From the NCBI GenBank assembly GCA_016744135.1, contig JADGEX010000002.1, positions 124,001-188,000 on the forward strand: DNA of 64,000 nucleotides, written 5' to 3'. Each line of letters opens with the position of its first letter. The stretch's first letter is position 1. The stretch comes from Pseudodesulfovibrio sp. (GTDB lineage: Bacteria; Desulfobacterota; Desulfovibrionia; Desulfovibrionales; Desulfovibrionaceae). The position numbers and the translations under genes were made by a program. Below are positions 1 to 64,000 of the stretch, in pieces. Under the pieces are notes generated by a model. That model was not told where the DNA came from and made no database searches. It worked only from the letters and a program-made list of their open reading frames with translations.

Positions 1-329
1 GTTTTTCTGGGTTTTCTTAAAAACAGCTTTTCCGTATCTATTCATGATGGTATCTCGTGTCCGCGAAATACCAATATGGAAATATGATTTTTGTATTTTC
101 AAAATTGTTATATAGCTTGCTTTGAAATGGCGTAAAAACTACAATTTTGTATTATCTTTTTGAGGCAAAATTAAAGATAGAAAGCTATAATATTGTTTAT
201 TAAGTACTTTTACGAGTTGGCATGATCCTTGTTAGGAGGAGCCACGAAGAGAAATATTTGAGGGGCAGGCGCCCTTATGTCCGACCTGAGTTGGAAAACC
301 CATATTTATTTGCCTGAAGGAGAATTGAG
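1..329 (+). other. Upstream region and leader of glutamine synthetase
   Basis: This AT-rich 329-bp stretch holds no gene I can support. It carries the upstream region of the glutamine synthetase gene. A sigma-54-like element lies at 218-232 (separate entry), and a Shine-Dalgarno AAGGAGA ends 6 nt before the ATG at 330. A GC-rich segment near 265-290 may form a small hairpin, but I could not match it to a known riboswitch. The far left end shows no recognisable end of an upstream gene. Confidence 0.5.
218..232 (+). promoter_or_regulatory. Candidate sigma-54 promoter (-24/-12) of glnN
   Basis: TGGCAT at 218-223 is followed after 5 nt by TTGT at 229-232. The GG pair of the -24 box is present at the right spacing. 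The -12 box reads TTGT instead of TTGC, so the invariant GC is only half kept. Nitrogen-assimilation genes are classic sigma-54 targets, which makes the site plausible, but the match is weaker than the two sigma-54 promoters at the pilus locus in this window. Confidence 0.35.
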
Positions 330-2513
330 ATGAGCGGATACCAGACCCGTCAGAATGCTATAGCCGCAGTGACCAACTATACTCCCACTGTTGAGCCATT
401 GAATTTTTCCGAAACCTCTCCGACCGAGGTTTTCGGTTCCAACGTCTTCAATGACAAGGTCATGAAGAACATGTTGCCTAAGGATATCTATAAGTCCTTG
501 ATGGCGACCAAGCAGAGCGGTGAAGAGATGGATCCGGCCATTGCCGGTCCGATTGCTGCCGCAATGAAAGAGTGGGCTATCTCCAAGGGTGCAACTCATT
601 ACACTCATGTTTTTTACCCGCTGACCGGTTTGACCGCAGAGAAGCATGATGGCTTCCTGTCTCCAGACGGTGAGGGTGGAGCTTTTGCCGAGTTTGACGC
701 CAAGCTGCTCATTCAGGGTGAACCTGATGCCTCTTCGTTTCCTTCCGGTGGATTGCGTGCCACTTTTGAAGCGCGTGGCTACACTGCCTGGGACGTAACC
801 AACCCGGCATACATTCTGGAAAATCCCAACGGTACTTTCCTGTGTATCCCTACTGCGTTCATTTCCTGGAAAGGACACGCGTTGGACAAGAAAACGCCGT
901 TGCTTCGTGCAAACCAGGCTATTAATAAAGCCGGTCGTCGTTTTCTTGGTCTGTTTGGTAATGACGATGGTGAAATGGTCGTATCCAATGCTGGTCCCGA
1001 GCAGGAATATTTCCTTCTGGATCGTAATTTTTATTTTGCTCGTCCTGACCTGATGGTGTGCGGACGCACATTGTTCGGTGCCAAACCCGCCAAGGGGCAG
1101 GAGCTGGACGATCACTATTTCGGCGCTATTCCACGCCGCGTACTTGCTTTTATGCTGGAAGTTGAGCGTGAGCTGTACAAGCTCGGTGTGCCGGTCAAGA
1201 CCCGTCATAACGAGGTGGCTCCCGGTCAGTTCGAAATTGCTCCGGTCTTTGAGCAGGCCAACCTTGCCACGGATCATAACCAGATGATCATGACCACCCT
1301 GAAAGCCGTTGGCAAGCGATACGGCATGGCCTGCCTGCTACACGAAAAGCCGTTCGCAGGCATCAACGGTTCGGGTAAGCATTTGAACTATTCGCTGTCT
1401 ACGCCGACGCAAGGTTCTCTGTATTCTCCAGGTGCCACTCCGCACGAGAATATGCAGTTCCTGGCTATCACCGCAGCGACAATTCGCGCTGTTGAAAAAT
1501 TTGGCAAACTTTTGCGTGCTACCGTTGCCACAGCTGGCAATGACCATCGCCTCGGTGCTAACGAAGCTCCGCCTGCTATCATTTCCATTTTCTTGGGCGG
1601 TGAACTAGCCGAAATCTTCAACCAGATTGAAATGGGTGATCTCAAAGGAACCAAAGCCAAAGGCAAGCTGCGTGTTGGCGTTGACACTTTGCCTCCGCTG
1701 CCCATGGATTCCGGGGATCGTAACCGTACGTCTCCATTTGCCTTTACCGGCAATCGTTTTGAGTTCCGTGCTGTTGGTTCCAATCAGTCCATCGCTGGTT
1801 CTCAGGTTGCTTTGAATACCATTATGTCTGAGTCTCTGGACTTCATGTGCGACGAGATCGAAAAGATCACCAAGGGTGATCCCAAGAAGCTCAGTTCCGC
1901 TTGTCAGAAAGTTATCAAAGGCATTATGGAAAAGCACGGACACGTTATCTTCAACGGTGACGGGTATGCCGATGCATGGCAGAAAGAAGCCGAAAAACGT
2001 GGTCTGCCTAACTTGAAGACTACTGTAGATGCTCTGCCGAATCTCATTGATGAAGAAGTCGTCAAGGTGTTCAGTGACTACGGAGTATTGTCCAAGGACG
2101 AGATGTACTCGCGTCATGAAATATTCTTTGAGCAGTACAATCAGCATGTCCAGACCGAGTCTGCTTTGGTCGTCAAGATTGCCAAGACCATTATCCTGCC
2201 TTCGGCCATCCGGTATCAGGGTGAACTGGCTGCCACCGCTGCCAGTCTTAAGGCTGCGGGTATCGAGCCGACGCTTGGTACTTTGAGTGAACTTACCGAC
2301 AAGCTGCGTCAATTGCAGAAGACCACCGAGGCCTTGGAAGAGTTGATGGCGCAGAATTCCTTTAAATCTGTCGAGGAAGAAGCCAAGTTCAAGACCGATA
2401 AGATTTTGCCTGCCATGCTTGACGTTCGTGAAGTCGCGGACGCACTTGAAGGTATGGTCGCCGATGACCTTTGGCCGCTTCCCAGCTACCAGGAAATGCT
2501 CTTTATTAAGTAG
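330..2513 (+). CDS. glnN: Type III glutamine synthetase (GlnN)
   Basis: This is a 727-residue glutamine synthetase, which makes glutamine from glutamate, ammonia and ATP in the cytoplasm. The length fits the large type III (GlnN) family, which is far longer than the roughly 470-residue GlnA type I. Visible motifs are an active-site [10 protein letters not shown] near residue 220, [13 protein letters not shown] near 293, [10 protein letters not shown] near 346 and a [13 protein letters not shown] block near 403. The start ATG at 330 has an AAGGAGA ribosome site. The gene stands alone, preceded by a sigma-54-like element and closed by an unusually long palindromic terminator. It is the only ammonia-assimilation gene here apart from the glutamate-synthase-type protein at 58.9 kb. 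Confidence 0.93.
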
Positions 2514-2585
2514 TCCGAATCCAATCCATAAAAAAAGGGTCCTGCGCTGTGGCGCGGGACCCTTTTTTTATGGATTGGATTCGGA
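2514..2585 (+). terminator. Very long palindromic bidirectional terminator
   Basis: The sequence starts one base after the glnN stop codon. The arms TCCGAATCCAATCC and GGATTGGATTCGGA enclose an A-tract, a GC stem (GGGTCC/GGACCC with an inner GCGC/GCGC) and a T-tract. The whole 72-bp block is almost perfectly self-complementary, well beyond the usual terminator stem. It should work as an intrinsic terminator on both strands. Confidence 0.88.
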
Positions 2586-2589
2586 GACA

Positions 2590-2714
2590 CGGCTTGTGAG
2601 AGCTGCGCATCTGCACATTTTTTGGGCTTCGTTTCATCCTCACCGTAGCGCTGCTACGCCTCCGGTGAAATTGCGCCCGAGAAAATGCACATCTGCACCA
2701 CTCTCACAAGCCTC
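2590..2714. repeat. Intergenic inverted-repeat element
   Basis: Outer arms GGCTTGTGAGAG (2591-2602) and CTCTCACAAGCC enclose further imperfectly paired segments (a CATCTGCACATTTT-like tract facing AAAATGCACATCTG) and an inner hairpin around CGTAGCGCTGCTACG. It resembles the REP/BIME-like dispersed elements of Desulfovibrio genomes. No coding potential is evident. That it belongs to a multi-copy family is inference, since only this copy is in the window. Confidence 0.55.
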
Positions 2715-2721
2715 ACGTGGT

Positions 2722-2863
2722 CGGGGATGGAGAGCCGCTGTTGGAGTGCTTTGCACCCCAAGGTACTCCATATGGAGAGGAAATAATTTGGTGAATAAGG
2801 GATGGAGAGACGTTGTTGGGGGTGCTTTGCGCCTTAAGGTACTTCATTTGAAGAAAGAGGAGT
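2722..2863. repeat. Two tandem copies of a short hairpin-bearing repeat
   Basis: Two related blocks of about 60 bp begin near 2724 and 2808. Both share GGGATGGAGAG, a TGTTGG segment, a GTGCTTTGC mini-hairpin and AAGGTACTYCAT. A close relative with TGTTGGGGTGCT and CACCCCAAGG lies at 35920-35955, and a shorter one at 35580-35610. They look like one dispersed intergenic repeat family. The region from 2586 to 2920 otherwise holds no gene. Confidence 0.5.
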
Positions 2864-2920
2864 GCGGTTTTCTTTTCAAGGAGGGCTTGGTATTGAGTGG
2901 AGATAGTGAGGAGATTTAGA

Positions 2921-4648
2921 ATGGTGAGAAAATGGAGTTTTGTGGCTGTTCTTATGGCCGTGATAGCGTGTGCCGGCACTGCGTGGAGTTTTGATCTGAC
3001 AGTGCTGCACGTCAATGATTCCCATTCGTATCTGGATGCGACCAAGGATACATTGAAGCCGGAGGGGAAGTCTACATCTGTCAAAATAGGAGCTTGGGCG
3101 CGGTTGCAGACTGCTGTTTCTCGTGTGCGTGGTCAGGCGCAGAATGTAGCCTTGCTGCATGCCGGAGATGCGGTGCAGGGCGATCTCTATTTTATGAAAT
3201 ATGGCGGTAGGCCGGAAATGGAGTTTTTGAACAGGCTTGATTTTACGGCCATGACTTTAGGAAATCATGAGTTTGACAAGGGGCCTGACTTTTTGGCGGG
3301 GTTCCTCAAATATACAAAGGTTCCCGTGGTCAGTGCGAATATTGATGCTTCGGCTATTCCGATTTTGGCGAGTAAAATTATGCCATATTTCATCACTTCG
3401 TACGGAGGGGAGAAGGTTGGCATTATCGGGTTGACCACCAAGGAGACGGCAATCATCTCCAGCCCAGGCAACATTGTTTTTGCTGATGAAGCCGAAACCG
3501 CTCGGCAGTATATCAAGGAGTTGGAGGCGCAGGGGATTAACAAGATTATTTTGCTGACACACGTTGGACTGGATGCGGACAAGCGGCTTGCGGCCACGGT
3601 GTCGGGGGTGGATATCATTGTTGGAGGTCATTCCCATTCGTTGCTGGGTGATTCCGTTGCCATGGAAGAGTTGGGTGAGGAACCCGATGGTACGTATCCG
3701 GTGGTCGTCAAAGGCGTTGATGGAAATGATGTCTATGTTGTCACGGCCTGGAAGTGGGGGCGTGTTCTTGGCCGTCTGGATGTGACTTTTGACGATATCG
3801 GACGGGTGACAGCAGTGAAAGGCAATCCCGTGATGCTGCTGGCGGATACTTTCAAGCGTAAGAATAAAGACAAGAAAAAAGTGGAGCTTGAAGGAGTTGA
3901 GCGAGAAGAAATGTTGGCGCTTGTTAAAAAGAGTCCAGTCGCAAGAGTGGTTTCTAAAGACAATGCGTCGGAAGCGTTTCTTGAGCCGTTCAGAGAAGGC
4001 GTCAATGCAATGCGTACTGATGTTATCGGTATTGCGGCTCAAACTTTGTCGCACATTAGAGTGCCGGGGGTTGATGAATCTGGGCTTTCTTTGCCTCACG
4101 GCAGTTTGATCGCTCCGATAGTCTGCCAGAGTATGCTCGCCAAGATGGCTTCTACTGGTGAAGATGTGGACATTGCCTTGCTGAATGGCGGCGGAGTGCG
4201 TGATTCCATTCCTCGGGGTAACATAACCGTGGGCACGGCTTATACGCTTATGCCGTTCAGCAATACTCTCAACGTCATGGATATGACTGGTGCTCAGGTG
4301 AAAAGAGCGCTGGAAATCGGCGTGACCCGTGGTGCCGGAGCTTTTCCGTATGTGGGAGGAGCTCGATATACCGCAGACATGAACAACTCCGAAGGTAATC
4401 GTATCACGAGACTGGAGGTCAAGGGGGGGGATGATCAATGGAAACTGCTTGATGTCGAACGTACATATCGAGTGGTTACAAATTCTTATCTCGCAGGTGG
4501 TGGCGATGGTTATGTTGTCATGAAGGACGTTTTAAAAAGATATGACACTGGCTTTGTTGATGCTGTGGCGTTCATTGAATACGTTAAAGCCATGAAGACC
4601 CTTTTGCCCATTGAATCTGCGGACGTGAATTTTATTCCGACAAAATAG
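2921..4648 (+). CDS. Secreted 5'-nucleotidase / 2',3'-cyclic phosphodiesterase family (UshA-like)
   Basis: This 575-residue periplasmic nucleotidase hydrolyses nucleoside phosphates or related phosphoesters to scavenge phosphate and nucleosides. ATG 2921 is chosen because GAGGAG lies 7 nt upstream and a signal peptide (about residues 1-23, ending near AWSF) follows; an upstream in-frame GTG at 2897 has no ribosome site. The N-terminal metallophosphoesterase domain shows VNDSH (31-35), HAGDAVQGD, GNHEFDKG near 114, LLTHVG and VGGHSHS. The C-terminal nucleotidase domain shows NGGGVRDSIP near 421, PFSNTLNVM and SYLAGGGDGY, which bind the nucleoside. Substrate specificity cannot be read from sequence. 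It is monocistronic with its own terminator. Confidence 0.9.
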   Translation: MVRKWSFVAVLMAVIACAGTAWSFDLTVLHVNDSHSYLDATKDTLKPEGKSTSVKIGAWARLQTAVSRVRGQAQNVALLHAGDAVQGDLYFMKYGGRPEMEFLNRLDFTAMTLGNHEFDKGPDFLAGFLKYTKVPVVSANIDASAIPILASKIMPYFITSYGGEKVGIIGLTTKETAIISSPGNIVFADEAETARQYIKELEAQGINKIILLTHVGLDADKRLAATVSGVDIIVGGHSHSLLGDSVAMEELGEEPDGTYPVVVKGVDGNDVYVVTAWKWGRVLGRLDVTFDDIGRVTAVKGNPVMLLADTFKRKNKDKKKVELEGVEREEMLALVKKSPVARVVSKDNASEAFLEPFREGVNAMRTDVIGIAAQTLSHIRVPGVDESGLSLPHGSLIAPIVCQSMLAKMASTGEDVDIALLNGGGVRDSIPRGNITVGTAYTLMPFSNTLNVMDMTGAQVKRALEIGVTRGAGAFPYVGGARYTADMNNSEGNRITRLEVKGGDDQWKLLDVERTYRVVTNSYLAGGGDGYVVMKDVLKRYDTGFVDAVAFIEYVKAMKTLLPIESADVNFIPTK

Positions 4649-4671
4649 ACGAAATAGAGAGAAGCCTTTCG

Positions 4672-4712
4672 ACAAGACCTCCCTGGCACTGTTGAGTGTC
4701 GGGGAGGTCTTG
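4672..4712 (+). terminator. Intrinsic terminator after the 5'-nucleotidase
   Basis: ACAAGACCTCCC and GGGAGGTCTTGT form a perfect 12-bp stem 24 nt after the stop codon, with further partial pairing toward the loop. The following T-rich stretch is short (TTGTTTGT). Position and shape fit termination of the nucleotidase transcript. Confidence 0.75.
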
Positions 4713-4862
4713 TTTGTGGGCAGGCGTTCGGTCTGGATTTTATGGAGTGATTTTCTTTTCAGCTTCAACTAAAACTTGCGATTTATTGGTGATAGCGTAT
4801 CGTGATATGAGTGAAATTTGTTTCTGAAAAACCATCAATCATGTGGCACTGAGAGGCTCGTA

Positions 4863-7154
4863 ATGGACTTTCGCGGGGTGCAGGAAGTATTTGATCAACT
4901 CCATGATGTCATCGGCTTCGTTGATAAAGAATTATACTACGTTGCGGTGAATCGGGAATATTGTCGTTATTGGGCTATTTCTCAAGAGGATGTCATCGGG
5001 ACACATGTTTCGTGTGTGATAGGAGAAGAGGTCTTTAATTCGACCATAAAGGCGTATCTTGAGCAATGTCTTGCGGGCGAAGATGTTCATTTCGAAGGGT
5101 GGATCGATTTTCCTGGTATGGGCGGGCGCCATATGGATGTCAGGTATACCCCGTGTCGTGGAGAGGATGGGCAGATACTTGGTGTCTATCTCATTGGTCG
5201 GGATATCACTGAAGTGAAGAACATGTATTCAAGGGCCGTGATCGAGCGGGATCGGTTTGATAGTATCCTTAATTCACTCAATGTCGGGTTGGTGTTGTGT
5301 TATCCGGATTTGACCGTTGCATGGCACAACAGGCAGATGCAGGACCTTTTTCCTGATGTCGATATTCGGGGGATGAAATGTCATCAGATTATTGAAAGGG
5401 ACAGTGGGGAATGTAAAGATTGTCCGGCCTTGAAAACTTTGCGAACCGGTCGGTCTCATAGTGAAGAATTTTTTCATGGGGCGACTGGGCGTTGGTATGT
5501 CATGACCACGGTATTGACGCAGGATAGGGGGAGGGATCAGGTTTTGATTCTGGGGCGTCTTGAGGATGTTACGGATCAGAAGCTTGCTCGGGAGGCTGTT
5601 CTGGAAAGTGAACAGCGTTTCAGGGAAATATTTGAGAACGTGAACATGATCGCGGTGCAGGGGTATGACCATGATCGTCGGGTTATGTATTGGAATCCCG
5701 CCAGTGAGCAATTGTATGGGTACAGTCGGGAAGAAGCCATGGGGGAGTTGCTGGAAGATCTGATTATTCCTGATTCCATGCATGAGACGGTGAAGGCGGG
5801 ACATAAGATGTGGTTGTCCGATGGTGTGCCGATTCCGGCGGGAGAATTGGAATTGGTTCACAAGGATGGCAGTTTCGTGCCGGTATATTCTTCGCACGTT
5901 ATGCAGCAAATCACCTTGGGCGAGAAATTTATGTATTGTCTGGATGTAGGTCTGGCCGAGATCAAGCGTATTCATACTCAATTGATTGAGGCCAAGGAAC
6001 AGGCAGAGGCTGCCAATGAGACAAAATCCGAATTTTTGGCAAACATGAGCCATGAGATTCGGACTCCGCTCAATGGTATTCAGGGGATGCTGTCGCTTTT
6101 GCTGGGTACTGAACTTGGTGATGAGCAAAATGAATATGCTCAGGCGGGATTGGATTCCGCCGTAAGGCTCAACCGGTTGCTTTCCGACATTCTTGATCTG
6201 TCTCGCGTGGAAGCCGGGATGATGGAAGTGGAAAAAGCCCCGTTCAACCTTTCTGATTTAATAAAACAGGTTCTCGATCTGTTTCATCTTTCATTTAATG
6301 CGGACAGCGTCGAACTGCGTTGTATTGTGGGTGATGACGTGCCGCACTTTGTGGTCGGTGATGGCGCGCGTCTTCAACAGGTGCTTATCAACCTCGTGGG
6401 AAACGCCCTCAAGTATACTGATGTCGGGGAAGTCTGTGTAGAGGTCGCAGCCCTTTCCCCCGTAAGGCCGGGAGAGCATCGAGTGTATTTTTCTGTCGCG
6501 GACACTGGCATTGGTATAAGTAAGGATAAAATTGATTCCCTTTTCGAACCATTTGTTCAAGGGAGTCAAGGTTTTACTCGAAAGTATCAAGGGGCTGGGC
6601 TTGGGCTGTCCATTTGTAGGCGTTTGGTGACTCTTATGGGTGGTAATATGTCCGTGGAAAGTGAAGTAGGCGCGGGGAGTGCTATCCATTTGGTGCTGCC
6701 GTTCGGGGAATCTTCATCACAGGAGCCGATAAAGTCTGTTGAACTGGTGGGGGAGGCTGGTGAAAAGTTTGGACTTAATATCCTGTTGGCCGAAGATGAT
6801 CGTGTTAATAGTATTGTCGGCAAGCGTTTTCTGCAAGAGACTGGATGTACGGTACAGGTTGTTCCCAACGGGTTGAAAGCTGTTGAGATGCTGCGTGAAC
6901 AAAAGTTCGACGCGGTTTTTATGGATGTGCAAATGCCGGTTATGGATGGCGTTGCGGCCACCAAGAGTATCAGAAAGGGAGAGGCCGGCGAGTCGCGGCG
7001 TAATGTTCCTATTTATGCTTTGACAGCCTTTACCATGGCTGGAGATCGGGAAAAACTTCTTGATGCGGGGATGGATGGATACATCCCCAAACCCATTGAA
7101 ACGGAAGACCTCCTGAAATCATTACGCCATGCCGTTCAGAAAAAAGAGAAGTAG
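4863..7154 (+). CDS. PAS-containing hybrid sensor histidine kinase with C-terminal receiver
   Basis: This is a 763-residue cytoplasmic sensor. Three PAS-like segments lie at about 1-115, 130-240 and 255-370; the last has the typical FREIFENVNM and YWNPASEQLYGYSREE pattern. Then come a HisKA domain with ANMSHEIRTPLNG (phospho-acceptor His near 397), a HATPase domain with N, G1 and G2 boxes (LINLVGNALKYT, DTGIGI, GAGLGLSI), and a receiver domain with FMDVQMPVMDG (Asp near 685). No membrane segments are seen, so it probably senses an internal signal. ATG 4863 has GAGAGG 6 nt upstream and starts directly in the first PAS domain. A dedicated regulator is not adjacent; the convergent neighbour ends only 4 bp away. 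Confidence 0.9.
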   Translation: MDFRGVQEVFDQLHDVIGFVDKELYYVAVNREYCRYWAISQEDVIGTHVSCVIGEEVFNSTIKAYLEQCLAGEDVHFEGWIDFPGMGGRHMDVRYTPCRGEDGQILGVYLIGRDITEVKNMYSRAVIERDRFDSILNSLNVGLVLCYPDLTVAWHNRQMQDLFPDVDIRGMKCHQIIERDSGECKDCPALKTLRTGRSHSEEFFHGATGRWYVMTTVLTQDRGRDQVLILGRLEDVTDQKLAREAVLESEQRFREIFENVNMIAVQGYDHDRRVMYWNPASEQLYGYSREEAMGELLEDLIIPDSMHETVKAGHKMWLSDGVPIPAGELELVHKDGSFVPVYSSHVMQQITLGEKFMYCLDVGLAEIKRIHTQLIEAKEQAEAANETKSEFLANMSHEIRTPLNGIQGMLSLLLGTELGDEQNEYAQAGLDSAVRLNRLLSDILDLSRVEAGMMEVEKAPFNLSDLIKQVLDLFHLSFNADSVELRCIVGDDVPHFVVGDGARLQQVLINLVGNALKYTDVGEVCVEVAALSPVRPGEHRVYFSVADTGIGISKDKIDSLFEPFVQGSQGFTRKYQGAGLGLSICRRLVTLMGGNMSVESEVGAGSAIHLVLPFGESSSQEPIKSVELVGEAGEKFGLNILLAEDDRVNSIVGKRFLQETGCTVQVVPNGLKAVEMLREQKFDAVFMDVQMPVMDGVAATKSIRKGEAGESRRNVPIYALTAFTMAGDREKLLDAGMDGYIPKPIETEDLLKSLRHAVQKKEK

Positions 7155-7158
7155 ACGT

Positions 7159-8160
7159 TTAGCTTCGTTCCCATTGACCTGTTTGTGCGCTTTTTATCAG
7201 AGCGTCGATGACGTGCATGTTATCGAATGCGTCCATGAGTGTGGTCGGCAGTCGCGTGTCATCAAGAATGGCCTTGGCAAAAGCATCGCCTTGCAGGGTA
7301 TATTGATCGCAAGGATCAAAGGAAAGGGGCTGCACCGTTATTTCCTTTTGGGTTCCCTGCTGGAGCATTATTGTGCATGGCTCATCCGGTGGGGCATTGA
7401 ACGGAATGAGTATTTCGATCCGTCCCGTTGTGCCCAGGATGTTGACCCGTTGGTAGTCGGCCATTTGAGTGGAGCATGTGAATGTCGAAATTCTTCCGTT
7501 GAAATCCAGCATGCCTGAGAAGACTCGATCCGTGCCGAATTCGGGGTCTTGATTCATGAAGCTCATAGCTCGACGAGGTTGAGCGTTGAAGATGAATCGG
7601 GACAGGGACACGGGGTAGCATCCGATGTCCATGAGGGCTCCACCGCCGAGGTCCGCTTTGTTTCGGATGTTGTTTGGGTCTGCATTGAAGTAGGAAAAAA
7701 AGGATTGGATGGTAACCAAATCACCGATCAGTCCTTCGTCTACCAGTCGTTTTGCTTCAATCCATTGCGGGTGAAATTGATACATGAATCCTTCCATCAC
7801 CTTGGCATCCGGGGCTGTAACCGTGGCATTGATAAGTCTGTTGACTTCGCCACTAGTTAGTCCCATGGGTTTTTCACACAGGACGTGTTTCCCTTTGTCC
7901 ATGGCCTTGAGAGTCCACTCGACATGGAAATGGTTTGGCAGGGGGATGTAAACAGCATCAATCTGTTTGTCGGCCAGCAATTTTTCGTAGCTTCCATACG
8001 CTTTGGCAATCCCTAGTTCCTCGGCGACTTTTTGTGCGTTTTCCAGCGAACGTGAGGCTATGGCCGTGACTTCTGTGTGTTTTCCCTTTTGCATGGCGGG
8101 AATGACTTTTGTCCGGGCTATTTTGGCTGTTGAAAGGATGCCGAAACGTATTTTTTTCAT
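7159..8160 (-). CDS. Gfo/Idh/MocA family NAD(P)-dependent oxidoreductase
   Basis: This 333-residue oxidoreductase has an N-terminal Rossmann fold (IRFGILSTAKIARTKVIPAM at the start) and the family signature CEKPMGLT near residue 90, whose lysine acts in catalysis. The C-terminal half carries the family's mixed-sheet domain (GGALMDIGCYPVS). Such enzymes oxidise or reduce sugars, inositols or related diols with NAD(P); the substrate cannot be told here. ATG 8160 is preferred over one 15 nt upstream because AGAGG sits 7 nt before it. It is transcribed alone, convergent with the hybrid kinase, and lies 9 kb-scale close to a galactose cluster on the other strand, so a sugar role is possible but unproven. 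Confidence 0.85.
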   Translation of the reverse strand: MKKIRFGILSTAKIARTKVIPAMQKGKHTEVTAIASRSLENAQKVAEELGIAKAYGSYEKLLADKQIDAVYIPLPNHFHVEWTLKAMDKGKHVLCEKPMGLTSGEVNRLINATVTAPDAKVMEGFMYQFHPQWIEAKRLVDEGLIGDLVTIQSFFSYFNADPNNIRNKADLGGGALMDIGCYPVSLSRFIFNAQPRRAMSFMNQDPEFGTDRVFSGMLDFNGRISTFTCSTQMADYQRVNILGTTGRIEILIPFNAPPDEPCTIMLQQGTQKEITVQPLSFDPCDQYTLQGDAFAKAILDDTRLPTTLMDAFDNMHVIDALIKSAQTGQWERS

Positions 8161-8428
8161 GAAGAGCCTCTTCATCGGTTTGACGGTGAACGGTTGGCCT
8201 CAATATATCGCGAATGGTGTGATCTGCAAGCGGGAAGTTGCTTTTTTATCTTGTGAGGTCCAAGTCATCGCCGGCAGTTTGACTGCAAAACATTTTTCAT
8301 CTTTTTGGGCCACATGTTTTGTAGTTGAAACGGTTTACTTATAATCGCCAAGCTGGTTTTGTGATGGTATCTTTATAGTAAGCCTCCCTTCTCTTGATCC
8401 GTTAATTGATTATAAAGGAGTCTTTAGG

Positions 8429-9196
8429 TTGAAGTGTCGTATTCAATTTGCGGTTTGTTTTATACTGTTTTTCATGATGGTTGCCATACCTTCTTTGGCT
8501 GCCGAGACAGTGGTTTTGACGTATGGGGAATGGCCTCCCTATCATTCTTCAAAGCTTCCGGGAAAAGGAGTGGCTTCAATTATATATGAAGAAGCCTTTG
8601 GCTTTTCGGGTGTTAAGGTCGTGTATGAGTGCCTGCCGTGGAAACGAGCATATGAGAAGGCCCGTCATGGCGAGGCAACCGGATCTGTCGGGTGGTTGAA
8701 GAGTGGTGAAAGGGAAAAGTTTTTTTTCTACAGTGACCCAGTTATGGAGTCAGAAACAGTCTTTTTCTATAATCGATACAATGGATTTGAATGGAATGAG
8801 GTAGAGGACGCTAAGGATATGCGTATAGCTATTCCATTGGGTGACCTTGCGCAGGAGACGTTTACCACTGTGGTCAAGAGCGGTTCGGGAGAAATCCACA
8901 CGACAAGAGGATATGTGCAAGGCATGAGAATGCTTGTGGCTGGGAGGGTCGACCTGTTCGTTTGCAACAGGGAAGTCGGCCTGCATATTTTGAAAAATCG
9001 GTTTCCTGACGCGACGCATGTTGTTGTGCACCCACGTCCAATACGGAAGGGGGCTTCTCATCTTATTATTTCTAGGCGAATACCATTCGGGCTTGAACTG
9101 GTGAAGAAGTTTAATAAAGGTCTTCATTGGCTGAAGGAAAGTGGACGGTATCAGCAAATTTTGACGGAATATTTTGAGGAAAAATCCGGGCTGTAA
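8429..9196 (+). CDS. Periplasmic family-3 solute-binding protein
   Basis: This 255-residue secreted protein of the SBP_bac_3 (amino-acid-binding, GlnH-like) type has a signal peptide ending near PSLAAE (about residue 24). The mature part opens with TVVLTYGEWPPYHSS, the usual first strand of the ligand lobe, and has a GWLKSGEREKFFFYSDPV segment typical of the Desulfovibrio/Vibrio orphan subfamily. No ABC permease or ATPase lies next to it, so it may serve as an orphan sensor or binding protein. The start is TTG at 8429, supported by AAAGGAG 8 nt upstream. A decayed fragment of a second such gene follows at 9224. Confidence 0.85.
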   Translation: MKCRIQFAVCFILFFMMVAIPSLAAETVVLTYGEWPPYHSSKLPGKGVASIIYEEAFGFSGVKVVYECLPWKRAYEKARHGEATGSVGWLKSGEREKFFFYSDPVMESETVFFYNRYNGFEWNEVEDAKDMRIAIPLGDLAQETFTTVVKSGSGEIHTTRGYVQGMRMLVAGRVDLFVCNREVGLHILKNRFPDATHVVVHPRPIRKGASHLIISRRIPFGLELVKKFNKGLHWLKESGRYQQILTEYFEEKSGL

Positions 9197-9223
9197 ATTT
9201 TGAATGTTGTGACTGACTTTGCC

Positions 9224-9310
9224 ATGGAGAAAGTTCTTTTGACTATCGGGGAATGGCCTTCATATTGTTCATTTTTATACGGTCTGGTCGTAGGGACAGT
9301 TCTCTCTTAA
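9224..9310 (+). pseudogene. Remnant of a second family-3 solute-binding protein gene
   Basis: A 28-codon open frame directly after the binding-protein gene encodes VLLTIGEWPSY, matching VVLTYGEWPPY at the mature N-terminus of the intact gene upstream. After this the frame runs into unrelated residues and stops. There is no signal peptide and no ligand-binding body. I read it as the residue of a tandem duplication that was deleted or degraded; chance resemblance is unlikely over about ten residues at the right context. Confidence 0.55.
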
Positions 9311-9391
9311 TATTCTGTTATTCCAGTTTAAATAAAAAACAATTGAGTTGCAGTATCTTTGCTGGGTTGGCTGAAAAGTCAGGCCGGTATA

Positions 9392-9426
9392 TTGACAATG
9401 TGACGATTTCATGTTTTTTTTCTAAT
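9392..9426 (+). promoter_or_regulatory. Possible promoter of the gal operon
   Basis: TTGACA at 9392-9397 is a perfect -35 box. No good -10 box stands 17 bp further on, where the sequence is a T-run; TCTAAT at 9421-9426 is the nearest candidate but at a 23-bp spacing. The site lies just upstream of the LacI-type operators, so initiation near here is likely although the exact -10 is unsure. Confidence 0.35.
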
Positions 9427-9431
9427 GTTCT

Positions 9432-9456
9432 GCAAACGTTTGCGGTAACGTTTGCG
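9432..9456 (+). promoter_or_regulatory. Tandem LacI-family operator
   Basis: GCAAACGTTTGC at 9432-9443 is a perfect 12-bp palindrome with the central CG typical of LacI/GalR-family operators. Immediately after it, GGTAACGTTTGCG at 9444-9456 is a second, imperfect copy. They precede galT by about 80 bp, and the operon's third gene encodes a LacI-family repressor. Autoregulation of the gal operon by that protein, relieved by a sugar, is the natural inference. Confidence 0.75.
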
Positions 9457-9537
9457 AAAAGTCTTTGAAGATATGAGATGTTGGTTAATTCTGGCTTTTC
9501 GACAGATGCGTTGGATATTCTGGTTGCGGGGAAAATA

Positions 9538-10587
9538 ATGAATTTTGAAGACAATCCGCACAGGCGGCTGAATCAGCTTACAGGTGAATGGGTGCTTGTT
9601 TCACCCCATAGAACCAAACGTCCTTGGCAGGGACAGCAGGAGGAACCTGATCTGGCCATTCTGCCTGAGTACGAGGACAATTGTTACCTGTGCCCCGGCA
9701 ATGTCCGAGCGGGTGGCGCGGTCAACCCTGTCTACGAAGAAACCTTTGTCTTCACGAATGATTTTGCAGCTCTTTTGCCGGATATGCCAGAAGATGCCGA
9801 AGTTTTTTCCGATAATGATCCCCTTTTGGTTGCTGAATCAGAGACAGGCGTGTGCCGTGTTCTCTGTTACTCTCCTCGCCATGATTTGACGTTGGCACGA
9901 CTTGGCGCTGCTCAGGCTCGAAAGGTTGTGGATATCTGGTGTGATGAATTTCAAACATTGGGTGCCCGTGATGATATCGGGTATGTTCAGATATTTGAGA
10001 ATCGTGGGTCTGTCATGGGCTGCTCCAACCCGCATCCTCATGGTCAGATATGGGCCACCCGGAATGTGCCTATGTACCCGGCGACAGAAGGACTACGGCA
10101 GTCTGCGTATTTTCAGGAGCACAATTCCTGCCTGTTGTGTTCATATCTTGAGACAGAATTGAAACGGGGCGAGCGGATCATTTTTGAGAATGATTCTTTT
10201 GTCGTTTTGGTGCCGTTTTGGGCGACTTGGCCCTTTGAGACAATGATTCTACCCAAGAAGCACATGACGTCCATCCTTGAAATGGATGCATCCATTCGGG
10301 ATGATCTGGCCGATGCCATGGTCAGGTTGAATATTCGCTACGATAATCTTTTTCAGACATCATTTCCTTATTCCATGGGCATTCATCAGGCTCCATCAGA
10401 CGGTAGCGACCATTCCCCTTGGCATTTCCATATTCATTATTATCCACCTCTCTTGCGGTCCAAATCGGTCAAGAAGTTCATGGTTGGATACGAGATGATG
10501 GCCATGCCCCAGCGAGACCTGACAGCCGAAGCCGCTGCCATCCGTATTCGGGAGCAGGCTGAAGTGCATTACTTGGAGACGCGGTAA
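9538..10587 (+). CDS. galT: Galactose-1-phosphate uridylyltransferase
   Basis: GalT exchanges UMP between UDP-glucose and galactose-1-phosphate in the Leloir pathway. The 349-residue protein matches the usual bacterial length. [20 protein letters not shown] opens the protein as in the family, and the active-site PHPHGQIWA carries the nucleophilic His. CYLCPGN and SPRHDLTLA provide zinc-site residues. ATG 9538 gives the family N-terminus; an in-frame ATG at 9478 would add 20 residues right beside the operators and has no better ribosome site. The galK start overlaps its stop codon by one base, indicating coupled translation. Confidence 0.93.
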
Positions 10588-11897
10588 TGGATTCAATTCG
10601 TACCTATTTGCATGCGCTCGATGCTGGCGCGTTGAATGCGACATTAATTGAGTTGTATGGCGGATCAGCTTTGTCGGTCCAACGTCAACGGTATAACAAC
10701 CTATTGTCTCGGTTAGAAAAATGGAGTGGATGCAGCAAGGCTGTTTTGGTGATTGCGCCGGGACGAACCGAACTTGGTGGCAATCATACGGATCATAATA
10801 ACGGCGTGGTTTTGGCTGCAGGCGTGCATTCCGATTGTTTAGCCGTGGCGTGTCCTGTGGACGAGGCGGTCATCCGCGTGCGTTCAGAAGGATTTCCCGA
10901 CAGTATTGAGGTGGACTGTACAGACCTTGCTCCTCGTGTTGAAGAAGAAGGGACATCTATTGCTTTGGTTCGTGGTGTTGTCGCTGGGTTCGTGAGCCGT
11001 GGTTGGGCTGTTGGCGGTTTTGATGCCTGTATTTCCGGTGATGTCCCAGTGGGAGCCGGGCTGAGTTCTTCGGCTGCTTTTGAAGTTTGTATAGGCCAGA
11101 TTTTTAACCAGTTGTACTGTGAGGGCAAACGGACATCGCTGGAATTGGCCACGGTAGGTCGTGAGGCCGAGAATACATATTTTGGCAAACCGTGCGGCTT
11201 CATGGATCAATTGGCCTGTGCGACTCAGGGAATTTTGTCTATTGACTTCATGACTCCGGAAACCCCGGGAGTTACGGAAATAGATTTTGATTTTGAGGCT
11301 ACCGGTTATCAGCTTGTAGTGGTGGATACCGGTGGGAGCCACGCTGATTTGACCCCTGAATACGCAGCTATTCCTGAGGAAATGGGGCGTGCTGCTCGTG
11401 TTATGGGGCAGGATGTGGCTCGTGGTCTGACTGTGCAACAGGTGCTGGACAACGTGGTTGCGATCCGTAAGGGAGCCGGCGACAGAGGCGTACTTCGTCT
11501 GATCCATTTTATTGAGGAAAGCGAAAGAGCGCAACAGCAGGCGGTTGCGTTACAGACAAACGATATGGATGGTTTTCTCCGGCTGGTGAATCAGTCTGGT
11601 GATTCGTCATGGCGATTGCTTCAAAATTGTATCAGTACGACCAACGCGTTGGAACAGGGCATACCTCTGGCTTTGACGTTGACCGAACGCTTTCTTGGTG
11701 ACAAAGGCGCGTGGCGTATTCAGGGCGGCGGTTTCGCTGGAACCATACAGGCGTATGTGCCCAATGAACTGGTGCAGCAATACAGTAATTTTATGAATGG
11801 AGTGTTCAAGCCCGGAGCGGTTTTGCCGTTGAGAATTCGGAAGCCGGGTATGGATTGTATCCGGTTGAAGGAACTTCGTGGAGTGTCCTCGTCATGA
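10587..11897 (+). CDS. galK: Galactokinase
   Basis: This GHMP-superfamily kinase phosphorylates galactose at C1 with ATP. The galactokinase signature reads GRTELGGNHTDHNNG near residue 58, a variant of the more common GRVNLIGEHTDY form. The ATP loop is PVGAGLSSSAA near 151, and the C-terminal GHMP motif is GGGFAGTI near 383. At 436 residues it is about 50 longer than E. coli GalK, mostly through an extended N-terminus. The start overlaps the galT stop (TAATG), and its own stop overlaps the next start (ATGA). Function is well supported by motifs and by the galT/galM neighbours. Confidence 0.92.
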   Translation: MDSIRTYLHALDAGALNATLIELYGGSALSVQRQRYNNLLSRLEKWSGCSKAVLVIAPGRTELGGNHTDHNNGVVLAAGVHSDCLAVACPVDEAVIRVRSEGFPDSIEVDCTDLAPRVEEEGTSIALVRGVVAGFVSRGWAVGGFDACISGDVPVGAGLSSSAAFEVCIGQIFNQLYCEGKRTSLELATVGREAENTYFGKPCGFMDQLACATQGILSIDFMTPETPGVTEIDFDFEATGYQLVVVDTGGSHADLTPEYAAIPEEMGRAARVMGQDVARGLTVQQVLDNVVAIRKGAGDRGVLRLIHFIEESERAQQQAVALQTNDMDGFLRLVNQSGDSSWRLLQNCISTTNALEQGIPLALTLTERFLGDKGAWRIQGGGFAGTIQAYVPNELVQQYSNFMNGVFKPGAVLPLRIRKPGMDCIRLKELRGVSSS

Positions 11898-12916
11898 GTT
11901 CTTTTACTATTAAGGATCTTGCCAAGAAGCTCGGAGTTTCTCCGTCAACGGTATCTCGTGCCTTGCGAGATCACCCGGATATTAGCTTGGCTACCAAGCG
12001 CAAGGTGACTGAGGCCGCTGAGAAATATCACTATCAGCCAAACCAGCTTGCCCAGTCCCTACAAAAAAAGCGGAGCAATACCATTGGCGTTATTGTTCCC
12101 GAGATTCGTCATGATTTTTTTTCTAGTGTCATCAGCGGTATAGAAGAGGTCGCCTACGAGCACGGCTATATCATTATGGTCTGTCAGAGTAACGAAACTT
12201 TAGCCCGTGAAATGATTAATACCCAAGCTTTGGTCGCCAATCAGGTCGCAGGATTGCTTATCGCCATTTCTTCGGAAACCACGAATTATGAACACCTTTC
12301 CGGTGTCATTCGTCAGAATGTACCGTTGGTTCAGTTCGATAGGGTTGTGGAAGGATTGGATACGAGCAAGGTCGTGGTGGATGACTATCGCGCGGCGTAT
12401 GGTGCCGTGACTCATCTTATAGAATCCGGTTATCGCCGTATCGGACATCTTGCCGGACAGGACGGTATCGCCTTGAACCAACATCGGTTTGAGGGATATC
12501 GTGATGCTATGCATGACAATGATCTGGTCGTGGAAGATAAATTCCATTTGCATGGCGGGTACAGGGAAGAGGACGGCAGAGCCGGTGCTGAAAAGTATCT
12601 CGCCATGGACGAAATGCCCGAGGCTATTCTCGCCATCAATGATCCTGTGGCCGTTGGATTGTTTACACGATTCAAGGAAGCGGGGGTGCGAATTCCTGAT
12701 GACGTGGCCCTTGTCGGTTTTTCTGATACACCGGCTGCGGCGCTCATCGAACCTGCATTGACCACTGTTTTTCAGCCCGCATTCGAGATAGGTCGTATGG
12801 CTGTGACGTTGTTGCTCAAACAGTTTGAAGCTGGTGAAGATTTTGTGCCTGAGACCGTGACCTTGGAAACCCAATTGTTGGTCCGTGGTTCGTCTTCGGC
12901 GAGGGGGCGGTCATGA
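11894..12916 (+). CDS. LacI/GalR-family transcriptional regulator
   Basis: This is a 340-residue repressor-type regulator. The N-terminal helix-turn-helix with hinge reads FTIKDLAKKLGVSPSTVSRAL, followed by a periplasmic-binding-protein-like sensor domain that would bind a sugar. ATG 11894 overlaps the galK stop as ATGA; a TTG further upstream in frame lies inside galK and has no family N-terminus. It sits inside the gal operon and probably acts on the palindromic pair at 9432-9456, so it would repress its own operon. The ligand is likely galactose or a relative, by context only. Its stop again overlaps the galM start. Confidence 0.92.
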   Translation: MSSFTIKDLAKKLGVSPSTVSRALRDHPDISLATKRKVTEAAEKYHYQPNQLAQSLQKKRSNTIGVIVPEIRHDFFSSVISGIEEVAYEHGYIIMVCQSNETLAREMINTQALVANQVAGLLIAISSETTNYEHLSGVIRQNVPLVQFDRVVEGLDTSKVVVDDYRAAYGAVTHLIESGYRRIGHLAGQDGIALNQHRFEGYRDAMHDNDLVVEDKFHLHGGYREEDGRAGAEKYLAMDEMPEAILAINDPVAVGLFTRFKEAGVRIPDDVALVGFSDTPAAALIEPALTTVFQPAFEIGRMAVTLLLKQFEAGEDFVPETVTLETQLLVRGSSSARGRS

Positions 12917-13956
12917 GTATTCAACGCACACGATGGGGTACTTTGGACGATGGAACCCCGGTGGATTTGTTTACCCTGACCAATTCTGGTGGCATGGAGG
13001 CATCTATTGCCACATATGGCGGTATCCTCACTCGACTGACTGCGCCGGATCGGGATGGGAATTTGGCGGACGTGACACTCGGTTTTGATTCGCTGGAAGA
13101 ATACGTTGCAGACCCTTGGTATTTCGGCAGTCTGATCGGACGGGTTGCCAACCGGGTAAGTCATGCCTGTTTCGCATTGAATGGGAAGTCCTTCGAACTT
13201 GAGGAAAATTGTGGTGAGCATCACCTGCATGGTGGCAGCGGTGGTTTTCACAAGCAGGTTTGGGATGGTGAGTCGGTGGAGACTGACGATGGTCCCGGTG
13301 TGCTTTTGCGATACGTCAGCCCGGATCAGGAGATGGGATACCCTGGCAGGCTGGAATGTTCGGCGATGTATGTTTTGACTGCGGATGGACTGCGTCTTGA
13401 TTTTAAGGCCACAACAGATAACCCCACCGTAGTGAACTCGACTCTTCATAGTTATTTCAATCTGTCTGCCAACCCGGATGAGAATTGCCTGGGACATGAA
13501 TTGTGTATCCCGGCCAGTCGTATTTTGGAGACGGATGCCTCATTGATTCCCACTGGGCGGATCACGGATGTGGCCAGCACACCGTTTGATTTTATGCATC
13601 CGGCGACTATTGGCAGTCGGATCGCTAATAACAACGATGGTCGAGGGTACGATCATTATTTCGTGTTGGATAACTCCGCGACGACATTGCGACCGGCAGC
13701 CACTGTGTTTGAGCCGGTTTCAGGACGGGGGATGGAGGTTTGGACGACCAGTCCCGGAGTGCAGTTTTATTCGGGGGATTACATCCCGGATTTATTGCCG
13801 GGCAAAGGCCGTTTGGTGTATGGTTCTCATTCCGGTTTTTGTCTGGAAGCACAAGGGTTCGTGGATGCTCCTAACCAGCCAGGATTCCCGGAAGTGTCCC
13901 TTGAAAAGGGGCAGGAGTTTGTCCAGACAATATTGTTCAAGTTTTTTGTGAAATAG
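12913..13956 (+). CDS. galM: Aldose 1-epimerase (galactose mutarotase)
   Basis: GalM interconverts alpha and beta anomers of galactose or glucose, feeding the alpha form to GalK. The 347-residue protein fits the family. Typical blocks are [14 protein letters not shown] near 35, LIGRVANR near 75, a [18 protein letters not shown] block near 97, the catalytic-His region TLHSYFNLS near 178 and [14 protein letters not shown] near 310 with the catalytic Glu. The ATGA overlap with the regulator gene shows it is part of the gal operon. Its gap to the ABC ATPase gene is only 35 bp, which ties sugar catabolism to uptake. Confidence 0.92.
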
Positions 13957-13991
13957 CTTATTGCATCAGGAAACCTAAAGAGACGGCAGAT

Positions 13992-15089
13992 ATGGCAAAT
14001 GTTGAGTTGAAAAAAGTGGTCAAGCGGTACGGCGACGTGGAAGTGGTTCACGGCATCGACCTTGATATCAAGGACAATGAATTTATCGTCCTTGTCGGGC
14101 CTTCCGGTTGTGGCAAATCTACTGTTTTGCGTATGGTCGCTGGACTGGAAGCCATATCCGGTGGTGAAGTCCTCATTGGCGATCGTGTGGTCAATCAGGT
14201 GTCTCCCAAGGACCGTAACGTGGCCATGGTTTTTCAGAATTATGCATTGTATCCGCATATGTCCGTGCGTGATAATATGGGTTTTTCCCTGAAGATGCGT
14301 AACAAGTCCAAGGCGGATGTCGAAGCCAAGGTTAATGAGGCCGCTCAAGTCCTTGAACTCGGTCCTTACCTTGATCGTAAACCCTCAGAACTTTCCGGTG
14401 GGCAGCGTCAGCGTGTCGCCATGGGCCGCGCCATGGTTCGTAAGCCAGATGTCTTCTTGTTCGACGAACCTCTTTCTAATCTTGACGCTCAGCTCAGAAC
14501 CCAGATGCGTATGGAACTTCGTAAGATGCACCTGCGCATGGCAACGACCACAATTTACGTTACCCACGACCAGATTGAGGCCATGACACTGGCCGACCGA
14601 ATCGTTATTTTGAAGGATGGGGACATCCAGCAGATCGGGACGCCCATCGAAGTTTTTGAAGACCCGGATAATGTTTTTGTTGCGCAATTCATTGGCAATC
14701 CGCCCATGAATATTTTGTCTGGAACCTGCCGTATAGAGGAAGGGAAACGACAGGTGATCGTTGGTAATTCCATCTTCCCCGTGGTTGATGGCAAAGCTGA
14801 ATCTTTGCAGGACGGTGCTCCGGTGAAAGTCGGTCTGCGTCCTGACTCCATCAAGATGGGAGACAATATCGAAAAACTCCCCAAGGAATGGTGGTGCCAG
14901 GGAGAGGTTGTGGTTTCCGAGATTCTCGGCGGCCAGTCTCATCTTGAAATTGTTATTGACGGCGAAAATGAACTTCTTGCTGAAGTGGAAGGCCGTGTGG
15001 TGGCCCATCCCGGCGAGGTGGTTCCCATTGGTTTTGAATTTGATCGCATGGTGCTTTTTGACCCGGAGACAACCAACGCACTTCGTTGA
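13992..15089 (+). CDS. Sugar ABC transporter ATPase (MalK/UgpC/MsmK family)
   Basis: This 365-residue cytoplasmic ATPase powers a CUT1-type sugar importer. Walker A is GPSGCGKST near residue 36, the Q-loop lies in [11 protein letters not shown], the ABC signature is [15 protein letters not shown] near 135, Walker B is [12 protein letters not shown], and the switch His lies in [11 protein letters not shown]-terminal TOBE-like regulatory domain occupies about residues 240-365. It follows galM at 35 bp and precedes the cognate binding protein and both permeases, so the four transporter parts and the gal enzymes appear to be one transcription unit. Such ATPases can serve several transporters. Confidence 0.92.
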
Positions 15090-15165
15090 TTTTATATCTA
15101 TTGAAGTGGTTGTTTTAATAGTTAATTGATTGGTTATGGATATTTCGACAACCTTAGGAGGTATT

Positions 15166-16419
15166 ATGAAGGGTTTTGCTAAATTGCTCCTCGTTTTTGC
15201 CGCTGTCCTGCTGCTTGGTGCACCGCAGGTCTCACAGGCAAAAGACCTGACCGGCGATCTGGAGATCTTCTCCTGGTGGGCTGGTGATGAAGGCCCGGCT
15301 CTGGCCGCTCTGATTGAAATTTACAAGAAACAGAATCCCAATGTGAACGTAATTAATGCTACGGTTACTGGTGGCTCCGGCGTTAACGCCAAGGCCGTTC
15401 TCAAAACCCGTATGCTCGGTGGTGAGCCGCCGGATTCTTTCCAGGTTCACGCAGGCCAGGAATTGATCGGTACCTGGGTCAAGGCTGACCGCATGGAAGA
15501 CCTCACTCCGCTGTTCAAGGAACAGGGTTGGATGGACGTTTTCCCCGAAGGGTTGATCAAACTCATCGGTACTGACAAGGGTATCTGGTCCGTGCCTGTG
15601 AATATCCATCGCTCCAACGTGATGTGGTATGTGCCTGCCAATTTGAAGAAATGGGGCATCGAAGCTCCCAAGACCTGGGATGAGTTTTTCGCCGCAGCTG
15701 AAAAGCTGAAGGCCGCAGGCGTCACTCCTTTGGCTCTGGCTCAGAACTGGACCGCCAACCATCTGTGGGAATCCGTTGCTCTGGCCTCTCTGGGCGCTGA
15801 CAACTGGGATGCTCTGTGGTCCGGCAAGCTCGCTTTTGATTCTCCCGAAGGCATCAAGGCATGGGAATTGTTTGGTCGCGTTCTGGAATACACCAATGCA
15901 GACGCTTCTTCCCTGTCCTGGCAGCAGGCAACCGACATGGTCATCGACGGCCGTGCCGCTTTCAACATCATGGGTGACTGGGCTGCCGGTTACATGACCA
16001 CCACCAAGAAATTGGCTCCGGGCACTGGATACGGCTGGGCCGCTTCCCCCGGTACCGGTGGCGAATTCATGTTCCTGGCTGACTCCTTTTGTCTGCCCAT
16101 GGGCTCTCCTCATCGTGATAACGCCATTGCATGGCTCAAGATCCTTGGTTCCAAGGAAGGCAGTGACACTTTCAACCCGCTCAAGGGTTCCATCTCTGCC
16201 CGTACTGACTCTGATTTGAGCAAGTATAACGACTACCTCAAGTCCGCTGCTGCCGATTTCGGCAAGGACCGCGTGGTTGGTTCCCTGGCTCACGGCGTTG
16301 CAGCCAATGAGACTTTCATGGGTGGATTCGCGTCCGTCATGGAAATGTTCCTCAAGTCCAAGAATGCAACAGCCGCTGGCAAGGCTTGCCAGCAGCTCGC
16401 CAAGAAGTCCGGCATATAA
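15166..16419 (+). CDS. ABC sugar-binding protein (glucose/galactose type, SBP family 1)
   Basis: This 417-residue periplasmic binding protein has a signal peptide [19 protein letters not shown] ending near SQA-KD. The mature protein opens [18 protein letters not shown] and contains [23 protein letters not shown] and [13 protein letters not shown], the pattern of the glucose/mannose/galactose-binding proteins of Thermus and Pseudomonas (GtsA type). ATG 15166 is chosen for AGGAGG 4-5 nt upstream and the immediate signal peptide; an in-frame TTG at 15130 is rejected. The gap of 76 bp to the ATPase gene and 91 bp to the permease gene may hold processing sites that raise its expression. The galactose genes suggest galactose and/or glucose as ligand. 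Confidence 0.88.
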
Positions 16420-16510
16420 ACGAATAAACGGGTATGTTTGTGTGCCGGGAGCACTGTCGCTCTCGGCACACCCCACCCTTTCTTAGATTTTTACGTATTT
16501 CGAGTTACGC

Positions 16511-17629
16511 ATGCGAGAAGCATCACTGGATAGATTGAAAGCGTTTTTGACGTTGTTGCCGTCGATGATCCTTATCGGAGTGTTCGTCTACGGATTCATT
16601 GGCAACACCATCTGGACCTCCATGACTGACTGGGGTGGGTCAGGGGCTCTTGCACTGGAACCTGAGAAAAATTTTGTTGGTTTGGCGAATTATATCGACC
16701 TATTTACTGGATTCCTTGGCGGTGGATTTCGTCAGGATTTGGTGAATGCTGTCTATTATTCCATCATGCTGCTGGTGGGAGCAGTGGGACTCGGCATGTT
16801 CATTGCCATTCTGCTCGATCAGAAGCCTAAGGGTGAAGACCTCTTGAGGACAATCTTCCTCTATCCCATGTCTTTGTCATTCATCGTATCCGGTACTATC
16901 TGGCGGTGGTTGCTTGCTCCTCAGGGTGGCGTGAATATCCTGCCTACCTATGTAGGCATGGAACCCATGACTTTTGGTTGGCTTTCCAGTCAGGCGGCGA
17001 TTCTGGTCTTTAACTGGCAGGATATCCTCCGTATTTTGTTATATCTTGTGTCTTTCGTTCTCATTCTCGTCGGTCTTTTCGCGATGCGGAAGGATACCAG
17101 CCGCGCCATGAAACGGTGGCTCATTCCGGGTATCATTCTTGGGGCGTTTGTTTGGCTGTTCGGCGGACTTATCCCTGATGCCTACATGATGGAAGAAGAG
17201 CATGGCTTTAACCTTGCCACGCTCGGTATCATTATGGCGACTATCTGGCAGTATTCCGGCTATACCATGGCTCTGTATCTTGCCGGTTTCAACGGTATTT
17301 CGCAGGATTTGCGCGATGCGGCCATGCTCGATGGCGCTTCGGAAGTCGGGTATTATCGCTACATCGCCATCCCCATGCTTAAGCCGATTACTATCTCAGC
17401 GGTCATCATCCTGTCGCATATATCTCTTAAGATGTTTGACCTTGTGTTCGCCATGACCGGCCCGGATAATGCCGAAACAGGCCACCCTGCCTTGAACATG
17501 TATTTGACCACCTTCCGTGCCAATGACTTTGCGCAAGGCGCGGCTATTGCCCTTGTCCTTTTCCTGATCGCGGCCATGTTCATCGTGCCCTATTTGGTCA
17601 GTCAATATCGCCAGAGAGGGAGACGCTAA
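16511..17629 (+). CDS. Sugar ABC transporter permease 1 (GtsB/MalF-like)
   Basis: This 372-residue inner-membrane permease starts with a hydrophobic segment (FLTLLPSMILIGVFVYGF) and carries the ATPase-contact EAA loop near residue 275 (RDAAMLDGASEVGYYRYIAIPML). A long insert with two extra membrane-like segments around residues 170-215 sets it apart from standard 290-residue CUT1 permeases. The same feature is known from glucose permeases of the Thermus type. It is separated by a single base from the second permease gene. Together with that protein it forms the translocation channel. Confidence 0.9.
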   Translation: MREASLDRLKAFLTLLPSMILIGVFVYGFIGNTIWTSMTDWGGSGALALEPEKNFVGLANYIDLFTGFLGGGFRQDLVNAVYYSIMLLVGAVGLGMFIAILLDQKPKGEDLLRTIFLYPMSLSFIVSGTIWRWLLAPQGGVNILPTYVGMEPMTFGWLSSQAAILVFNWQDILRILLYLVSFVLILVGLFAMRKDTSRAMKRWLIPGIILGAFVWLFGGLIPDAYMMEEEHGFNLATLGIIMATIWQYSGYTMALYLAGFNGISQDLRDAAMLDGASEVGYYRYIAIPMLKPITISAVIILSHISLKMFDLVFAMTGPDNAETGHPALNMYLTTFRANDFAQGAAIALVLFLIAAMFIVPYLVSQYRQRGRR

Positions 17630-17630
17630 T

Positions 17631-18458
17631 ATGTCCACCAAGAAAATTACACCGGGTTCTATTTTCCTTTATGGGACATTGACCGTTCTGGCTTTATTCT
17701 TTCTGATGCCTGCCTATATGGCGGCTGTGACCGCGTTGAAAATGCCTGCGGATATCAGCCTTCCGTCGTCGTGGGAGCTTCCGCCTACCTTCAATTGGGG
17801 CAGTTTTTCTGAGGCCATCGATCTGCTTAAGCCGAACTTTGTGAATTCCATGATCCTCACCATTTGTGCCACCATTGGCTCCACGGTGCTCGGGTCTCTC
17901 AATGGGTATGTGTTTTCCAAGTGGAAGTTTAAGGGTTCAGAAATTGTGTTTACCCTGTTTCTGTTTGGAATGTTCATACCGTATCAAGTTATTTTGATTC
18001 CGTTGTTCCAAACTCTCAGGGCTATGAATCTTTATGGCGGTTTGCCCGGTCTTATTCTGGCGCATATCGTTTACGGTTTGCCCATCACATCGCTTATTTT
18101 CCGTAATTTTTATTCGCAGATTCCTACGGCACTCATTGAGTCCGGGCGACTGGACGGAGCAGGGTTCTTTTCCATCTACCTGCGCATCGTGTTTCCTTTG
18201 TCTATTCCCGGATTTGTGGTCACGTCATTGTGGCAGTTCACCCAGATTTGGAATGAGTTTCTTTGGGGTATTTGTCTGACTAGACATGCGGACAACCCCA
18301 TTACAGTTGGGCTGGCGAATCTCGCCGGGGGGCAGGCTGTCAGTTGGAACTTGCCCATGGCCGGGTCTATCATGGCTGCGGTACCCGTGTTGTGTATCTA
18401 TATATTCCTTGGTCGGTACTTTATTCGAGGTTTGCTGGCTGGATCGGTCAAGGAATAG
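17631..18458 (+). CDS. Sugar ABC transporter permease 2 (GtsC/MalG-like)
   Basis: This 275-residue inner-membrane permease has about six membrane segments. The EAA loop reads ESGRLDGAGFFSIYLRIVFPLS near residue 172, which docks onto the ATPase. TRHADNPITVGLANLAGGQ in the periplasmic loop near 222 is characteristic of the glucose/mannose MalG branch. It is the last gene of the gal-transporter operon and is followed 22 bp later by a strong terminator. Confidence 0.9.
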   Translation: MSTKKITPGSIFLYGTLTVLALFFLMPAYMAAVTALKMPADISLPSSWELPPTFNWGSFSEAIDLLKPNFVNSMILTICATIGSTVLGSLNGYVFSKWKFKGSEIVFTLFLFGMFIPYQVILIPLFQTLRAMNLYGGLPGLILAHIVYGLPITSLIFRNFYSQIPTALIESGRLDGAGFFSIYLRIVFPLSIPGFVVTSLWQFTQIWNEFLWGICLTRHADNPITVGLANLAGGQAVSWNLPMAGSIMAAVPVLCIYIFLGRYFIRGLLAGSVKE

Positions 18459-18480
18459 ACTTCAACCGTAATTGTAATAA

Positions 18481-18508
18481 GAAAGCCCGAACGTGAGTTC
18501 GGGCTTTC
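18481..18508. terminator. Bidirectional terminator between gal-transporter operon and TPR gene
   Basis: GAAAGCCCGAA and TTCGGGCTTTC form a perfect 11-bp stem with a 6-nt loop, followed by TT on the plus strand and preceded by an A-rich stretch. It separates two convergent genes and can serve both. Confidence 0.88.
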
Positions 18509-18536
18509 TTATCGATGAAGAGACGAAGAGGAAAGG

Positions 18537-19310
18537 CTATGCCTTTTTTTTCTGTTTTTTACAGTAGTTGAGAAATTTTTGTGCTTCAATGAAGTCAGGA
18601 TTTATAGCCAAAGCCTGTTCGAGACTGGAGATACAGCGGTCATTGAGTCCTTTTTCAAAAAAGACACGAGCCAGATTGAAATAGACGTTTTCGTCGCTTT
18701 CGACGATTTCCAGAGATTTCTCGTAGTAGCGGATTGATTCGTCGTAATGGCCATTTTTACGAAGTGAAATGCCGAATTTATTGAATTTTTGTCGGTGTTC
18801 GTATGTGAAGGCCTCGTCCAGTTCAAGCAGGGTATTTAGTATTTTTTTGAGTTTCTCAAATTCTTTTTTTTCGGAATAGACTTCTCCCAAACCATAGTTG
18901 GCATCGATGTTTTTGTCATCGATCATAAGCGCCTTGATGAACTGCTGCTCTGCTTCGTCCAGATTGCCATCGGCAAAAGCCTGCTCACCCATTTTGATTT
19001 TTTTGACCAGAGTATCGAGTGCAGGGACTGTATGAATTTTGTAGTAATTTGGCTCGGGGGTATACTGTTTGAGGAAGTCCAGTTCCTTCATGGTGCTGCG
19101 TACTCCGGACGGTACGTGGTGCGCATTGAGGGGCTGTATTTCAAATTCTTTGTCTGAAAGTTGGCGGGCGTACCAGTATGTGACGTTGTCATGTGCCACG
19201 CTGGTTCCGCCGGTGCCTATTTCTGCGTCAATCTGAAGAGAATAGACACCGAGTACTTCTGGGTATTCGCTCAAGGTCATGGGCTCCCTGTCTTTTGTCT
19301 GAAAAAACAT
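18537..19310 (-). CDS. Tetratricopeptide repeat protein of unknown role
   Basis: This cytoplasmic-looking protein of about 257 residues has no signal peptide. The N-terminal part (MFFQTKDREPMTLSEYPEVLGV) precedes an uncharacterised region, and from about residue 105 on several TPR motifs follow (ADGNLDEAEQQFIKALMIDD, YDESIRYYEKSLEIVESD, DRCISSLEQALAINPDF). It ends in a lysine-rich tail. I prefer a start at 19310 because a promoter lies just upstream, and an earlier in-frame ATG at 19394 falls inside a terminator hairpin. No ribosome site is obvious, and an ATG at 19280 is another option. The role is unknown; TPRs mediate protein contacts. Confidence 0.75.
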   Translation of the reverse strand: MFFQTKDREPMTLSEYPEVLGVYSLQIDAEIGTGGTSVAHDNVTYWYARQLSDKEFEIQPLNAHHVPSGVRSTMKELDFLKQYTPEPNYYKIHTVPALDTLVKKIKMGEQAFADGNLDEAEQQFIKALMIDDKNIDANYGLGEVYSEKKEFEKLKKILNTLLELDEAFTYEHRQKFNKFGISLRKNGHYDESIRYYEKSLEIVESDENVYFNLARVFFEKGLNDRCISSLEQALAINPDFIEAQKFLNYCKKQKKKA

Positions 19311-19332
19311 TGCACGTAATTTGTGATTATAA

Positions 19333-19361
19333 AATATACCCCACGTGAGGGTGGAAATCAA
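19333..19361 (-). promoter_or_regulatory. Candidate sigma-70 promoter of the TPR gene
   Basis: On the minus strand TTGATT (19361-19356) and TATATT (19338-19333) are separated by 17 bp; a TATAAT overlaps just downstream. The promoter lies between the pilus-operon terminator and the TPR start, supporting the shorter start at 19310. Confidence 0.5.
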
Positions 19362-19394
19362 TAAATCTTCACACTTTCTGTATTCGTCTTTCAT

Positions 19395-19422
19395 AAAAAA
19401 AGCCCCATGGGGGGCTTTTTTT
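19395..19422 (-). terminator. Terminator of the tadE/tadG operon
   Basis: AAAAAAAGCCCC and GGGGCTTTTTTT form a perfect stem around a 4-nt loop, 20 bp after the last pilus gene on the minus strand. The T-run in both orientations makes it bidirectional. Confidence 0.85.
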
Positions 19423-19442
19423 AGGGGGAATGTGCAGGTGCA

Positions 19443-19910
19443 TCAATCACATGGTTTCCATGGTTCGTTTACTTTTCGGTCATATCCATACAGCGGGATT
19501 GAATCCGGTAATATTGCGCCAACTATCGGAGTAAAAGGCTTATAAGTATACAAAACAGACACCTCGGCAAGTTGACATGGGGCACCGGGATCGTTGTCGA
19601 TGCCATCGCCTGAGGCTCCGAGATCCGGCCACGAGCGTACGTTGATCTCGTAGGATTCACTCTCCAGCGTCGTCAGAGCGGCTTCTGTTGCAGTGATGAT
19701 CTGGGAAAGACGCGTGCCTTCCTCGTCTCCTCGGCCGGTGGAGGCGAATCGAGCACCAATTTGGGCGGCCTTTTGTACGGTCAACCAAGAGTATGCGGCG
19801 TTGCCGCCTTCGACAACGCCCATTATCAGCATGAACAGGATAGGAAGGACGAGGGCCATTTCAACGGCAGCTATTCCTCTGTTGCGGGAGTTGTTTGTGT
19901 GTTTGCGCAT
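19443..19910 (-). CDS. TadE-family pseudopilin
   Basis: This 155-residue protein has the TadE N-terminus: a short basic stretch, then RGIAAVEMALVLPILFMLIMGVVEG, where the Glu at position 5 after the Gly is the pseudopilin processing hallmark. The hydrophobic helix inserts in the inner membrane before cleavage by the TadV peptidase encoded at 23.97 kb. The rest is a small periplasmic domain with two cysteines near its end. It is the last gene of the leftward pilus operon, 13 bp after the TadG-like gene. TadE-type minor pilins prime or shape the Flp pilus. Confidence 0.85.
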   Translation of the reverse strand: MRKHTNNSRNRGIAAVEMALVLPILFMLIMGVVEGGNAAYSWLTVQKAAQIGARFASTGRGDEEGTRLSQIITATEAALTTLESESYEINVRSWPDLGASGDGIDNDPGAPCQLAEVSVLYTYKPFTPIVGAILPDSIPLYGYDRKVNEPWKPCD

Positions 19911-19923
19911 AACCTTTATCTCC

Positions 19924-21255
19924 CTACAGCAGGCGCCAGCCGAGCTGCTTGCCTATTTGCTTGAATATCTCGGGGATGTCGTACACGGACGGTGCATCGA
20001 AGTAGTGGTCGTTTGTTCCAGGTTTGCTGGATGCGATTTCTTTCATGAGCGCAATGTCCGTATAGTCTGAACTGCCAAATCGGATGGCGAATATTTCTAC
20101 ACCCGCGTCCTTGGCCAATTGAGCCTCGGAGAGCATGTCATCATTAAGGACGCCGCTGTTTTCGCAGTGCGCGTCATCGCGTCCGCTGCCAAAATAGGCA
20201 TTGGTCCAGTAGTTATTGGGCCGATAAGAAGCCCGGTAGCTGCCGCCGCATTCGCCGTCTTCCGTATCGCCGTCAGTGAGTACGATCATGATTTTTCGGA
20301 AATCTTCTTTATCACCAGCCTGAGTGTATGGGGCTTCCGGTGTCAGGATGTGACGTGCCCACTTGATGCCTTCGGGGATGACAGTGCCGGACCATGCGCC
20401 CGTAGCGGTCTGGGTGTTGATGGAGTTGATGACGAGATCCTTGTTTTTGCTCAGGGGTAATGCCTTGGGCAGGTCAGAGCATGTATCAAGGGTAACTTTT
20501 CGTCTGTAATAAGAGGAGAGACGCCAGTAGTCGTCCATGAAATCTTCGTGGATGCCTTCGTTGAGACTTCCATCAGCATTGTAGCAACCGGCATCAAGCC
20601 CGGATTCTTCGCCTATGCGGACTTTCCCTCTGAATGGAACAAGGCCAACCTTGGTGTCCGGTGTTGCACCATCAGGAATCAGGAGTTCGGTTAATTCAAT
20701 AGAGGCCTGCTTGACCATATTGATTGGTGTACCTTTCATTGAACCGGAATTGTCGATGACAAAGACGACTTCCAGCTTGTTGAATCCAGCTGTTGCCCGT
20801 GCTTCAACCGTGGAGTCGGACATGCCGAGGACAGACATGAGCAGGAGGTTGACTTCCGCTTGTGCCGTTACTTCAACGCTTCGAATTTCGGTCCCGGCAA
20901 CAACGGACTTCACTTCAGCACTTTCCATGTTTTTGTCCACCATTGACTCAACAGCTTGTTGTACGATGCCTTTGGAAAGGTCTGGGTCGTAAGGAAGTTC
21001 GAGGCTTCCGGCCAAAGCACCCGCGTCCACCGCGGCTTGAAGCCGTGTGTGGGTCATGTACATGTTTCCCATATCAATGGCGATACCCGTAACTCCTATA
21101 AGGATGGGAAGTATCAGCGCTACGAGAGTGGTGACCGTTCCCTGACGGGCAGGGCTATGGCATCGGCATGGTTGTTTGAGCAACAAACTGGAAGTTCTTC
21201 GTATCTTCTTCAGGAGCGCTCGCGCTAGAATCGGTGCTGAACATTTGGTAGTCAT
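19924..21255 (-). CDS. TadG-like pilus protein with von Willebrand A domain
   Basis: This protein of up to 443 residues begins with a basic N-terminus and a TadE/G hydrophobic helix (TVTTLVALILPILIGVTGIAIDMG). A pseudopilin-like segment follows, and then a vWA domain whose MIDAS motif reads VVFVIDNSGSMKG near residue 163, with VLTDGDTEDGE near 326. TadG proteins are associated with the outer part of the pilus machine and adhesion. The frame overlaps the upstream tadE by 100 bp from its ATG at 21255; a shorter non-ATG start near codon 24-25 (TTG) would nearly remove the overlap. I keep the ATG because no clear ribosome site decides the matter. Confidence 0.82.
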   Translation of the reverse strand: MTTKCSAPILARALLKKIRRTSSLLLKQPCRCHSPARQGTVTTLVALILPILIGVTGIAIDMGNMYMTHTRLQAAVDAGALAGSLELPYDPDLSKGIVQQAVESMVDKNMESAEVKSVVAGTEIRSVEVTAQAEVNLLLMSVLGMSDSTVEARATAGFNKLEVVFVIDNSGSMKGTPINMVKQASIELTELLIPDGATPDTKVGLVPFRGKVRIGEESGLDAGCYNADGSLNEGIHEDFMDDYWRLSSYYRRKVTLDTCSDLPKALPLSKNKDLVINSINTQTATGAWSGTVIPEGIKWARHILTPEAPYTQAGDKEDFRKIMIVLTDGDTEDGECGGSYRASYRPNNYWTNAYFGSGRDDAHCENSGVLNDDMLSEAQLAKDAGVEIFAIRFGSSDYTDIALMKEIASSKPGTNDHYFDAPSVYDIPEIFKQIGKQLGWRLL

Positions 21256-21547
21256 AGGAAACCTCTACTGTGACGGTTTTGGCAACAGGGTCCATGATCA
21301 CGTTCGTGGATAGGTCCGTTGCATCGAGATCGGCAACCAGTGCAGTGACAAGCGCTTCAACATTGGCTTCATCTCCTTTTAGGAGTACATGCCGTGCGCC
21401 TTCCCTGCTGGCTTCCACCAGTGAAGAGTAAGTGTGCATGGCGTTGGCTCCTTCGATAAGAAGCATGAGTAAAAGAGCTATGACGGGAAGCACCAAGGCG
21501 AATTCTATTGCGGCAACGCCTTGACGTTTGGTGTCTTTTTTTCTCAT
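21155..21547 (-). CDS. TadE-family pseudopilin, first gene of leftward pilus operon
   Basis: This 130-residue minor pilin begins with KRQGVAAIEFALVLPVIALLLMLLIEG, with the Gly/Glu+5 arrangement needed for processing by a TadV-type peptidase. The rest is a small extracytoplasmic domain. It is the first gene of the leftward operon, with AGGAGAGCGGGG upstream of its ATG and a sigma-54 promoter 59-73 bp upstream. It overlaps the TadG-like frame at its 3' end. Function as a priming or minor pilin is inferred from family and context. Confidence 0.85.
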   Translation of the reverse strand: MRKKDTKRQGVAAIEFALVLPVIALLLMLLIEGANAMHTYSSLVEASREGARHVLLKGDEANVEALVTALVADLDATDLSTNVIMDPVAKTVTVEVSYDYQMFSTDSSASAPEEDTKNFQFVAQTTMPMP

Positions 21548-21605
21548 CCCCGCTCTCCTTGATTGTCCATTTTTATGCTTTGGTGTTGTTTATGGAAATA
21601 TATAC

Positions 21606-21620
21606 GCAATGGCTGTGCCA
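21606..21620 (-). promoter_or_regulatory. Sigma-54 promoter of the tadE/tadG operon
   Basis: Read on the minus strand, TGGCAC (21620-21615) and TTGC (21609-21606) stand with the exact 5-nt spacing of the -24/-12 consensus. The predicted transcription start lies near 21594, about 47 nt before the tadE start codon. A candidate activator site sits about 110 bp upstream at 21729-21747. Confidence 0.85.
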
Positions 21621-21728
21621 ACCAGAATGAAGGTTGGCAATGGTATGATATATGATCTTGGATTTATATAATAAAAAAAATTGTGACCAAAGAGCTTTAG
21701 GATTCGTATTGATAAGTAACGGTGCGAA

Positions 21729-21747
21729 TATCTATTTTTTGTGGATA
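21729..21747. promoter_or_regulatory. Candidate enhancer site 1 of the pilus regulator
   Basis: TATCTAT-TTTTT-GTGGATA is an inverted repeat with 7-bp arms and a 5-bp spacer. Three more copies of the same design lie upstream of flp. It is about 109 bp upstream of the leftward sigma-54 promoter and 60 bp upstream of the regulator gene, so it could serve both as enhancer and for autoregulation. Confidence 0.55.
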
Positions 21748-21806
21748 AGATTTTACGTTTCATGTAAAATCCCAATGTGGGTAGAAAGACATTCAGGAGT
21801 AAGCCT

Positions 21807-23192
21807 GTGGCAGAACGAATATTGATTGTAGATGATGACCGAGCTTTTCAGGGAATGCTTGTCGAAGCATTAATCGACAAGGGATATGACGTGGATACCG
21901 CTTCGACAGCCGAAGATGGTATTAAAAAAGCTGTGGCTGGAAAGTTCGATCTTATTCTTCACGATATAAAGCTGCCCGGTATGTCCGGGCTGGATGCTTT
22001 GCCACATTTGGCAGAGGCCGCACCTGGCGTGGATATCATTGTCATGACCGGTTATTCGTCCAAGGATTCTGGCGTAAAAGCCATGCAGCGCGGTGCGTAT
22101 GACTATTTCACCAAGCCGTTTTCATTGGGAGAGATGGAAGTGGTGGTCCGCCGTGCATTGGAAAAGCGGCGGATGCAGAAAGAGCTATCCGAACTGAAAC
22201 GGAAGGGCGGCACCAGCCCGTTGCATTCCATCATCGGTCAATCAGCTCCCATGATGGCGGTCAAGGAGCGGATTGCGCGTGTGGCTGAACTCAATGCCGA
22301 TGTTTTGGTTATGGGTGAAACCGGCACAGGTAAGGAACTTGTTTCAGATGTTATTCATGCCTTGAGTGCACGGGCCAAAGAGCCATTTGTCAAGATCAAC
22401 TGTGCTGCCATTCCTGAAAATCTTATAGAATCCGAATTGTTTGGACATGAGAAGGGGGCTTTTACCGGCGCGACTTCCATGAAGCAGGGTAAGTTTGAGC
22501 AGGCCAAGGGTGGCTCCCTTCTGCTTGATGAAATTGGTGATATGCCACTGCATCTGCAACCCAAACTGCTGCGGGCGGTGGAGCAAAAACAGGCTGAACG
22601 CGTGGGGGGCTCCAAATCCGTTATCTATGATGTGCGTATCATCGCGGCAACTAATCAGGAGTTGGAGCAGCGTGTTGAAGAGGGTAAATTCCGTAGTGAT
22701 CTCTATTATAGATTGAATGTGGCAACGCTCGTGTTGCCTCCGTTGAGAGATCGCAAGTCGGACCTTCCTCAATTAGCTGAATTCTTTTTGGATAGAGCGA
22801 ACCGAAGACTTGGTACAGACATCAGTTCCGTATCCAGTGCGGCCATGGAGATATTCTTCAATTATGATTGGCCGGGAAACGTGCGTCAGTTCGCCAATGC
22901 CGTGGAACGCGCTGCCATTTTTTGTAAATCCACGACTATTACCCCCGCTGAGGTTGATCAGGCTTTTACCAATACATCCCCTGTGGCAGATGTCGGCATG
23001 CATTTGCCCGTGAGCGAAGGAATTCCTTTGAAACAAGCACTTATCGATTATGAAAAAGTGCTTATTGAGAACGCCCTGCGTGCGTGCGGGGGGACCCAGA
23101 CCGAAGCGGCAAGTGTACTCGGTGTGTCTGCGAAGAATCTTTGGAATAAATTGAAAAAGCACGATATTAACCCGATATTATTTAGGAATTAG
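21807..23192 (+). CDS. Sigma-54-dependent response regulator (NtrC family) of the pilus locus
   Basis: This 461-residue activator has three domains. The receiver domain has phospho-acceptor Asp53 in LILHDIKLPGMSG. The AAA+ domain has Walker A GETGTGKE near 169, the sigma-54-contact loop GAFTGA near 217 and Walker B SLLLDEIGDMP. The C-terminal Fis-type helix-turn-helix includes TQTEAASVLGVSAKNLWNKL. GTG 21807 is chosen because AGGAG lies 7 nt upstream and the receiver domain starts at once; an in-frame GTG at 21777 has no ribosome site. It sits between two Tad operons that both have -24/-12 promoters, which makes it the likely activator of both. A partner kinase may be the one at 33.3 kb. Confidence 0.93.
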   Translation: MAERILIVDDDRAFQGMLVEALIDKGYDVDTASTAEDGIKKAVAGKFDLILHDIKLPGMSGLDALPHLAEAAPGVDIIVMTGYSSKDSGVKAMQRGAYDYFTKPFSLGEMEVVVRRALEKRRMQKELSELKRKGGTSPLHSIIGQSAPMMAVKERIARVAELNADVLVMGETGTGKELVSDVIHALSARAKEPFVKINCAAIPENLIESELFGHEKGAFTGATSMKQGKFEQAKGGSLLLDEIGDMPLHLQPKLLRAVEQKQAERVGGSKSVIYDVRIIAATNQELEQRVEEGKFRSDLYYRLNVATLVLPPLRDRKSDLPQLAEFFLDRANRRLGTDISSVSSAAMEIFFNYDWPGNVRQFANAVERAAIFCKSTTITPAEVDQAFTNTSPVADVGMHLPVSEGIPLKQALIDYEKVLIENALRACGGTQTEAASVLGVSAKNLWNKLKKHDINPILFRN

Positions 23193-23253
23193 TCACAGAT
23201 TTTTTCTTTCCCCTTCCTTTCTCCTTTCTTTTTGTCCGACACCTGAATCGGTA

Positions 23254-23272
23254 TATCCATCTTTTGTGGTTA
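23254..23272. promoter_or_regulatory. Candidate enhancer site 2
   Basis: TATCCAT-CTTTT-GTGGTTA repeats the 7-5-7 design of the site at 21729, with one mismatch in the right arm. It lies about 309 bp upstream of the flp sigma-54 promoter. Confidence 0.4.
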
Positions 23273-23286
23273 TTCTGAACTAATAT

Positions 23287-23324
23287 ACTCCAGAATTAGG
23301 CGTGAAAGCACCTAATTCTGGAGT
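23287..23324 (+). terminator. Perfect inverted repeat, probable terminator of the regulator gene
   Basis: ACTCCAGAATTAGG and CCTAATTCTGGAGT form perfect 14-bp arms around a 10-nt loop, 95 bp after the regulator stop. The downstream T-tract is weak (TTGGAGTTTTG). A transcription end is most likely; a regulator-binding role between enhancer copies cannot be excluded. Confidence 0.5.
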
Positions 23325-23355
23325 TTGGAGTTTTGAATGTGAACCTCTATACGTG

Positions 23356-23374
23356 AGTCCATTTTTTATGGATA
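23356..23374. promoter_or_regulatory. Candidate enhancer site 3
   Basis: AGTCCAT-TTTTT-ATGGATA shows the 7-5-7 arrangement with inner arms TCCAT/ATGGA perfectly paired. It lies about 207 bp upstream of the flp -24 box. Confidence 0.5.
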
Positions 23375-23436
23375 CGGCTAATATTCTGAAATTTAAGCTG
23401 ATTTTATGGAGATAGAGGAGAACAGGTCCTTGTCCG

Positions 23437-23455
23437 GATCTATAAAAAATAGATT
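23437..23455. promoter_or_regulatory. Candidate enhancer site 4
   Basis: GATCTAT-AAAAA-ATAGATT contains perfect ATCTAT/ATAGAT arms around a 5-bp spacer. It lies about 126 bp upstream of the flp -24 box, the usual distance for an NtrC-type enhancer. Confidence 0.55.
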
Positions 23456-23562
23456 CGCTTAAAAGGAGGGTGCAGTTAAAACAGATGTTTACGAATGGAA
23501 TATATATATTTCTCCTTATATTTTAGAATCTTGGATTTAAAAAAAATGAAGTTTTTTTTGTA

Positions 23563-23578
23563 TGGCACACGGGTTGCT
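23563..23578 (+). promoter_or_regulatory. Sigma-54 promoter of the flp-tad operon
   Basis: TGGCAC at 23563-23568 and TTGCT at 23574-23578 match the -24/-12 consensus with perfect spacing. Transcription should start near 23589, about 68 nt before the flp start codon. The region 23193-23656 holds no other gene; it contains this promoter, an inverted repeat and three candidate enhancer sites. Confidence 0.88.
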
Positions 23579-23656
23579 ATATCGAAATCGTGGCTGGTGC
23601 TTAACAGCAAAAAAATAAATTTCGATTTTACACGAAACAAACCAAGGAGAATGACA

Positions 23657-23833
23657 ATGACCAAGCTTATGAACCTTATCCTCGACGAAGAAGGCGCAAC
23701 CGCTATTGAATACGGTCTGATCGCCGCTTTGATCGCTGCTGGTATCGTTGGCGCAACTACCGCCTTGGGTGAACAGGTTGTTACAACTTTCGGTGTCATC
23801 AAGGACAAGATGGCTGAAGCCACCACTCCGTAA
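23657..23833 (+). CDS. flp: Flp-type major pilin
   Basis: This 58-residue prepilin is the main subunit of Tad/Flp pili. The leader ends in DEEG, followed by ATAIEYGLIAALIAAGIVGA, which carries the diagnostic Glu5-Tyr6 pair after the cleavage site and the hydrophobic assembly helix. ATG 23657 is set by AAGGAGA with 6-nt spacing; the ATG six bases earlier is too close. It is the first gene of the rightward operon under a sigma-54 promoter. A hairpin follows it, as is common for flp, and would raise its level over downstream genes. Confidence 0.93.
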   Translation: MTKLMNLILDEEGATAIEYGLIAALIAAGIVGATTALGEQVVTTFGVIKDKMAEATTP

Positions 23834-23878
23834 GTCGAAGAACAGCTAACCGTTTAACGGAAGCAGCCAGAGCAGTCG

Positions 23879-23917
23879 AACCGGGGCTTGCGGGAAAGGC
23901 CCGCCAGCCCCGGTTTT
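23879..23917 (+). terminator. Attenuating terminator between flp and tadV
   Basis: The stem AACCGGGGCT/AGCCCCGGTT with an inner GCGGG/CCCGC and a 5-nt loop is followed by TTTTG. Partial read-through would give high pilin and low machine expression. A smaller hairpin GTCTTCG/CGAAGAC follows at 23918-23940. Confidence 0.8.
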
Positions 23918-23974
23918 GTCTTCGAGGGGAAAACGAAGACAACTTTATCGGCTTACAGGATAATCGGGGGAACC

Positions 23975-24523
23975 ATGAATTTACTTATCAGTACCGTGCT
24001 CGCAGTAGCACTGATCATCGCTACCATCACCGACATTAAAAACCAGCGAGTATATAACTGGCTGACCTTTCCGGTTATTCTGGCCGGGTTTGCTACACAC
24101 ACTGTGTTCGGCGGGGTCGAAGGATTGAAATTCGCTGCTGGCGGATTCGCTCTCGGATTTATCGCTATGGCTATTCCTTATTTTATTGGCGTGATGGGAG
24201 CAGGTGATGTGAAGCTGATGGCTGGAGTTGGAGCGTGGCTCGGTTTTTCCAGCACTCTGACAGCCTTTTTGTTTACCTGCATTGCGGGTGGTATCTACGC
24301 CTTGGGCGTTCTTGCATTTGACAGGAAGGTCTTCAAGGCGGTTTTGAGCAATATTGCCAATACATTTACTGTCCTTGTAGCAACTCATTCGTTTAATTTT
24401 GCCCCCACCAAAACAGAAAATGCCCTGCCCCGACTTTGTTACGGCGTGGCCATCGCTGTGGGTACCGCTGCTGCCATGGTTTTACATGCCGTGCAGACCG
24501 GTACCGTTCACGGCGGCTACTAA
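23975..24523 (+). CDS. tadV: Prepilin peptidase, TadV/CpaA type (A24 family)
   Basis: This 182-residue inner-membrane aspartic protease cleaves Flp and TadE/F prepilins. Both catalytic aspartates are in place: TDIKNQRVYNW near residue 16 and GAGDVKLMAGVGAW near residue 73. It has about five to six membrane segments and lacks the methyltransferase domain of PilD. ATG 23975 has GGGGGAACC upstream; an in-frame frame extension to 23888 lies in the terminator hairpin. It follows flp in the tad operon and is 12 bp before cpaB. Confidence 0.9.
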   Translation: MNLLISTVLAVALIIATITDIKNQRVYNWLTFPVILAGFATHTVFGGVEGLKFAAGGFALGFIAMAIPYFIGVMGAGDVKLMAGVGAWLGFSSTLTAFLFTCIAGGIYALGVLAFDRKVFKAVLSNIANTFTVLVATHSFNFAPTKTENALPRLCYGVAIAVGTAAAMVLHAVQTGTVHGGY

Positions 24524-24535
24524 AGGAGGGACATC

Positions 24536-25351
24536 ATGAGTAAGTCCAAGAGAGCCTTGATACAAATTACTTTGTCACTGGTTCTGGCCGTTGTCGCTGG
24601 TGCCTTGATTTTTCAGTGGTCAAGCAGCGTAACCAAGGGGCCAACCAAGCAGGTCGCCGAGACGGTTCCCGTGGTTGTGGCCAAGGTGGACATCAAACGC
24701 GGTCTCAAGTTGACCGAGGATATGATGGACGTTCGTGAGTACACCAAAGATTCCCGGCCCTCAGGTGCTTTTTCTGATCCTGCACAGATTGCTGGTCGTG
24801 TGGTAAATCAGACTGTCGGCGTCAATGAAGCCGTGACAGCCATGCGGTTGGCCGATGAATCCGTTATCGGCGGCGGTGTTAGTGCCCTCATCGAACCCGG
24901 CAAGCGTGCCATGGCCGTCAAGGGTAATGAGGTTATGGGATTGTCCGGTTTTGTTCGTCCAGGTGACGTGGTTGACGTCATTGCCACGTTGAGAGTTGGC
25001 AAGGATGAAATTCCCATCACCAAATTGGTGCTTGAGCGCATCAAGGTTATCGCCACCGGTACTCAGTTGACCCCTCCTGACGAGGAAGGGAAGACCGCAA
25101 GCGTGGATGTCTACACGTTGGAACTCAGTCCGTCTCAAAGCGAACGTCTGGCATTGGCCTCAACTCAGGGTACTTTGCATTTTGCCTTGCGGAATGAACA
25201 AGACGAGGCAACGGTGAGAACTACCGGTTCTGATATTCCCAAGACTGTCGCTGCTTTGCGTCCCATTGCCCCCATCCGACATATCAAGAGAAAAAAGATC
25301 GAAAAGGTCGAAGTCATTACCGGCGGTATGCGTTCGTCGGTTAAGTTCTAG
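24536..25351 (+). CDS. cpaB: Flp pilus assembly protein CpaB/RcpC
   Basis: This 271-residue periplasmic protein is anchored by an N-terminal hydrophobic segment (LIQITLSLVLAVVAGALIF). An SAF domain follows (about residues 43-105, VPVVVAKVDIKRGLKLTEDMM), then the RcpC region with VMGLSGFVRPGDVVDVI near 145. CpaB helps the secretin assemble or gate the pilus. It has a strong AAGGAGG ribosome site and lies 12 bp before the secretin gene. Confidence 0.92.
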   Translation: MSKSKRALIQITLSLVLAVVAGALIFQWSSSVTKGPTKQVAETVPVVVAKVDIKRGLKLTEDMMDVREYTKDSRPSGAFSDPAQIAGRVVNQTVGVNEAVTAMRLADESVIGGGVSALIEPGKRAMAVKGNEVMGLSGFVRPGDVVDVIATLRVGKDEIPITKLVLERIKVIATGTQLTPPDEEGKTASVDVYTLELSPSQSERLALASTQGTLHFALRNEQDEATVRTTGSDIPKTVAALRPIAPIRHIKRKKIEKVEVITGGMRSSVKF

Positions 25352-25363
25352 GGGGATGTCAGC

Positions 25364-26773
25364 ATGTATATCCAATCCAAACAATTTTTTATGGTGGTGT
25401 TGATTTATTTGATGGTGCTCCTGATTCCGGCCCTAGCCCAAGCCAAGACTACTGAAGCGATTAAGCTGACACTCGGCAAGTCTCTTGTCATAGATACAGA
25501 TTTCAAAGTGAGTCGCGTCTCTTTGGCTTCCGATACTTTGGTTTCCATTGTAGTCATTTCACCTCGACAGATTTATTTGACCGGGAATGAACTTGGTTCA
25601 ACGACCTTGACCCTGTGGTCCAACGGTGACGTGGCGGACGTGTTCGATGTGATCGTGACCCCGAATATGACGCATCTCAAGCGGATGATTCACGAGGTCA
25701 TGCCCAATGAGACAAACATCAAGGTTTTGACCTCGGGGGAATCCGTGACTCTGGCCGGTCATGTGTCCAATACTTCAAATTTGTCGTCCGTACTGGCACT
25801 GGCTGAAGCCGCAGCGCCTAATAAGGTCGTAAATCTTTTGACAGTGGATGGTATTCAGCAGGTCATGCTGGAAGTCCGCGTGGCTGAAATGTCCCGTTCC
25901 GTGACCAAGCGACTCGGTGTCAACTTTGCGGCCATCGGTTCCAATTTTTCTATTTATTCTATTATCAACAACCTGACAAAATACAACGCTGACGACGGCC
26001 TTTTCGAGTTGACCGATAACATTACTTTCAGTGGAGCCTACAAGACCGGTGGGACTTCCATTTTTGGCATGATCGATGCTCTCAAGGCCAACGGCCTAGT
26101 TCGTATGCTGGCTGAACCGAATTTGACTTGTGTGTCCGGTGAATCTGCTGAGTTTCTGGTTGGTGGTGAAGTGCCTATTCCCATGCCCGGTACACTCGGT
26201 AACGTATACATCGACTACAAGCCTTTCGGTATCGGCTTAAAGTTCGTGGCCACGGTCATGAGTTCCGGCAATATTAATCTTCAGGTTAATCCCGAAGTGT
26301 CCGAGCTGGATTATTCCAAATCCGTCGCCATATCCGGGTATGAAATCCCGACTATCTCCACCCGCCGAGCCAACACTGTGGTGGAATTGGGTGACGGTCA
26401 GTCTTTCGTTATCGCCGGCCTGATTAGCGATTCTCTCAAGGAAAATTCGAACAAGTTTCCCGGATTGGGCGAGATCCCTGTACTGGGGACCCTATTCAGC
26501 TCCAAGGATTTCTCCAGCAACAAGACTGAATTGGTGGTTTTGGTGACTGCCCATTTGGCAAAACCGGTGGATATGGCCTCCCAGACACTTCCTACGGATG
26601 GGTTCAAGGAACCGAGTGACAGTGAATTTTATCTCTTTGGTCTTATGGAAGGCATGGGCGGGGCCGAGACCGCCAAGGTCGCTGATGTTGGTTCCGGTGC
26701 TGCGGAACCCGGAACCGTGGTCCGGCCCGAAAGTGGATTTGACGGTGAGTTCGGCCATTCGTGGCCTCAATAG
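25364..26773 (+). CDS. cpaC: Tad pilus secretin CpaC/RcpA
   Basis: This 469-residue outer-membrane secretin of the type II/III family lets the Flp pilus pass the outer membrane. A signal peptide ends near LAQAK. N-terminal domains (residues about 28-180) include a pilus/BON-like segment. The secretin core shows LVGGEVPIPMP near 265, VNPEVSELD near 305, STRRANTVVELGDGQSFVIAGL near 327 and VLGTLFSSKDF near 375. A short low-complexity C-terminus follows. It lies in the tad operon 18 bp before the lipoprotein gene. Confidence 0.93.
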   Translation: MYIQSKQFFMVVLIYLMVLLIPALAQAKTTEAIKLTLGKSLVIDTDFKVSRVSLASDTLVSIVVISPRQIYLTGNELGSTTLTLWSNGDVADVFDVIVTPNMTHLKRMIHEVMPNETNIKVLTSGESVTLAGHVSNTSNLSSVLALAEAAAPNKVVNLLTVDGIQQVMLEVRVAEMSRSVTKRLGVNFAAIGSNFSIYSIINNLTKYNADDGLFELTDNITFSGAYKTGGTSIFGMIDALKANGLVRMLAEPNLTCVSGESAEFLVGGEVPIPMPGTLGNVYIDYKPFGIGLKFVATVMSSGNINLQVNPEVSELDYSKSVAISGYEIPTISTRRANTVVELGDGQSFVIAGLISDSLKENSNKFPGLGEIPVLGTLFSSKDFSSNKTELVVLVTAHLAKPVDMASQTLPTDGFKEPSDSEFYLFGLMEGMGGAETAKVADVGSGAAEPGTVVRPESGFDGEFGHSWPQ

Positions 26774-26791
26774 AAAAGTGCGGAGGATATC

Positions 26792-27073
26792 ATGCAGAAT
26801 TTTATGATTTATCTCGCCATCGTGGGAATCATGCTCCAGGCCGGCTGCGGCTCCATGTATGAGGTAGATTCAACCACGCCGCCTTTTGGGAGCTCGGTCC
26901 GCATGGCCGTGAAAAGCCAGACCGCTAATCCTGAAGCTGGTTCAGATGCGCCGGTTGTAGGACTCGACGGCAAGTATGCCGCGAAGGTCGCTGAGAAGTA
27001 TCAGTCTGGTCCGAAGGAAAAGAAGGAACGGGCATACGGCTCAATGTTTGGTGTTGTGGAGGCTCAGAACTGA
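26792..27073 (+). CDS. Small lipoprotein of the tad operon
   Basis: This 93-residue lipoprotein has lipobox LQAGC (Cys19) after a short hydrophobic segment. The mature part has FGSSVRMAVKSQTANPEAG and APVVGLDGKYA, which resemble the conserved core of small CpaD-like proteins in Tad loci. It may be the local counterpart of the CpaD/RcpB pilotin that helps the secretin, but it is much shorter than CpaD, so this is inference. Its stop overlaps the start of a 32-codon frame (TGATG). Confidence 0.75.
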   Translation: MQNFMIYLAIVGIMLQAGCGSMYEVDSTTPPFGSSVRMAVKSQTANPEAGSDAPVVGLDGKYAAKVAEKYQSGPKEKKERAYGSMFGVVEAQN

Positions 27074-27171
27074 TGCGTGGTTCAGGACACTTCGAGTATT
27101 GGCCCGAGCTTGTTCTCCTTGTGCTGATGTTGAGTGTCCTTATCCTGAATTTTACAGTGTTTGAAAATTAG
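27073..27171 (+). CDS. 32-residue membrane microprotein in the tad operon
   Basis: A 33-codon frame starts at ATG 27073, overlapping the lipoprotein stop by one base (TGATG), which suggests translational coupling. It encodes a short polar N-terminus with WPE and then one hydrophobic segment (LVLLVLMLSVLILNFTVF). No family is recognised. It fills most of the gap before tadZ. Similar one-segment microproteins sometimes tune membrane complexes; that role here is speculation. Confidence 0.5.
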   Translation: MRGSGHFEYWPELVLLVLMLSVLILNFTVFEN

Positions 27172-27250
27172 TGGTTGTACGGGGAAGACGGCGGGCGGCT
27201 TGCTCAGATCGTTGTACAGCCTAAAGAGGACTTTAGGGAGAGGGGGAACC

Positions 27251-28435
27251 ATGAATAGCAGAATCATACCGATCTCGTTGGCAATCAGCGACAAGGAACA
27301 GCGTAAGCTCTTTGAGCAGATGATCGCTGGCAATCCCATGGTTCGCCTTGTTGAAGACGACGCCGAAGAAATGGGTGTTCTCATTTACGAACCCGGTGAC
27401 TCTGTTGAAGAAGACATGCCGCATGTCATTCAGGCTCTTGAAACCGGACAGGCCGAGGACGTTTATCTGGTCGGTAACAATGCTGACCCAGAGATCCTTA
27501 TCCGTGCCATGCGGAGCGGTATTCGTGAATTCATAAAGTATCCGGTGGATGAAAATGATTTTCGCGCTGCCATCATTCGGACGGCCATGCGTTCCAGCCT
27601 GGGTGCAGATGAAGGTGAGAAGGGCAAAATATTTACAGTGCTCGGCAGTAAGTCCGGCATGGGAGTGACGTCTCTGGCTGTGAATTTGGCCTCGATTTTA
27701 AACGCGCGTAATCCCGGTAGCACCATTCTTGTCGATTTGCGTCGTCCTGGTGGAGAGACCCCGTATTTTCTGGATCTGAAGTATGAATACACTTGGGGTG
27801 AATTGGTCGAAGACATTTCCCGTCTGGATGGGATCTACCTTCGTAGCGTGGTGGCCGAGCATGAATCCGGCTTGCACGTATTGCCCGGTCCTTCCGGTTT
27901 TGAGCGTCCTGATCCTCATTCTCTGTTCCTTATTCTGGAGCAGCTTCGTAGTAATTATGAGCATGTGATCGTTGATACTGCATATCCCCATGACGAAGTG
28001 CTTCCCAAGGAAGTGGAACAGGCCGATTCCATTCTCATCGCTTTGCAATTGAGCTTGCCGTGTCTCGCCCGGACTTCTCGTTTGATGGATTCCATTCGTA
28101 GTCAGGATCCGGACAGTGAACGGCGTATGAAGCTTGTTGCCAATCGCGTGGCAAAGAACTCGACCATTGGTGTGAGCGAAGCCATGGAAGTGTTGGACCG
28201 CGAAATTGTCTGGGTGATTCCCGAAGACAGTGATTCTTCTTTGTCTGCTATTAATCAAGGCACACCTCTGGTTTTGGCTTACCCCAAGTCTCCTGCCACC
28301 AAGGCCATTCAGGGCATGGTGACAACTTTGGTTCCCGTACCCAAGAAGGTCAAGAAAGGATTTTCTCTGCCGTTCGCTTCTTTCTTTAAAAAGAAGAACA
28401 ATGATGATGATCATCTTGCAGGAGCGTCCTTATGA
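27251..28435 (+). CDS. tadZ: Pilus assembly ATPase TadZ/CpaE
   Basis: This 394-residue polar localisation factor of the MinD/ParA superfamily has an N-terminal receiver-like pseudo-domain (about 1-125) and then a P-loop domain with [19 protein letters not shown] near 133. The signature Lys of the deviant Walker A is present, but the loop Lys before Thr is replaced by Val (GMGVTS instead of GVGKTT), as in other atypical TadZ proteins. ATG 27251 follows an AGGGGGAA site. Its 3' end overlaps tadA by 4 bp (ATGA). TadZ marks the assembly site and may bind rather than rapidly hydrolyse ATP. Confidence 0.9.
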
Positions 28436-29835
28436 ACCTCGCAGATCGATTGAATAGAAATGCCGCCAAGCGTGGTTCTGTTGCCGTAGATAAGGGCAAG
28501 GCTCGCGGTAAGGCTGTCTCTTCGTCTATTTCCAAGACTGAGGCGCAGGAACATTATTTTGATATCAAGACTCGTATTCATGATCGTCTTATCGACATGA
28601 TCGATCTGTCGTTGTTGGATTCCCTGAGCGAAATGGAAATGCGGTCGGAAATCGCCAAGGTTACCGAAGGGCTGCTTTGGGAAGAATTTCAAAATGCGCC
28701 GTTGAATTTGGCTGAACGCAAGCGGATGCTGGCCGAGATTCAGGATGAGGTTATTGGTCTCGGTCCTCTGGAGCCTTTTGTTCAGGATCCTACGGTTAAC
28801 GATATTTTGGTCAACGGCTACAAACAGATTTATGTTGAGCGTTCGGGCAAGTTGGAACTGACTCCGGCTCGCTTCAAGGATGACGATCACCTGCGTAAGA
28901 TTATTGACCGAATCGTGTCCTTGGTGGGACGTCGTATTGATGAGTCCCAACCTTTGTGTGACGCCCGTCTGCTGGATGGCTCACGTGTCAACGCAGTTAT
29001 TCCGCCGTTGGCTATCGACGGCCCTTCGCTGTCCATTCGTAAGTTTTCCAAGGATCCATTGGAAATTGCTGATTTGATCGGGTTCAACTCTCTGACCCAG
29101 CAAATGGCTCAACTCATGGAAGGCATAGTCGAGGCCCAGCTTAACGTGCTTATTTCAGGCGGTACCGGTTCCGGCAAGACCACGCTCCTCAACTGCATGT
29201 CACGTAACGTGCCCGAAGATGAACGAGTCGTCACCATTGAGGACGCCGCAGAATTGCAACTCAAGCAGGCGCATGTCGTCCGGCTGGAAACCCGACCGGC
29301 CAATATCGAAGGCAAGGGCGAAATCACCATGCGTGATTTGGTCAAGAACTGTCTGCGTATGCGCCCTGATCGCATCATCGTAGGTGAGGTTCGTTCCTCC
29401 GAGGCTTTGGATATGCTCCAAGCCATGAACACCGGTCATGATGGCTCCCTGACGACTATTCACGCCAATACGCCGCGTGACGCCTTGATGCGTCTGGAAA
29501 CCATGATTTCCATGGCCGGATTGAGTCTTTCACCCATATCAATGAAGCGGTATATTTCTTCGGCCATCGACGTCATCATTCAGGCAACTCGTTTGGTGGA
29601 CGGTACCAGAAAGGTCATCTCCATTCAGGAGGTCACAGGCATGGAAGGTGAAATGATCACCATGCAGGAAATTTTCGCCTATGATCAGACCGGCGTCAGC
29701 AAGGATGGCAAGGTGGAAGGGCGTTTTACTGCTCGCGGTATTCGTCCCAAGTTTGCGGACAAGCTGGAACGTATGGGATTTTCTTTCCCCACGGATATGT
29801 TCCATGTGGCTCTCAAGCCCACGAGGAAGGAGTAA
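28432..29835 (+). CDS. tadA: Pilus assembly/secretion ATPase TadA/CpaF
   Basis: This 467-residue hexameric ATPase drives Flp pilus extension and probably retraction. An N-terminal coiled region precedes the catalytic core, with [20 protein letters not shown] near 105, Walker [15 protein letters not shown] near 239, an Asp box, Walker [12 protein letters not shown] near 312 and a His box with [14 protein letters not shown] near 333. It overlaps tadZ by 4 bp and precedes tadB by 3 bp. Identification is firm. Confidence 0.95.
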
Positions 29836-29838
29836 ACC

Positions 29839-30810
29839 ATGCAGTTGACTCTTATCATTAGCGGCGTGGCCGTACTTATTATTTTTTTGCTTGTCATGGG
29901 TGTAAGTTCACTCATGCAATCGGGGGCGGACAAGGCTGATCAGAAGATTAAGAGCCGACTCAAAGCTCTGGCCCTGACCGATGCGAATGCAGAAAATATT
30001 GATCTGGTCCTTCGTGAAGCGGCCATGAGTGAGGTTCCCTGGTTTAACCGTTTGCTCGAAAAGATGCGTTGGGCGTCCAGCCTCGAAAGATTAGTCTATC
30101 AAGCGGATGCTAAAGGTACGGCAGGTGTCTACCTGTTGGCCTGCGCCTTGTTAGCAGTGATCGGTTTTTACGCCGGAAGTTTTTCCGGCAGGATGGTGGT
30201 GAGCATTGCGGTAGGTTCTCTGCTCGGATATTTCCCGATCATGAGGCTGAAGGGCATGAAGAGAAAGCGCATGAATCGTTTTCAGCAGCAATTGCCTGAA
30301 GCCCTTGATCTCATGGCTCGTGCGCTGAAGGCCGGACATACATTCGGTGGCGGCATGCGTATGGTGGCGGATGAGTTCGATGCGCCCATCGGTCCCGAGT
30401 TTGGTCAAACTTTGGACGAAATCAACTACGGCATGGACGTGGACAAGGCCTTGCTCAGTTTGCAGAAACGGGTCGATTGTACGGACCTCAAATTTTTCAT
30501 TGTTTCTGTGAATATTCAGCGTGAAACTGGCGGTAACCTTGCCGAAATCATTGCCAAGATTGCGGAATTGGTACGAGAGCGATTCGCCCTGTTCGGCAAG
30601 ATTCGAGTGCTTTCCGCTGAAGGCCGGGTCTCTGCGTATATCTTGACTGCACTGCCTTTCCTGCTGGCGGGAATCCTGTACATGCTCAATCCCGATTATG
30701 TTTCCCTGTTGTGGAAGCGAGAGCTTGGTCAGACCATGCTTTGGACTTCGGCCATTTCTATTGGCATGGGTGTGCTGGTCATCCGCAAAATTATCAAGAT
30801 CAAGGTGTAG
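29839..30810 (+). CDS. tadB: Pilus inner-membrane platform protein TadB
   Basis: This 323-residue type II secretion F-domain protein is one half of the inner-membrane platform on which TadA acts. It has an N-terminal membrane helix, two central helices near 95-130, the F domain with ALDLMARALKAGHTFGGGM near 155 and two C-terminal helices. It lies 3 bp after tadA and 8 bp before tadC. Confidence 0.92.
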   Translation: MQLTLIISGVAVLIIFLLVMGVSSLMQSGADKADQKIKSRLKALALTDANAENIDLVLREAAMSEVPWFNRLLEKMRWASSLERLVYQADAKGTAGVYLLACALLAVIGFYAGSFSGRMVVSIAVGSLLGYFPIMRLKGMKRKRMNRFQQQLPEALDLMARALKAGHTFGGGMRMVADEFDAPIGPEFGQTLDEINYGMDVDKALLSLQKRVDCTDLKFFIVSVNIQRETGGNLAEIIAKIAELVRERFALFGKIRVLSAEGRVSAYILTALPFLLAGILYMLNPDYVSLLWKRELGQTMLWTSAISIGMGVLVIRKIIKIKV

Positions 30811-30818
30811 GGGGGGGC

Positions 30819-31775
30819 ATGAGTGAAACTCAATTGATTCCTCTGTTTGCGGCAGGCCTTGCCTTTGTTTCTGTCCTCCTGGGCGGTTACGGTCTTATCG
30901 GTTATTTGAGTGGAGCCAGTGATACGGCCAAGCTCAAGGAGCGTGTGTCTGGGACTACTATCAAACGGTCTGAAGCCTTGGCCGCACCCTTGACCTCCAT
31001 GGTCAAGAATTCCCTGAAGTTCTTTGGCCGTATGGGGTCCAAGATTGGTCCGACCGAAGTCGATGAAATCGACAAGAATCGTATGCGACTGATTCAGGCT
31101 GGATTGCGTACGGCTGACTCTTATAAAATCTTTCAGGGCATTAAGGGCTGTTTGGCTATCGGGCTGTCTGGCGGATTCTTGCTTTTCCGTTTTCTTTTTT
31201 CACCGGACATAAGTGTGGCGATCTCTGCGTTTAGCGCAGTGTTTCTTGCTACTATTGGTGTATATGGGCCTGAATATTGGCTGACCAAGAAGATTGCCAG
31301 GCGCAAGCTGACAGTGTCCGACGAATTGCCAGATGCTCTGGATCTTCTTGTGGTTTGTGTCGAATCCGGCATGGGGCTTGATCAGGCTATTGATCGGGTC
31401 TGTCATGAACTCAGACGATCTGGTCCTGTCATCAGTTCGGAATTTAAACTCCTGACTTTGGAGTTGCGGGCAGGCAAGTCCCGTTCCGAGGCTCTGCGCT
31501 CTTTGGCGGAGCGGGTCGGGATGGATGATCTGAACAGTTTGACTTCATTACTTATCCAGGCGGACGCTTTTGGCATCAGCGTTGGTCGTACCCTGCGAGT
31601 CTACTCGGACGCCATGCGCATCAAGCGCTCCCAGCGCGCCGAGGAAAAGGCCGCCAAGATGCCAGTGTTGCTGCTTCTTCCCCTGATTGCGTTCATCCTT
31701 CCCGCTCTGTTCGTGACGATCCTCGGACCTGCGGTAATTATGAGCATGGATATGTTCTCAGCGATGAACCATTAG
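30819..31775 (+). CDS. tadC: Pilus inner-membrane platform protein TadC
   Basis: This 318-residue partner of TadB carries a T2SF domain with ELPDALDLLVVCVESGMGLDQAI near 166-190 and several membrane helices, including a C-terminal pair (LLLLPLIAFILPALFVTILG). ATG 30819 is preceded by an all-G stretch GGGGGGG that can serve as ribosome site; a longer in-frame frame overlaps tadB and is rejected. Confidence 0.92.
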   Translation: MSETQLIPLFAAGLAFVSVLLGGYGLIGYLSGASDTAKLKERVSGTTIKRSEALAAPLTSMVKNSLKFFGRMGSKIGPTEVDEIDKNRMRLIQAGLRTADSYKIFQGIKGCLAIGLSGGFLLFRFLFSPDISVAISAFSAVFLATIGVYGPEYWLTKKIARRKLTVSDELPDALDLLVVCVESGMGLDQAIDRVCHELRRSGPVISSEFKLLTLELRAGKSRSEALRSLAERVGMDDLNSLTSLLIQADAFGISVGRTLRVYSDAMRIKRSQRAEEKAAKMPVLLLLPLIAFILPALFVTILGPAVIMSMDMFSAMNH

Positions 31776-31800
31776 GCGTAACAAGCCAAGGAGAATCCCT

Positions 31801-33153
31801 ATGTATAAGATCACTATCATTACCATGACACTTATTGCCGGATTGATATTTTCCGGTTGCGCGGTCAAGTCCCAAGACGACATGACTTTTGACGAACTGG
31901 CTTACGGCGAGGAAAGTTCGGTCAAGTTGTCCAGCGAACAACATGAGCAGGTGGGCGATGGATATATCCGTCGTGCCAAGCCGGAAATGGCACTCATGCA
32001 TTACAACAAGGCCATCGAATTGGACGAGAACAATCTCGACGTTCGCGTGAAGCGAGGCCACATGTTGGTGACGGAAGGATTGGATGAGCAGGCTTTGGCC
32101 GAGTTTAACAACGTATTGGAACGAAACAGCGACCATGCCATTGCTAATGAGGCTGCTGGCGGTGTCTACTTCCGTGCCGGGTTGTTTGACGAAGCTCAAA
32201 CCTATCTGGAAAAAGCCGTGAAACTTAATCCTATGCTTTGGAAGGCGCATAACTATCTGGGCATTCTTATGGATCGGGACGCAGAGTATGACATGGCTGC
32301 CAAATATTTTGCCCGCGCTCTTGAACTGCATCAGGGCAATGGGACCGATGAAATTTACAACAATCTTGGTGTGGTTCATATCGCTCGCAAACAGTATGGG
32401 CAGGCAATCGAGTCTTTCCGTCTGGCCTTGAAGTCCGGTGGTGTTTCGGTGCGTACCTATAACAATCTCGGGTTGGCATTGACCCGCCTCGGGCGACTGG
32501 ATGAAGCTTTGGAATCCTTCAAGTATGCAGGTGGAGAGGCCAAGGCTTACAATAACCTTGGGTATGTCCTTTTGACCGATAATGAGCCGGGTAAGGCTGT
32601 TCCTTATTTCGAGATGGCTCTTGAGCTTTCTCCCACATATTACGTCAAGGCTGCCGACAACCTGAAGCGTGCCCGCCTCGCGGCTCGTTTTCAGAAGAAT
32701 GGCACCAAGACACAATTAAGCGGTTCCACCCCGAACCCGCTGCTTCGTCAGTCTTTCCCCGACACGAAGCAGCTCCCCGGCGGGCCTGCGGCATCTCCCG
32801 CGTCCGCAGGCTCGCCACTTCCTACCACTGATATTCAGAATGTATCACTGGAGGAGACGAGTGCCGGGGTTAACGATATACGAAGTGCGTCATACGGCCT
32901 GCATGTTAGTTCCTGGCGTGATGACACCAGTGCTTTTGAACACTGTGCGACGCTGCGCAAGCAGGGGTTCGACACTTGGATTAACCAAGTGGACCTCGGT
33001 GAAAAGGGCATATGGTATCGTGTTTTGGTGGGTAATTTCGCTTCCATTAAAGACGCCAAAAATGAACGGTCTGACGTACTTGCCATTCTGAATCTCAAAA
33101 GAGCATCTGTATTTGAAAGGGTTACTCCCAAGCCGGATGGATCACATTTGTAA
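31801..33153 (+). CDS. TPR lipoprotein with C-terminal SPOR domain (TadD-like)
   Basis: This 450-residue lipoprotein has lipobox IFSGC (Cys20). Residues about 45-300 are TPR repeats (AKPEMALMHYNKAIELDENN and others), as in the TadD pilotin-type protein. A low-complexity Pro/Ser linker follows, then a SPOR-like domain (about 365-440, YGLHVSSWRDDTSAFEHC to WYRVLVGNFAS), which binds denuded peptidoglycan. The SPOR addition is unusual for TadD and would tether the protein near septal or polar wall. It has AAGGAG before its start and is the last structural gene of the tad operon. Confidence 0.85.
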   Translation: MYKITIITMTLIAGLIFSGCAVKSQDDMTFDELAYGEESSVKLSSEQHEQVGDGYIRRAKPEMALMHYNKAIELDENNLDVRVKRGHMLVTEGLDEQALAEFNNVLERNSDHAIANEAAGGVYFRAGLFDEAQTYLEKAVKLNPMLWKAHNYLGILMDRDAEYDMAAKYFARALELHQGNGTDEIYNNLGVVHIARKQYGQAIESFRLALKSGGVSVRTYNNLGLALTRLGRLDEALESFKYAGGEAKAYNNLGYVLLTDNEPGKAVPYFEMALELSPTYYVKAADNLKRARLAARFQKNGTKTQLSGSTPNPLLRQSFPDTKQLPGGPAASPASAGSPLPTTDIQNVSLEETSAGVNDIRSASYGLHVSSWRDDTSAFEHCATLRKQGFDTWINQVDLGEKGIWYRVLVGNFASIKDAKNERSDVLAILNLKRASVFERVTPKPDGSHL

Positions 33154-33220
33154 GAAGAAAGAATTGTGTAAATGAGATCGGATATGATGTGATAACCGCG
33201 AAAAAAAGTGAAATACACAG

Positions 33221-33260
33221 CACCCCGGTCGGGCAGGAGTATCCTGACCGGTCCGGGGTG
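33221..33260 (+). terminator. Terminator after the tad operon
   Basis: CACCCCGG and CCGGGGTG form the outer stem, with an inner AGGA/TCCT pairing and a short loop, followed by TATCCTTTTA. It lies 67 bp after the TadD-like stop and before the kinase start I choose at 33321, so the kinase may depend on read-through or its own promoter. Confidence 0.7.
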
Positions 33261-33320
33261 TATCCTTTTAATCGTAACCTTTCTTTTTCAAGCGGATTTC
33301 ACTATATTCCTTTTAGAAAT

Positions 33321-35510
33321 ATGGCATCAATCAGGGACCTGAGCCAATTGGGGAGATACGACTTGGCAACAGAGAATACTACCCGTTTTCGCGTTCTCGC
33401 CGTGGATCACGACGAATCCATGCTCACGCTTTACCGCGATGTCCTTTGCTATGAAAGCGAGGAGCCATCGGCGTTGGAAGCCTTGTTCAGTGATGATGTC
33501 CAACTCCCGTCACGCGAAGAGATAGACGCGGAAGCGATCAAGCCCGTGTTTGATGTCGAGCAGGCTTCCACCCCCAGAGAAGGGCTGACCGCTATGATGC
33601 ATGCTCAGGAGCGGGGAGAGCCTTTTACCATTGCCCTTATTGATATCCATTTGTCAGTAGAAGAAGATTGTTTGGCTGGCCTGGACCTGGCTGCCCATAT
33701 CCGTGCCATGGACCCTAATTTAGAGATAGTTCTGTTGTCGGCCAAGCATCATATTCCTTTGAAGGAAATTAATAGGCGTGTCCCTCCGCCAGAGAAATTG
33801 CTTTTTGTTCAAAAACCTTTTCGTTCGCCGGAGCTCAAACAGATTGCCATGTCTCTGTGTTCCAAGTGGGACGTGGAAAATCGGTTGCGTGATCTGAATG
33901 AGACGTTGGCTGTAAAAGTTGAGGCCAGGACCTCGGAATTGAATGCGGCCAACCGCCGGTTGAGATTGGATATTTCTAAACGTGCCGCCGTGCTCCGGCA
34001 ATTGCAAGCCAGTGAAAAGCGATACCGTTTGCTGTTTGAGAAAGACATTACTGGTAACTTTGCCGCAGATAGTGATGGTTTGATTCTTGATTGTAATGTC
34101 GCATTTGCAGACCTCTTTGATTTTACTTCACCGCAGGATGCGCATGGTACGAATATCTTCAACGTGTGGGAGCGCGTGGGGGCTTCGGAGTCCTTACGTG
34201 ATTTGCTTGCAGGGCTGGGGAGACTCTCCAATCATGAAGTTGTTTTCCGTCATGGCGTTTTGCGAAGACACCTTCTTGTCAGTTGCGATACGGTTTTGGA
34301 TGCTGAGGGGAACACTCTGGAGTACAGGGGGTATATCTTCGATATTTCCGAGCCGAAGCGATTGGAAGAACAGCTTCGTCAATCGCAGAAGATGGAAGCT
34401 CTCGGGACATTGGCAGGTGGTATTGCACATGATTTTAACAATATTCTTGGCGTGATTCTTGGCTACGCGGAGATTATTGAATCAAGTGCCGAACCGGAGT
34501 CCGGTCTGGATAGGCGAATCAAGGAAGTTTCTCGCGCAGGCAGGCGTGCCAGAGACCTTGTTACTCAGATTCTTAATTTTTCTCGTCAAGGTCCGCAGGA
34601 GCGTCACGCCATGATGCTTGCGCCGCTTATCAAGGAAGCCCTCAAGCTTCTTCGTTCCTCGGTTCCTACCAATGTTGAGATTATTTCTCGTATGGAGGCT
34701 GCTCAGGATAATGTTATGGCGGACCCGACGCAGATACATCAGATTATGCTTAATCTGTGCGGTAATGCAGCTTTTGCCATGCAAGGGACTGGTGGGACGT
34801 TGACCGTTACCATGGCAGATGTTTCAGGCGCAGATGAAGTCGTGCCGCCGGAAGATTTGGGTAAACCGGAGCGTTTTTTACGATTGACTGTGGCTGATAC
34901 TGGGCCTGGGATTGATCCGGCTGTGATTGATCGGGTCTTTGATCCTTTCTTTACTACCAAGAAGCAGGGCGAAGGGACTGGAATGGGGTTGGCCATGGTG
35001 CATGGCATTGTTAAACGACATGATGGATACCTTGAATTGGAAAATAGGCCGGGCCATGGTGCCACTTTTCATGTCTTTCTGCCTAAGAATTCTGAAATTG
35101 GTCGTACGGACGTTGATACTCCTGCTGATCTCGTGTTTCGCGAGGGGCGTATTTTGTTTGTGGATGACGAGAAGCCGCTAGTTGATATCGGGCGGGAGAT
35201 GCTTGAGTCTTGTGGTTTTGAAGTTGTTACTCGTACATCGAGTATTGAGGCTTTGGAGGCCTTTAAGTATAAAGCAAACGACTTTGATTTAGTGATAACC
35301 GATCAAACCATGCCGAATATGACAGGTATGGAGTTTGCTCGGGAAGTGCTTAAGTTGCGGCCGAATATTCCTATTATTTTGTGTACAGGTTTTTCAGATG
35401 CTGTTTCGTATGATCGGTTGCGGGATGTGGGGATTGGGGATTTCATTATGAAGCCGATATTGAAGCATGACCTTATGGCGGCGATTAGTCGTTTGTTGGC
35501 GAAAGAATAA
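33321..35510 (+). CDS. Hybrid sensor histidine kinase (NtrB-like core) at the end of the tad locus
   Basis: This protein of about 729 residues has no clear membrane segment. It has an N-terminal receiver-like domain (IALIDIHLSVEED, Asp near 108), a coiled linker, a PAS domain (about 230-345), a HisKA domain with LAGGIAHDFNNILG (His near 369), a HATPase domain and a C-terminal receiver with LVITDQTMPNMTG (Asp near 658). ATG 33321 lies beyond the terminator. TTG 33363, with GGGGAGA upstream, is an alternative that removes 14 residues. Position suggests it may signal to the sigma-54 regulator of the same locus, but this pairing is inference. Confidence 0.85.
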   Translation: MASIRDLSQLGRYDLATENTTRFRVLAVDHDESMLTLYRDVLCYESEEPSALEALFSDDVQLPSREEIDAEAIKPVFDVEQASTPREGLTAMMHAQERGEPFTIALIDIHLSVEEDCLAGLDLAAHIRAMDPNLEIVLLSAKHHIPLKEINRRVPPPEKLLFVQKPFRSPELKQIAMSLCSKWDVENRLRDLNETLAVKVEARTSELNAANRRLRLDISKRAAVLRQLQASEKRYRLLFEKDITGNFAADSDGLILDCNVAFADLFDFTSPQDAHGTNIFNVWERVGASESLRDLLAGLGRLSNHEVVFRHGVLRRHLLVSCDTVLDAEGNTLEYRGYIFDISEPKRLEEQLRQSQKMEALGTLAGGIAHDFNNILGVILGYAEIIESSAEPESGLDRRIKEVSRAGRRARDLVTQILNFSRQGPQERHAMMLAPLIKEALKLLRSSVPTNVEIISRMEAAQDNVMADPTQIHQIMLNLCGNAAFAMQGTGGTLTVTMADVSGADEVVPPEDLGKPERFLRLTVADTGPGIDPAVIDRVFDPFFTTKKQGEGTGMGLAMVHGIVKRHDGYLELENRPGHGATFHVFLPKNSEIGRTDVDTPADLVFREGRILFVDDEKPLVDIGREMLESCGFEVVTRTSSIEALEAFKYKANDFDLVITDQTMPNMTGMEFAREVLKLRPNIPIILCTGFSDAVSYDRLRDVGIGDFIMKPILKHDLMAAISRLLAKE

Positions 35511-35527
35511 AGACAGAAATAAGGAAG

Positions 35528-35552
35528 GGCCGCTTTGGAAGCGGCCTTTTTA
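35528..35552 (+). terminator. Terminator of the hybrid kinase gene
   Basis: GGCCGCTT/AAGCGGCC forms an 8-bp stem with a 3-nt loop followed by TTTTT, 17 bp after the stop codon. Confidence 0.88.
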
Positions 35553-35579
35553 TTTGAAATATGAGCCTTCGGCGAGAGT

Positions 35580-35960
35580 CATTGTTGGGGTGCTGGAGCA
35601 CCCAACGTTTTCCATGCCCTGCGCGGGCGGCGGATCTTTTTGGCTGAGCCGCCCCAAAAAGAACCAAAAAACTCGGCTCACGAGCTTGGCCGCCCCCATG
35701 ATTGGCGGTAAGAATCTGATCCAATCGAGTCGGCTCCACCCTGTCAAAAGTATAAGCCCTGTCTCTCCCGTCATTCTTCAGTTTAAGACAAATTGCCTGA
35801 TCCCCTGATTAGAGCCGCCGCCTTCGATTGGTCAGCTTCTAAGCCGCCGATCAAGGGCTGGGATCGGTCTTCGTCTGGTTGGGAGGAAGAAGGAAGAAAT
35901 CGTCTTCGGAGGGAGAGCGGTGTTGGGGTGCTGGAGCACCCCAAGGCCCTCTATGGTGAG
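35580..35960. repeat. Dispersed hairpin repeats
   Basis: GTTGGGGTGCTGGAGCACCCAAC at 35585-35607 is a near-perfect hairpin, and TGTTGGGGTGCT...CACCCCAAGG recurs at 35924-35945. Both resemble the blocks at 2724-2863. Between them lie GC-rich segments with GGCGG and CCGCC arms (35629-35700). These look like intergenic REP-like elements. Confidence 0.5.
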
Positions 35961-35987
35961 CGAAGAGCTGATTAAGTTTGTGTTTGA

Positions 35988-36395
35988 TTGGAAAAAAAGA
36001 AGTATATTTGAAGAAAAATGAGGTTAAAGTGTTAATGTTTCAAAGTTGTAGATGGTTATCGAAGAACCTGAATCAAAAATGAACACCTACACCGAAAACC
36101 TTCATACAACGACGAACAATTGATAGCGAACCTTAGAGCCTGTCCAGCGCGGCGAAACGTAGCCCGACCGAGTCTGTGTCACAGACAATCCTGTCGGGCA
36201 GTAAAGCCGCGTACAGGCTCTTAGGTTCGCTATCAGGCTCACATCGAAAAGGCGTTTTTTGCCTCCTTTTTTTCGCCTCAAAAAAAGCAGGTCGCCGTAA
36301 AGGCGAAACCTTTGCAATAATACCGTTTGCACTTTCACTGCGAAAGCACGCAACGCCCACCAAAAAGATAAGCACCTCTTTCCTTCTTCTTCTTC
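35988..36395. repeat. Large intergenic repeat, copy 1
   Basis: This block of about 408 bp is repeated 454 bp further on with high identity, especially from 36052 to 36378. Its centre is a 113-nt imperfect palindrome (36122-36234): outer arms GATAGCGAACC/GGTTCGCTATC, then AGAGCCTGT/ACAGGCTCT, GCGGC/GCCGC and inner GCCCGAC/GTCGGGC with TCTGTG/CACAGA. A pyrimidine-rich tail with AGGCG/CGCCT follows. No transposase is present; it may be a non-autonomous element or a structured RNA. Confidence 0.7.
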
Positions 36396-36441
36396 TTCTT
36401 CACTATCTTTTTCCCGGTCATTTTTTTAATTTTCTGTCTGT

Positions 36442-36845
36442 TGGAAAAAGAAGGTGTCTTTGAAGGTGAAATGCTGTTGAGGCGTTAACTTCTAAAAAAT
36501 ATTTATGGTTATCGAAGAACCTGGAATCAAAGATGAGCACCTACACCGTGAAGCCCCTTACAACGACGAACAATTGATAGCGAACCTTAGAGCCTGTCCA
36601 GCGCGGCGAAACGTAGCCCGACCGAGTCTGTGTCACAGACAATCCTGTCGGGCAGTATAGCGCCGCGTACAGGCTCTTAGGTCCGCTATCAGGCTCACAC
36701 CGAAAAGGCGTTTTTTGCCTCCTTTTTTTCGCCTCAAAAAAAGCAGGTCGCCGTAAAGGCGAAACCTTTGAAACAATACCGTTTGCACTTTCACTGCGGA
36801 TGCACGCAACGCCCTCCAAAAAGATAAGCCCCTCTCTTCTTCACG
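36442..36845. repeat. Large intergenic repeat, copy 2
   Basis: This is the second copy of the element at 35988. The stem-loop lies at 36576-36690. Compared with copy 1 the 3' arm reads GTCCGCTATC instead of GTTCGCTATC, which breaks one pair, and the spacer gained two bases (TATAGCGCCGCG). The 3' end (TTTCACTGCGGATGCACGC) reappears once more, slightly changed, at 36848-36882. Confidence 0.7.
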
Positions 36846-36880
36846 GCATTTTCATTGCGGATACACGCAACGCCCATCAA

Positions 36881-36908
36881 AAAAGCCAGTGAGTAATCTC
36901 ACTGGCTT
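36881..36908 (-). terminator. Terminator of the TRAP operon
   Basis: AAAGCCAGTGAG and CTCACTGGCTTT form a perfect 12-bp stem around TAAT, with T-rich flanks on both strands. It lies 30 bp beyond the end of dctM on the minus strand. Confidence 0.88.
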
Positions 36909-36937
36909 TCCTTTTTTCATTAAACCGCCGTCAGTAT

Positions 36938-38251
36938 TTAATACATCAACCCCGGCAGGAACAGAATAATCTGCGGGAAGATGAACAACAAGGCGATGCC
37001 GAGAATAATAGCCGCCATAAAAGGTAGAATGCCTTTGAATATTTCTTCCAGCGTGACGGATGGCGCGATCTTCTGACACATCCCATACACGACATACACA
37101 TTAATTCCCACGGGTGGCGTGATAACCCCCATCTCGGTGACGAGTACGATAATGATACCGAACCAGATAGGGTCATATCCCATTTCAGTGACTACCGGGA
37201 AAAATACCGGAATGGTCAGCATGATGAGTGCGAGTGAGTCCATGAAACACCCACCGATGAAGTAGATCAGAATGATCGCTCCCATAATGGCGAACGGCGG
37301 CATGTCGAATGCAGACACCCAGTTGGCGATGTCAAACGGGATGCGTGTAACAGCAAGGAATTTGCCGAATACGACAGCCCCCGCGATGAGGACCAGTACC
37401 ATGCAAGAGGTCCGTAGTGTTTCATTGAGTGAATTGACGAATGCCTTCCATGAAAGCTGACGTTTGATGACAGCCAGCGCGAGTACGCCGATAACTCCGA
37501 TGGATGCGGCCTCGGTGGGCGTGAAAAGCCCCCAGAACAAGCCGCCGATAACCAGCGCGAAGATGAGCAAGGTATCAATGAGATTGAGAAGTGACTTGAA
37601 CTTTTCGCTCCAAGTGAAGGGGGTACCCTTGGGGCCGAGGTCCGGGTTGATTTTACACTGAAGGTAAATGCCGACCACAAACAGTGCCGTGAGTAAAATG
37701 GCCGGTAAAATGCCGGACACGAACAATGCGCCGATAGATTGTTCGGTCAGGACACCATAGATGATAAGCACGACAGAAGGCGGCATAATCATGCCCAGTC
37801 CGCCACCGGACGCTACGGATGCGGTCGCCAGAGAGTTGGCGTACCCATAACGTTTCATCTCGGGGATGCCGACAGTGGACATGGTGGCTGCTGTAGCCGG
37901 ACTTGAACCGCAGACTGCGCCGAATGCGGTGCAGGCCGAGACCGTGGCCATGGCGAGGCCGCCACGAGTGTTGCCGAGGAATCTGTATGCGGTGTCGTAC
38001 AGTCGTTTCGAAATACCGCAGTTAAAGGCTATCTGGCCCATGAGGATGAAGAGCGGGATAGTCGAGAGTTCATAGGAAGCGAATGCGTCGTACACGTTGC
38101 GGCTCATGAGATTCAGGCCGCCCTTCCACGAGGTGAGGAGTGAAAACCCGATAAAGCCCACGAGCATCATGACAAATGCGACGGGCATACGGGTCATGAA
38201 CAGGAATACCATGACGATGATGCCGATGATTCCGGCAGTGGTCGGATCCAT
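36938..38251 (-). CDS. dctM: TRAP transporter large permease DctM
   Basis: This 437-residue inner-membrane protein of the ion-transporter superfamily has about twelve hydrophobic segments. It forms the sodium- or proton-coupled path of the TRAP carrier. Family blocks are LSTIPLFILMGQIAFNCGI near 60, GSSPATAATMSTVGIPEMKRYGY near 115 and TPTEAASIGVIG near 232. The stop of dctQ is 2 bp upstream, so both are translated together. Substrate is unknown; TRAP systems carry C4-dicarboxylates, sialic acid, keto acids and other organic acids. Confidence 0.93.
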   Translation of the reverse strand: MDPTTAGIIGIIVMVFLFMTRMPVAFVMMLVGFIGFSLLTSWKGGLNLMSRNVYDAFASYELSTIPLFILMGQIAFNCGISKRLYDTAYRFLGNTRGGLAMATVSACTAFGAVCGSSPATAATMSTVGIPEMKRYGYANSLATASVASGGGLGMIMPPSVVLIIYGVLTEQSIGALFVSGILPAILLTALFVVGIYLQCKINPDLGPKGTPFTWSEKFKSLLNLIDTLLIFALVIGGLFWGLFTPTEAASIGVIGVLALAVIKRQLSWKAFVNSLNETLRTSCMVLVLIAGAVVFGKFLAVTRIPFDIANWVSAFDMPPFAIMGAIILIYFIGGCFMDSLALIMLTIPVFFPVVTEMGYDPIWFGIIIVLVTEMGVITPPVGINVYVVYGMCQKIAPSVTLEEIFKGILPFMAAIILGIALLFIFPQIILFLPGLMY

Positions 38252-38253
38252 AA

Positions 38254-38739
38254 TTATCCCTCGCTCTTCTTGAAAAATGAGAGGACGTCTGCGGCCAGAC
38301 AGAGGGCGTAGATAAAGAAGCCGAAGGACAGGACGTAGACCACGTAGTATTCGGGCAGTTCCAGATTCATGGAAACTTCGCCCGATTCAGCCAGAGTCCC
38401 GGCATACATGAACATGCGCCAGGAGATGATGGATACCAAGGCCAACGTGGCGAGAGTGGTGATGAATTTGACGCGATCACGAATTTTTTTGGAAAAGCGA
38501 CGGATCAGGATTTCAACCCCGATGTGGCTCTTTTGATAATGCGTATATGGCAGGGCGAATCCCACGGCAATGACGCCGAGTATGGAGACAATTTCCTCGC
38601 ACCCGAAAATTGGGGTGTTGAATGCGCCGCGCAGGAACACGTCTGTTCCTGTCATGACAGCCATGCCTGCCAGACAGATCGCGGCGATGGTCCGCATGAT
38701 CTTTTCTGTCAGGCCGAGCGGCCCTCGTGCTTCTTCCAT
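38254..38739 (-). CDS. dctQ: TRAP transporter small permease DctQ
   Basis: This 161-residue protein has four membrane segments and the DctQ pattern (GTDVFLRGAFNTPIFGCEEIVSILGVIAVGFALPY). It links the binding protein to DctM. It sits between the binding-protein gene and dctM. A perfect hairpin lies just upstream at 38766-38798. Confidence 0.9.
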   Translation of the reverse strand: MEEARGPLGLTEKIMRTIAAICLAGMAVMTGTDVFLRGAFNTPIFGCEEIVSILGVIAVGFALPYTHYQKSHIGVEILIRRFSKKIRDRVKFITTLATLALVSIISWRMFMYAGTLAESGEVSMNLELPEYYVVYVLSFGFFIYALCLAADVLSFFKKSEG

Positions 38740-38765
38740 TTCATAATCCTTTGCGTCGAAAGCGC

Positions 38766-38798
38766 ACGACAGAGCGGCCCTGAGGACCGCTCTGTCGT
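38766..38798 (-). terminator. Hairpin between dctP and dctQ
   Basis: ACGACAGAGCGG and CCGCTCTGTCGT form a perfect 12-bp stem with a 9-nt loop and no T-tract. It lies in the gap behind the binding-protein gene. Such hairpins often protect the upstream mRNA so the binding protein is made in excess of the permeases. Confidence 0.6.
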
Positions 38799-38806
38799 GG
38801 TAATGA

Positions 38807-39805
38807 CTATTTCAGTGTTGATTGGGTAAATTCCAGAATGGTCTTGCCATCAAGACCTTTCTTCGTTGTTTCGGCGACATAGCCGTCGAGAACAGGCTTG
38901 GCTGCTATGACCCATGCCTCGGATTCTTCGACGGATAGCTCCATGATTTCGCCCCCCTTATCCATGAAGAACTGGCGTCCGGCTGCGTCTGCTTCATCCC
39001 AAGCTGTCGCGTGCTTGACCGCCCATTCCTCGTTGATTTTGCGAATGATCTGCTGGGATTCGGTATCAATGGCCGCCCACTTGTCTTTGTTCATAACAAT
39101 GAAGAACACTGTGGTGTAGGCCACGCTGAATGAGTCCGTGCCGTACTTGCAGACTTCGCCGAGCTTGAAAGATTTATTGGACTCGATGGGGTGCATGCTT
39201 CCGTCAACAACGCCTTTTTGCAGGAGTTGATAGTTTTCGGGCATGGGTTTAGCCACAGGCGTACCGCCCAGAGCCTTGACCAGCTTGGCGGAGTTGCCGG
39301 TGGCGCGAATCTTTTCGCCCTTGATGTCGGCCAGTGTTTTAATTGGTTTTTGGACCGTGAACAGCAGACCGGGGCCGTGGCCGTTGAAGTACATGACTTC
39401 CACGTCACTGAGTTCGGCTGGGTTGAATTTCTTATAGACAGCATTGGCCGTGGCAGTGGCCTGTGCTGCGGAGGTGTATCCCAGAGGAAGATCAACGGCT
39501 GCCATGACCGGGAAGCGACCGCGTGAGTAGGCGAGACAGGATAACCCGACATCGGACATGCCTTCCACGACGCCATCGTAGCATTGTTTGGCTTTGGTCA
39601 GGGTGCCGCCGGGGTAATATTCGATAACCACTTTGCCGTTGGTCCTTTTCTCCACTTCCAGACACCACGCTTCAGCCAGTTTCGATTGATGGTTAGTGGT
39701 CGGGAAGAAATTGGAGTAGGTCAACTTTGTTTCGGCCTGACCTATGGTCGGCAGGGCAACGCACAGCACAGCTACGGCCATGAATGTTGTCAGCAGTTTT
39801 TTCAT
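38807..39805 (-). CDS. dctP: TRAP transporter substrate-binding protein DctP (paralog A)
   Basis: This 332-residue periplasmic binding protein has a signal peptide ending near IGQAE. The mature start TKLTYSNFFPTTNHQSKLAEAWC and GEKIRATGNSAKLVKALGG near 162 carry the conserved Arg that holds the substrate carboxylate in DctP proteins. LLQKGVVDGSMHPIESNKSFKLG follows. It is closely related to the adjacent paralog at 39908 (same length, many shared blocks). It lies nearest to dctQM and is separated from it by a hairpin. Confidence 0.92.
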   Translation of the reverse strand: MKKLLTTFMAVAVLCVALPTIGQAETKLTYSNFFPTTNHQSKLAEAWCLEVEKRTNGKVVIEYYPGGTLTKAKQCYDGVVEGMSDVGLSCLAYSRGRFPVMAAVDLPLGYTSAAQATATANAVYKKFNPAELSDVEVMYFNGHGPGLLFTVQKPIKTLADIKGEKIRATGNSAKLVKALGGTPVAKPMPENYQLLQKGVVDGSMHPIESNKSFKLGEVCKYGTDSFSVAYTTVFFIVMNKDKWAAIDTESQQIIRKINEEWAVKHATAWDEADAAGRQFFMDKGGEIMELSVEESEAWVIAAKPVLDGYVAETTKKGLDGKTILEFTQSTLK

Positions 39806-39907
39806 TGTTTCCTCCGGGAATTTGCTCGGTTCCGAGGAAGGGCATTCGCCCCACCCTTGTATAATGAGCCTGCGATTACGCTATATGACACGCAGGCCTG
39901 AAGTCCC

Positions 39908-40915
39908 CTATGGACTTTTTGTCATTTCGGTCTGGATGAATGCGACCACGGCATCGCCATGGACTTTTTTGCCTTGTTTGGAATCCACATAGCCGTCGAT
40001 GACGGGCTTGGCTGCTGCGACCCACTTGGCCGCTTCGGCTGTGTCGAGTTCCGTGAACACGCCGCCTTTTTCAGTGAAGAACGCTTTGCCTGCGGCATCA
40101 GCATCATCCCAGGCCTGACCGTGTTTGAGGGACCATTCAGCATTGATCTCCTGAATGATTTTTTGGGTCGTGGGATCGAGTTCGGACCATTTGTCTTTAT
40201 TCATGACCACGAAGAAGGTGGTGGTGTAGGCCACGGGAATGGACACAGTGCAATGTTTGACCACTTCGGCCAGCTTCCAGCCCTTATTGGATTCTATGGG
40301 GTTCATGGATCCATCGACAACGCCTTTTTGCAGGGATTGGTATGCCGTGGGCATGGGCTGCGCTACGGGGCTGCCGCCAAGGGCTTTGACCAATTTGGCA
40401 GAGTTGCCCGTGGAGCGGATTTTTTCACCCTTGATGTCATCCAGAGTGGCAACGGTTTTTTCAGTAGTAAAGAGCAGACCCGGACCATGGGCATGGAAAT
40501 ACATGGGCTGCACATCACGGAATTCTCGGGGAGTGAACTGAGTGTACACTGCGTTGGCGATGGCCGTGGCCTGTGTGCCGGTCTCGTAGCCGAGCGGTAG
40601 GTCCACGGCAGCCATGACCGGGAAGCGGCCGCGGGAGTAAGCAAGTACGGACATGCCGATGTCGGAGATGCCTTCAACGGTGCCGTCGTAACACTGCTTG
40701 GCCTTGGAGAGAGTGCCGCCGGGATAGTAGTCGATGACGACCGCGCCGTTGGTGCGGGCTTCGACCTCTTTGCACCACTGTTCGGCCAGCTTGGACTGGA
40801 CATGGGTGGGCGGGAAGAAGTTGGAGTAGCTCAACCGGACGGTTTCGGCGCAGGCCATGGAGGCCAGCCCGAAAGTCAACAGAAAGAGGGCGGTCAGCGT
40901 CAGCAGTTTTTTCAT
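39908..40915 (-). CDS. dctP: TRAP transporter substrate-binding protein DctP (paralog B)
   Basis: This 335-residue periplasmic binding protein has a signal peptide ending near MACAE. The motif GEKIRSTGNSAKLVKALGG near 163 includes the carboxylate-binding Arg, and SLQKGVVDGSMNPIESNKGWKL matches paralog A with small changes. The two proteins thus derive from a tandem duplication and share one DctQM pair; they may widen the substrate range. It is 42 bp downstream of the tetR gene on the same strand. Confidence 0.92.
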   Translation of the reverse strand: MKKLLTLTALFLLTFGLASMACAETVRLSYSNFFPPTHVQSKLAEQWCKEVEARTNGAVVIDYYPGGTLSKAKQCYDGTVEGISDIGMSVLAYSRGRFPVMAAVDLPLGYETGTQATAIANAVYTQFTPREFRDVQPMYFHAHGPGLLFTTEKTVATLDDIKGEKIRSTGNSAKLVKALGGSPVAQPMPTAYQSLQKGVVDGSMNPIESNKGWKLAEVVKHCTVSIPVAYTTTFFVVMNKDKWSELDPTTQKIIQEINAEWSLKHGQAWDDADAAGKAFFTEKGGVFTELDTAEAAKWVAAAKPVIDGYVDSKQGKKVHGDAVVAFIQTEMTKSP

Positions 40916-40957
40916 GATGTGTCTCGTTTGTATAAAATGATATTTGAACAGGAACGA

Positions 40958-41560
40958 CTACCCGAGGTGTCCCTGTTTGGTTCCGTTTCTCAAGGCCATG
41001 GCAATGGCGTTTTCCCGGATATCTTCAAGGGAAAGTTCTTCTGCGCCGAGTGCATGGTGAATAAGATATCCTTCGAAAAGGGCTGTGTTGAGTGCGCCGA
41101 GTTTTTCCGGTGGGAAATCGGTCTCCACATGGTTACGTACCAAATCGGCGAAGACCTTGTTGGAGAGCCGGTAGTCGGATTTATTCATGAGTTTGCGCAC
41201 AGGCTCGTTGGTCGCGGAGTAGACCGTGAATTCCAAGAAAATGGCTGACCAGTCCTTGTCACGGATGATGGTTTCCAAAAAATCCCAGATGATATTCATG
41301 GCCTGTTCGAGGTTTTTTGCTTCGCGCACCTTGCCATGGCGGGTGGCGCGGTATTGTTTGAATTTCCGTTCCACGATCTGCAGAAACAGTTCGTCCTTGG
41401 AATTCCAGTGACGGTAAAAGCTCCCCTTGGCATATCCCGCATTGTCGGTAATTTCTGCCACAGAGGTTGATGCGAACCCTTTGGATCCGAACAGTTCAAT
41501 GGCTGAGTCCATCAGCTCCTGCATGGTCTGTTGAGATTTTTCCTGCTGTTTTTTTGCCAT
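40958..41560 (-). CDS. TetR-family transcriptional regulator
   Basis: This 200-residue regulator has an N-terminal TetR helix-turn-helix (MDSAIELFGSKGFASTSVAEITDNAGYAKGSFYRHW). The C-terminal part would bind an effector. It is the first gene of the strand that continues into two dctP, dctQ and dctM. Three evenly spaced operator-like repeats lie 40-90 bp upstream, so it probably represses its own operon until the transported compound (or a thioester of it) appears. The effector is unknown. Confidence 0.9.
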   Translation of the reverse strand: MAKKQQEKSQQTMQELMDSAIELFGSKGFASTSVAEITDNAGYAKGSFYRHWNSKDELFLQIVERKFKQYRATRHGKVREAKNLEQAMNIIWDFLETIIRDKDWSAIFLEFTVYSATNEPVRKLMNKSDYRLSNKVFADLVRNHVETDFPPEKLGALNTALFEGYLIHHALGAEELSLEDIRENAIAMALRNGTKQGHLG

Positions 41561-41600
41561 GTCCGTATCGTTTGTTTGTCGATATTATTGACGATAAAAA

Positions 41601-41651
41601 GTGACTTTCGGTCAAATTGTGACCTTTGGTCGAAAAGTGACCATTGGTCAC
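41601..41651 (-). promoter_or_regulatory. Three tandem TetR-type operators
   Basis: GTGACTTTCGGTCA (41601-41614), GTGACCTTTGGTCG (41619-41632) and GTGACCATTGGTCAC (41637-41651) are repeats of one imperfect palindrome, starting exactly 18 bp apart. The last has perfect GTGACC/GGTCAC arms. On the minus strand one copy overlaps TTGACC, a likely -35 box of tetR. Confidence 0.75.
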
Positions 41652-41754
41652 TTTTCGTGAAAAACAGCTAGCATGCGTGTTTTTAAGTGTCAAGACGGGA
41701 GTGGCGTTTGGTCAGGAAATTACGAACAAGTTGGGGTAATTTTTACGTAGGCCA

Positions 41755-42678
41755 TCAACACTCGTGCGCTTCCTTGTTCAGAAAGTCGAAGCTTTGGTCG
41801 TGATCGACAAGATAGGTGTCAAGCGCGGGTTGGCCGATGAGTTGCGTCGGTGAAAGCGGAATCGGACAGACATCGTGTCGCTTCATGAGTGGTGATGAGG
41901 TGTCCCATTCACTGTTTTCAACAACTTTGTTCATGATGATGTGGGACAGGCCCATGCCCATTTCCTCAAGGGTGATGTCAATGCGTTCGGCCTCGGCAAA
42001 GGAAAGACGGTCCGGATTGACCACGAGATTAATCGAGCAACGCGACGAGTCTTGAAAGACATTACGTAATTCAGTGAAGTATTTTTGTTGTTGGTCGAGT
42101 TTGGTTGTGATTTTGTCACACTCGATTTCCTTAGTGCCGAGTTGGATTTTGGTGATGATTTTTTTCTTTTCCAGGATCTCGCATCGCAGGGCCAGAAGTT
42201 GTTCCAGCCAGACCAGCGACAGGGATGGCAGATTGAAAAATTTGGTGGTCAAAGCAGTTGGAGGCATGTCGAATACAATGACATCCGTGTCCGTGAATGT
42301 CTTGCGATAATGCTGGAAGGCGAGCAGAAGCGCGTATTCTTCAATGCCGGGGGAATGTTTAACCACATTGAGGTGCTTTTCGAGATTAAAGGCCGTCTGG
42401 TACGCGTAATTGGCCCGAATTTGGTCTTCTATACCTTTGAGATATTGTTTGATCCATTTGTCGATGTCGGCCTGTGCAACACGCAGGTTTGGTGCGATTT
42501 TTATTGGTTTGCCTGTAAATTTGGTGTCGAAGATGTCAGCCTGATTATGGGCGGGATCAAGTGAAACCAGCAGGACTTTCTTACCGGTGCGGGCCAGATG
42601 CAGGGCGGACAGGGAAGAGGTGGTGGATTTGCCTACGCCGCCCTTGCCTGCGTGGAAATAATAATGCTGATTCGACAT
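41755..42678 (-). CDS. ArsA/GET3-like ATPase of unknown role
   Basis: This 307-residue P-loop ATPase has the deviant Walker A HAGKGGVGKSTTSS at residues 9-20 and the ArsA-type switch SLDPAHNQADI near 40. The middle has a long amphipathic region. ArsA-family ATPases drive arsenite export or tail-anchored protein insertion, but there is no ars gene near. It is the last gene of the cstA transcription unit, 12 bp after a small unknown gene. A role in assembling or regulating a membrane partner is possible; I cannot assign a substrate. Confidence 0.8.
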   Translation of the reverse strand: MSNQHYYFHAGKGGVGKSTTSSLSALHLARTGKKVLLVSLDPAHNQADIFDTKFTGKPIKIAPNLRVAQADIDKWIKQYLKGIEDQIRANYAYQTAFNLEKHLNVVKHSPGIEEYALLLAFQHYRKTFTDTDVIVFDMPPTALTTKFFNLPSLSLVWLEQLLALRCEILEKKKIITKIQLGTKEIECDKITTKLDQQQKYFTELRNVFQDSSRCSINLVVNPDRLSFAEAERIDITLEEMGMGLSHIIMNKVVENSEWDTSSPLMKRHDVCPIPLSPTQLIGQPALDTYLVDHDQSFDFLNKEAHEC

Positions 42679-42690
42679 TGGTGGCTCCGG

Positions 42691-42981
42691 CTAAAAGGCG
42701 TCAAACATGGAAAAGAGATCGGCCAGCGGGTCGTTGGCCGTGCATACGCGATTGGTCATGATGGTTAGTTCCTGTTCCATTTCCGGCAGGAGTTCCAGTG
42801 AGATATGCATGGGTGGTGCCTGCATGCCCACAAATGCGCCAAGGGTGAGCAAACTGAAAATATTTTCCAGTTCACGTGTTTCCCATTCAAGCCGTTCCGT
42901 GGCCTTGCAGCGGTGTACTTCATCCGCGAAGCGGTAGGCCTTTTTTATGGCCTCAATGGCTTTTTTGCAGTGGCTCTTCAT
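42691..42981 (-). CDS. Small protein of unknown function, cstA cluster
   Basis: This is a helical protein of about 96 residues without signal peptide or membrane segment, with an N-terminal basic helix and three cysteines overall. I do not recognise a family. ATG 42981 is 8 bp after the stop of the preceding gene. A GTG at 42999 overlapping that gene is an alternative; neither has a clear ribosome site. Its place between a membrane protein and an ArsA-like ATPase suggests a shared function. Confidence 0.6.
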   Translation of the reverse strand: MKSHCKKAIEAIKKAYRFADEVHRCKATERLEWETRELENIFSLLTLGAFVGMQAPPMHISLELLPEMEQELTIMTNRVCTANDPLADLFSMFDAF

Positions 42982-42988
42982 GTTTTTT

Positions 42989-43456
42989 TTATGCGTCACT
43001 GGTTACACGGAACAGACGCATTTCCTGCGTAATTCGTTTTTCTGACGGGAAATAATAATATACGGCGTACAATGAAGCCAGAAATGCTCCAGCGAAATGG
43101 AAGATGGTGACTCCTGTTATATAGCCGATGGCTGCGGCAAAGGGTGCTGCCAGCGCAATGGTCATGAGGTTCAACTGAAAAGTGCGGAAGCACGCAGCCT
43201 CGACGTTTTTTTGTCCTTCGACCGAGCGGACGAAACGGACTCTGTAGAGCAGGGGAAGTGCTACGGCCAGAATGATTGCCGCGATGAAGATGATGGGACC
43301 GATGATCGCCGCTGTACCGTTAGGCATTTGTGGGGTCAGTCCGACCTGTCGGCAGACAGCCCAAATACCGAAGATGATGAGTGCAGGAACAAGCATCGTC
43401 AGGTAACGGCGAAAAAGTGTTTTTCGCAGGGGAGTGAAATCCGGTGCGTAAGCCAT
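42989..43456 (-). CDS. Four-helix membrane protein of unknown function, cstA cluster
   Basis: This 155-residue protein has four hydrophobic segments in two pairs (about 20-38 and 48-70, then 97-115 and 120-137) separated by a cytoplasmic loop with FVRSVEGQKNVEAACFRTFQ. It has GAGGA 7 nt before the ATG. It follows cstA by 57 bp, with a hairpin between. No family is recognised; it may be an accessory subunit of the CstA transporter, by context only. Confidence 0.65.
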   Translation of the reverse strand: MAYAPDFTPLRKTLFRRYLTMLVPALIIFGIWAVCRQVGLTPQMPNGTAAIIGPIIFIAAIILAVALPLLYRVRFVRSVEGQKNVEAACFRTFQLNLMTIALAAPFAAAIGYITGVTIFHFAGAFLASLYAVYYYFPSEKRITQEMRLFRVTSDA

Positions 43457-43472
43457 TGTAAATCCTCATGAA

Positions 43473-43500
43473 CCCTGGCCGAACGTGTGTCCGGCCAGGG
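43473..43500 (-). terminator. Hairpin after cstA
   Basis: CCCTGGCC and GGCCAGGG form an 8-bp stem with a 12-nt loop that can pair further. A T-run follows only on the plus strand, so on the minus strand it is likely a processing or attenuation hairpin rather than a full stop. Confidence 0.5.
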
Positions 43501-43512
43501 AGGTTTGTTTTT

Positions 43513-45249
43513 TTACGGCGTGTCAGTAGTCGGGGTGGAAGCGTCGGTCTTGAAGAACTTGATCAGTCCTTCGCCAACGACCCAGATGGAGACTACCAGC
43601 ACGAGCAGGTTCAGGGACTGCAACAGAATGCTGCCTTTGTCCATGTACATGCCCTGGTTGATGAGGATAGCCCATACGGTCATTACGCCGAGGAATACGG
43701 CGGGAATACCGGAGATGAGCCAGCTCAGGCCTCCACGACCCTTGAGGTACACAGTGACCGTAGTCAGTACGAGTGCGGCCAGAATCTGGTTGATGCAACC
43801 GAACAGGGGCCACAGAGCCAGAGCGCCCTTGCCGTTACCACCGGACGAGAATGCCAGACAACCGGCCAGGAATACGGCCACGGCGGTGGCCACGTACTTG
43901 TTGTTGAAGATCTTGATGGGCGTGCCGCTGAACAGTTCCGTCAGAGCATAGCGCTCGATACGGGTGGCGGTGTCCATGGTGGTACCCGCAAAAGAGGCCA
44001 CGAATACACCCATGACGGCCAGGGCGACGCTGTGGGGAATGCCGGCTGCTTCGATCATGTTGGCTGCGCCGTAAACAAAGGCTGCAACCTTGGAACCCAA
44101 TCCCTTGGCTGCTGCCCAGGAGGAGTAATGGGATGACCATGCGTCGATGCCTGTCAGAGTCGCACCATCGGCGGTGTTGTAACCGAGACCGATGCCTGCT
44201 GCCACGGCCACGATGACCAGTGTGGACAAAGTGGCTTCTGTCAGCATGGAACCATAGCCGACGAACAGGGCGTCTTCTTCATTGGAGACCTGTTTAGCTG
44301 TGGTGCCTGATGAAACCAGAGAATGGAAACCGGAGATGGCACCGCAGGCAATGGTGATGAACAGGAAGGGCAGCATGGGCGGAGCACCTTCAGGGGAGGC
44401 TTGGATAGCTGGGGCAATGATGTGAAGCTGGGAACCTGAGAAGGTCGCGGCAAATACGCCGACAACCATCAGGGCCAGAGCCACGATGAGCTGGTGAGAG
44501 TTGATGAAGTCACGCGGCTGCAGCAGCGTGGTTACAGGCAGCGTGGATGCGATGAAGGCATAGATGAGCAGCAGGATGGTCCATGTGCCGGTAGGCGGCA
44601 TGCTGCCGATCATTGGCATTTTTATTGGAGCGTACACGCCAATGACAACAGTGATATACATGGCAATCAAAGCGATGATTGACCAAGTCATGGCGTTGCC
44701 GCCGCGTTTGTAAATGATGTAACCGAGCACCATGGCGATGGGCACTTCCAACCATACAGGCAGGACTGATGCCGGGAACATGTTGAAGATAACCGCGATG
44801 ACCAGACCGAAAATGGCTGTGATGATGAGCAGGTCAAGGAATACGACGATGAAGAAGAACAACTTGGTGCGCGGGTTGATGTATTTAGCAGTGATTTCGG
44901 AAACGGATTTGCCCTGGTTACGCATGGACAGGATCAGTGCGCCGAAGTCATGCACTGCACCCATCATGATGGAACCGACAAAAATCCAGATCATGGCCGG
45001 GACCCAGCCCCAGATGACCGCGATGGCTGGGCCGACAATGGGACCGGTGCCTGCGATGGATGTGAAGTGGTGGCCGAAGATGATTTCTTTTTTGGTTGGG
45101 ACGTAGTCGACCCCATCTTCCATTTCTACGGAAGGTACCGGATTGGCACCCGACAGAGCGAAAATTTTCTTTCCGATGTAGCGACCATACAGGCGATACA
45201 TTATGATGTATCCGCCAAAGGCCACCAGCATCATGAGCATGGCATCCAT
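43513..45249 (-). CDS. cstA: CstA/BtsT-family carbon starvation transporter
   Basis: This 578-residue inner-membrane transporter has about sixteen hydrophobic segments. The family hallmark IIFGHHFTSIAGTGPIVGPAIAV lies near residue 57 and FVGSIMMGAVHDFGALILSMRNQG near 90. CstA/BtsT proteins take up pyruvate or peptides. The LytS/LytR pair directly upstream on the same strand parallels the BtsS/BtsR-btsT arrangement of enterobacteria, where pyruvate is sensed. A pyruvate role suits a lactate/pyruvate-using sulfate reducer; direct evidence is lacking. Confidence 0.9.
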   Translation of the reverse strand: MDAMLMMLVAFGGYIIMYRLYGRYIGKKIFALSGANPVPSVEMEDGVDYVPTKKEIIFGHHFTSIAGTGPIVGPAIAVIWGWVPAMIWIFVGSIMMGAVHDFGALILSMRNQGKSVSEITAKYINPRTKLFFFIVVFLDLLIITAIFGLVIAVIFNMFPASVLPVWLEVPIAMVLGYIIYKRGGNAMTWSIIALIAMYITVVIGVYAPIKMPMIGSMPPTGTWTILLLIYAFIASTLPVTTLLQPRDFINSHQLIVALALMVVGVFAATFSGSQLHIIAPAIQASPEGAPPMLPFLFITIACGAISGFHSLVSSGTTAKQVSNEEDALFVGYGSMLTEATLSTLVIVAVAAGIGLGYNTADGATLTGIDAWSSHYSSWAAAKGLGSKVAAFVYGAANMIEAAGIPHSVALAVMGVFVASFAGTTMDTATRIERYALTELFSGTPIKIFNNKYVATAVAVFLAGCLAFSSGGNGKGALALWPLFGCINQILAALVLTTVTVYLKGRGGLSWLISGIPAVFLGVMTVWAILINQGMYMDKGSILLQSLNLLVLVVSIWVVGEGLIKFFKTDASTPTTDTP

Positions 45250-45348
45250 AAACCTCTCCTTGTGAATCTGTTGAGCTGTTTCCCGAACCCCCCAGTCCGG
45301 GATTTGGCGCGTTGAAACACGCCCCCATTATGACAATGGGGTTCAGAT

Positions 45349-45412
45349 ACTATAGGAGAAGAAGGGCTGTCCTGAGTGTGGATGGTAATTGCACTTTTCA
45401 AGCGTGAATGGT
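45349..45412 (-). promoter_or_regulatory. Candidate LytTR-activated promoter of cstA
   Basis: Two direct repeats AGTGTGGATGGT (45375-45386) and AGCGTGAATGGT (45401-45412), as read on the plus strand, start 26 bp apart. On the minus strand they lie upstream of TATAGT (45354-45349), a good -10 box, with no clear -35. Direct repeats upstream of a poor -35 are typical for LytTR-type activators, though their usual spacing is about 21 bp. A leader hairpin CCCCATT/AATGGGG follows near 45323-45341. Confidence 0.5.
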
Positions 45413-45441
45413 CAAAATGAACGCCTGAGGTGCTTTGGTGA

Positions 45442-47160
45442 TCAGGCTGGGGCAGTCTCGACGTGAGGAATGGTGAAGGAGACGCGGGTCCCTTTGCCGG
45501 GATGACTAATGATGGAGAGCATATGTGACGGGCCGTAAATCTGCTCCAGTCGCTGGTTGCAATTGCGCACGCCAATGTGGTCTTCCCCGGAGAATTCGTT
45601 TTCGCTGTTCAGGACGCTCCAAAGCGTGGCTTCGTTCATGCCGACACCGTCATCTTCGATGTGGACATGTACCAAATTGTTGTCCCGTCCGATGCGGATG
45701 CGAATGGTCCCGCCGTCATCGCGGCCCAGAATGCCGTGTTTGACGCTGTTTTCTACCAGAGGTTGGATAATCAGGGTCGGAACTTCGATGTTTTCCACGC
45801 CGTCGTCCAGATTCCATTCACTTTTTACTCGGTCACCGAATCGGGCCTGTTCGATTTCCAGATAGGAACGGACCTGTTCCAGTTCTGAACCGATGGGCGC
45901 GAAGCCGTCTCCCGCATCGAGATTGCGGCGCATATACATTGCCAGTTCGGATAGGAGCGAGCGTGCCCGTTCCGGTTTGGTACGACAGAATGCGCCGATA
46001 GTATTCAGGGCATTGAACAGGAAATGCGGGTTGATCTGGGTCTGCAAACGTCGAATTTCCGCTTTGGCGAGCAATTGATTTTTTGTCTGGATATCCTGTA
46101 ATTCAAGCTGTGTTGAGAAGAGTCCTGCAAGGCCTTTAGCCAGTTCAAAATGGGTGGTGTGCAACGGGATACCGTCGGTTCCGTAGAATTTAAGACACCC
46201 TACGATGCGGTTGCCTTTACGCATGGGGACGATGACGGCCGATGTAAGCGGACAGTTCGGATCATCACATCCAATGGCCTCTTTGGAACGAAGAAAGGCT
46301 GGTTTTCCTGACAGGAGGACTTTCTTGGTGGCTGTGGTTCGTAAAGGTTCGCCGGGGAGATGGTGGTCGTCGCCAATTCCCAGATGCGTCAGGACTTTGG
46401 TGTTGCTGGCGATGTCAACGGCGGCGACAGGGACGCGTTCCCAGATGATTCGGGCGGTTTCCAGTGCAGAGGCTTCATCCAGACCGGATCGAAGGTGGGC
46501 CACGGTCTTGTTGGCGATGGCCATAATCTGACTGATGCGGCTGGAATCGCGTTTGCTCCGGTATTCAAAAAGCAGGTGCAGGGTCTGCACGAACAACACC
46601 GCGCCGAACGTGTTCACCGCGATCATTGGCAATGCGATGACTTTGACCAGATCTACGGCTTGATCAAAAGGTTTGGCCATGGTCAAAACCATCAACTGGT
46701 GCATGGTTTCACCCCCCAAACCAACAAAGAGTGCGGCTCGCCAGTTGAGATTGTTACCCTTGAGGTGAATGGAAACATAGCCAGCTATGATACCTTCAAG
46801 GAAGGTCGCCAGCCCACAGGGGAGGGAGCTGAACCCGCCGATATCGATAAGCAATCGATGGCCGCCAGCGATAAGACCTGCTCCAAAGCCTACAAGGGGG
46901 CCGCCGAGCAGTCCGCCAGTGATGACATAGACACCGCGCAAGTTGGCGTACGAATCAAAGACAATGTCGCCGCTGTAGGTGCCCATGATGCCAAGCATGC
47001 CAAACAGCACAGCTAACAAGATTCTGTATTTCTTTTCAGGGCGGCGATTTACGCCGAGTTTGCCCAGCGGAGACAGCGTCAGTACGAACAGGCCGATGGC
47101 CATCATGGCACCGAATCGGCCAATCAGTGTGACCAGAAGATCGAGAATGTGTTCAAACAT
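45442..47160 (-). CDS. LytS/BtsS-type sensor histidine kinase
   Basis: This 572-residue membrane sensor has an N-terminal 5TMR-LYT domain of six to seven helices (about 1-190), a GAF domain (about 210-350), a HisK domain with QINPHFLFNALNTIGAF near 375 (His acceptor) and a HATPase domain ending near residue 568. In the related BtsS and YpdA systems the ligand is pyruvate. It lies 21 bp after the regulator gene and 192 bp before cstA. Confidence 0.92.
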   Translation of the reverse strand: MFEHILDLLVTLIGRFGAMMAIGLFVLTLSPLGKLGVNRRPEKKYRILLAVLFGMLGIMGTYSGDIVFDSYANLRGVYVITGGLLGGPLVGFGAGLIAGGHRLLIDIGGFSSLPCGLATFLEGIIAGYVSIHLKGNNLNWRAALFVGLGGETMHQLMVLTMAKPFDQAVDLVKVIALPMIAVNTFGAVLFVQTLHLLFEYRSKRDSSRISQIMAIANKTVAHLRSGLDEASALETARIIWERVPVAAVDIASNTKVLTHLGIGDDHHLPGEPLRTTATKKVLLSGKPAFLRSKEAIGCDDPNCPLTSAVIVPMRKGNRIVGCLKFYGTDGIPLHTTHFELAKGLAGLFSTQLELQDIQTKNQLLAKAEIRRLQTQINPHFLFNALNTIGAFCRTKPERARSLLSELAMYMRRNLDAGDGFAPIGSELEQVRSYLEIEQARFGDRVKSEWNLDDGVENIEVPTLIIQPLVENSVKHGILGRDDGGTIRIRIGRDNNLVHVHIEDDGVGMNEATLWSVLNSENEFSGEDHIGVRNCNQRLEQIYGPSHMLSIISHPGKGTRVSFTIPHVETAPA

Positions 47161-47181
47161 AATGTCCCGGAGGTCGGCGGT

Positions 47182-47955
47182 TTATAAGCCGAGTCGTTTC
47201 TTGAATTCTTTGACGCGGCCTCGGCTCAGGGTGACTTCGGTTGAGCCGTCGTCGTCAAGGATAAGGCAGTACTTGCCGCCGGTCCACGGTGTGAATTCCC
47301 GGACGTGATTCAAGTTGACCACGGTGCTGCGATTGATACGCAGGAAAGGTTGTGAAGCGACCCGTTCCTCTACCTCGTCAAGAGATGTCAGGGCGTGGCA
47401 AAGGAGGCTTTCGTCGAGCGTGTTGACCATGATTTTGCGTTCTTGCAGTTCAAAGTAAACGATATCTGTAAAATCGATGAATTGAATTCGACCATTTCGT
47501 TCCACCGTGAAGCGGGGGAGAGGTCGGTCGCTGGAAACCGTCTTGAGCAGGTCGCCCAACTCTGGCTGGGGGTCAGTTGCCTTATCCTGTTTTTCGAGTA
47601 TCTCGCGGACTCGTTCAACGCTTTTTTTGAGTCGTTTGGCTGAAACGGGTTTGAGGAGATAGTCCACGGCATTTTTCTCAAAGGCCCGGACCGCGTATTG
47701 ATCGTAGGCGGTTACAAAAATGAACAAAGGAGGGTTTGGTAGATATCGAGCCTCGCGCAACACATCAAACCCATCGTGGCCCGGCATCTGGATGTCCATG
47801 AATACGAGGTCCGGTGATTCATTACGGATGGCCGTCAGTGCTTCGCCAGCGGTTTGTGCCTCCTGAATGTCGAGATCGGGAAAGCTGGCCAGCAGGTAGG
47901 CTAACTCGTTGCGGGCCGGGGCCTCGTCGTCGACTATCAGAGTACGTATTTGCAT
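47182..47955 (-). CDS. LytR/AlgR-family response regulator
   Basis: This 257-residue regulator has a receiver domain with LVFMDIQMPGHDG (phospho-acceptor Asp near 54) and a LytTR DNA-binding domain (about 155-255, RNGRIQFIDFTDIVYFELQERK and FLRINRSTVVNLNHV). ATG 47955 gives the family start MQIRTLIVDDE; a longer in-frame start at 48015 adds an unrelated 20 residues. It precedes lytS. Its likely target is the cstA promoter. Confidence 0.92.
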   Translation of the reverse strand: MQIRTLIVDDEAPARNELAYLLASFPDLDIQEAQTAGEALTAIRNESPDLVFMDIQMPGHDGFDVLREARYLPNPPLFIFVTAYDQYAVRAFEKNAVDYLLKPVSAKRLKKSVERVREILEKQDKATDPQPELGDLLKTVSSDRPLPRFTVERNGRIQFIDFTDIVYFELQERKIMVNTLDESLLCHALTSLDEVEERVASQPFLRINRSTVVNLNHVREFTPWTGGKYCLILDDDGSTEVTLSRGRVKEFKKRLGL

Positions 47956-48053
47956 GGCGGCAACAATGGTCCTGAAGTTTTCATTTTTAACGGTGAAAAC
48001 CCTATTCCAGCCCATGCCTCCCTGTCAATTCCGCCTGTTGTTGGCGCTATTGA

Positions 48054-49742
48054 TCATTTTTTCCAGTATGGATGACTTATATCTTCAAAAGCCGACATGG
48101 CTGCGATGGACCCTTCGCCAATGGCCGTGACGATTTGTTGCAAGCCTCCTGTAAGGTCTCCGGCGGCATAAACACGCGGCAGGTTGGTGCGCATGTCGGA
48201 TTCGACTTTGACGAAGCCGTCTTCTTTGAGTTTCACGCCAAGCGATTGTGCTAGCCCGGTAGAGGCTTCCTGTCCGATAGCGACGAATGCACCGTCCACC
48301 GGCATGTCGGTCACTGCGCGGGTCATGAGGTTCCTAATCTTGAGGTTGTTTACCCGTCGTCCGTCACCTTCGATTTCTTCAACCACGGTATTCCAGAGAA
48401 TGGGAATTTGTTCGTGGTTTACGGAATCCTGAAGAGGTTTCTGTGCACGGAAGGTGTCGCCTCGATGGATGATGCTGACGTTGACCCCGAGGTTTTTGAG
48501 ATGCAGGGCATCGGTCAAGGCTGTGTTGCCGCCTCCGATGATGGCCACTGACTTCCCTTTGTAGAGATACCCGTCACAGGAAGCGCAATAATTGATGCCG
48601 CGACCGAAATACGTGTCCTCACCTACAGCACCGAGTTTGCGGTATGTCGCGCCGGTCGTCAGAATGAGGGCCTTGGCGGAATAGACACCTCGACTGGTCG
48701 TTACGATGATGGTTTCGCCTTCTTTCATATTACCCATTTGAATGGCGTCGACGCTTTCTCCTTCATGTACAGGGAGATATTCGCGAGCATGTTCGCTCAT
48801 GATGTCCATGAGTTGTTTACCGGGAACAGAAACAAATCCCGGATAATTTTCGACAATCGGTGTCAATGCCACCTGACCGCCGACGATATGCTTTTCCAGT
48901 ACTACGGCCTTGAGACCTGCCCGGACCGCGTAGATGCCTGCGGTCAATCCCGCGGGGCCTGCCCCAACGATGACGAGGTCGACTTCGCCGGGTTCAATGG
49001 TTCCGTAGCCGGAGGGCGTTTTGCCTTCTTCCATGCCGGGAAGACTGCCTTCGGCGAGCATGTCCTCTGCGGATTTGAGATAAACCATTTCCACAACAAA
49101 TCGTTCTTCGGGTAAGAGCCCCATGACATCATGGGCTCCCTCATTGAAGATGGTATGTGGAACAGAACCGACGCCGTAGCGTTCCGTTAATTCAGGGTTT
49201 TCACTCATTTCGATACATTCGGCCTTGATTTGGCCGGGTTTTGCGATTGCGCATTTGATAGCGGACATGACCTGTCCGGGACAGTATGGTCAGGTTGGCG
49301 CGACAAAAACTTGAACCAATCGTTCGTCTTTGAGTTGTTCAAGGAGGGGAGTGGACATGTCAGACAGTCCGCTTTTGCCCAGCGAGACGAGCATGATGGC
49401 AGTGATGAAGGATTTTCCTTCTTCACCGATAGGCGCACCCAGAAAGCGGATATGGTAATCGTCGGGATTGACGCACAAGGTGGGCGAGGCTGTCACTTCC
49501 AGTTCTTTGGCGCGGTCGGAATCAATTTCATAACCGGTCACCAATATCTTGTCGGTCAGTCGAGCAAGATCCCAGCAGAATTTGGCTGTGTAGTCAGAGA
49601 ATTCATCATTGACACCGGGCTGGGTGAAAACTTCCAGTGACACAGAGCCTTGGAGCGTCTTGAAGGTTTCGGTCAATTGCTTGCGAACATCGGCAGGCAG
49701 GAACCAGTCGTCCTTTGTATCGTCTTTGAACAGGGGAGCCAT
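48054..49742 (-). CDS. Selenocysteine-containing AhpF/thioredoxin-reductase-like fusion (UGA = Sec151)
   Basis: Two open frames in the same phase are separated only by one TGA (49292-49290). Read through, they give a 562-residue protein. Residues 1-230 form two thioredoxin folds as in AhpF/PDO proteins: the first has lost its CXXC, and the second has AP-T-U-P-Y-C-P at 148-155, so selenocysteine takes the place of the first active Cys. Residues about 245-560 are a thioredoxin-reductase module with VGAGPAGLTAGIY (FAD), NYCASCDGY (redox Cys pair) and IIGGGNTALTDA (NAD(P)H). The NADPH-type HRRD motif is altered to HRGD. A perfect SECIS hairpin follows the UGA, and selC is in the same window. A conventional caller would split it in two. 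Confidence 0.88.
49262..49278 (-). promoter_or_regulatory. Bacterial SECIS element
   Basis: On the minus strand CGGACA-GGTCA-TGTCCG forms a 6-bp perfect stem with a 5-nt loop that begins GGU. It starts exactly 11 nt after the UGA. Stem length, loop GGU and spacing match the known layout for SelB binding in E. coli fdhF. Confidence 0.85.
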
Positions 49743-49839
49743 GGATCACCTCGTATTGTCTGTGCTGGATGAAATTCCTCTATTTATAAAAATATGTGAG
49801 CTGGGTGCACGAGTCAAGTTGGTATAAGAATCGGATTTG

Positions 49840-52185
49840 TCAAATCACTACGCATCGATTTCGGCCACTGTTTTTGGCTTTGTAGAGGGCATCATCGGCT
49901 CGCTTGAGTAACGTTTCGATAGTTTCATCTTTTTCGTGAATTTCCGTTATTCCGATGCTGATGGTGTAAGAGATGGAATGGCCATGTGTCTTTACACTTT
50001 CCTGCTCGATAAGTTGACGGAGTCTTTCAGCGGTCTTTTCTCCGGCAACGATGTTTGTTTGAGTCAGGGCGGCCATGAATTCTTCTCCACCAACTCTGCC
50101 GAAGACATCCGTGGTACGCAAAGTGATTTTACACAGGGTTACCAAAGCCTTTAGGATCTCATCGCCTGCCGGGTGCCCGTAGGTGTCGTTGATCCTTTTA
50201 AAATGATCGATATCCAAGGAGAGCAGGACCATTGAGGTATTGTACCGTTTGCATCGTTCGAACTCAGCAGTCAGGCGTTCCATGAAATAACGTCGGTTGT
50301 GCGCTTCGGTCAGTGGGTCTGTAGAGGCCAGTCTACGCAATTCGTTTTCCATTTGGCGCTGTTTGGTGATATCTCTGTTTACCCCGATCATGCGCTGAGG
50401 AATACCCTGACTATCGGTTTGGATAAGGCCAGCAGTTTGGATGACATGGATACTGTTGTCGGGGTGAATTATTCTGAATTCAAAGTCGATATGCCCCTTC
50501 TGTTCTATGCAAGTGGCGAGTTGACGTTCTACTTCTACGAGATCCTCGGGATGAACACGCGATTTCCACGCTTCGTACATCCCGCTGAATTCATCAGGGC
50601 CGACGTTGTATAATTCCTTCATCTTTTGGTCCCAATGCAGGTCATCAGTGGCGAGGTCCCATTCCCAGATGCCGATGTTGCCGGCATTTGTGGCCAAAGC
50701 CAGTCTGTCGGCTACAACCCGGAGAGCCTCTTCGTTGGATTTGAGATCTGTCATGTCGCGGGCTTCGACGGAAATGTAGTCGATTTTATTTCCGTCCATG
50801 GACACCGGGTGATAGGTCACGGCCATGTATCGTTTGCCTGCTGCCGGTAAGTCGAGCCAGGATTCTACCCGAGCAGTTTCTCCTGCTAATGCTTTGTCCA
50901 TATTGGCTTTGGATACTTGTTCATAAACTTCAGGACCGACTAACTCCTTGATGCTTTTGCCGATGATATCTTTCCGTTCTTTTTTGAACATTTTCAGATA
51001 TGAATTATTGACGATCTTATACACGCCATTGCGATCAACAAGGGAGATGAGGTCGGGTGTGGTCGCGACGATGCGTTCATAGCGAATCAAGGCTGTCTTT
51101 GCCTGTTCCCGCTCTCTGTCTTTTTTGACGAGATTGATGTTCAGGATTGCGAGTTCCTGATTGACCTCTTCCAGTTTGGCTGTACGCCGTTTGACCTTTT
51201 CTTCCAGTTCTTCGTGAGCCGCTTGGAGCTCCGCGTTAGACCTATGGCGTTGGATGATACCCCAGATTCCGTCCATGACGAGTTGCACCTGACGGATGTC
51301 TTCCTCTTCATAGTCAGAGTCCTTGTTGCCGACCCCGGCAAGCATGACGATGCGGTCATCATCAAATATTGGGACATTTGCGTGGTTCCGTATGTATATA
51401 TGTCCTTCAGGGTATCCTTTTTTTTCAGGATGATTTTGATAATCGTTGACGATGACAGCCTTGCGCTGTCTGACTGCATCAGCCCACATGCCAACCCCGT
51501 CCACGGACTGCCCCTGCAGATTCCGTTCGATTGCACATTGCTTCATGACGGATGTTGACCATGCATGGAGTGTCAGCTCTGTCTCGCCGCGATTCAGGAA
51601 ATAGATGTACCCGATGTCACTTGCGGACACTTTGGTGATCGCTTCCAGTGCAAAATTGAGGATTTCTTTTTCAGACCGGTTAGTCATCTCAGAAATGGTG
51701 TACAGTGCTTCAAAGCGGATCTCGGCAAGTTCAATTTCCTTAAGAGCCCGGCGGTGTTCCGTTATGTCGAAAAAAGAAGCTAGTGCCGCTGGTTTTCCAT
51801 TGTATTCAATCGGTCGAGCATTGACACTGACCCATATAGTACTTCCGTCCATACGGGTGAGCGAAAGATGATGGTCTCTGATGGGCTGATCATTTTTGAT
51901 ACGGCTTCTCAGGTGCTCTCTGTCTGCCGGGTTGCTATAGAAGGAACCTGTATCACTTCCTTGAAGATCGGAGGGCGTACATCCCATTATCATGGCGGCT
52001 TCGCTGTTGCATGCGATGATGTCGCCCGTCAGGGAAATAACGGCCATGCCACCGGGCGTCTTTTCAAAAATCAGCCGATGAATAGTGCCGTCCAATTCAT
52101 TCTTCATGAGTCCCAGATGTTTTTCCAGTTCGGCGACACGCTCTTGGGCAGCATCATATTTTTGTTGTAAATTCTTATTGGCCAT
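49840..52185 (-). CDS. Multi-PAS/GAF diguanylate cyclase
   Basis: This 781-residue soluble protein has an N-terminal coiled coil (1-40), PAS (about 40-145), GAF (about 165-315), a long coiled coil (315-375), two PAS domains (about 380-490 and 500-620) and a GGDEF domain. The active-site loop reads GGEEF and an RXXD inhibitory site (RTTD) precedes it by five residues, so it should make cyclic di-GMP with product feedback. Signals are unknown. It runs into the selenoprotein gene 97 bp downstream, but no functional link is apparent. Confidence 0.9.
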   Translation of the reverse strand: MANKNLQQKYDAAQERVAELEKHLGLMKNELDGTIHRLIFEKTPGGMAVISLTGDIIACNSEAAMIMGCTPSDLQGSDTGSFYSNPADREHLRSRIKNDQPIRDHHLSLTRMDGSTIWVSVNARPIEYNGKPAALASFFDITEHRRALKEIELAEIRFEALYTISEMTNRSEKEILNFALEAITKVSASDIGYIYFLNRGETELTLHAWSTSVMKQCAIERNLQGQSVDGVGMWADAVRQRKAVIVNDYQNHPEKKGYPEGHIYIRNHANVPIFDDDRIVMLAGVGNKDSDYEEEDIRQVQLVMDGIWGIIQRHRSNAELQAAHEELEEKVKRRTAKLEEVNQELAILNINLVKKDREREQAKTALIRYERIVATTPDLISLVDRNGVYKIVNNSYLKMFKKERKDIIGKSIKELVGPEVYEQVSKANMDKALAGETARVESWLDLPAAGKRYMAVTYHPVSMDGNKIDYISVEARDMTDLKSNEEALRVVADRLALATNAGNIGIWEWDLATDDLHWDQKMKELYNVGPDEFSGMYEAWKSRVHPEDLVEVERQLATCIEQKGHIDFEFRIIHPDNSIHVIQTAGLIQTDSQGIPQRMIGVNRDITKQRQMENELRRLASTDPLTEAHNRRYFMERLTAEFERCKRYNTSMVLLSLDIDHFKRINDTYGHPAGDEILKALVTLCKITLRTTDVFGRVGGEEFMAALTQTNIVAGEKTAERLRQLIEQESVKTHGHSISYTISIGITEIHEKDETIETLLKRADDALYKAKNSGRNRCVVI

Positions 52186-52220
52186 ACATACGTCCGGTTG
52201 AGCTGTTGGTGTGCGTCGGG

Positions 52221-53363
52221 CTATATCTTTTGGGACACAGGAAGGAGTATGGTGAACGATGTCTTTCCATCACCGGATACGAAATGCACCTCTCCTTGAA
52301 GATATTTTTCAGTGAGTAGTTTTGTGACATAGTTTCCCAATCCTCTGTCTCGGGATTTTGTGGAAATGTATCGTTTGAACATCTGCTCGCGGATAATGGA
52401 AGGGATCTCTCCAGAGTTAGTCATTGAGATGGAAGGCCTTCCGTCATCCAGATAATTGCATTCCAGGATGATTGTATCCGGGGAGCCTTCACTCGCCTCC
52501 AATGCATTGGACAACATATTGCGAATGACGTGCCCTAGCAGTCGTTTATCGCTTGTGAGCGTTTTGGTTTTAATGAGAATGTCGACACCATTGTCCTGCA
52601 TGTTCCTGAGAGCACATTCTTTGGCTATTATTTTATTGAAAAAAGGTTCTGCCGCGAAAGTCTCAAAATCCGGTTCCAGTTTTCCTTCTTCGGCTGCGGT
52701 TACATCTCTGGAATAGAGGACGTCCCTGAGTGTTCGTTGTGAGGATTCTATGAGTAGTTGAAACAGACCTGAGTCTTGAGGGTCGGCTTCTATCAGCTCA
52801 GAGAGAGTGGCGATACCACCTACGCCGTTGATAAGCCCGTGATGAAATGTACGGTTGAGGTAACGGAGTTTGAGCTCATGACTTATATCGATGGTAAAGG
52901 CCAAGGTCATTGGCTTTCCCTCAAACTCAATGGGCTTGGTGTAAACTTGGAGGTCCAGTGGTTCTTCAGAGCCATGAGCGAGACGGACCATACGACATTC
53001 CTTGCAGTCGCTCGTCCCTTCCAGACTTTTGATGATTGCCTGTGCGGCTCCGCATATGTGGCAGAATTCCGAGCAACCGCAACCGGCTTTGACCAATTGT
53101 GAGTTGACACAGTTCAATGCTTCGCCGGGGCGTAAGCCGATGACATCTTCTCGTCGCTGCTTGAGCGCGAGTTTTTGGAATGCTTTGTTGCAGTGTACTA
53201 TTTGCCTGTGTTTGTTGATGACGGTCATGCCCATGGGAACAGCATCAAACCAGGAAAGCATTGGTTCTTGCGTAAGTTCATCAGAAATATGACGGATGGT
53301 TTTTTGGGAGTCTCGTTGAGGGGTGGCGTAGTGAGTGAAGAGTTCTGCCCCTATAGTCGTCAT
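52221..53363 (-). CDS. PAS-domain sensor histidine kinase with cysteine-rich PAS
   Basis: This 380-residue protein has no membrane segment. PAS residues about 37-165 include a cluster of cysteines (LNCVNS, GCGCSEFCHICGA, CKECRM) that may bind a metal or react with oxidants. A DHp-like helix with TFHHGLINGVGGI near 175 follows, then a HATPase domain with VIRNMLSNALEAS and RDRGLGNYVTKLL. ATG 53363 has AAGGA 8 nt upstream; a longer TTG start at 53393 is less likely. It is 35 bp before the cyclase gene, so they may share a transcript. Confidence 0.85.
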   Translation of the reverse strand: MTTIGAELFTHYATPQRDSQKTIRHISDELTQEPMLSWFDAVPMGMTVINKHRQIVHCNKAFQKLALKQRREDVIGLRPGEALNCVNSQLVKAGCGCSEFCHICGAAQAIIKSLEGTSDCKECRMVRLAHGSEEPLDLQVYTKPIEFEGKPMTLAFTIDISHELKLRYLNRTFHHGLINGVGGIATLSELIEADPQDSGLFQLLIESSQRTLRDVLYSRDVTAAEEGKLEPDFETFAAEPFFNKIIAKECALRNMQDNGVDILIKTKTLTSDKRLLGHVIRNMLSNALEASEGSPDTIILECNYLDDGRPSISMTNSGEIPSIIREQMFKRYISTKSRDRGLGNYVTKLLTEKYLQGEVHFVSGDGKTSFTILLPVSQKI

Positions 53364-53489
53364 GATTCTGTCCTTGTTTGGAAACTTCGGCAAGGTGTGT
53401 CGTCCTCTTTGACTCTTTAATCAAATAGTACGGGATTTATTAGTCAGGTCAACACTCTCAGAGTGATTATATTGTAAAGGGCACAAAAA

Positions 53490-53519
53490 TAAAGAGAGGG
53501 CGACATAGCGCCCTCTCTT
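53490..53519 (-). terminator. Terminator of the cytochrome operon
   Basis: AAAGAGAGGGCG and CGCCCTCTCTTT form a perfect 12-bp stem with a 6-nt loop, 21 bp past the end of the octaheme gene on the minus strand, with T-rich flanks. Confidence 0.85.
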
Positions 53520-53540
53520 TAGATTATGAGTGTATTCGGA

Positions 53541-54926
53541 TTACTTTTTGCCGAAGATCTCCACAGGTCTCGTGGTATCACCGCCCGTATTCGGGAAGTC
53601 GGGATACTTATAGGCCTTGGTGTTGGTCTCGATTAGATGACGCGCTTCTTCCATGAATTTGTTGTAGCGATGTTTGCATTCATAGAATCCGTGCCACCAT
53701 GCGTAGTCCGGGGCCATCATGGCAGAACCCATGCGAGCACGACGGCCTTCATGATGCCAGAGTTCGTAGTACTCGACTTCCAGCCCTTCATCGAAGAACT
53801 TGGACTTATCAAGCAGACCCTTTTCGTACAATTCGTCGAGGACCTTCTTGGCTGGTTTGAAGTATGCTTCGTTGTATTCTTCAACAGCCTTGTCGGTTTG
53901 GGCGTAATGGTCATCGATCCATGCCGTACCATGGCATTGCCTGCAGATGTCTTTCATCTTGTCGCGTTCAACTTTCCAATCGGTTCCCGATGGGAACGGT
54001 TTGAAGTCCTGCGGACGAACGGTCAGCGGGGCTTGAAGTTCCCAGGAGAGACGTTCAGTCACATCATGGGTGGTCGGCTGCTTGCCTGCACCTGACATAT
54101 GACAGGACGCACAGGTCGGAGCACGGTAATCCACACCGGGGGTCCATGCGCCAGGAGCAGAGTCAAAGTTATACTCGTGCTTGAAGGCCTGATAGATATC
54201 GCCATGTTTTGATTCGTTGTAGATTTCGATTTGCGGATGATCTGGGCCGAGATGGCACTGGCCGCAGGTTTCGGGCTTACGAGCTTCCATGACTGAGAAA
54301 CGATGGCGAGTATGACAGCTGGTACAGCTACCAAGGCTTCCATCGAGGTTCAGGCGACCGACACCTACGTTGGGCCAAGTTGTCGGATCGAGTTTGCCGT
54401 CCTTCATTTTGAGCACGGTGCCGTGACAGTAGTAACAACCTGTCTTGCGTTCGTTGTCGGAATTCATGCCTTTGTTCAGCCATGGGTCAAGCTTCCACAT
54501 GATCTCAATGGTGTTGGCGTGTTTGCTCTTGGCGTATTGTTTGGCTTCATCAGGATGACAGCGAGAGCAGTCTTTAGGTGTGACGGGAGAGGCGATAGGG
54601 ACGAAATACTGTTTTTCACCCATGGGCATATCACCCTTGGAGTAGTATTTTTCATGGTCTACCGCGATGTCCTGATCGCCGGGTTCGGCCTGGTGGCAGT
54701 CCAGGCAGGTAATCCCAGCCGATGCATGACGGCTCATTGCCCAGTCTGCAAAGATGCCGGGAGTTTCCTGTTTATGACATTCGATGCAAGCTGTGCCCTG
54801 AGGCGGTATGGCTCGGTCCATGCGGAATTCCCGTACTTTGGGGAAATTCTGTGCCCCGGCCATAGCAATGGACAGGAGCATGACCGCCATGATCATGGCG
54901 AGAAAGAGACTCAGTCGTCTATGCAT
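53541..54926 (-). CDS. Octaheme cytochrome c of the hydroxylamine oxidoreductase (HAO) family
   Basis: This 461-residue periplasmic protein has a signal peptide ending near AMAGAQ and eight CXXCH heme motifs (CIECH, CLDCH, CSRCH, CYYCH, CTSCH, CGQCH, CASCH, CRQCH). The C-terminus with YYELWHHEGRRARMGSAMM and WWHGFYECKHRY is typical of the epsilon-type Hao family. These enzymes reduce nitrite or hydroxylamine rather than oxidising the latter when the crosslink Tyr is absent. ATG 54926 has AAGGAGGG upstream; an earlier in-frame start overlaps the partner gene. It pairs with the NapC-type gene 13 bp upstream, its likely electron donor. Confidence 0.85.
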   Translation of the reverse strand: MHRRLSLFLAMIMAVMLLSIAMAGAQNFPKVREFRMDRAIPPQGTACIECHKQETPGIFADWAMSRHASAGITCLDCHQAEPGDQDIAVDHEKYYSKGDMPMGEKQYFVPIASPVTPKDCSRCHPDEAKQYAKSKHANTIEIMWKLDPWLNKGMNSDNERKTGCYYCHGTVLKMKDGKLDPTTWPNVGVGRLNLDGSLGSCTSCHTRHRFSVMEARKPETCGQCHLGPDHPQIEIYNESKHGDIYQAFKHEYNFDSAPGAWTPGVDYRAPTCASCHMSGAGKQPTTHDVTERLSWELQAPLTVRPQDFKPFPSGTDWKVERDKMKDICRQCHGTAWIDDHYAQTDKAVEEYNEAYFKPAKKVLDELYEKGLLDKSKFFDEGLEVEYYELWHHEGRRARMGSAMMAPDYAWWHGFYECKHRYNKFMEEARHLIETNTKAYKYPDFPNTGGDTTRPVEIFGKK

Positions 54927-54939
54927 TCCAAACCCTCCT

Positions 54940-55512
54940 TTAGATACCCAAGTTCGGCAGCCCTGTCGCCCGGTAAGGAGCGGCGAACTGCTTGTAGTCG
55001 TAGAATTGCCTGTCTTTGTGCACGAGGTCTCGATGGCAGTCGGTGCAGCGGTACTCTTCGCCTCCATTGGCATAGAGAACCCTGCGATGTGCCAGCATGG
55101 CCCCTCGCTTGTCAGGCATGTGCAGCAGGTTGCGATGGCATTTCATGCATTGGTCATTTTTCATTGTTGACCAGATGCGCTTCTTCATGACGGTTCGATC
55201 ATAGCTTTCGGCTCCGCCCGTAAAGTGGGCGAAAACGTCTTTTAGTCCGTGAGCTGTCTTGGCAAAGAAGAAATCGTATGTGTCCTGTGGTGCAGGCAAG
55301 TGGCAGTCCATACAGTCGGCCACGAAGCCTTGCTCATTGTTGACATGGGTCGATGTCTTCCAGGCCATGACCGCCGGGCGGATTTCATGACAAGAGCCGC
55401 AGAACTCCGGGGTCGAAGTCCTGACCATGGTGTAGTAAGTCATACTGAAGAGCGGAAATGCGATCAGAATGCCGCACAAAACCAACAGAATCGACTTGGT
55501 TTTTCGCTCCAT
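54940..55512 (-). CDS. NapC/NirT-family tetraheme cytochrome c
   Basis: This 190-residue membrane-anchored quinol dehydrogenase has one N-terminal helix (ILLVLCGILIAFPLFSMTYY) and four CXXCH motifs (CGSCH, CMDCH, CMKCH, CTDCH). NapC-type proteins pass electrons from menaquinol to periplasmic partners; here the octaheme HAO-like protein encoded next is the obvious one. It is the first gene of the two-gene operon. Confidence 0.9.
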   Translation of the reverse strand: MERKTKSILLVLCGILIAFPLFSMTYYTMVRTSTPEFCGSCHEIRPAVMAWKTSTHVNNEQGFVADCMDCHLPAPQDTYDFFFAKTAHGLKDVFAHFTGGAESYDRTVMKKRIWSTMKNDQCMKCHRNLLHMPDKRGAMLAHRRVLYANGGEEYRCTDCHRDLVHKDRQFYDYKQFAAPYRATGLPNLGI

Positions 55513-55902
55513 ACCTCCTCCTGGTTGCAGTACATCCTTTCAGGACCAAATGCCCCCGGTCCAGAAAAGAGGGATACGACCAAACTAACAAATTCAGAGG
55601 GAAAAGCCATTACATTTTTGTGTTTTTCGCATGAACATTGATTCATGTGATTTCTCATTGATTTCACAACAGGATGTTTTGACAAAACACTCATCGTAAA
55701 AAGAACGAGTTCTGTACATGAATGGCCGTTTTTGAATCAGGGGAAAATAATTATTTGTCCATTTGTCTCCATGTGCATGAAGGGCGTTTATAGTGAGAGC
55801 ATGTTGTTGTCCTTTTGTGACATTATAATAGGTAACAATTACAACCTATGCCATGAATGGAGAGTCTGTGCAGGCCTAATGTAAGGAAATGGGGAGAGAG
55901 GT
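55513..55902. other. Divergent intergenic region between cytochrome operon and chemoreceptor
   Basis: No gene is seen in these 390 bp. It holds CATGAA/TTCATG (55630-55648) and an inverted TTGTGA/TCACAT pair with 13-bp spacing on the minus strand, upstream of the cytochrome operon, and TATAAT near 55826 upstream of the chemoreceptor. None is a firm regulator site. The chemoreceptor start has a GGGGAGAGAG ribosome site. Confidence 0.5.
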
Positions 55903-57927
55903 ATGAAGAATATTAAATTGAGTGTGAAATTGATTGGTGGGTTTATCGCGACAGCTCTTATTACTCTAGTTGTCGGTGTTATCGGGTATGTTGAGCTTGA
56001 TTCTATGGAAGAACATGTCGTTACCCTTGGTGAAAAAAGCATGCCGAAAGTAGAAGCCCTTCTACAGATGGAATCCCATTTGAATTCAGCGATGGTAGGT
56101 ATGCGTACTTTGATGTCTCCGGGGCTTGATGAGGCGATGCGGAAGTCTCAGTATGAAGTACTTGCCACAAATCGGGCTGCCTATGGTGAAAATTTCAAAG
56201 TTTATTCCACACTGGACCGCTCCCCTCAAGAGGAGCAGTTGAGTAAGGCGTTTCTTGCCGAAGTTGGTGCGTGGTCTAAGAGTAACAATCAAGCGGTTGA
56301 GACATCAAAGAAGTTATTGGCACTCGATATTCTTAATCCTGAACAGTACATGAAGAATCTATGGTTATTTACGAGTGATCATTACCAGTTGGCTGCCAAG
56401 GTCGGTGAATTGCTTGCTGCCGGAAGTTCGTTTGAGGGAGGGGATGACCCTGCTCAATGTCGTTTTGGTCAATGGCTGGCTTCATATACAACAACAAATC
56501 CTGAAATTGCCAAGATATTGAAAGAGGTGCGTAAGCCTCATGATCATTTCCATCAGGCTGTCGCCAGAATCAAAGAAGCGAGCAGACAAGGGCAAAATGG
56601 TGAAGCTTTTGAAGCGTATGAAGGGCAGATGATGCCGGCTGCTGAAGACGTTTTCGGGTATTTCGATAAGCTTCGCGAATCAGCGCAACTGTCTGTTACC
56701 ACCTTCGATGAAATGACCAAAGTCCTTATGGGTGAGTCCGCTGTTGGTCAGGAAAAGACCATGAATGTGATGGACAAGCTGGTTAAATTCAATTTGGAAG
56801 AATCCGACCGATCTGTTCATGAAGCTGAAGCCGGAGCTGAATCTGCCAAATTGTTGGCCGTAGTAGGAGTGATTGTGGGTGTCGTCATAGCCTTGTTCCT
56901 CGGTATACTTTTGACGCGTGGCATCACCGGACCGATTTTCAAGGGCGTTACTTTTGCTCAGGAAATGGCGAATGGCAACTTTTCCGAAAAGCTTGATGTT
57001 GTTCAGAAGGATGAGATCGGTGATCTGGCTAATGCCTTGAATGAAATGGTCGACAAATTGCGAGGCGTGGTTCAGGAAGTTCAATCAGCCTCTGATAATG
57101 TAGCCTCAGGCAGTGAAGAAATGTCTTCTTCATCCCAGAGTCTGTCTCAGGGGGCTACCGAGCAGGCTGCCTCCATTGAGGAGGTGTCTTCCTCCATGGA
57201 AGAGATGGGGGCCAATGTTCGTCAGAGCGCGGACAATGCACAACAAACGGAAAAGATATCGAAACAAGCTGCTGTGGATGCCCGGAAGGGTGGTGATGCT
57301 GTCTTGCAGACCGTTCAGGCCATGAAGGATATTGCCGAAAAGATTTCCATTATTGAGGATATCGCCCGGCAGACCAATCTGCTTGCTTTGAACGCGGCGA
57401 TTGAAGCAGCTCGAGCTGGTGAACATGGTAAAGGTTTTGCGGTTGTGGCCGCAGAAGTTAGAAAGCTTGCCGAGCGATCCGGGACTGCTGCCTCAGAAAT
57501 TAGCGAACTTTCGTCCTCAAGTGTGCAAGTGGCTGAAGGGGCTGGTGAAATGTTGCAGAAAATTGTCCCTGATATTCAAAAAACGGCTGAATTGGTTCAG
57601 GAAATTACCGCCGCATCCAATGAACAGGATGCTGGAGTTGGTCAGATTAACACGGCTATTCAGCAGTTGGATCAGATCATTCAGCAGAATGCCGCGGCTT
57701 CCGAGGAGATGGCCTCGACTTCTGAGGAGTTGTCGGGTCAGGCAACACAGATGCAGATGACTATGAGCTTTTTCAAGATAGGGCATGTCCGTGGCGCGTC
57801 CTCCCGTTCAAAGGTTGTCGCTTCCGCTACGCACACTCCTCAACCCTTGCCGCAAAGCTCTCCGAAGCCTTCAGCAAGTCAAGGTGTTGATATGAATATG
57901 GACGACGAGGATTTTGAACGTTTCTAG
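55903..57927 (+). CDS. Methyl-accepting chemotaxis protein with CZB-like periplasmic domain
   Basis: This 674-residue chemoreceptor has one N-terminal membrane helix (about 9-31), a periplasmic domain (about 32-325), a second helix (about 328-348), a HAMP domain, and a long cytoplasmic signalling coil with the conserved tip [23 protein letters not shown]. The periplasmic part holds [10 protein letters not shown] (Cys186, Gly189, Trp191), His160 and PHDHFH (213-217), the pattern of the chemoreceptor zinc-binding (CZB) domain, which is usually cytoplasmic and C-terminal. It may sense zinc or oxidants such as hypochlorite. The gene is monocistronic. Confidence 0.9.
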
Positions 57928-57950
57928 TCTTGTCAATTTTGTCAACACTC

Positions 57951-57981
57951 AGGCTCCTGCCGTATGGTAGGGGCCTTTTTC
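57951..57981 (+). terminator. Terminator of the chemoreceptor gene
   Basis: AGGCTCCTGCC and GGTAGGGGCCT pair over 11 positions (two G-T) with a 4-nt loop, followed by TTTTTC. Confidence 0.85.
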
Positions 57982-58083
57982 GTTCTTTGTGGTAAGTGGA
58001 GGAGGTTTTCTTTTTAAAAGACATAGCATACATTATGAAGTATCGAAAAGGATAGGGAATGGCAGTTGTTCTGTGAGGCGTAT

Positions 58084-58815
58084 ATGCGTTTTATTTCTCT
58101 TTTTTTCATGTTCTTCATGTTTATCGTCCCTTTTGTTGGAGCGGATGACTCGCAACCATATAAGATTGCGTGCTATCATATTCCCTTACTCGTTGACGAC
58201 AAAGAAAACGGTGCCTTCATAGAGCTTTTCAAGGAAGCAGCTCAGAGGGCCGGGATTCGTTATACCATGCGTTTGGTCCCGGCAAAGCGGGCTATGCGGT
58301 ATTTTGAAGATGGTGATGTCATAGCAATTATACCGGCTTTACGGCCCACTCTTGCCCTTGATGCAGCCTTGACCCGGCAGATTTTTTCCAAACAGGTACA
58401 CGCGTTCGTCAGAAGTGGCGAATCAATTCCCAAAAATGTTGATTCTTTGGAAGGGAAACGAATTGGTTTGACGCGAGGTTTTGCTTATCCACGTGCAATT
58501 TTGATGAATGAAAATATCGATATCGATTATGCCGATACGACAGAGGGCAGTTTGTTGAAGCTGCTTGAGGGGCGGATTGATGCTGTTGTTGCCGATGGGT
58601 ACACGGCACTATATGCCATTGAGAAAGTGGGATTGTCCGGTTTTCATTATGATCTTTCCGCCATTCTTGACGAGCAACCTGTCTATATCGCTTTTCAACC
58701 TTCAGATGAAGGGAGGGAGCTGGCTCGGAAAATTTCTCTCGCTCTTACATCAATGGAGTCGGATGGGACGATGGGGAAGATCCTCCCTGACATTACAGGG
58801 AATTATCGTAAATAG
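58084..58815 (+). CDS. Periplasmic family-3 solute-binding protein (orphan)
   Basis: This 243-residue secreted protein has a very hydrophobic signal peptide ending near VGADD. The mature protein has AFIELFKEAAQRAGI, VPAKRAMRYFEDGDV and SLEGKRIGLTRGFAYP, the pattern of orphan amino-acid-binding-like proteins of Desulfovibrio and Vibrio. ATG 58084 has GAGG 5 nt upstream. No transporter genes adjoin; it lies after the chemoreceptor and may present ligands to a sensor, which is inference. It is the second family-3 protein in the window, with low similarity to the one at 8429. Confidence 0.85.
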   Translation: MRFISLFFMFFMFIVPFVGADDSQPYKIACYHIPLLVDDKENGAFIELFKEAAQRAGIRYTMRLVPAKRAMRYFEDGDVIAIIPALRPTLALDAALTRQIFSKQVHAFVRSGESIPKNVDSLEGKRIGLTRGFAYPRAILMNENIDIDYADTTEGSLLKLLEGRIDAVVADGYTALYAIEKVGLSGFHYDLSAILDEQPVYIAFQPSDEGRELARKISLALTSMESDGTMGKILPDITGNYRK

Positions 58816-58841
58816 ATTGTTGAAGAATATTTTTGTCAAAA

Positions 58842-58872
58842 AAAAGGCCCGCGCTTCTGCACGGGCCTTTTT
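58842..58872. terminator. Bidirectional terminator between convergent genes
   Basis: AAAAAGGCCCG and CGGGCCTTTTT form an 11-bp stem with a 9-nt loop. It serves both the binding-protein gene and the minus-strand glutamate synthase-type gene. Confidence 0.9.
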
Positions 58873-58890
58873 ATAGTTTGAATGACGGTA

Positions 58891-60519
58891 TTACATATCC
58901 AGGATTTTCTTGGCGGTTTCATCCATGACGTCGGTGATGAACGGAATACCAGTTTCCTTTTCTGTCTCACGGTTGCCTGAAGCGATATCATTACGGGTGA
59001 TGTCGTCCAGATCGAATTTGCGTGCGCCAGCCATGAGCTGTTGCAGGCCAGCGGAGAGCTTGTCCACGAGACACCAGATGCCCAAGGCACCCAGAGGTAC
59101 GCTTTTCATTTCTTCCTTGCCGACTTTCTTCTCCACATCCTGATAGCAGGCGAAGATCTTGTCGGCGGTATCGCCGTATTTGGCCACAGCTGCGGGGAGT
59201 TTGTCCCAGTTGCCGCAAACGGCTTCTTTACGTTCGGGGAAGAGGACACCTTCGATGTTGGAGCCGAGGAATCCGGGAATCATCATGGCGCGTCCCATGC
59301 AGATCAGTTTTGTGTAGGGAGCACCCATGGCAAGAGCCTTGAAGATGCTGCTTCCCTTGGCGAATCCGCCTGCGAAGGACATGTCGACGACATTCTTACC
59401 TTGAGCGGCCAGGTGGCTGGCGTATTCATGGGCCTTGGCATGCAGGAGGATGGAGGGGACGCCCCATGTTTCCATCATGTTCCAAGGGCTCATGCCGGTA
59501 CCACCGCCGGAACCATCCATGGTCAGCAGGTCAAGCTCTGCTTCGGAAGCGAATTTGATGGCCATAGCCAGTGCTTCCATGCCGTAGGAGCCGGTCTTCA
59601 GGGAAATGCGTTTGAAGCCGAGCTTACGCAGATAGTTGACCGAAGTCATGAAATCGTCGTGCACCTGCTCGTAGGAGCTGAGGTTGGTGTATCCCAGGCG
59701 ACTGTGACGGGCGAAATGGGTGATTGCGCCGCGTTTGTAGCCTTCTTTGACTTCGGGTTTTGCCGGGTCCGGGTCGACAAGGTAGCCGCGATCTTTCAGG
59801 AACTGGGCGTAATCAAGACTGGTGACTTCGATTTCGCCACCGATATTCTTTGCGCCCTGGCCCCATTTCAGTTCGATGATGACCTTGTCACCATACTTTT
59901 CAGCCACGTATTCGGCAACGCCGTTGCGAGTGTCCTCAACGTTCATTTGGACGATGATTGCACCGTAGCCATCATAGTATCGCATGTAGGTGTCAATGCG
60001 GCGTTCCAGTTCAGGAGCCTTGACGATACGTCCGTCCTTGATCTCGGACTCGCGGTCCACACCAACAACGTTTTCACCGACAACGATGGGAGCACCGACC
60101 AAGGCACAGCCTGCGGCAAATGCATCCCAGTATTTTGCGGCGATGAAAGTGGAGCCGAGTGCGCCGGTCATGAAGGGCACCTTGCACTTGGTTTTTTCCT
60201 TGGCTCCGAAAGATGTCTCAAGGTTGACGTCGGTGAACAGCAGATCCTGATCGGTATCTACAGAACCCGTGGCGCCGTAATTTAATCCTTGAATGCGCAG
60301 CGAGTTGTAGGAAACGCCTACGTGAGTCGTGTTGCCGCTGCCGGCGGTAACCAGTCCGAAATCTCTGGGATAGAGCATTTCACGGCCTCGCAGAGACGAG
60401 AGCCATGTCTCACATTTGCCCTGACAATCCGCTCTGCACAATGTGCACAATCCAGACTCAATGGCATTTCCACGGTTCACACTTCCAAGCACGTCATTGC
60501 TTTTTGACCAATTTGTCAT
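58891..60519 (-). CDS. FMN-binding glutamate synthase-family protein
   Basis: This 542-residue protein has the FMN-barrel of the glutamate synthase large subunit (central domain only), without amidotransferase domain. An N-terminal Cys motif CTLCRADCQGKCETW (residues about 24-38) suggests an iron-sulfur or zinc site. LLTMDGSGGGTGMSPWNMMETWG near 355 matches the FMN-phosphate region of GltB. Such stand-alone forms occur in archaea and sulfate reducers; the precise reaction is not established. ATG 60519 has GGGAG upstream; an in-frame start 72 nt earlier lacks one. Confidence 0.85.
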   Translation of the reverse strand: MTNWSKSNDVLGSVNRGNAIESGLCTLCRADCQGKCETWLSSLRGREMLYPRDFGLVTAGSGNTTHVGVSYNSLRIQGLNYGATGSVDTDQDLLFTDVNLETSFGAKEKTKCKVPFMTGALGSTFIAAKYWDAFAAGCALVGAPIVVGENVVGVDRESEIKDGRIVKAPELERRIDTYMRYYDGYGAIIVQMNVEDTRNGVAEYVAEKYGDKVIIELKWGQGAKNIGGEIEVTSLDYAQFLKDRGYLVDPDPAKPEVKEGYKRGAITHFARHSRLGYTNLSSYEQVHDDFMTSVNYLRKLGFKRISLKTGSYGMEALAMAIKFASEAELDLLTMDGSGGGTGMSPWNMMETWGVPSILLHAKAHEYASHLAAQGKNVVDMSFAGGFAKGSSIFKALAMGAPYTKLICMGRAMMIPGFLGSNIEGVLFPERKEAVCGNWDKLPAAVAKYGDTADKIFACYQDVEKKVGKEEMKSVPLGALGIWCLVDKLSAGLQQLMAGARKFDLDDITRNDIASGNRETEKETGIPFITDVMDETAKKILDM

Positions 60520-60579
60520 AAACTCTCCCTTTATGCGTCTTTTGGTTTGAGGTTTTTGCCTATTATCAGCAGATTTTAC

Positions 60580-60616
60580 CTTTGTCATCATTTATCGATA
60601 GTCAAAAATGACAAAG
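60580..60616 (-). promoter_or_regulatory. Inverted repeat upstream of the glutamate synthase-type gene
   Basis: CTTTGTCAT and ATGACAAAG are perfect 9-bp arms with a 19-bp AT-rich spacer. The centre lies about 80 bp before the start codon, so an operator is possible. No regulator gene adjoins. Confidence 0.4.
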
Positions 60617-60743
60617 AAGCAGTATTTCTCTACAAAAATGTATTTTTATCGAAAAAGTTGACTGAATAAATATGGAATGGCGAATTTTCGTCGGGATTGC
60701 CGACTTTTGAAGTGTGGAACAAAATATAGCCCTTTAAAAAGGG

Positions 60744-60778
60744 AAAGCCCCAATTCTGCCATGCAGAATTGGGGCTTT
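60744..60778 (-). terminator. Perfect palindromic terminator downstream of the HxlR gene
   Basis: AAAGCCCCAATTCTGC and GCAGAATTGGGGCTTT form a perfect 16-bp stem with a very small loop (CAT). On the minus strand TTTCCCTTTTT follows. It lies 256 bp beyond the end of the HxlR gene. Confidence 0.75.
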
Positions 60779-61033
60779 AGGTGTTGATATTACTGAATGT
60801 TAGTCAAACTGATTTTGAAGTTCGATTGGCGGAATTTTATAAAAGTCAGTCGCTACCTGTGGCGTGGTTCATGCTTATTGGTTCGTAATCGTTGACGATT
60901 GGCCTAATCCTTTGGTTATGTCGTCAATGCGACTTTGACCAAAAATCGTCCGCTTTTCAAGTGCGTCATAGTTTTTTGGACGATAGAGTGTCGTAGTCTT
61001 TCTAATATGCAAAAATGAGAAGTTTAATTTTGC

Positions 61034-61375
61034 TCACGATTCTTCGGTCGGTTCAATTTTCAAATTATCCATTGCCCAGTTGTGCATCATTTCAAGTATC
61101 GGAAATACACTGTGCCCCAGTTCGGTCAATCCGTATTCGACTCGCGGCGGAACTTCCGGGAAGACAGTACGGGTCAACAGTTTGTCTTCTTCCATCTCTT
61201 TCAGCTGTTGGGTGAGCATCTTTTGGCTCACTCCAGGAACAATGCGTTCCAACTCTTTATATCGTATATTCCCATCATGCAGATGCCATAGAATTAGGCT
61301 CTTCCATTTTCCACTGATCAGCCCAACTGTAACTTCGACCGGGCAGCGAAATTGTTTGTTTTTGAATGTAATCAT
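61034..61375 (-). CDS. HxlR-family winged-helix regulator
   Basis: This 113-residue regulator shows CPVEVTVGLISGKWKSLILWHL near residue 11 and the wing region with SQKMLTQQLKEMEEDKLL, as in HxlR/YodB-type proteins. The conserved Cys near residue 11 often senses quinones, aldehydes or oxidants. ATG 61375 has GAAGGA just upstream; the TTG at 61387 is a weaker choice. It is divergent from a VOC-family gene, which it probably controls. Confidence 0.9.
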   Translation of the reverse strand: MITFKNKQFRCPVEVTVGLISGKWKSLILWHLHDGNIRYKELERIVPGVSQKMLTQQLKEMEEDKLLTRTVFPEVPPRVEYGLTELGHSVFPILEMMHNWAMDNLKIEPTEES

Positions 61376-61427
61376 AATTTCCTTCAAAAAAGTTAATATG
61401 CAATCATGGCGAGATTACACTATTCTT

Positions 61428-61437
61428 ACCAATTGGT
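61428..61437. promoter_or_regulatory. Palindrome in the hxlR-VOC intergenic region
   Basis: ACCAATTGGT is a perfect 10-bp palindrome in the 145-bp gap between the divergent genes. It is a candidate operator for the HxlR protein, but short and untested. Confidence 0.3.
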
Positions 61438-61520
61438 TCGTCACGAAGGGGAAAGTGCCTTCTTGCGCAATAATTTTGAACGGTTATTGTTTATTGACCA
61501 AACACAACAAGGAGAAAATT

Positions 61521-62018
61521 ATGACCTATCCAAGAACTTTTTCTCATATTGGAATCACCGTGACAAACCTTGAAGAGGCAGTCAATTTTTATACCAAGGT
61601 GTTAGGGTGGTATCTGATTATGGAACCTACCGAAATCAAACAGGACGATTCTGCAATTGGTGTGATGTGCAATGATGTTTTTGGCGAGGGGTGGGGAAGT
61701 TTCAAGATTGCCCATCTCTCAACAGGTGACAAGATCGGTGTCGAAATATTTGAGTTCCCCAACTCTGAACGCAGAGAAAATAATTTCGAATTCTGGAAGA
61801 CCGGTGTTTTCCATTTCAGCGTGCAAGACCCGGATGTCGAAGGCCTTGCTGCCAAGATCGTCGCTAGCGGCGGTAGGCAACGTATGCCTGTGCGAGAATA
61901 TTACCCCGGCGAGAAGCCATATCGCATGGTGTATTGTGAAGATCCATTTGGCAACATCATCGAAATCTATAGTCACAGCTATGAATTGACGTATTCTGCC
62001 GGAGCCTATCAAGACTAG
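61521..62018 (+). CDS. VOC-superfamily protein (glyoxalase/dioxygenase fold)
   Basis: This 165-residue protein has paired beta-alpha-beta modules with SHIGITVTNLEEAVNFYTKVLGW at the start and FHFSVQDPDVEGLAAKI near residue 98. His and Glu residues expected for metal binding are in SHIGI, FHFSV and IIEIYSHS. VOC enzymes include glyoxalase I, dioxygenases and resistance proteins; the reaction here is unknown. AAGGAGA precedes ATG 61521. The divergent HxlR gene suggests induction by an electrophile. Confidence 0.88.
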   Translation: MTYPRTFSHIGITVTNLEEAVNFYTKVLGWYLIMEPTEIKQDDSAIGVMCNDVFGEGWGSFKIAHLSTGDKIGVEIFEFPNSERRENNFEFWKTGVFHFSVQDPDVEGLAAKIVASGGRQRMPVREYYPGEKPYRMVYCEDPFGNIIEIYSHSYELTYSAGAYQD

Positions 62019-62062
62019 TATGCTGGAGTTTTAGTTTATTTTAGACAAAAGCTATTTGTTCT

Positions 62063-62101
62063 AAAAGCCTCCCACTTGTTATACACAAGTGGGAGGCTTT
62101 T
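62063..62101 (+). terminator. Terminator of the VOC gene
   Basis: AAAAGCCTCCCACTTGT and ACAAGTGGGAGGCTTTT form a perfect 17-bp stem with a small loop, ending in TTTTG. Confidence 0.9.
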
Positions 62102-62186
62102 GATGTTTATTTAGGGTATGGTCCGAGTGGATCACTCCTAAGGGCAAAACAAATTGTTATATGCAGATGAATTTATTGATAACGAT

Positions 62187-62280
62187 TGGCGGAAGCGTAC
62201 AGGAGTCGAACCTGCCCAGGACATCACTGCCCAACATTGGTTTTGAAGACCAAGCGCCACACCGGTGACGAAACGCTTCC
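62187..62280 (-). tRNA. selC: tRNA-Sec (anticodon UCA), encoded CCA
   Basis: The 94-nt gene on the minus strand begins GGAAGCGT and ends ACGCTTCC-G-CCA, giving the 8-bp acceptor stem specific to bacterial tRNA-Sec. The anticodon arm TTGGT-CTTCAAA-ACCAA has anticodon UCA, which reads UGA. A long variable arm follows and a T-arm with TTCGA lies before the acceptor. It inserts selenocysteine together with SelB at SECIS-bearing UGAs, such as that at 49290 in this window. selA, selB and selD are not in view. Confidence 0.95.
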
Positions 62281-62408
62281 ATGCAACGAATAGGGGATAA
62301 CTTCTATCAAGTTTGACGGGTGCCGACAAGCGGGAAGGATCAACCCATGGTTTGGCCCTGAATGAGACTATTTGTTTCATTAAATGTACAAGTTGTTGGT
62401 CGTTTTTA

Positions 62409-63221
62409 TTATCCCACAAGGTTTTTCCATGCTGGTACGTGAAAGATGCAATCTTCAGCTTCTTTTTCCATTTGTAGGAAAAGCGGTATTGGCAGTGTGA
62501 GCGTTATTATATCATTTCGGAAGCGTTTGCGCATGACTTCCCGACCATCGGTGCCCATCATGCCCATCACGGCTCTGGGAGCATCCGATTCGGCTTCGGC
62601 ATAGGCAAAGGCACTGATGCCACTGCAGTCTGTGCCTTGAGGGATTCGGACGGGGTCGGTTCCTTTCATTACAGAGCCTGCAAGTGTTACAAGTCCTGAT
62701 AGTTCAAGTGGATTGACCGGAAAGATTATGGCGCGGATATTTTCATCATTTGAAGTCTCGCTCAGGGGTTTGAAAAGAACATATTTCTGTTTGATATCGT
62801 AGCGTGGCAATTCGTGGAGAATCCATTTTTTTGCAAGGTCCAGACTACAATGTCTACGTTCCCCATATTCAAACATGTCCTTCCAACTTTTAGGAACAGA
62901 GTCGATCCGTTTTTGATAAGCAGTTTTGTCCTGTGCGGACTTCAGTCCCTTGCTGAATAATGCAGCATGGGTTTCAAGCATTTCTTCCGACGCGTCAAAG
63001 CCTGAACCGAAACCCAAGGCGGCTCGACCGCCGGTACACAGGACGGTTTCGCGGCTTCCTCCAGCGACTTTGCCTTGTGTAGAGGCGTGGGCAAACAGAT
63101 AGAGGACGCAGCCAAATTTATCTTTTTTGAATTGGAACGTGTTTGTGGGGATGGTATCACTCCACACTACTGCTACCGGTGCAAATTCTGGCTTGAGGTT
63201 TTCGACGATGATGCTTTTCAT
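62409..63221 (-). CDS. DUF169-family protein
   Basis: This 270-residue protein lacks signal peptide and membrane segments. It shows PVAVVWSD near residue 16, CVLYLFAHASTQGKVAG near 38, a GRAALGFGSGF segment near 68 and KPLSETSNDENIRAIIFPVNPLELSGLV near 150, the pattern of DUF169 proteins found in many anaerobes. The function is unknown. GGGAG lies 6 nt before the ATG. It is directly upstream of selC on the same strand, though they are probably separate units. Confidence 0.85.
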   Translation of the reverse strand: MKSIIVENLKPEFAPVAVVWSDTIPTNTFQFKKDKFGCVLYLFAHASTQGKVAGGSRETVLCTGGRAALGFGSGFDASEEMLETHAALFSKGLKSAQDKTAYQKRIDSVPKSWKDMFEYGERRHCSLDLAKKWILHELPRYDIKQKYVLFKPLSETSNDENIRAIIFPVNPLELSGLVTLAGSVMKGTDPVRIPQGTDCSGISAFAYAEAESDAPRAVMGMMGTDGREVMRKRFRNDIITLTLPIPLFLQMEKEAEDCIFHVPAWKNLVG

Positions 63222-63364
63222 GCTTACTCCCGTGACGATGATTTCATAGTAGAGAAGGTGTTTCCCATGGTGAATTAAGGGGCGGGGGCCGCAATTTTTT
63301 TTAAGGCATTGCAGTTATTGAAGGCGAAGTACAACAAATGATGTGTTTATTTTGTCCTATGCCT

Positions 63365-63399
63365 AAAAAAAAGTCCGCCATGGTATTCGCATGGCGGAC
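63365..63399 (-). terminator. Terminator of the Spy-like gene
   Basis: GTCCGCCATG and CATGGCGGAC form a perfect 10-bp stem with a 7-nt loop. On the minus strand TTTTTTTT follows, 73 bp after the stop codon. Confidence 0.88.
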
Positions 63400-63471
63400 G
63401 GGATGGATATGTTTTAAACAACACAAGTTTTTATTGAATCGCTCATGTTGGAGGTTGGTTTGCGCGAGAGC

Positions 63472-63888
63472 CTAGGGACCAGGCGGTGGCGGTGGAGGTA
63501 AACGAAAGAGACTAAATTTGCGATGACGATGGTTTTTGATCATCTCATCCAATTCTGTCTGCTTTTCCGGGGAAAGATGAACTTTTACCCTGCTGATTCC
63601 GTCATCGAGAATGGCCTTGAGTTTGGGGCCATTTTGCATACGGAATTCATACATTTTATCCATGGTCTTTTCCACTTCAATAATAATGGGAGGCATTTGG
63701 CTGTCAGGAAGATTGAGTTCATCCTGCAAGTGGCCTATAATTTTCCCTTTCAATTTTTCTCGAAATTCAGGGCCTCGACCAAAGGAATCGAAGTGGTGCT
63801 TGATGACTATACCTGTCCCAAGGATGCCGGAGGCTGCCCCGGCCACGAATATAGCGATACATGCGGTCCAAATTTTCCAATTTTTCAT
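63472..63888 (-). CDS. Periplasmic Spy/CpxP-like (heavy-metal sensor type) protein
   Basis: This 138-residue protein has one N-terminal membrane segment (IWTACIAIFVAGAASGILGTGIV) and a helical, charged periplasmic part with LNLPDSQMPPIIIEVEKTMDKMYEFR and LSPEKQTELDEMIKNH, as in Spy/CpxP and ZraP-type proteins that bind misfolded proteins or metals. The C-terminus is proline-rich (LPPPPPPGP). Its start lies 9 bp after the partial gene at the window edge, so both are likely co-transcribed. Confidence 0.78.
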   Translation of the reverse strand: MKNWKIWTACIAIFVAGAASGILGTGIVIKHHFDSFGRGPEFREKLKGKIIGHLQDELNLPDSQMPPIIIEVEKTMDKMYEFRMQNGPKLKAILDDGISRVKVHLSPEKQTELDEMIKNHRHRKFSLFRLPPPPPPGP

Positions 63889-63897
63889 GAGTCTCTC

Positions 63898-63999
63898 CTA
63901 AATCATCGATTCCATGATGGTTGGCAAAACAGCCTGGTTACTGAGGGCCGTGTAGATTTCGCCAGAAACATCAACCATGGTCCATGTTGCAAAAACGCC
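63898..63999 (-). CDS. 3' end of a gene continuing beyond the window
   Basis: The last 33 codons of a minus-strand gene lie at the window edge (ending PTIMESMI, stop TAG at 63900-63898). No family can be read from this piece. In other genomes genes before Spy-like proteins often encode anti-sigma or sigma factors, but I cannot confirm it here. Confidence 0.55.
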   Translation of the reverse strand, partial: GVFATWTMVDVSGEIYTALSNQAVLPTIMESMI

Positions 64000-64000
64000 G

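Follow-up and report, generated by a model that had tools for sequence, protein, structure and literature searches.

A probable selenocysteine-containing fusion of a PDO-type domain with a thioredoxin reductase module in Pseudodesulfovibrio

A single reading frame interrupted by one in-frame UGA

The locus described here, on a 64,000-nucleotide stretch of Pseudodesulfovibrio sp. DNA (the window), is, judging from its sequence, very probably one selenoprotein gene that encodes a fusion of a PDO-type domain, itself made up of two thioredoxin folds, with a thioredoxin reductase module, in the domain order of AhpF. The coding sequence is a 562-residue frame on the minus strand (49742..48054) in which a TGA at codon 151 (49292..49290) is the sole interruption. 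Read as selenocysteine (Sec), this codon lies in the peptide context FVAPTUPYCPGQ and yields the motif U-P-Y-C in place of C-P-Y-C, as had been described in a first-pass annotation made from the sequence alone. The list of open reading frames (ORFs) divides the gene in two, 49742..49290 (150 aa) and 49268..48054 (404 aa), both in the same frame, and the locus would thus be a case of a plain ORF list splitting one enzyme into two genes. The accompanying proposal that both halves build a single domain also holds, as the ATG of the 404-aa ORF (49268) falls within the second thioredoxin fold, and within the putative SECIS hairpin described below, and orthologues with cysteine at codon 151 run uninterrupted as one ORF. 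A Shine-Dalgarno-like GAGGTG, read by eye, is located 5′ of the ATG at 49742 (49747..49752, minus strand).

Architecture and relationship to AhpF and PDO proteins

Pfam matches to the protein are Thioredoxin_3 and Pyr_redox_2. The PDO-like domain spans residues ~14–224 (49071..49703, minus strand) and contains two thioredoxin folds, the first without a CXXC and the second with UPYC, while the FAD/NADPH thioredoxin reductase module spans residues ~253–554 (48081..48986, minus strand) and harbors a C-A-S-C redox pair, C386 and C389 (48576..48587, minus strand), that is invariant in alignment A2. The top NCBIfam models include TrxR, AhpF_homolog, AhpF and PDO, and for none of the 25 models listed, of 100 matched, does the protein reach the curated cut-off: 317.1 bits against 343.45 for thioredoxin reductase (TIGR01292), 164.4 against 185 for PDO (TIGR02187) and 277.5 against 502.9 for AhpF (TIGR03140), the latter profile being matched over residues 15–555. 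A profile of the N-terminal region finds its best match in PDOs of known structure (1a8l, 2ayt), with AhpF matched too. For the whole chain, the predicted model (pLDDT 83.7, pTM 0.52) matches best the fold of E. coli AhpF (4o5q; 554 columns, 26% identity), with an rmsd of 23.6, which indicates that the domains in the model are placed differently from those of AhpF or are unsurely placed.

With a two-fold N-terminal domain, a thioredoxin reductase module and one redox pair in each, the protein has an AhpF-type layout. Thus, the first-pass designation of an AhpF/thioredoxin-reductase fusion is upheld in domain order and in best whole-chain fold match, but not by the AhpF model, whose curated cut-off lies far above the score obtained. 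The two proteins also differ in that Sec here replaces the first active-site cysteine; residue 151 occupies what we take to be that cysteine's position in AhpF. The absence of a CXXC from the first fold, which had been singled out, is real but not special: the 15 other rows of alignment A1 likewise lack it, as does the first fold of AhpF, and the distant locus L112 keeps it. With the PDOs of known structure the protein shares two thioredoxin folds and the closest sequence match of its N-terminal part, and differs from them in carrying a reductase module and in having a first fold without a CXXC.

The first-pass annotation had left undecided whether this architecture was already reported, and the answer is divided. 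According to the accessible passages, selenoprotein catalogues already include the Sec form of the PDO-type N-terminal domain as a family (PMC1794560, PMC13188914), and this form has been reported from Asgard archaea (PMC11227280); the NCBIfam name PDO_seleno_TRX, among our matches, likewise suggests that Sec in a PDO-type domain is known there. As far as those passages go, the catalogued family has Sec as the first residue of UxxC, as here, and, compared by name and model, covers only the N-terminal domain, which in the present protein is joined to a thioredoxin reductase. No fused Sec form turned up in the literature searched, which consisted mostly of papers outside subscription, and automatic annotation in protein databases may already read through the codon. 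Searches on Pseudodesulfovibrio selenoproteins or selenocysteine returned nothing on this gene, and AhpF is not mentioned in the accessible passages on the Desulfovibrio vulgaris thioredoxin reductase (PMC5627308). The gene would extend a known family of selenoproteins by a form fused to a flavoprotein.

A possible electron path and its substrate

In AhpF, electrons pass from NADPH to FAD, on to the reductase cysteine pair and then to the N-terminal redox pair. By analogy, a likely path in the present protein can be proposed. SelB, guided by the hairpin just past the UGA, would insert Sec at residue 151; NADPH would reduce FAD and FAD the C386/C389 pair, which would pass its electrons to the Sec151/Cys154 pair, and the latter would reduce a disulfide or selenenyl-sulfide of a target, plausibly a peroxiredoxin. 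A peroxiredoxin is a reasonable candidate for the substrate, and the enzyme may have a repair role after oxygen exposure.

The genome of the window contains a peroxiredoxin-like gene, L213 (G000:C51:1529400-1531600), whose peroxidatic position is occupied by an in-frame TGA (FTFVUATEIS), with the hairpin UCUGCGGUCGCAGA after this codon; its product is likely a second selenoprotein in the same genome. The genome also contains a second peroxiredoxin-like gene without a stop, in the region of G000:C51:2254554, and neither passes the AhpC cut-off. Peroxiredoxin-like genes with a TGA are listed in seven of nine genus genomes asked. The distributions of the Sec peroxiredoxin and the Sec reductase do not coincide: the former is present in G022 and G018, in which the reductase has cysteine, and is not listed in G025 and G020, in which the reductase has TGA.

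These data bear on an alternative to which we assign a chance not far short of even, namely that the protein contains Sec but is not a peroxiredoxin reductase, acting instead on disulfides generally or as a PDO-like system. The sequence proximity of its N-terminal domain to PDOs of known structure points in that direction, as do the AhpC searches: no gene in the 12 genomes asked passes the cut-off of 272 bits, and, while scores of 205.7–215.3 bits were obtained in all nine genus genomes asked, those in three genomes of f23, another family of the phylum, all three with the Sec fusion, are at most 34 bits, with no hit in G179. Nor is a clear operon partner found among the flanking ORFs of 153 oriented loci, a set that includes duplicates and many loci with 1.5-kb flanks. 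On the other side stand the domain order and whole-chain fold, which match AhpF best, and the peroxiredoxin-like genes, one with a TGA, in the genome of the window.

The largest cluster of neighbors in the flanking ORFs, an upstream PAS/GAF/GGDEF gene, has 17 entries, of which at least 14 are named, those all from the genus, with L001 and the window standing for one gene. A cluster comprising 12 loci crosses lineages, lying on either side of the gene and mostly on the opposite strand. Just downstream in the window (45442-48015, minus strand) are a LytS-like histidine kinase and a LytTR response regulator, and a LytTR regulator stands beside the gene in six neighborhood entries, among which the window and L001 again represent the same gene. 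A multihaem c-type cytochrome-like protein is encoded at 53541-55073 (minus strand).

A hairpin that recurs after the UGA codon

The stem of 6 bp with a GGUCA loop that had been noted 11 nt past the UGA is present as described. This putative SECIS upper hairpin, CGGACA[GGUCA]UGUCCG (49278..49262, minus strand), has its first base 11 nt and its loop 17 nt from the UGA. The bacterial SECIS model, as given in the accessible passages of PMC13188914, comprises a loop of 3–9 nt, a stem of 4–16 bp, a G in the first two loop bases, a spacing of 16–37 nt and a minimum free energy of at most −7.5 kcal/mol. The window hairpin fits, with a loop of 5 nt, a stem of 6 bp, G first in the loop, a spacing of 17 nt and −7.9 kcal/mol. 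Its score was reached, though, in 777 of 20,000 random synonymous recodings of the same peptide; folding z-scores are −1.61 and −1.86 for the two stretches that form the hairpin, and another structure (z −0.92) is preferred by the stretch 49294..49248, in which bases of the UGA are included. Alone, the hairpin is weak evidence, and the claim rests on comparison across genomes.

In that comparison, a model-conforming hairpin with its loop 16–19 nt from the codon follows 8 of 13 TGA copies and 2 of 134 cysteine copies (Fisher p 1e-8, uncorrected for kinship); when the full model spacing is permitted, the counts are 8 of 13 and 4 of 134. Only contiguous stems were considered; L182 is included, and ten more-or-less identical cysteine copies and L117 are dropped as duplicates; an earlier count, which left out only two duplicates and lacked L182, gave 8 of 12 versus 2 of 143. 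Within f23, the hairpins differ by a two-sided pair change, CCGCAGC/GCUGCGG versus CCACAGC/GCUGUGG.

Five of the 13 TGA copies do not pass under these strict settings, namely L014 and L018 from the genus, the stand-alone L110, L137 and L182. L137 has GGGCC[AGGU]GGUCC, which at −6.5 kcal/mol misses the limit of the model, and in L182 AGCA[GGU]UGCU sits atop a bulged CCCC/GGGG stem (−8.6 kcal/mol over 36 nt). For L110, L014 and L018, the strict test revealed no comparable hairpin after the TGA. L014 and L018 may depend on a weaker element or on one of another kind, or may be in decay; some putative bacterial SECIS elements do fall outside the model, according to the accessible passages of PMC13188914. 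An unusual run, GTT ATG AAC, which could pair with itself, occurs in both L014 (G020) and L018 (G001).

TGA and cysteine codons exchange among orthologues

Full-length orthologues numbered 40 in the relatives search of 60 genomes, 31 from the genus and nine from the order, and codon 151 is TGA in seven of them and TGC or TGT in 33. In a search of 36 genus genomes, the gene was present in 32, with a TGA in eight and no stop in 24, and no match was found in G003, G004, G026 and G029. All eight TGAs sit at the same codon, one of them in another assembly of the window's species. When the window gene is compared with four TGA orthologues, synonymous changes exceed other codon changes in each of the three parts examined, on both sides of the UGA, the weakest excess being that against L013 before the UGA (51 to 44). 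A candidate TGA copy in G234 (L109) was rejected, as its frame is broken and its motif reads CPYC, and a single-protein scan of genome contigs found no relative.

These comparisons make it very improbable that the TGA is a real stop, which would mean that the gene has decayed or that the locus encodes two short proteins, 150 and 404 aa long. Such a stop would agree with the two listed ORFs, each of which has an ATG, and with L014 and L018, in which the TGA stands without a model-conforming hairpin. Against it, the same single TGA occupies the same codon in eight genus genomes with no other in-frame stop, constraint continues downstream, and the second ATG lies inside both a fold and the hairpin. 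Homologues ending near residue 150, which had been named beforehand as the outcome that would speak for a stop, were not what the orthologue set returned: the cysteine orthologues run through as single ORFs. An assembly or sequencing error that turned TGC or TGT into TGA needs only one base, and cysteine is the commoner state, but the TGA recurs across species in separate assemblies, and in another assembly of the same species, mostly with a hairpin, which leaves this explanation a negligible chance. The selenoprotein reading first put forward is supported by cysteine at the UGA position of orthologues, protein-like change past the UGA, the recurring hairpin and the Sec machinery.

Selenocysteine machinery in the window genome and its relatives

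The genome of the window contains selA, selB, selC and selD, which removes the objection that the absence of selA, selB or selD would have raised. The tRNA-Sec gene, selC, lies in the window itself, as had been noted, at 62187..62280 on the minus strand (Rfam, 78.7 bits; gathering score 47). Among the 60 genomes of the relatives search, tRNA-Sec is over the cut-off in 59, barely so in G050 (47.3 versus 47 bits) and not in G029, and selB in 58, the two others being G008 and G029, both 82% complete. All nine genomes queried for selA and all 13 queried for selD also score over the respective cut-off, and selD contains a TGA in each of the 13. Of 14 well-known genomes used as controls, five passed for tRNA-Sec, two for selB, one for selA and two for selD. 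The selD of the window genome (L204, G000:C51:2324234-2325163) has its own in-frame TGA (AAGUAAK), after which CTCCAG[GGGAC]CTGGAG was read by eye.

This distribution also qualifies a check that had been suggested for the selenoprotein reading, cysteine at the UGA position in relatives lacking selC. Cysteine is indeed found there in 33 of the 40 orthologues, but its carriers mostly keep selC, and the use of selC-lacking relatives as a control was dropped, the gene being present in almost every genome of the relatives search. With the machinery so widely retained, the pattern in these sequences is one of Sec/Cys exchange among Sec-using organisms.

Probable repeated gain and possible loss of selenocysteine

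TGA fusions fall in four separate places on the family trees. A phylum search of 395 genomes, drawn evenly from the larger group, identified TGA copies in f23 (L086, L090 and L096; the gene is present in three of five f23 genomes). Among 81 loci read, the motif is CPYC in 78 and a TGA is present in three, L117 of the window's species, L137 and L182, the last two from a search that took the best 80 of 223 relatives. L137 comes from a Desulfovibrio MAG (QZKZ01000216.1) whose contig ends within the gene, covers 40% of the alignment columns and belongs to a genome with tRNA-Sec and no selB over the cut-off; L182 is from Bacterium BMS3Bbin05 (BDTO01000003.1) and has the motif UPLC. In a tree of 144 rows, for which the motif was masked and which lacked L182 and still included duplicate cysteine loci, 11 Sec rows need six changes, of which the starred branches force four. 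On a 55-row tree with L182, nine Sec rows need five changes, all forced, and the grouping of L182 with f23 is rejected (p-AU 5e-8).

Within the genus, L012 and L016 have TGC at the codon yet retain hairpin codons identical to those of the window, GGA CAG GTC ATG TCC, a run that among the 40 orthologues is found in these two cysteine copies and in the TGA copies L001, L008, L009 and L013; in L010, CTG replaces ATG. L016 and the TGA copy L013 are sister sequences (support 100/100). In clade tests on 25 of the 31 genus orthologues, with both groups named after an earlier tree had been seen, monophyly of the in-genus Sec copies is rejected (p-AU 1e-11), and that of the seven hairpin carriers is not (p-AU 0.075). 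As the exact hairpin is kept beside a cysteine codon, these sequences suggest that Sec was lost in L012 and L016 and the hairpin left behind; the opposite direction, with the hairpin present before Sec, is also compatible with them. Remnant SECIS elements are described, in the accessible passages of PMC1794560, in cysteine proteins descended from selenoproteins, FdhA and HesB-like. As there, a cysteine codon is followed in L012 and L016 by an intact SECIS-like hairpin; the present case differs from those passages in its protein family and in occurring within one genus with Sec and Cys sister species. Closely related species therefore offer Sec, Cys, and Cys with a retained hairpin, a set that allows a direct test of the benefit of Sec to a disulfide reductase and of the gain and loss of Sec codons.

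A tetranucleotide AGGU at nt 17–20 past the codon is present in 12 of 13 TGA copies and 59 of 134 cysteine copies. We tentatively raise the idea, for now the weaker side of the bet, that the site is Sec-prone: in Pro-Tyr-Cys-Pro-x-Gln-Val, CAG GTN spells AGGU at the distance of a SECIS loop, such that few flanking changes would give a hairpin, and the resulting enzyme may feed a Sec peroxiredoxin. If so, it would explain the uptake of Sec by the fused reductase in at least four lineages with differently registered stems, as well as reversion to cysteine within one genus that leaves fossil hairpins, and it would imply a possible selenium-to-selenium electron relay from NADPH to a Sec peroxiredoxin. 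Three Nitrospirota cysteine copies (L168, L173 and L175) carry CCAGC[AGGU]GCUGG, with five pairs, at SECIS distance; at −6.8 kcal/mol it misses the limit and they were not counted as fossils, though they are possibly fossils or pre-adapted sites. In G352 (L110, around 1389), a stand-alone PDO frame with UPYC follows a reductase-like frame on the same strand.
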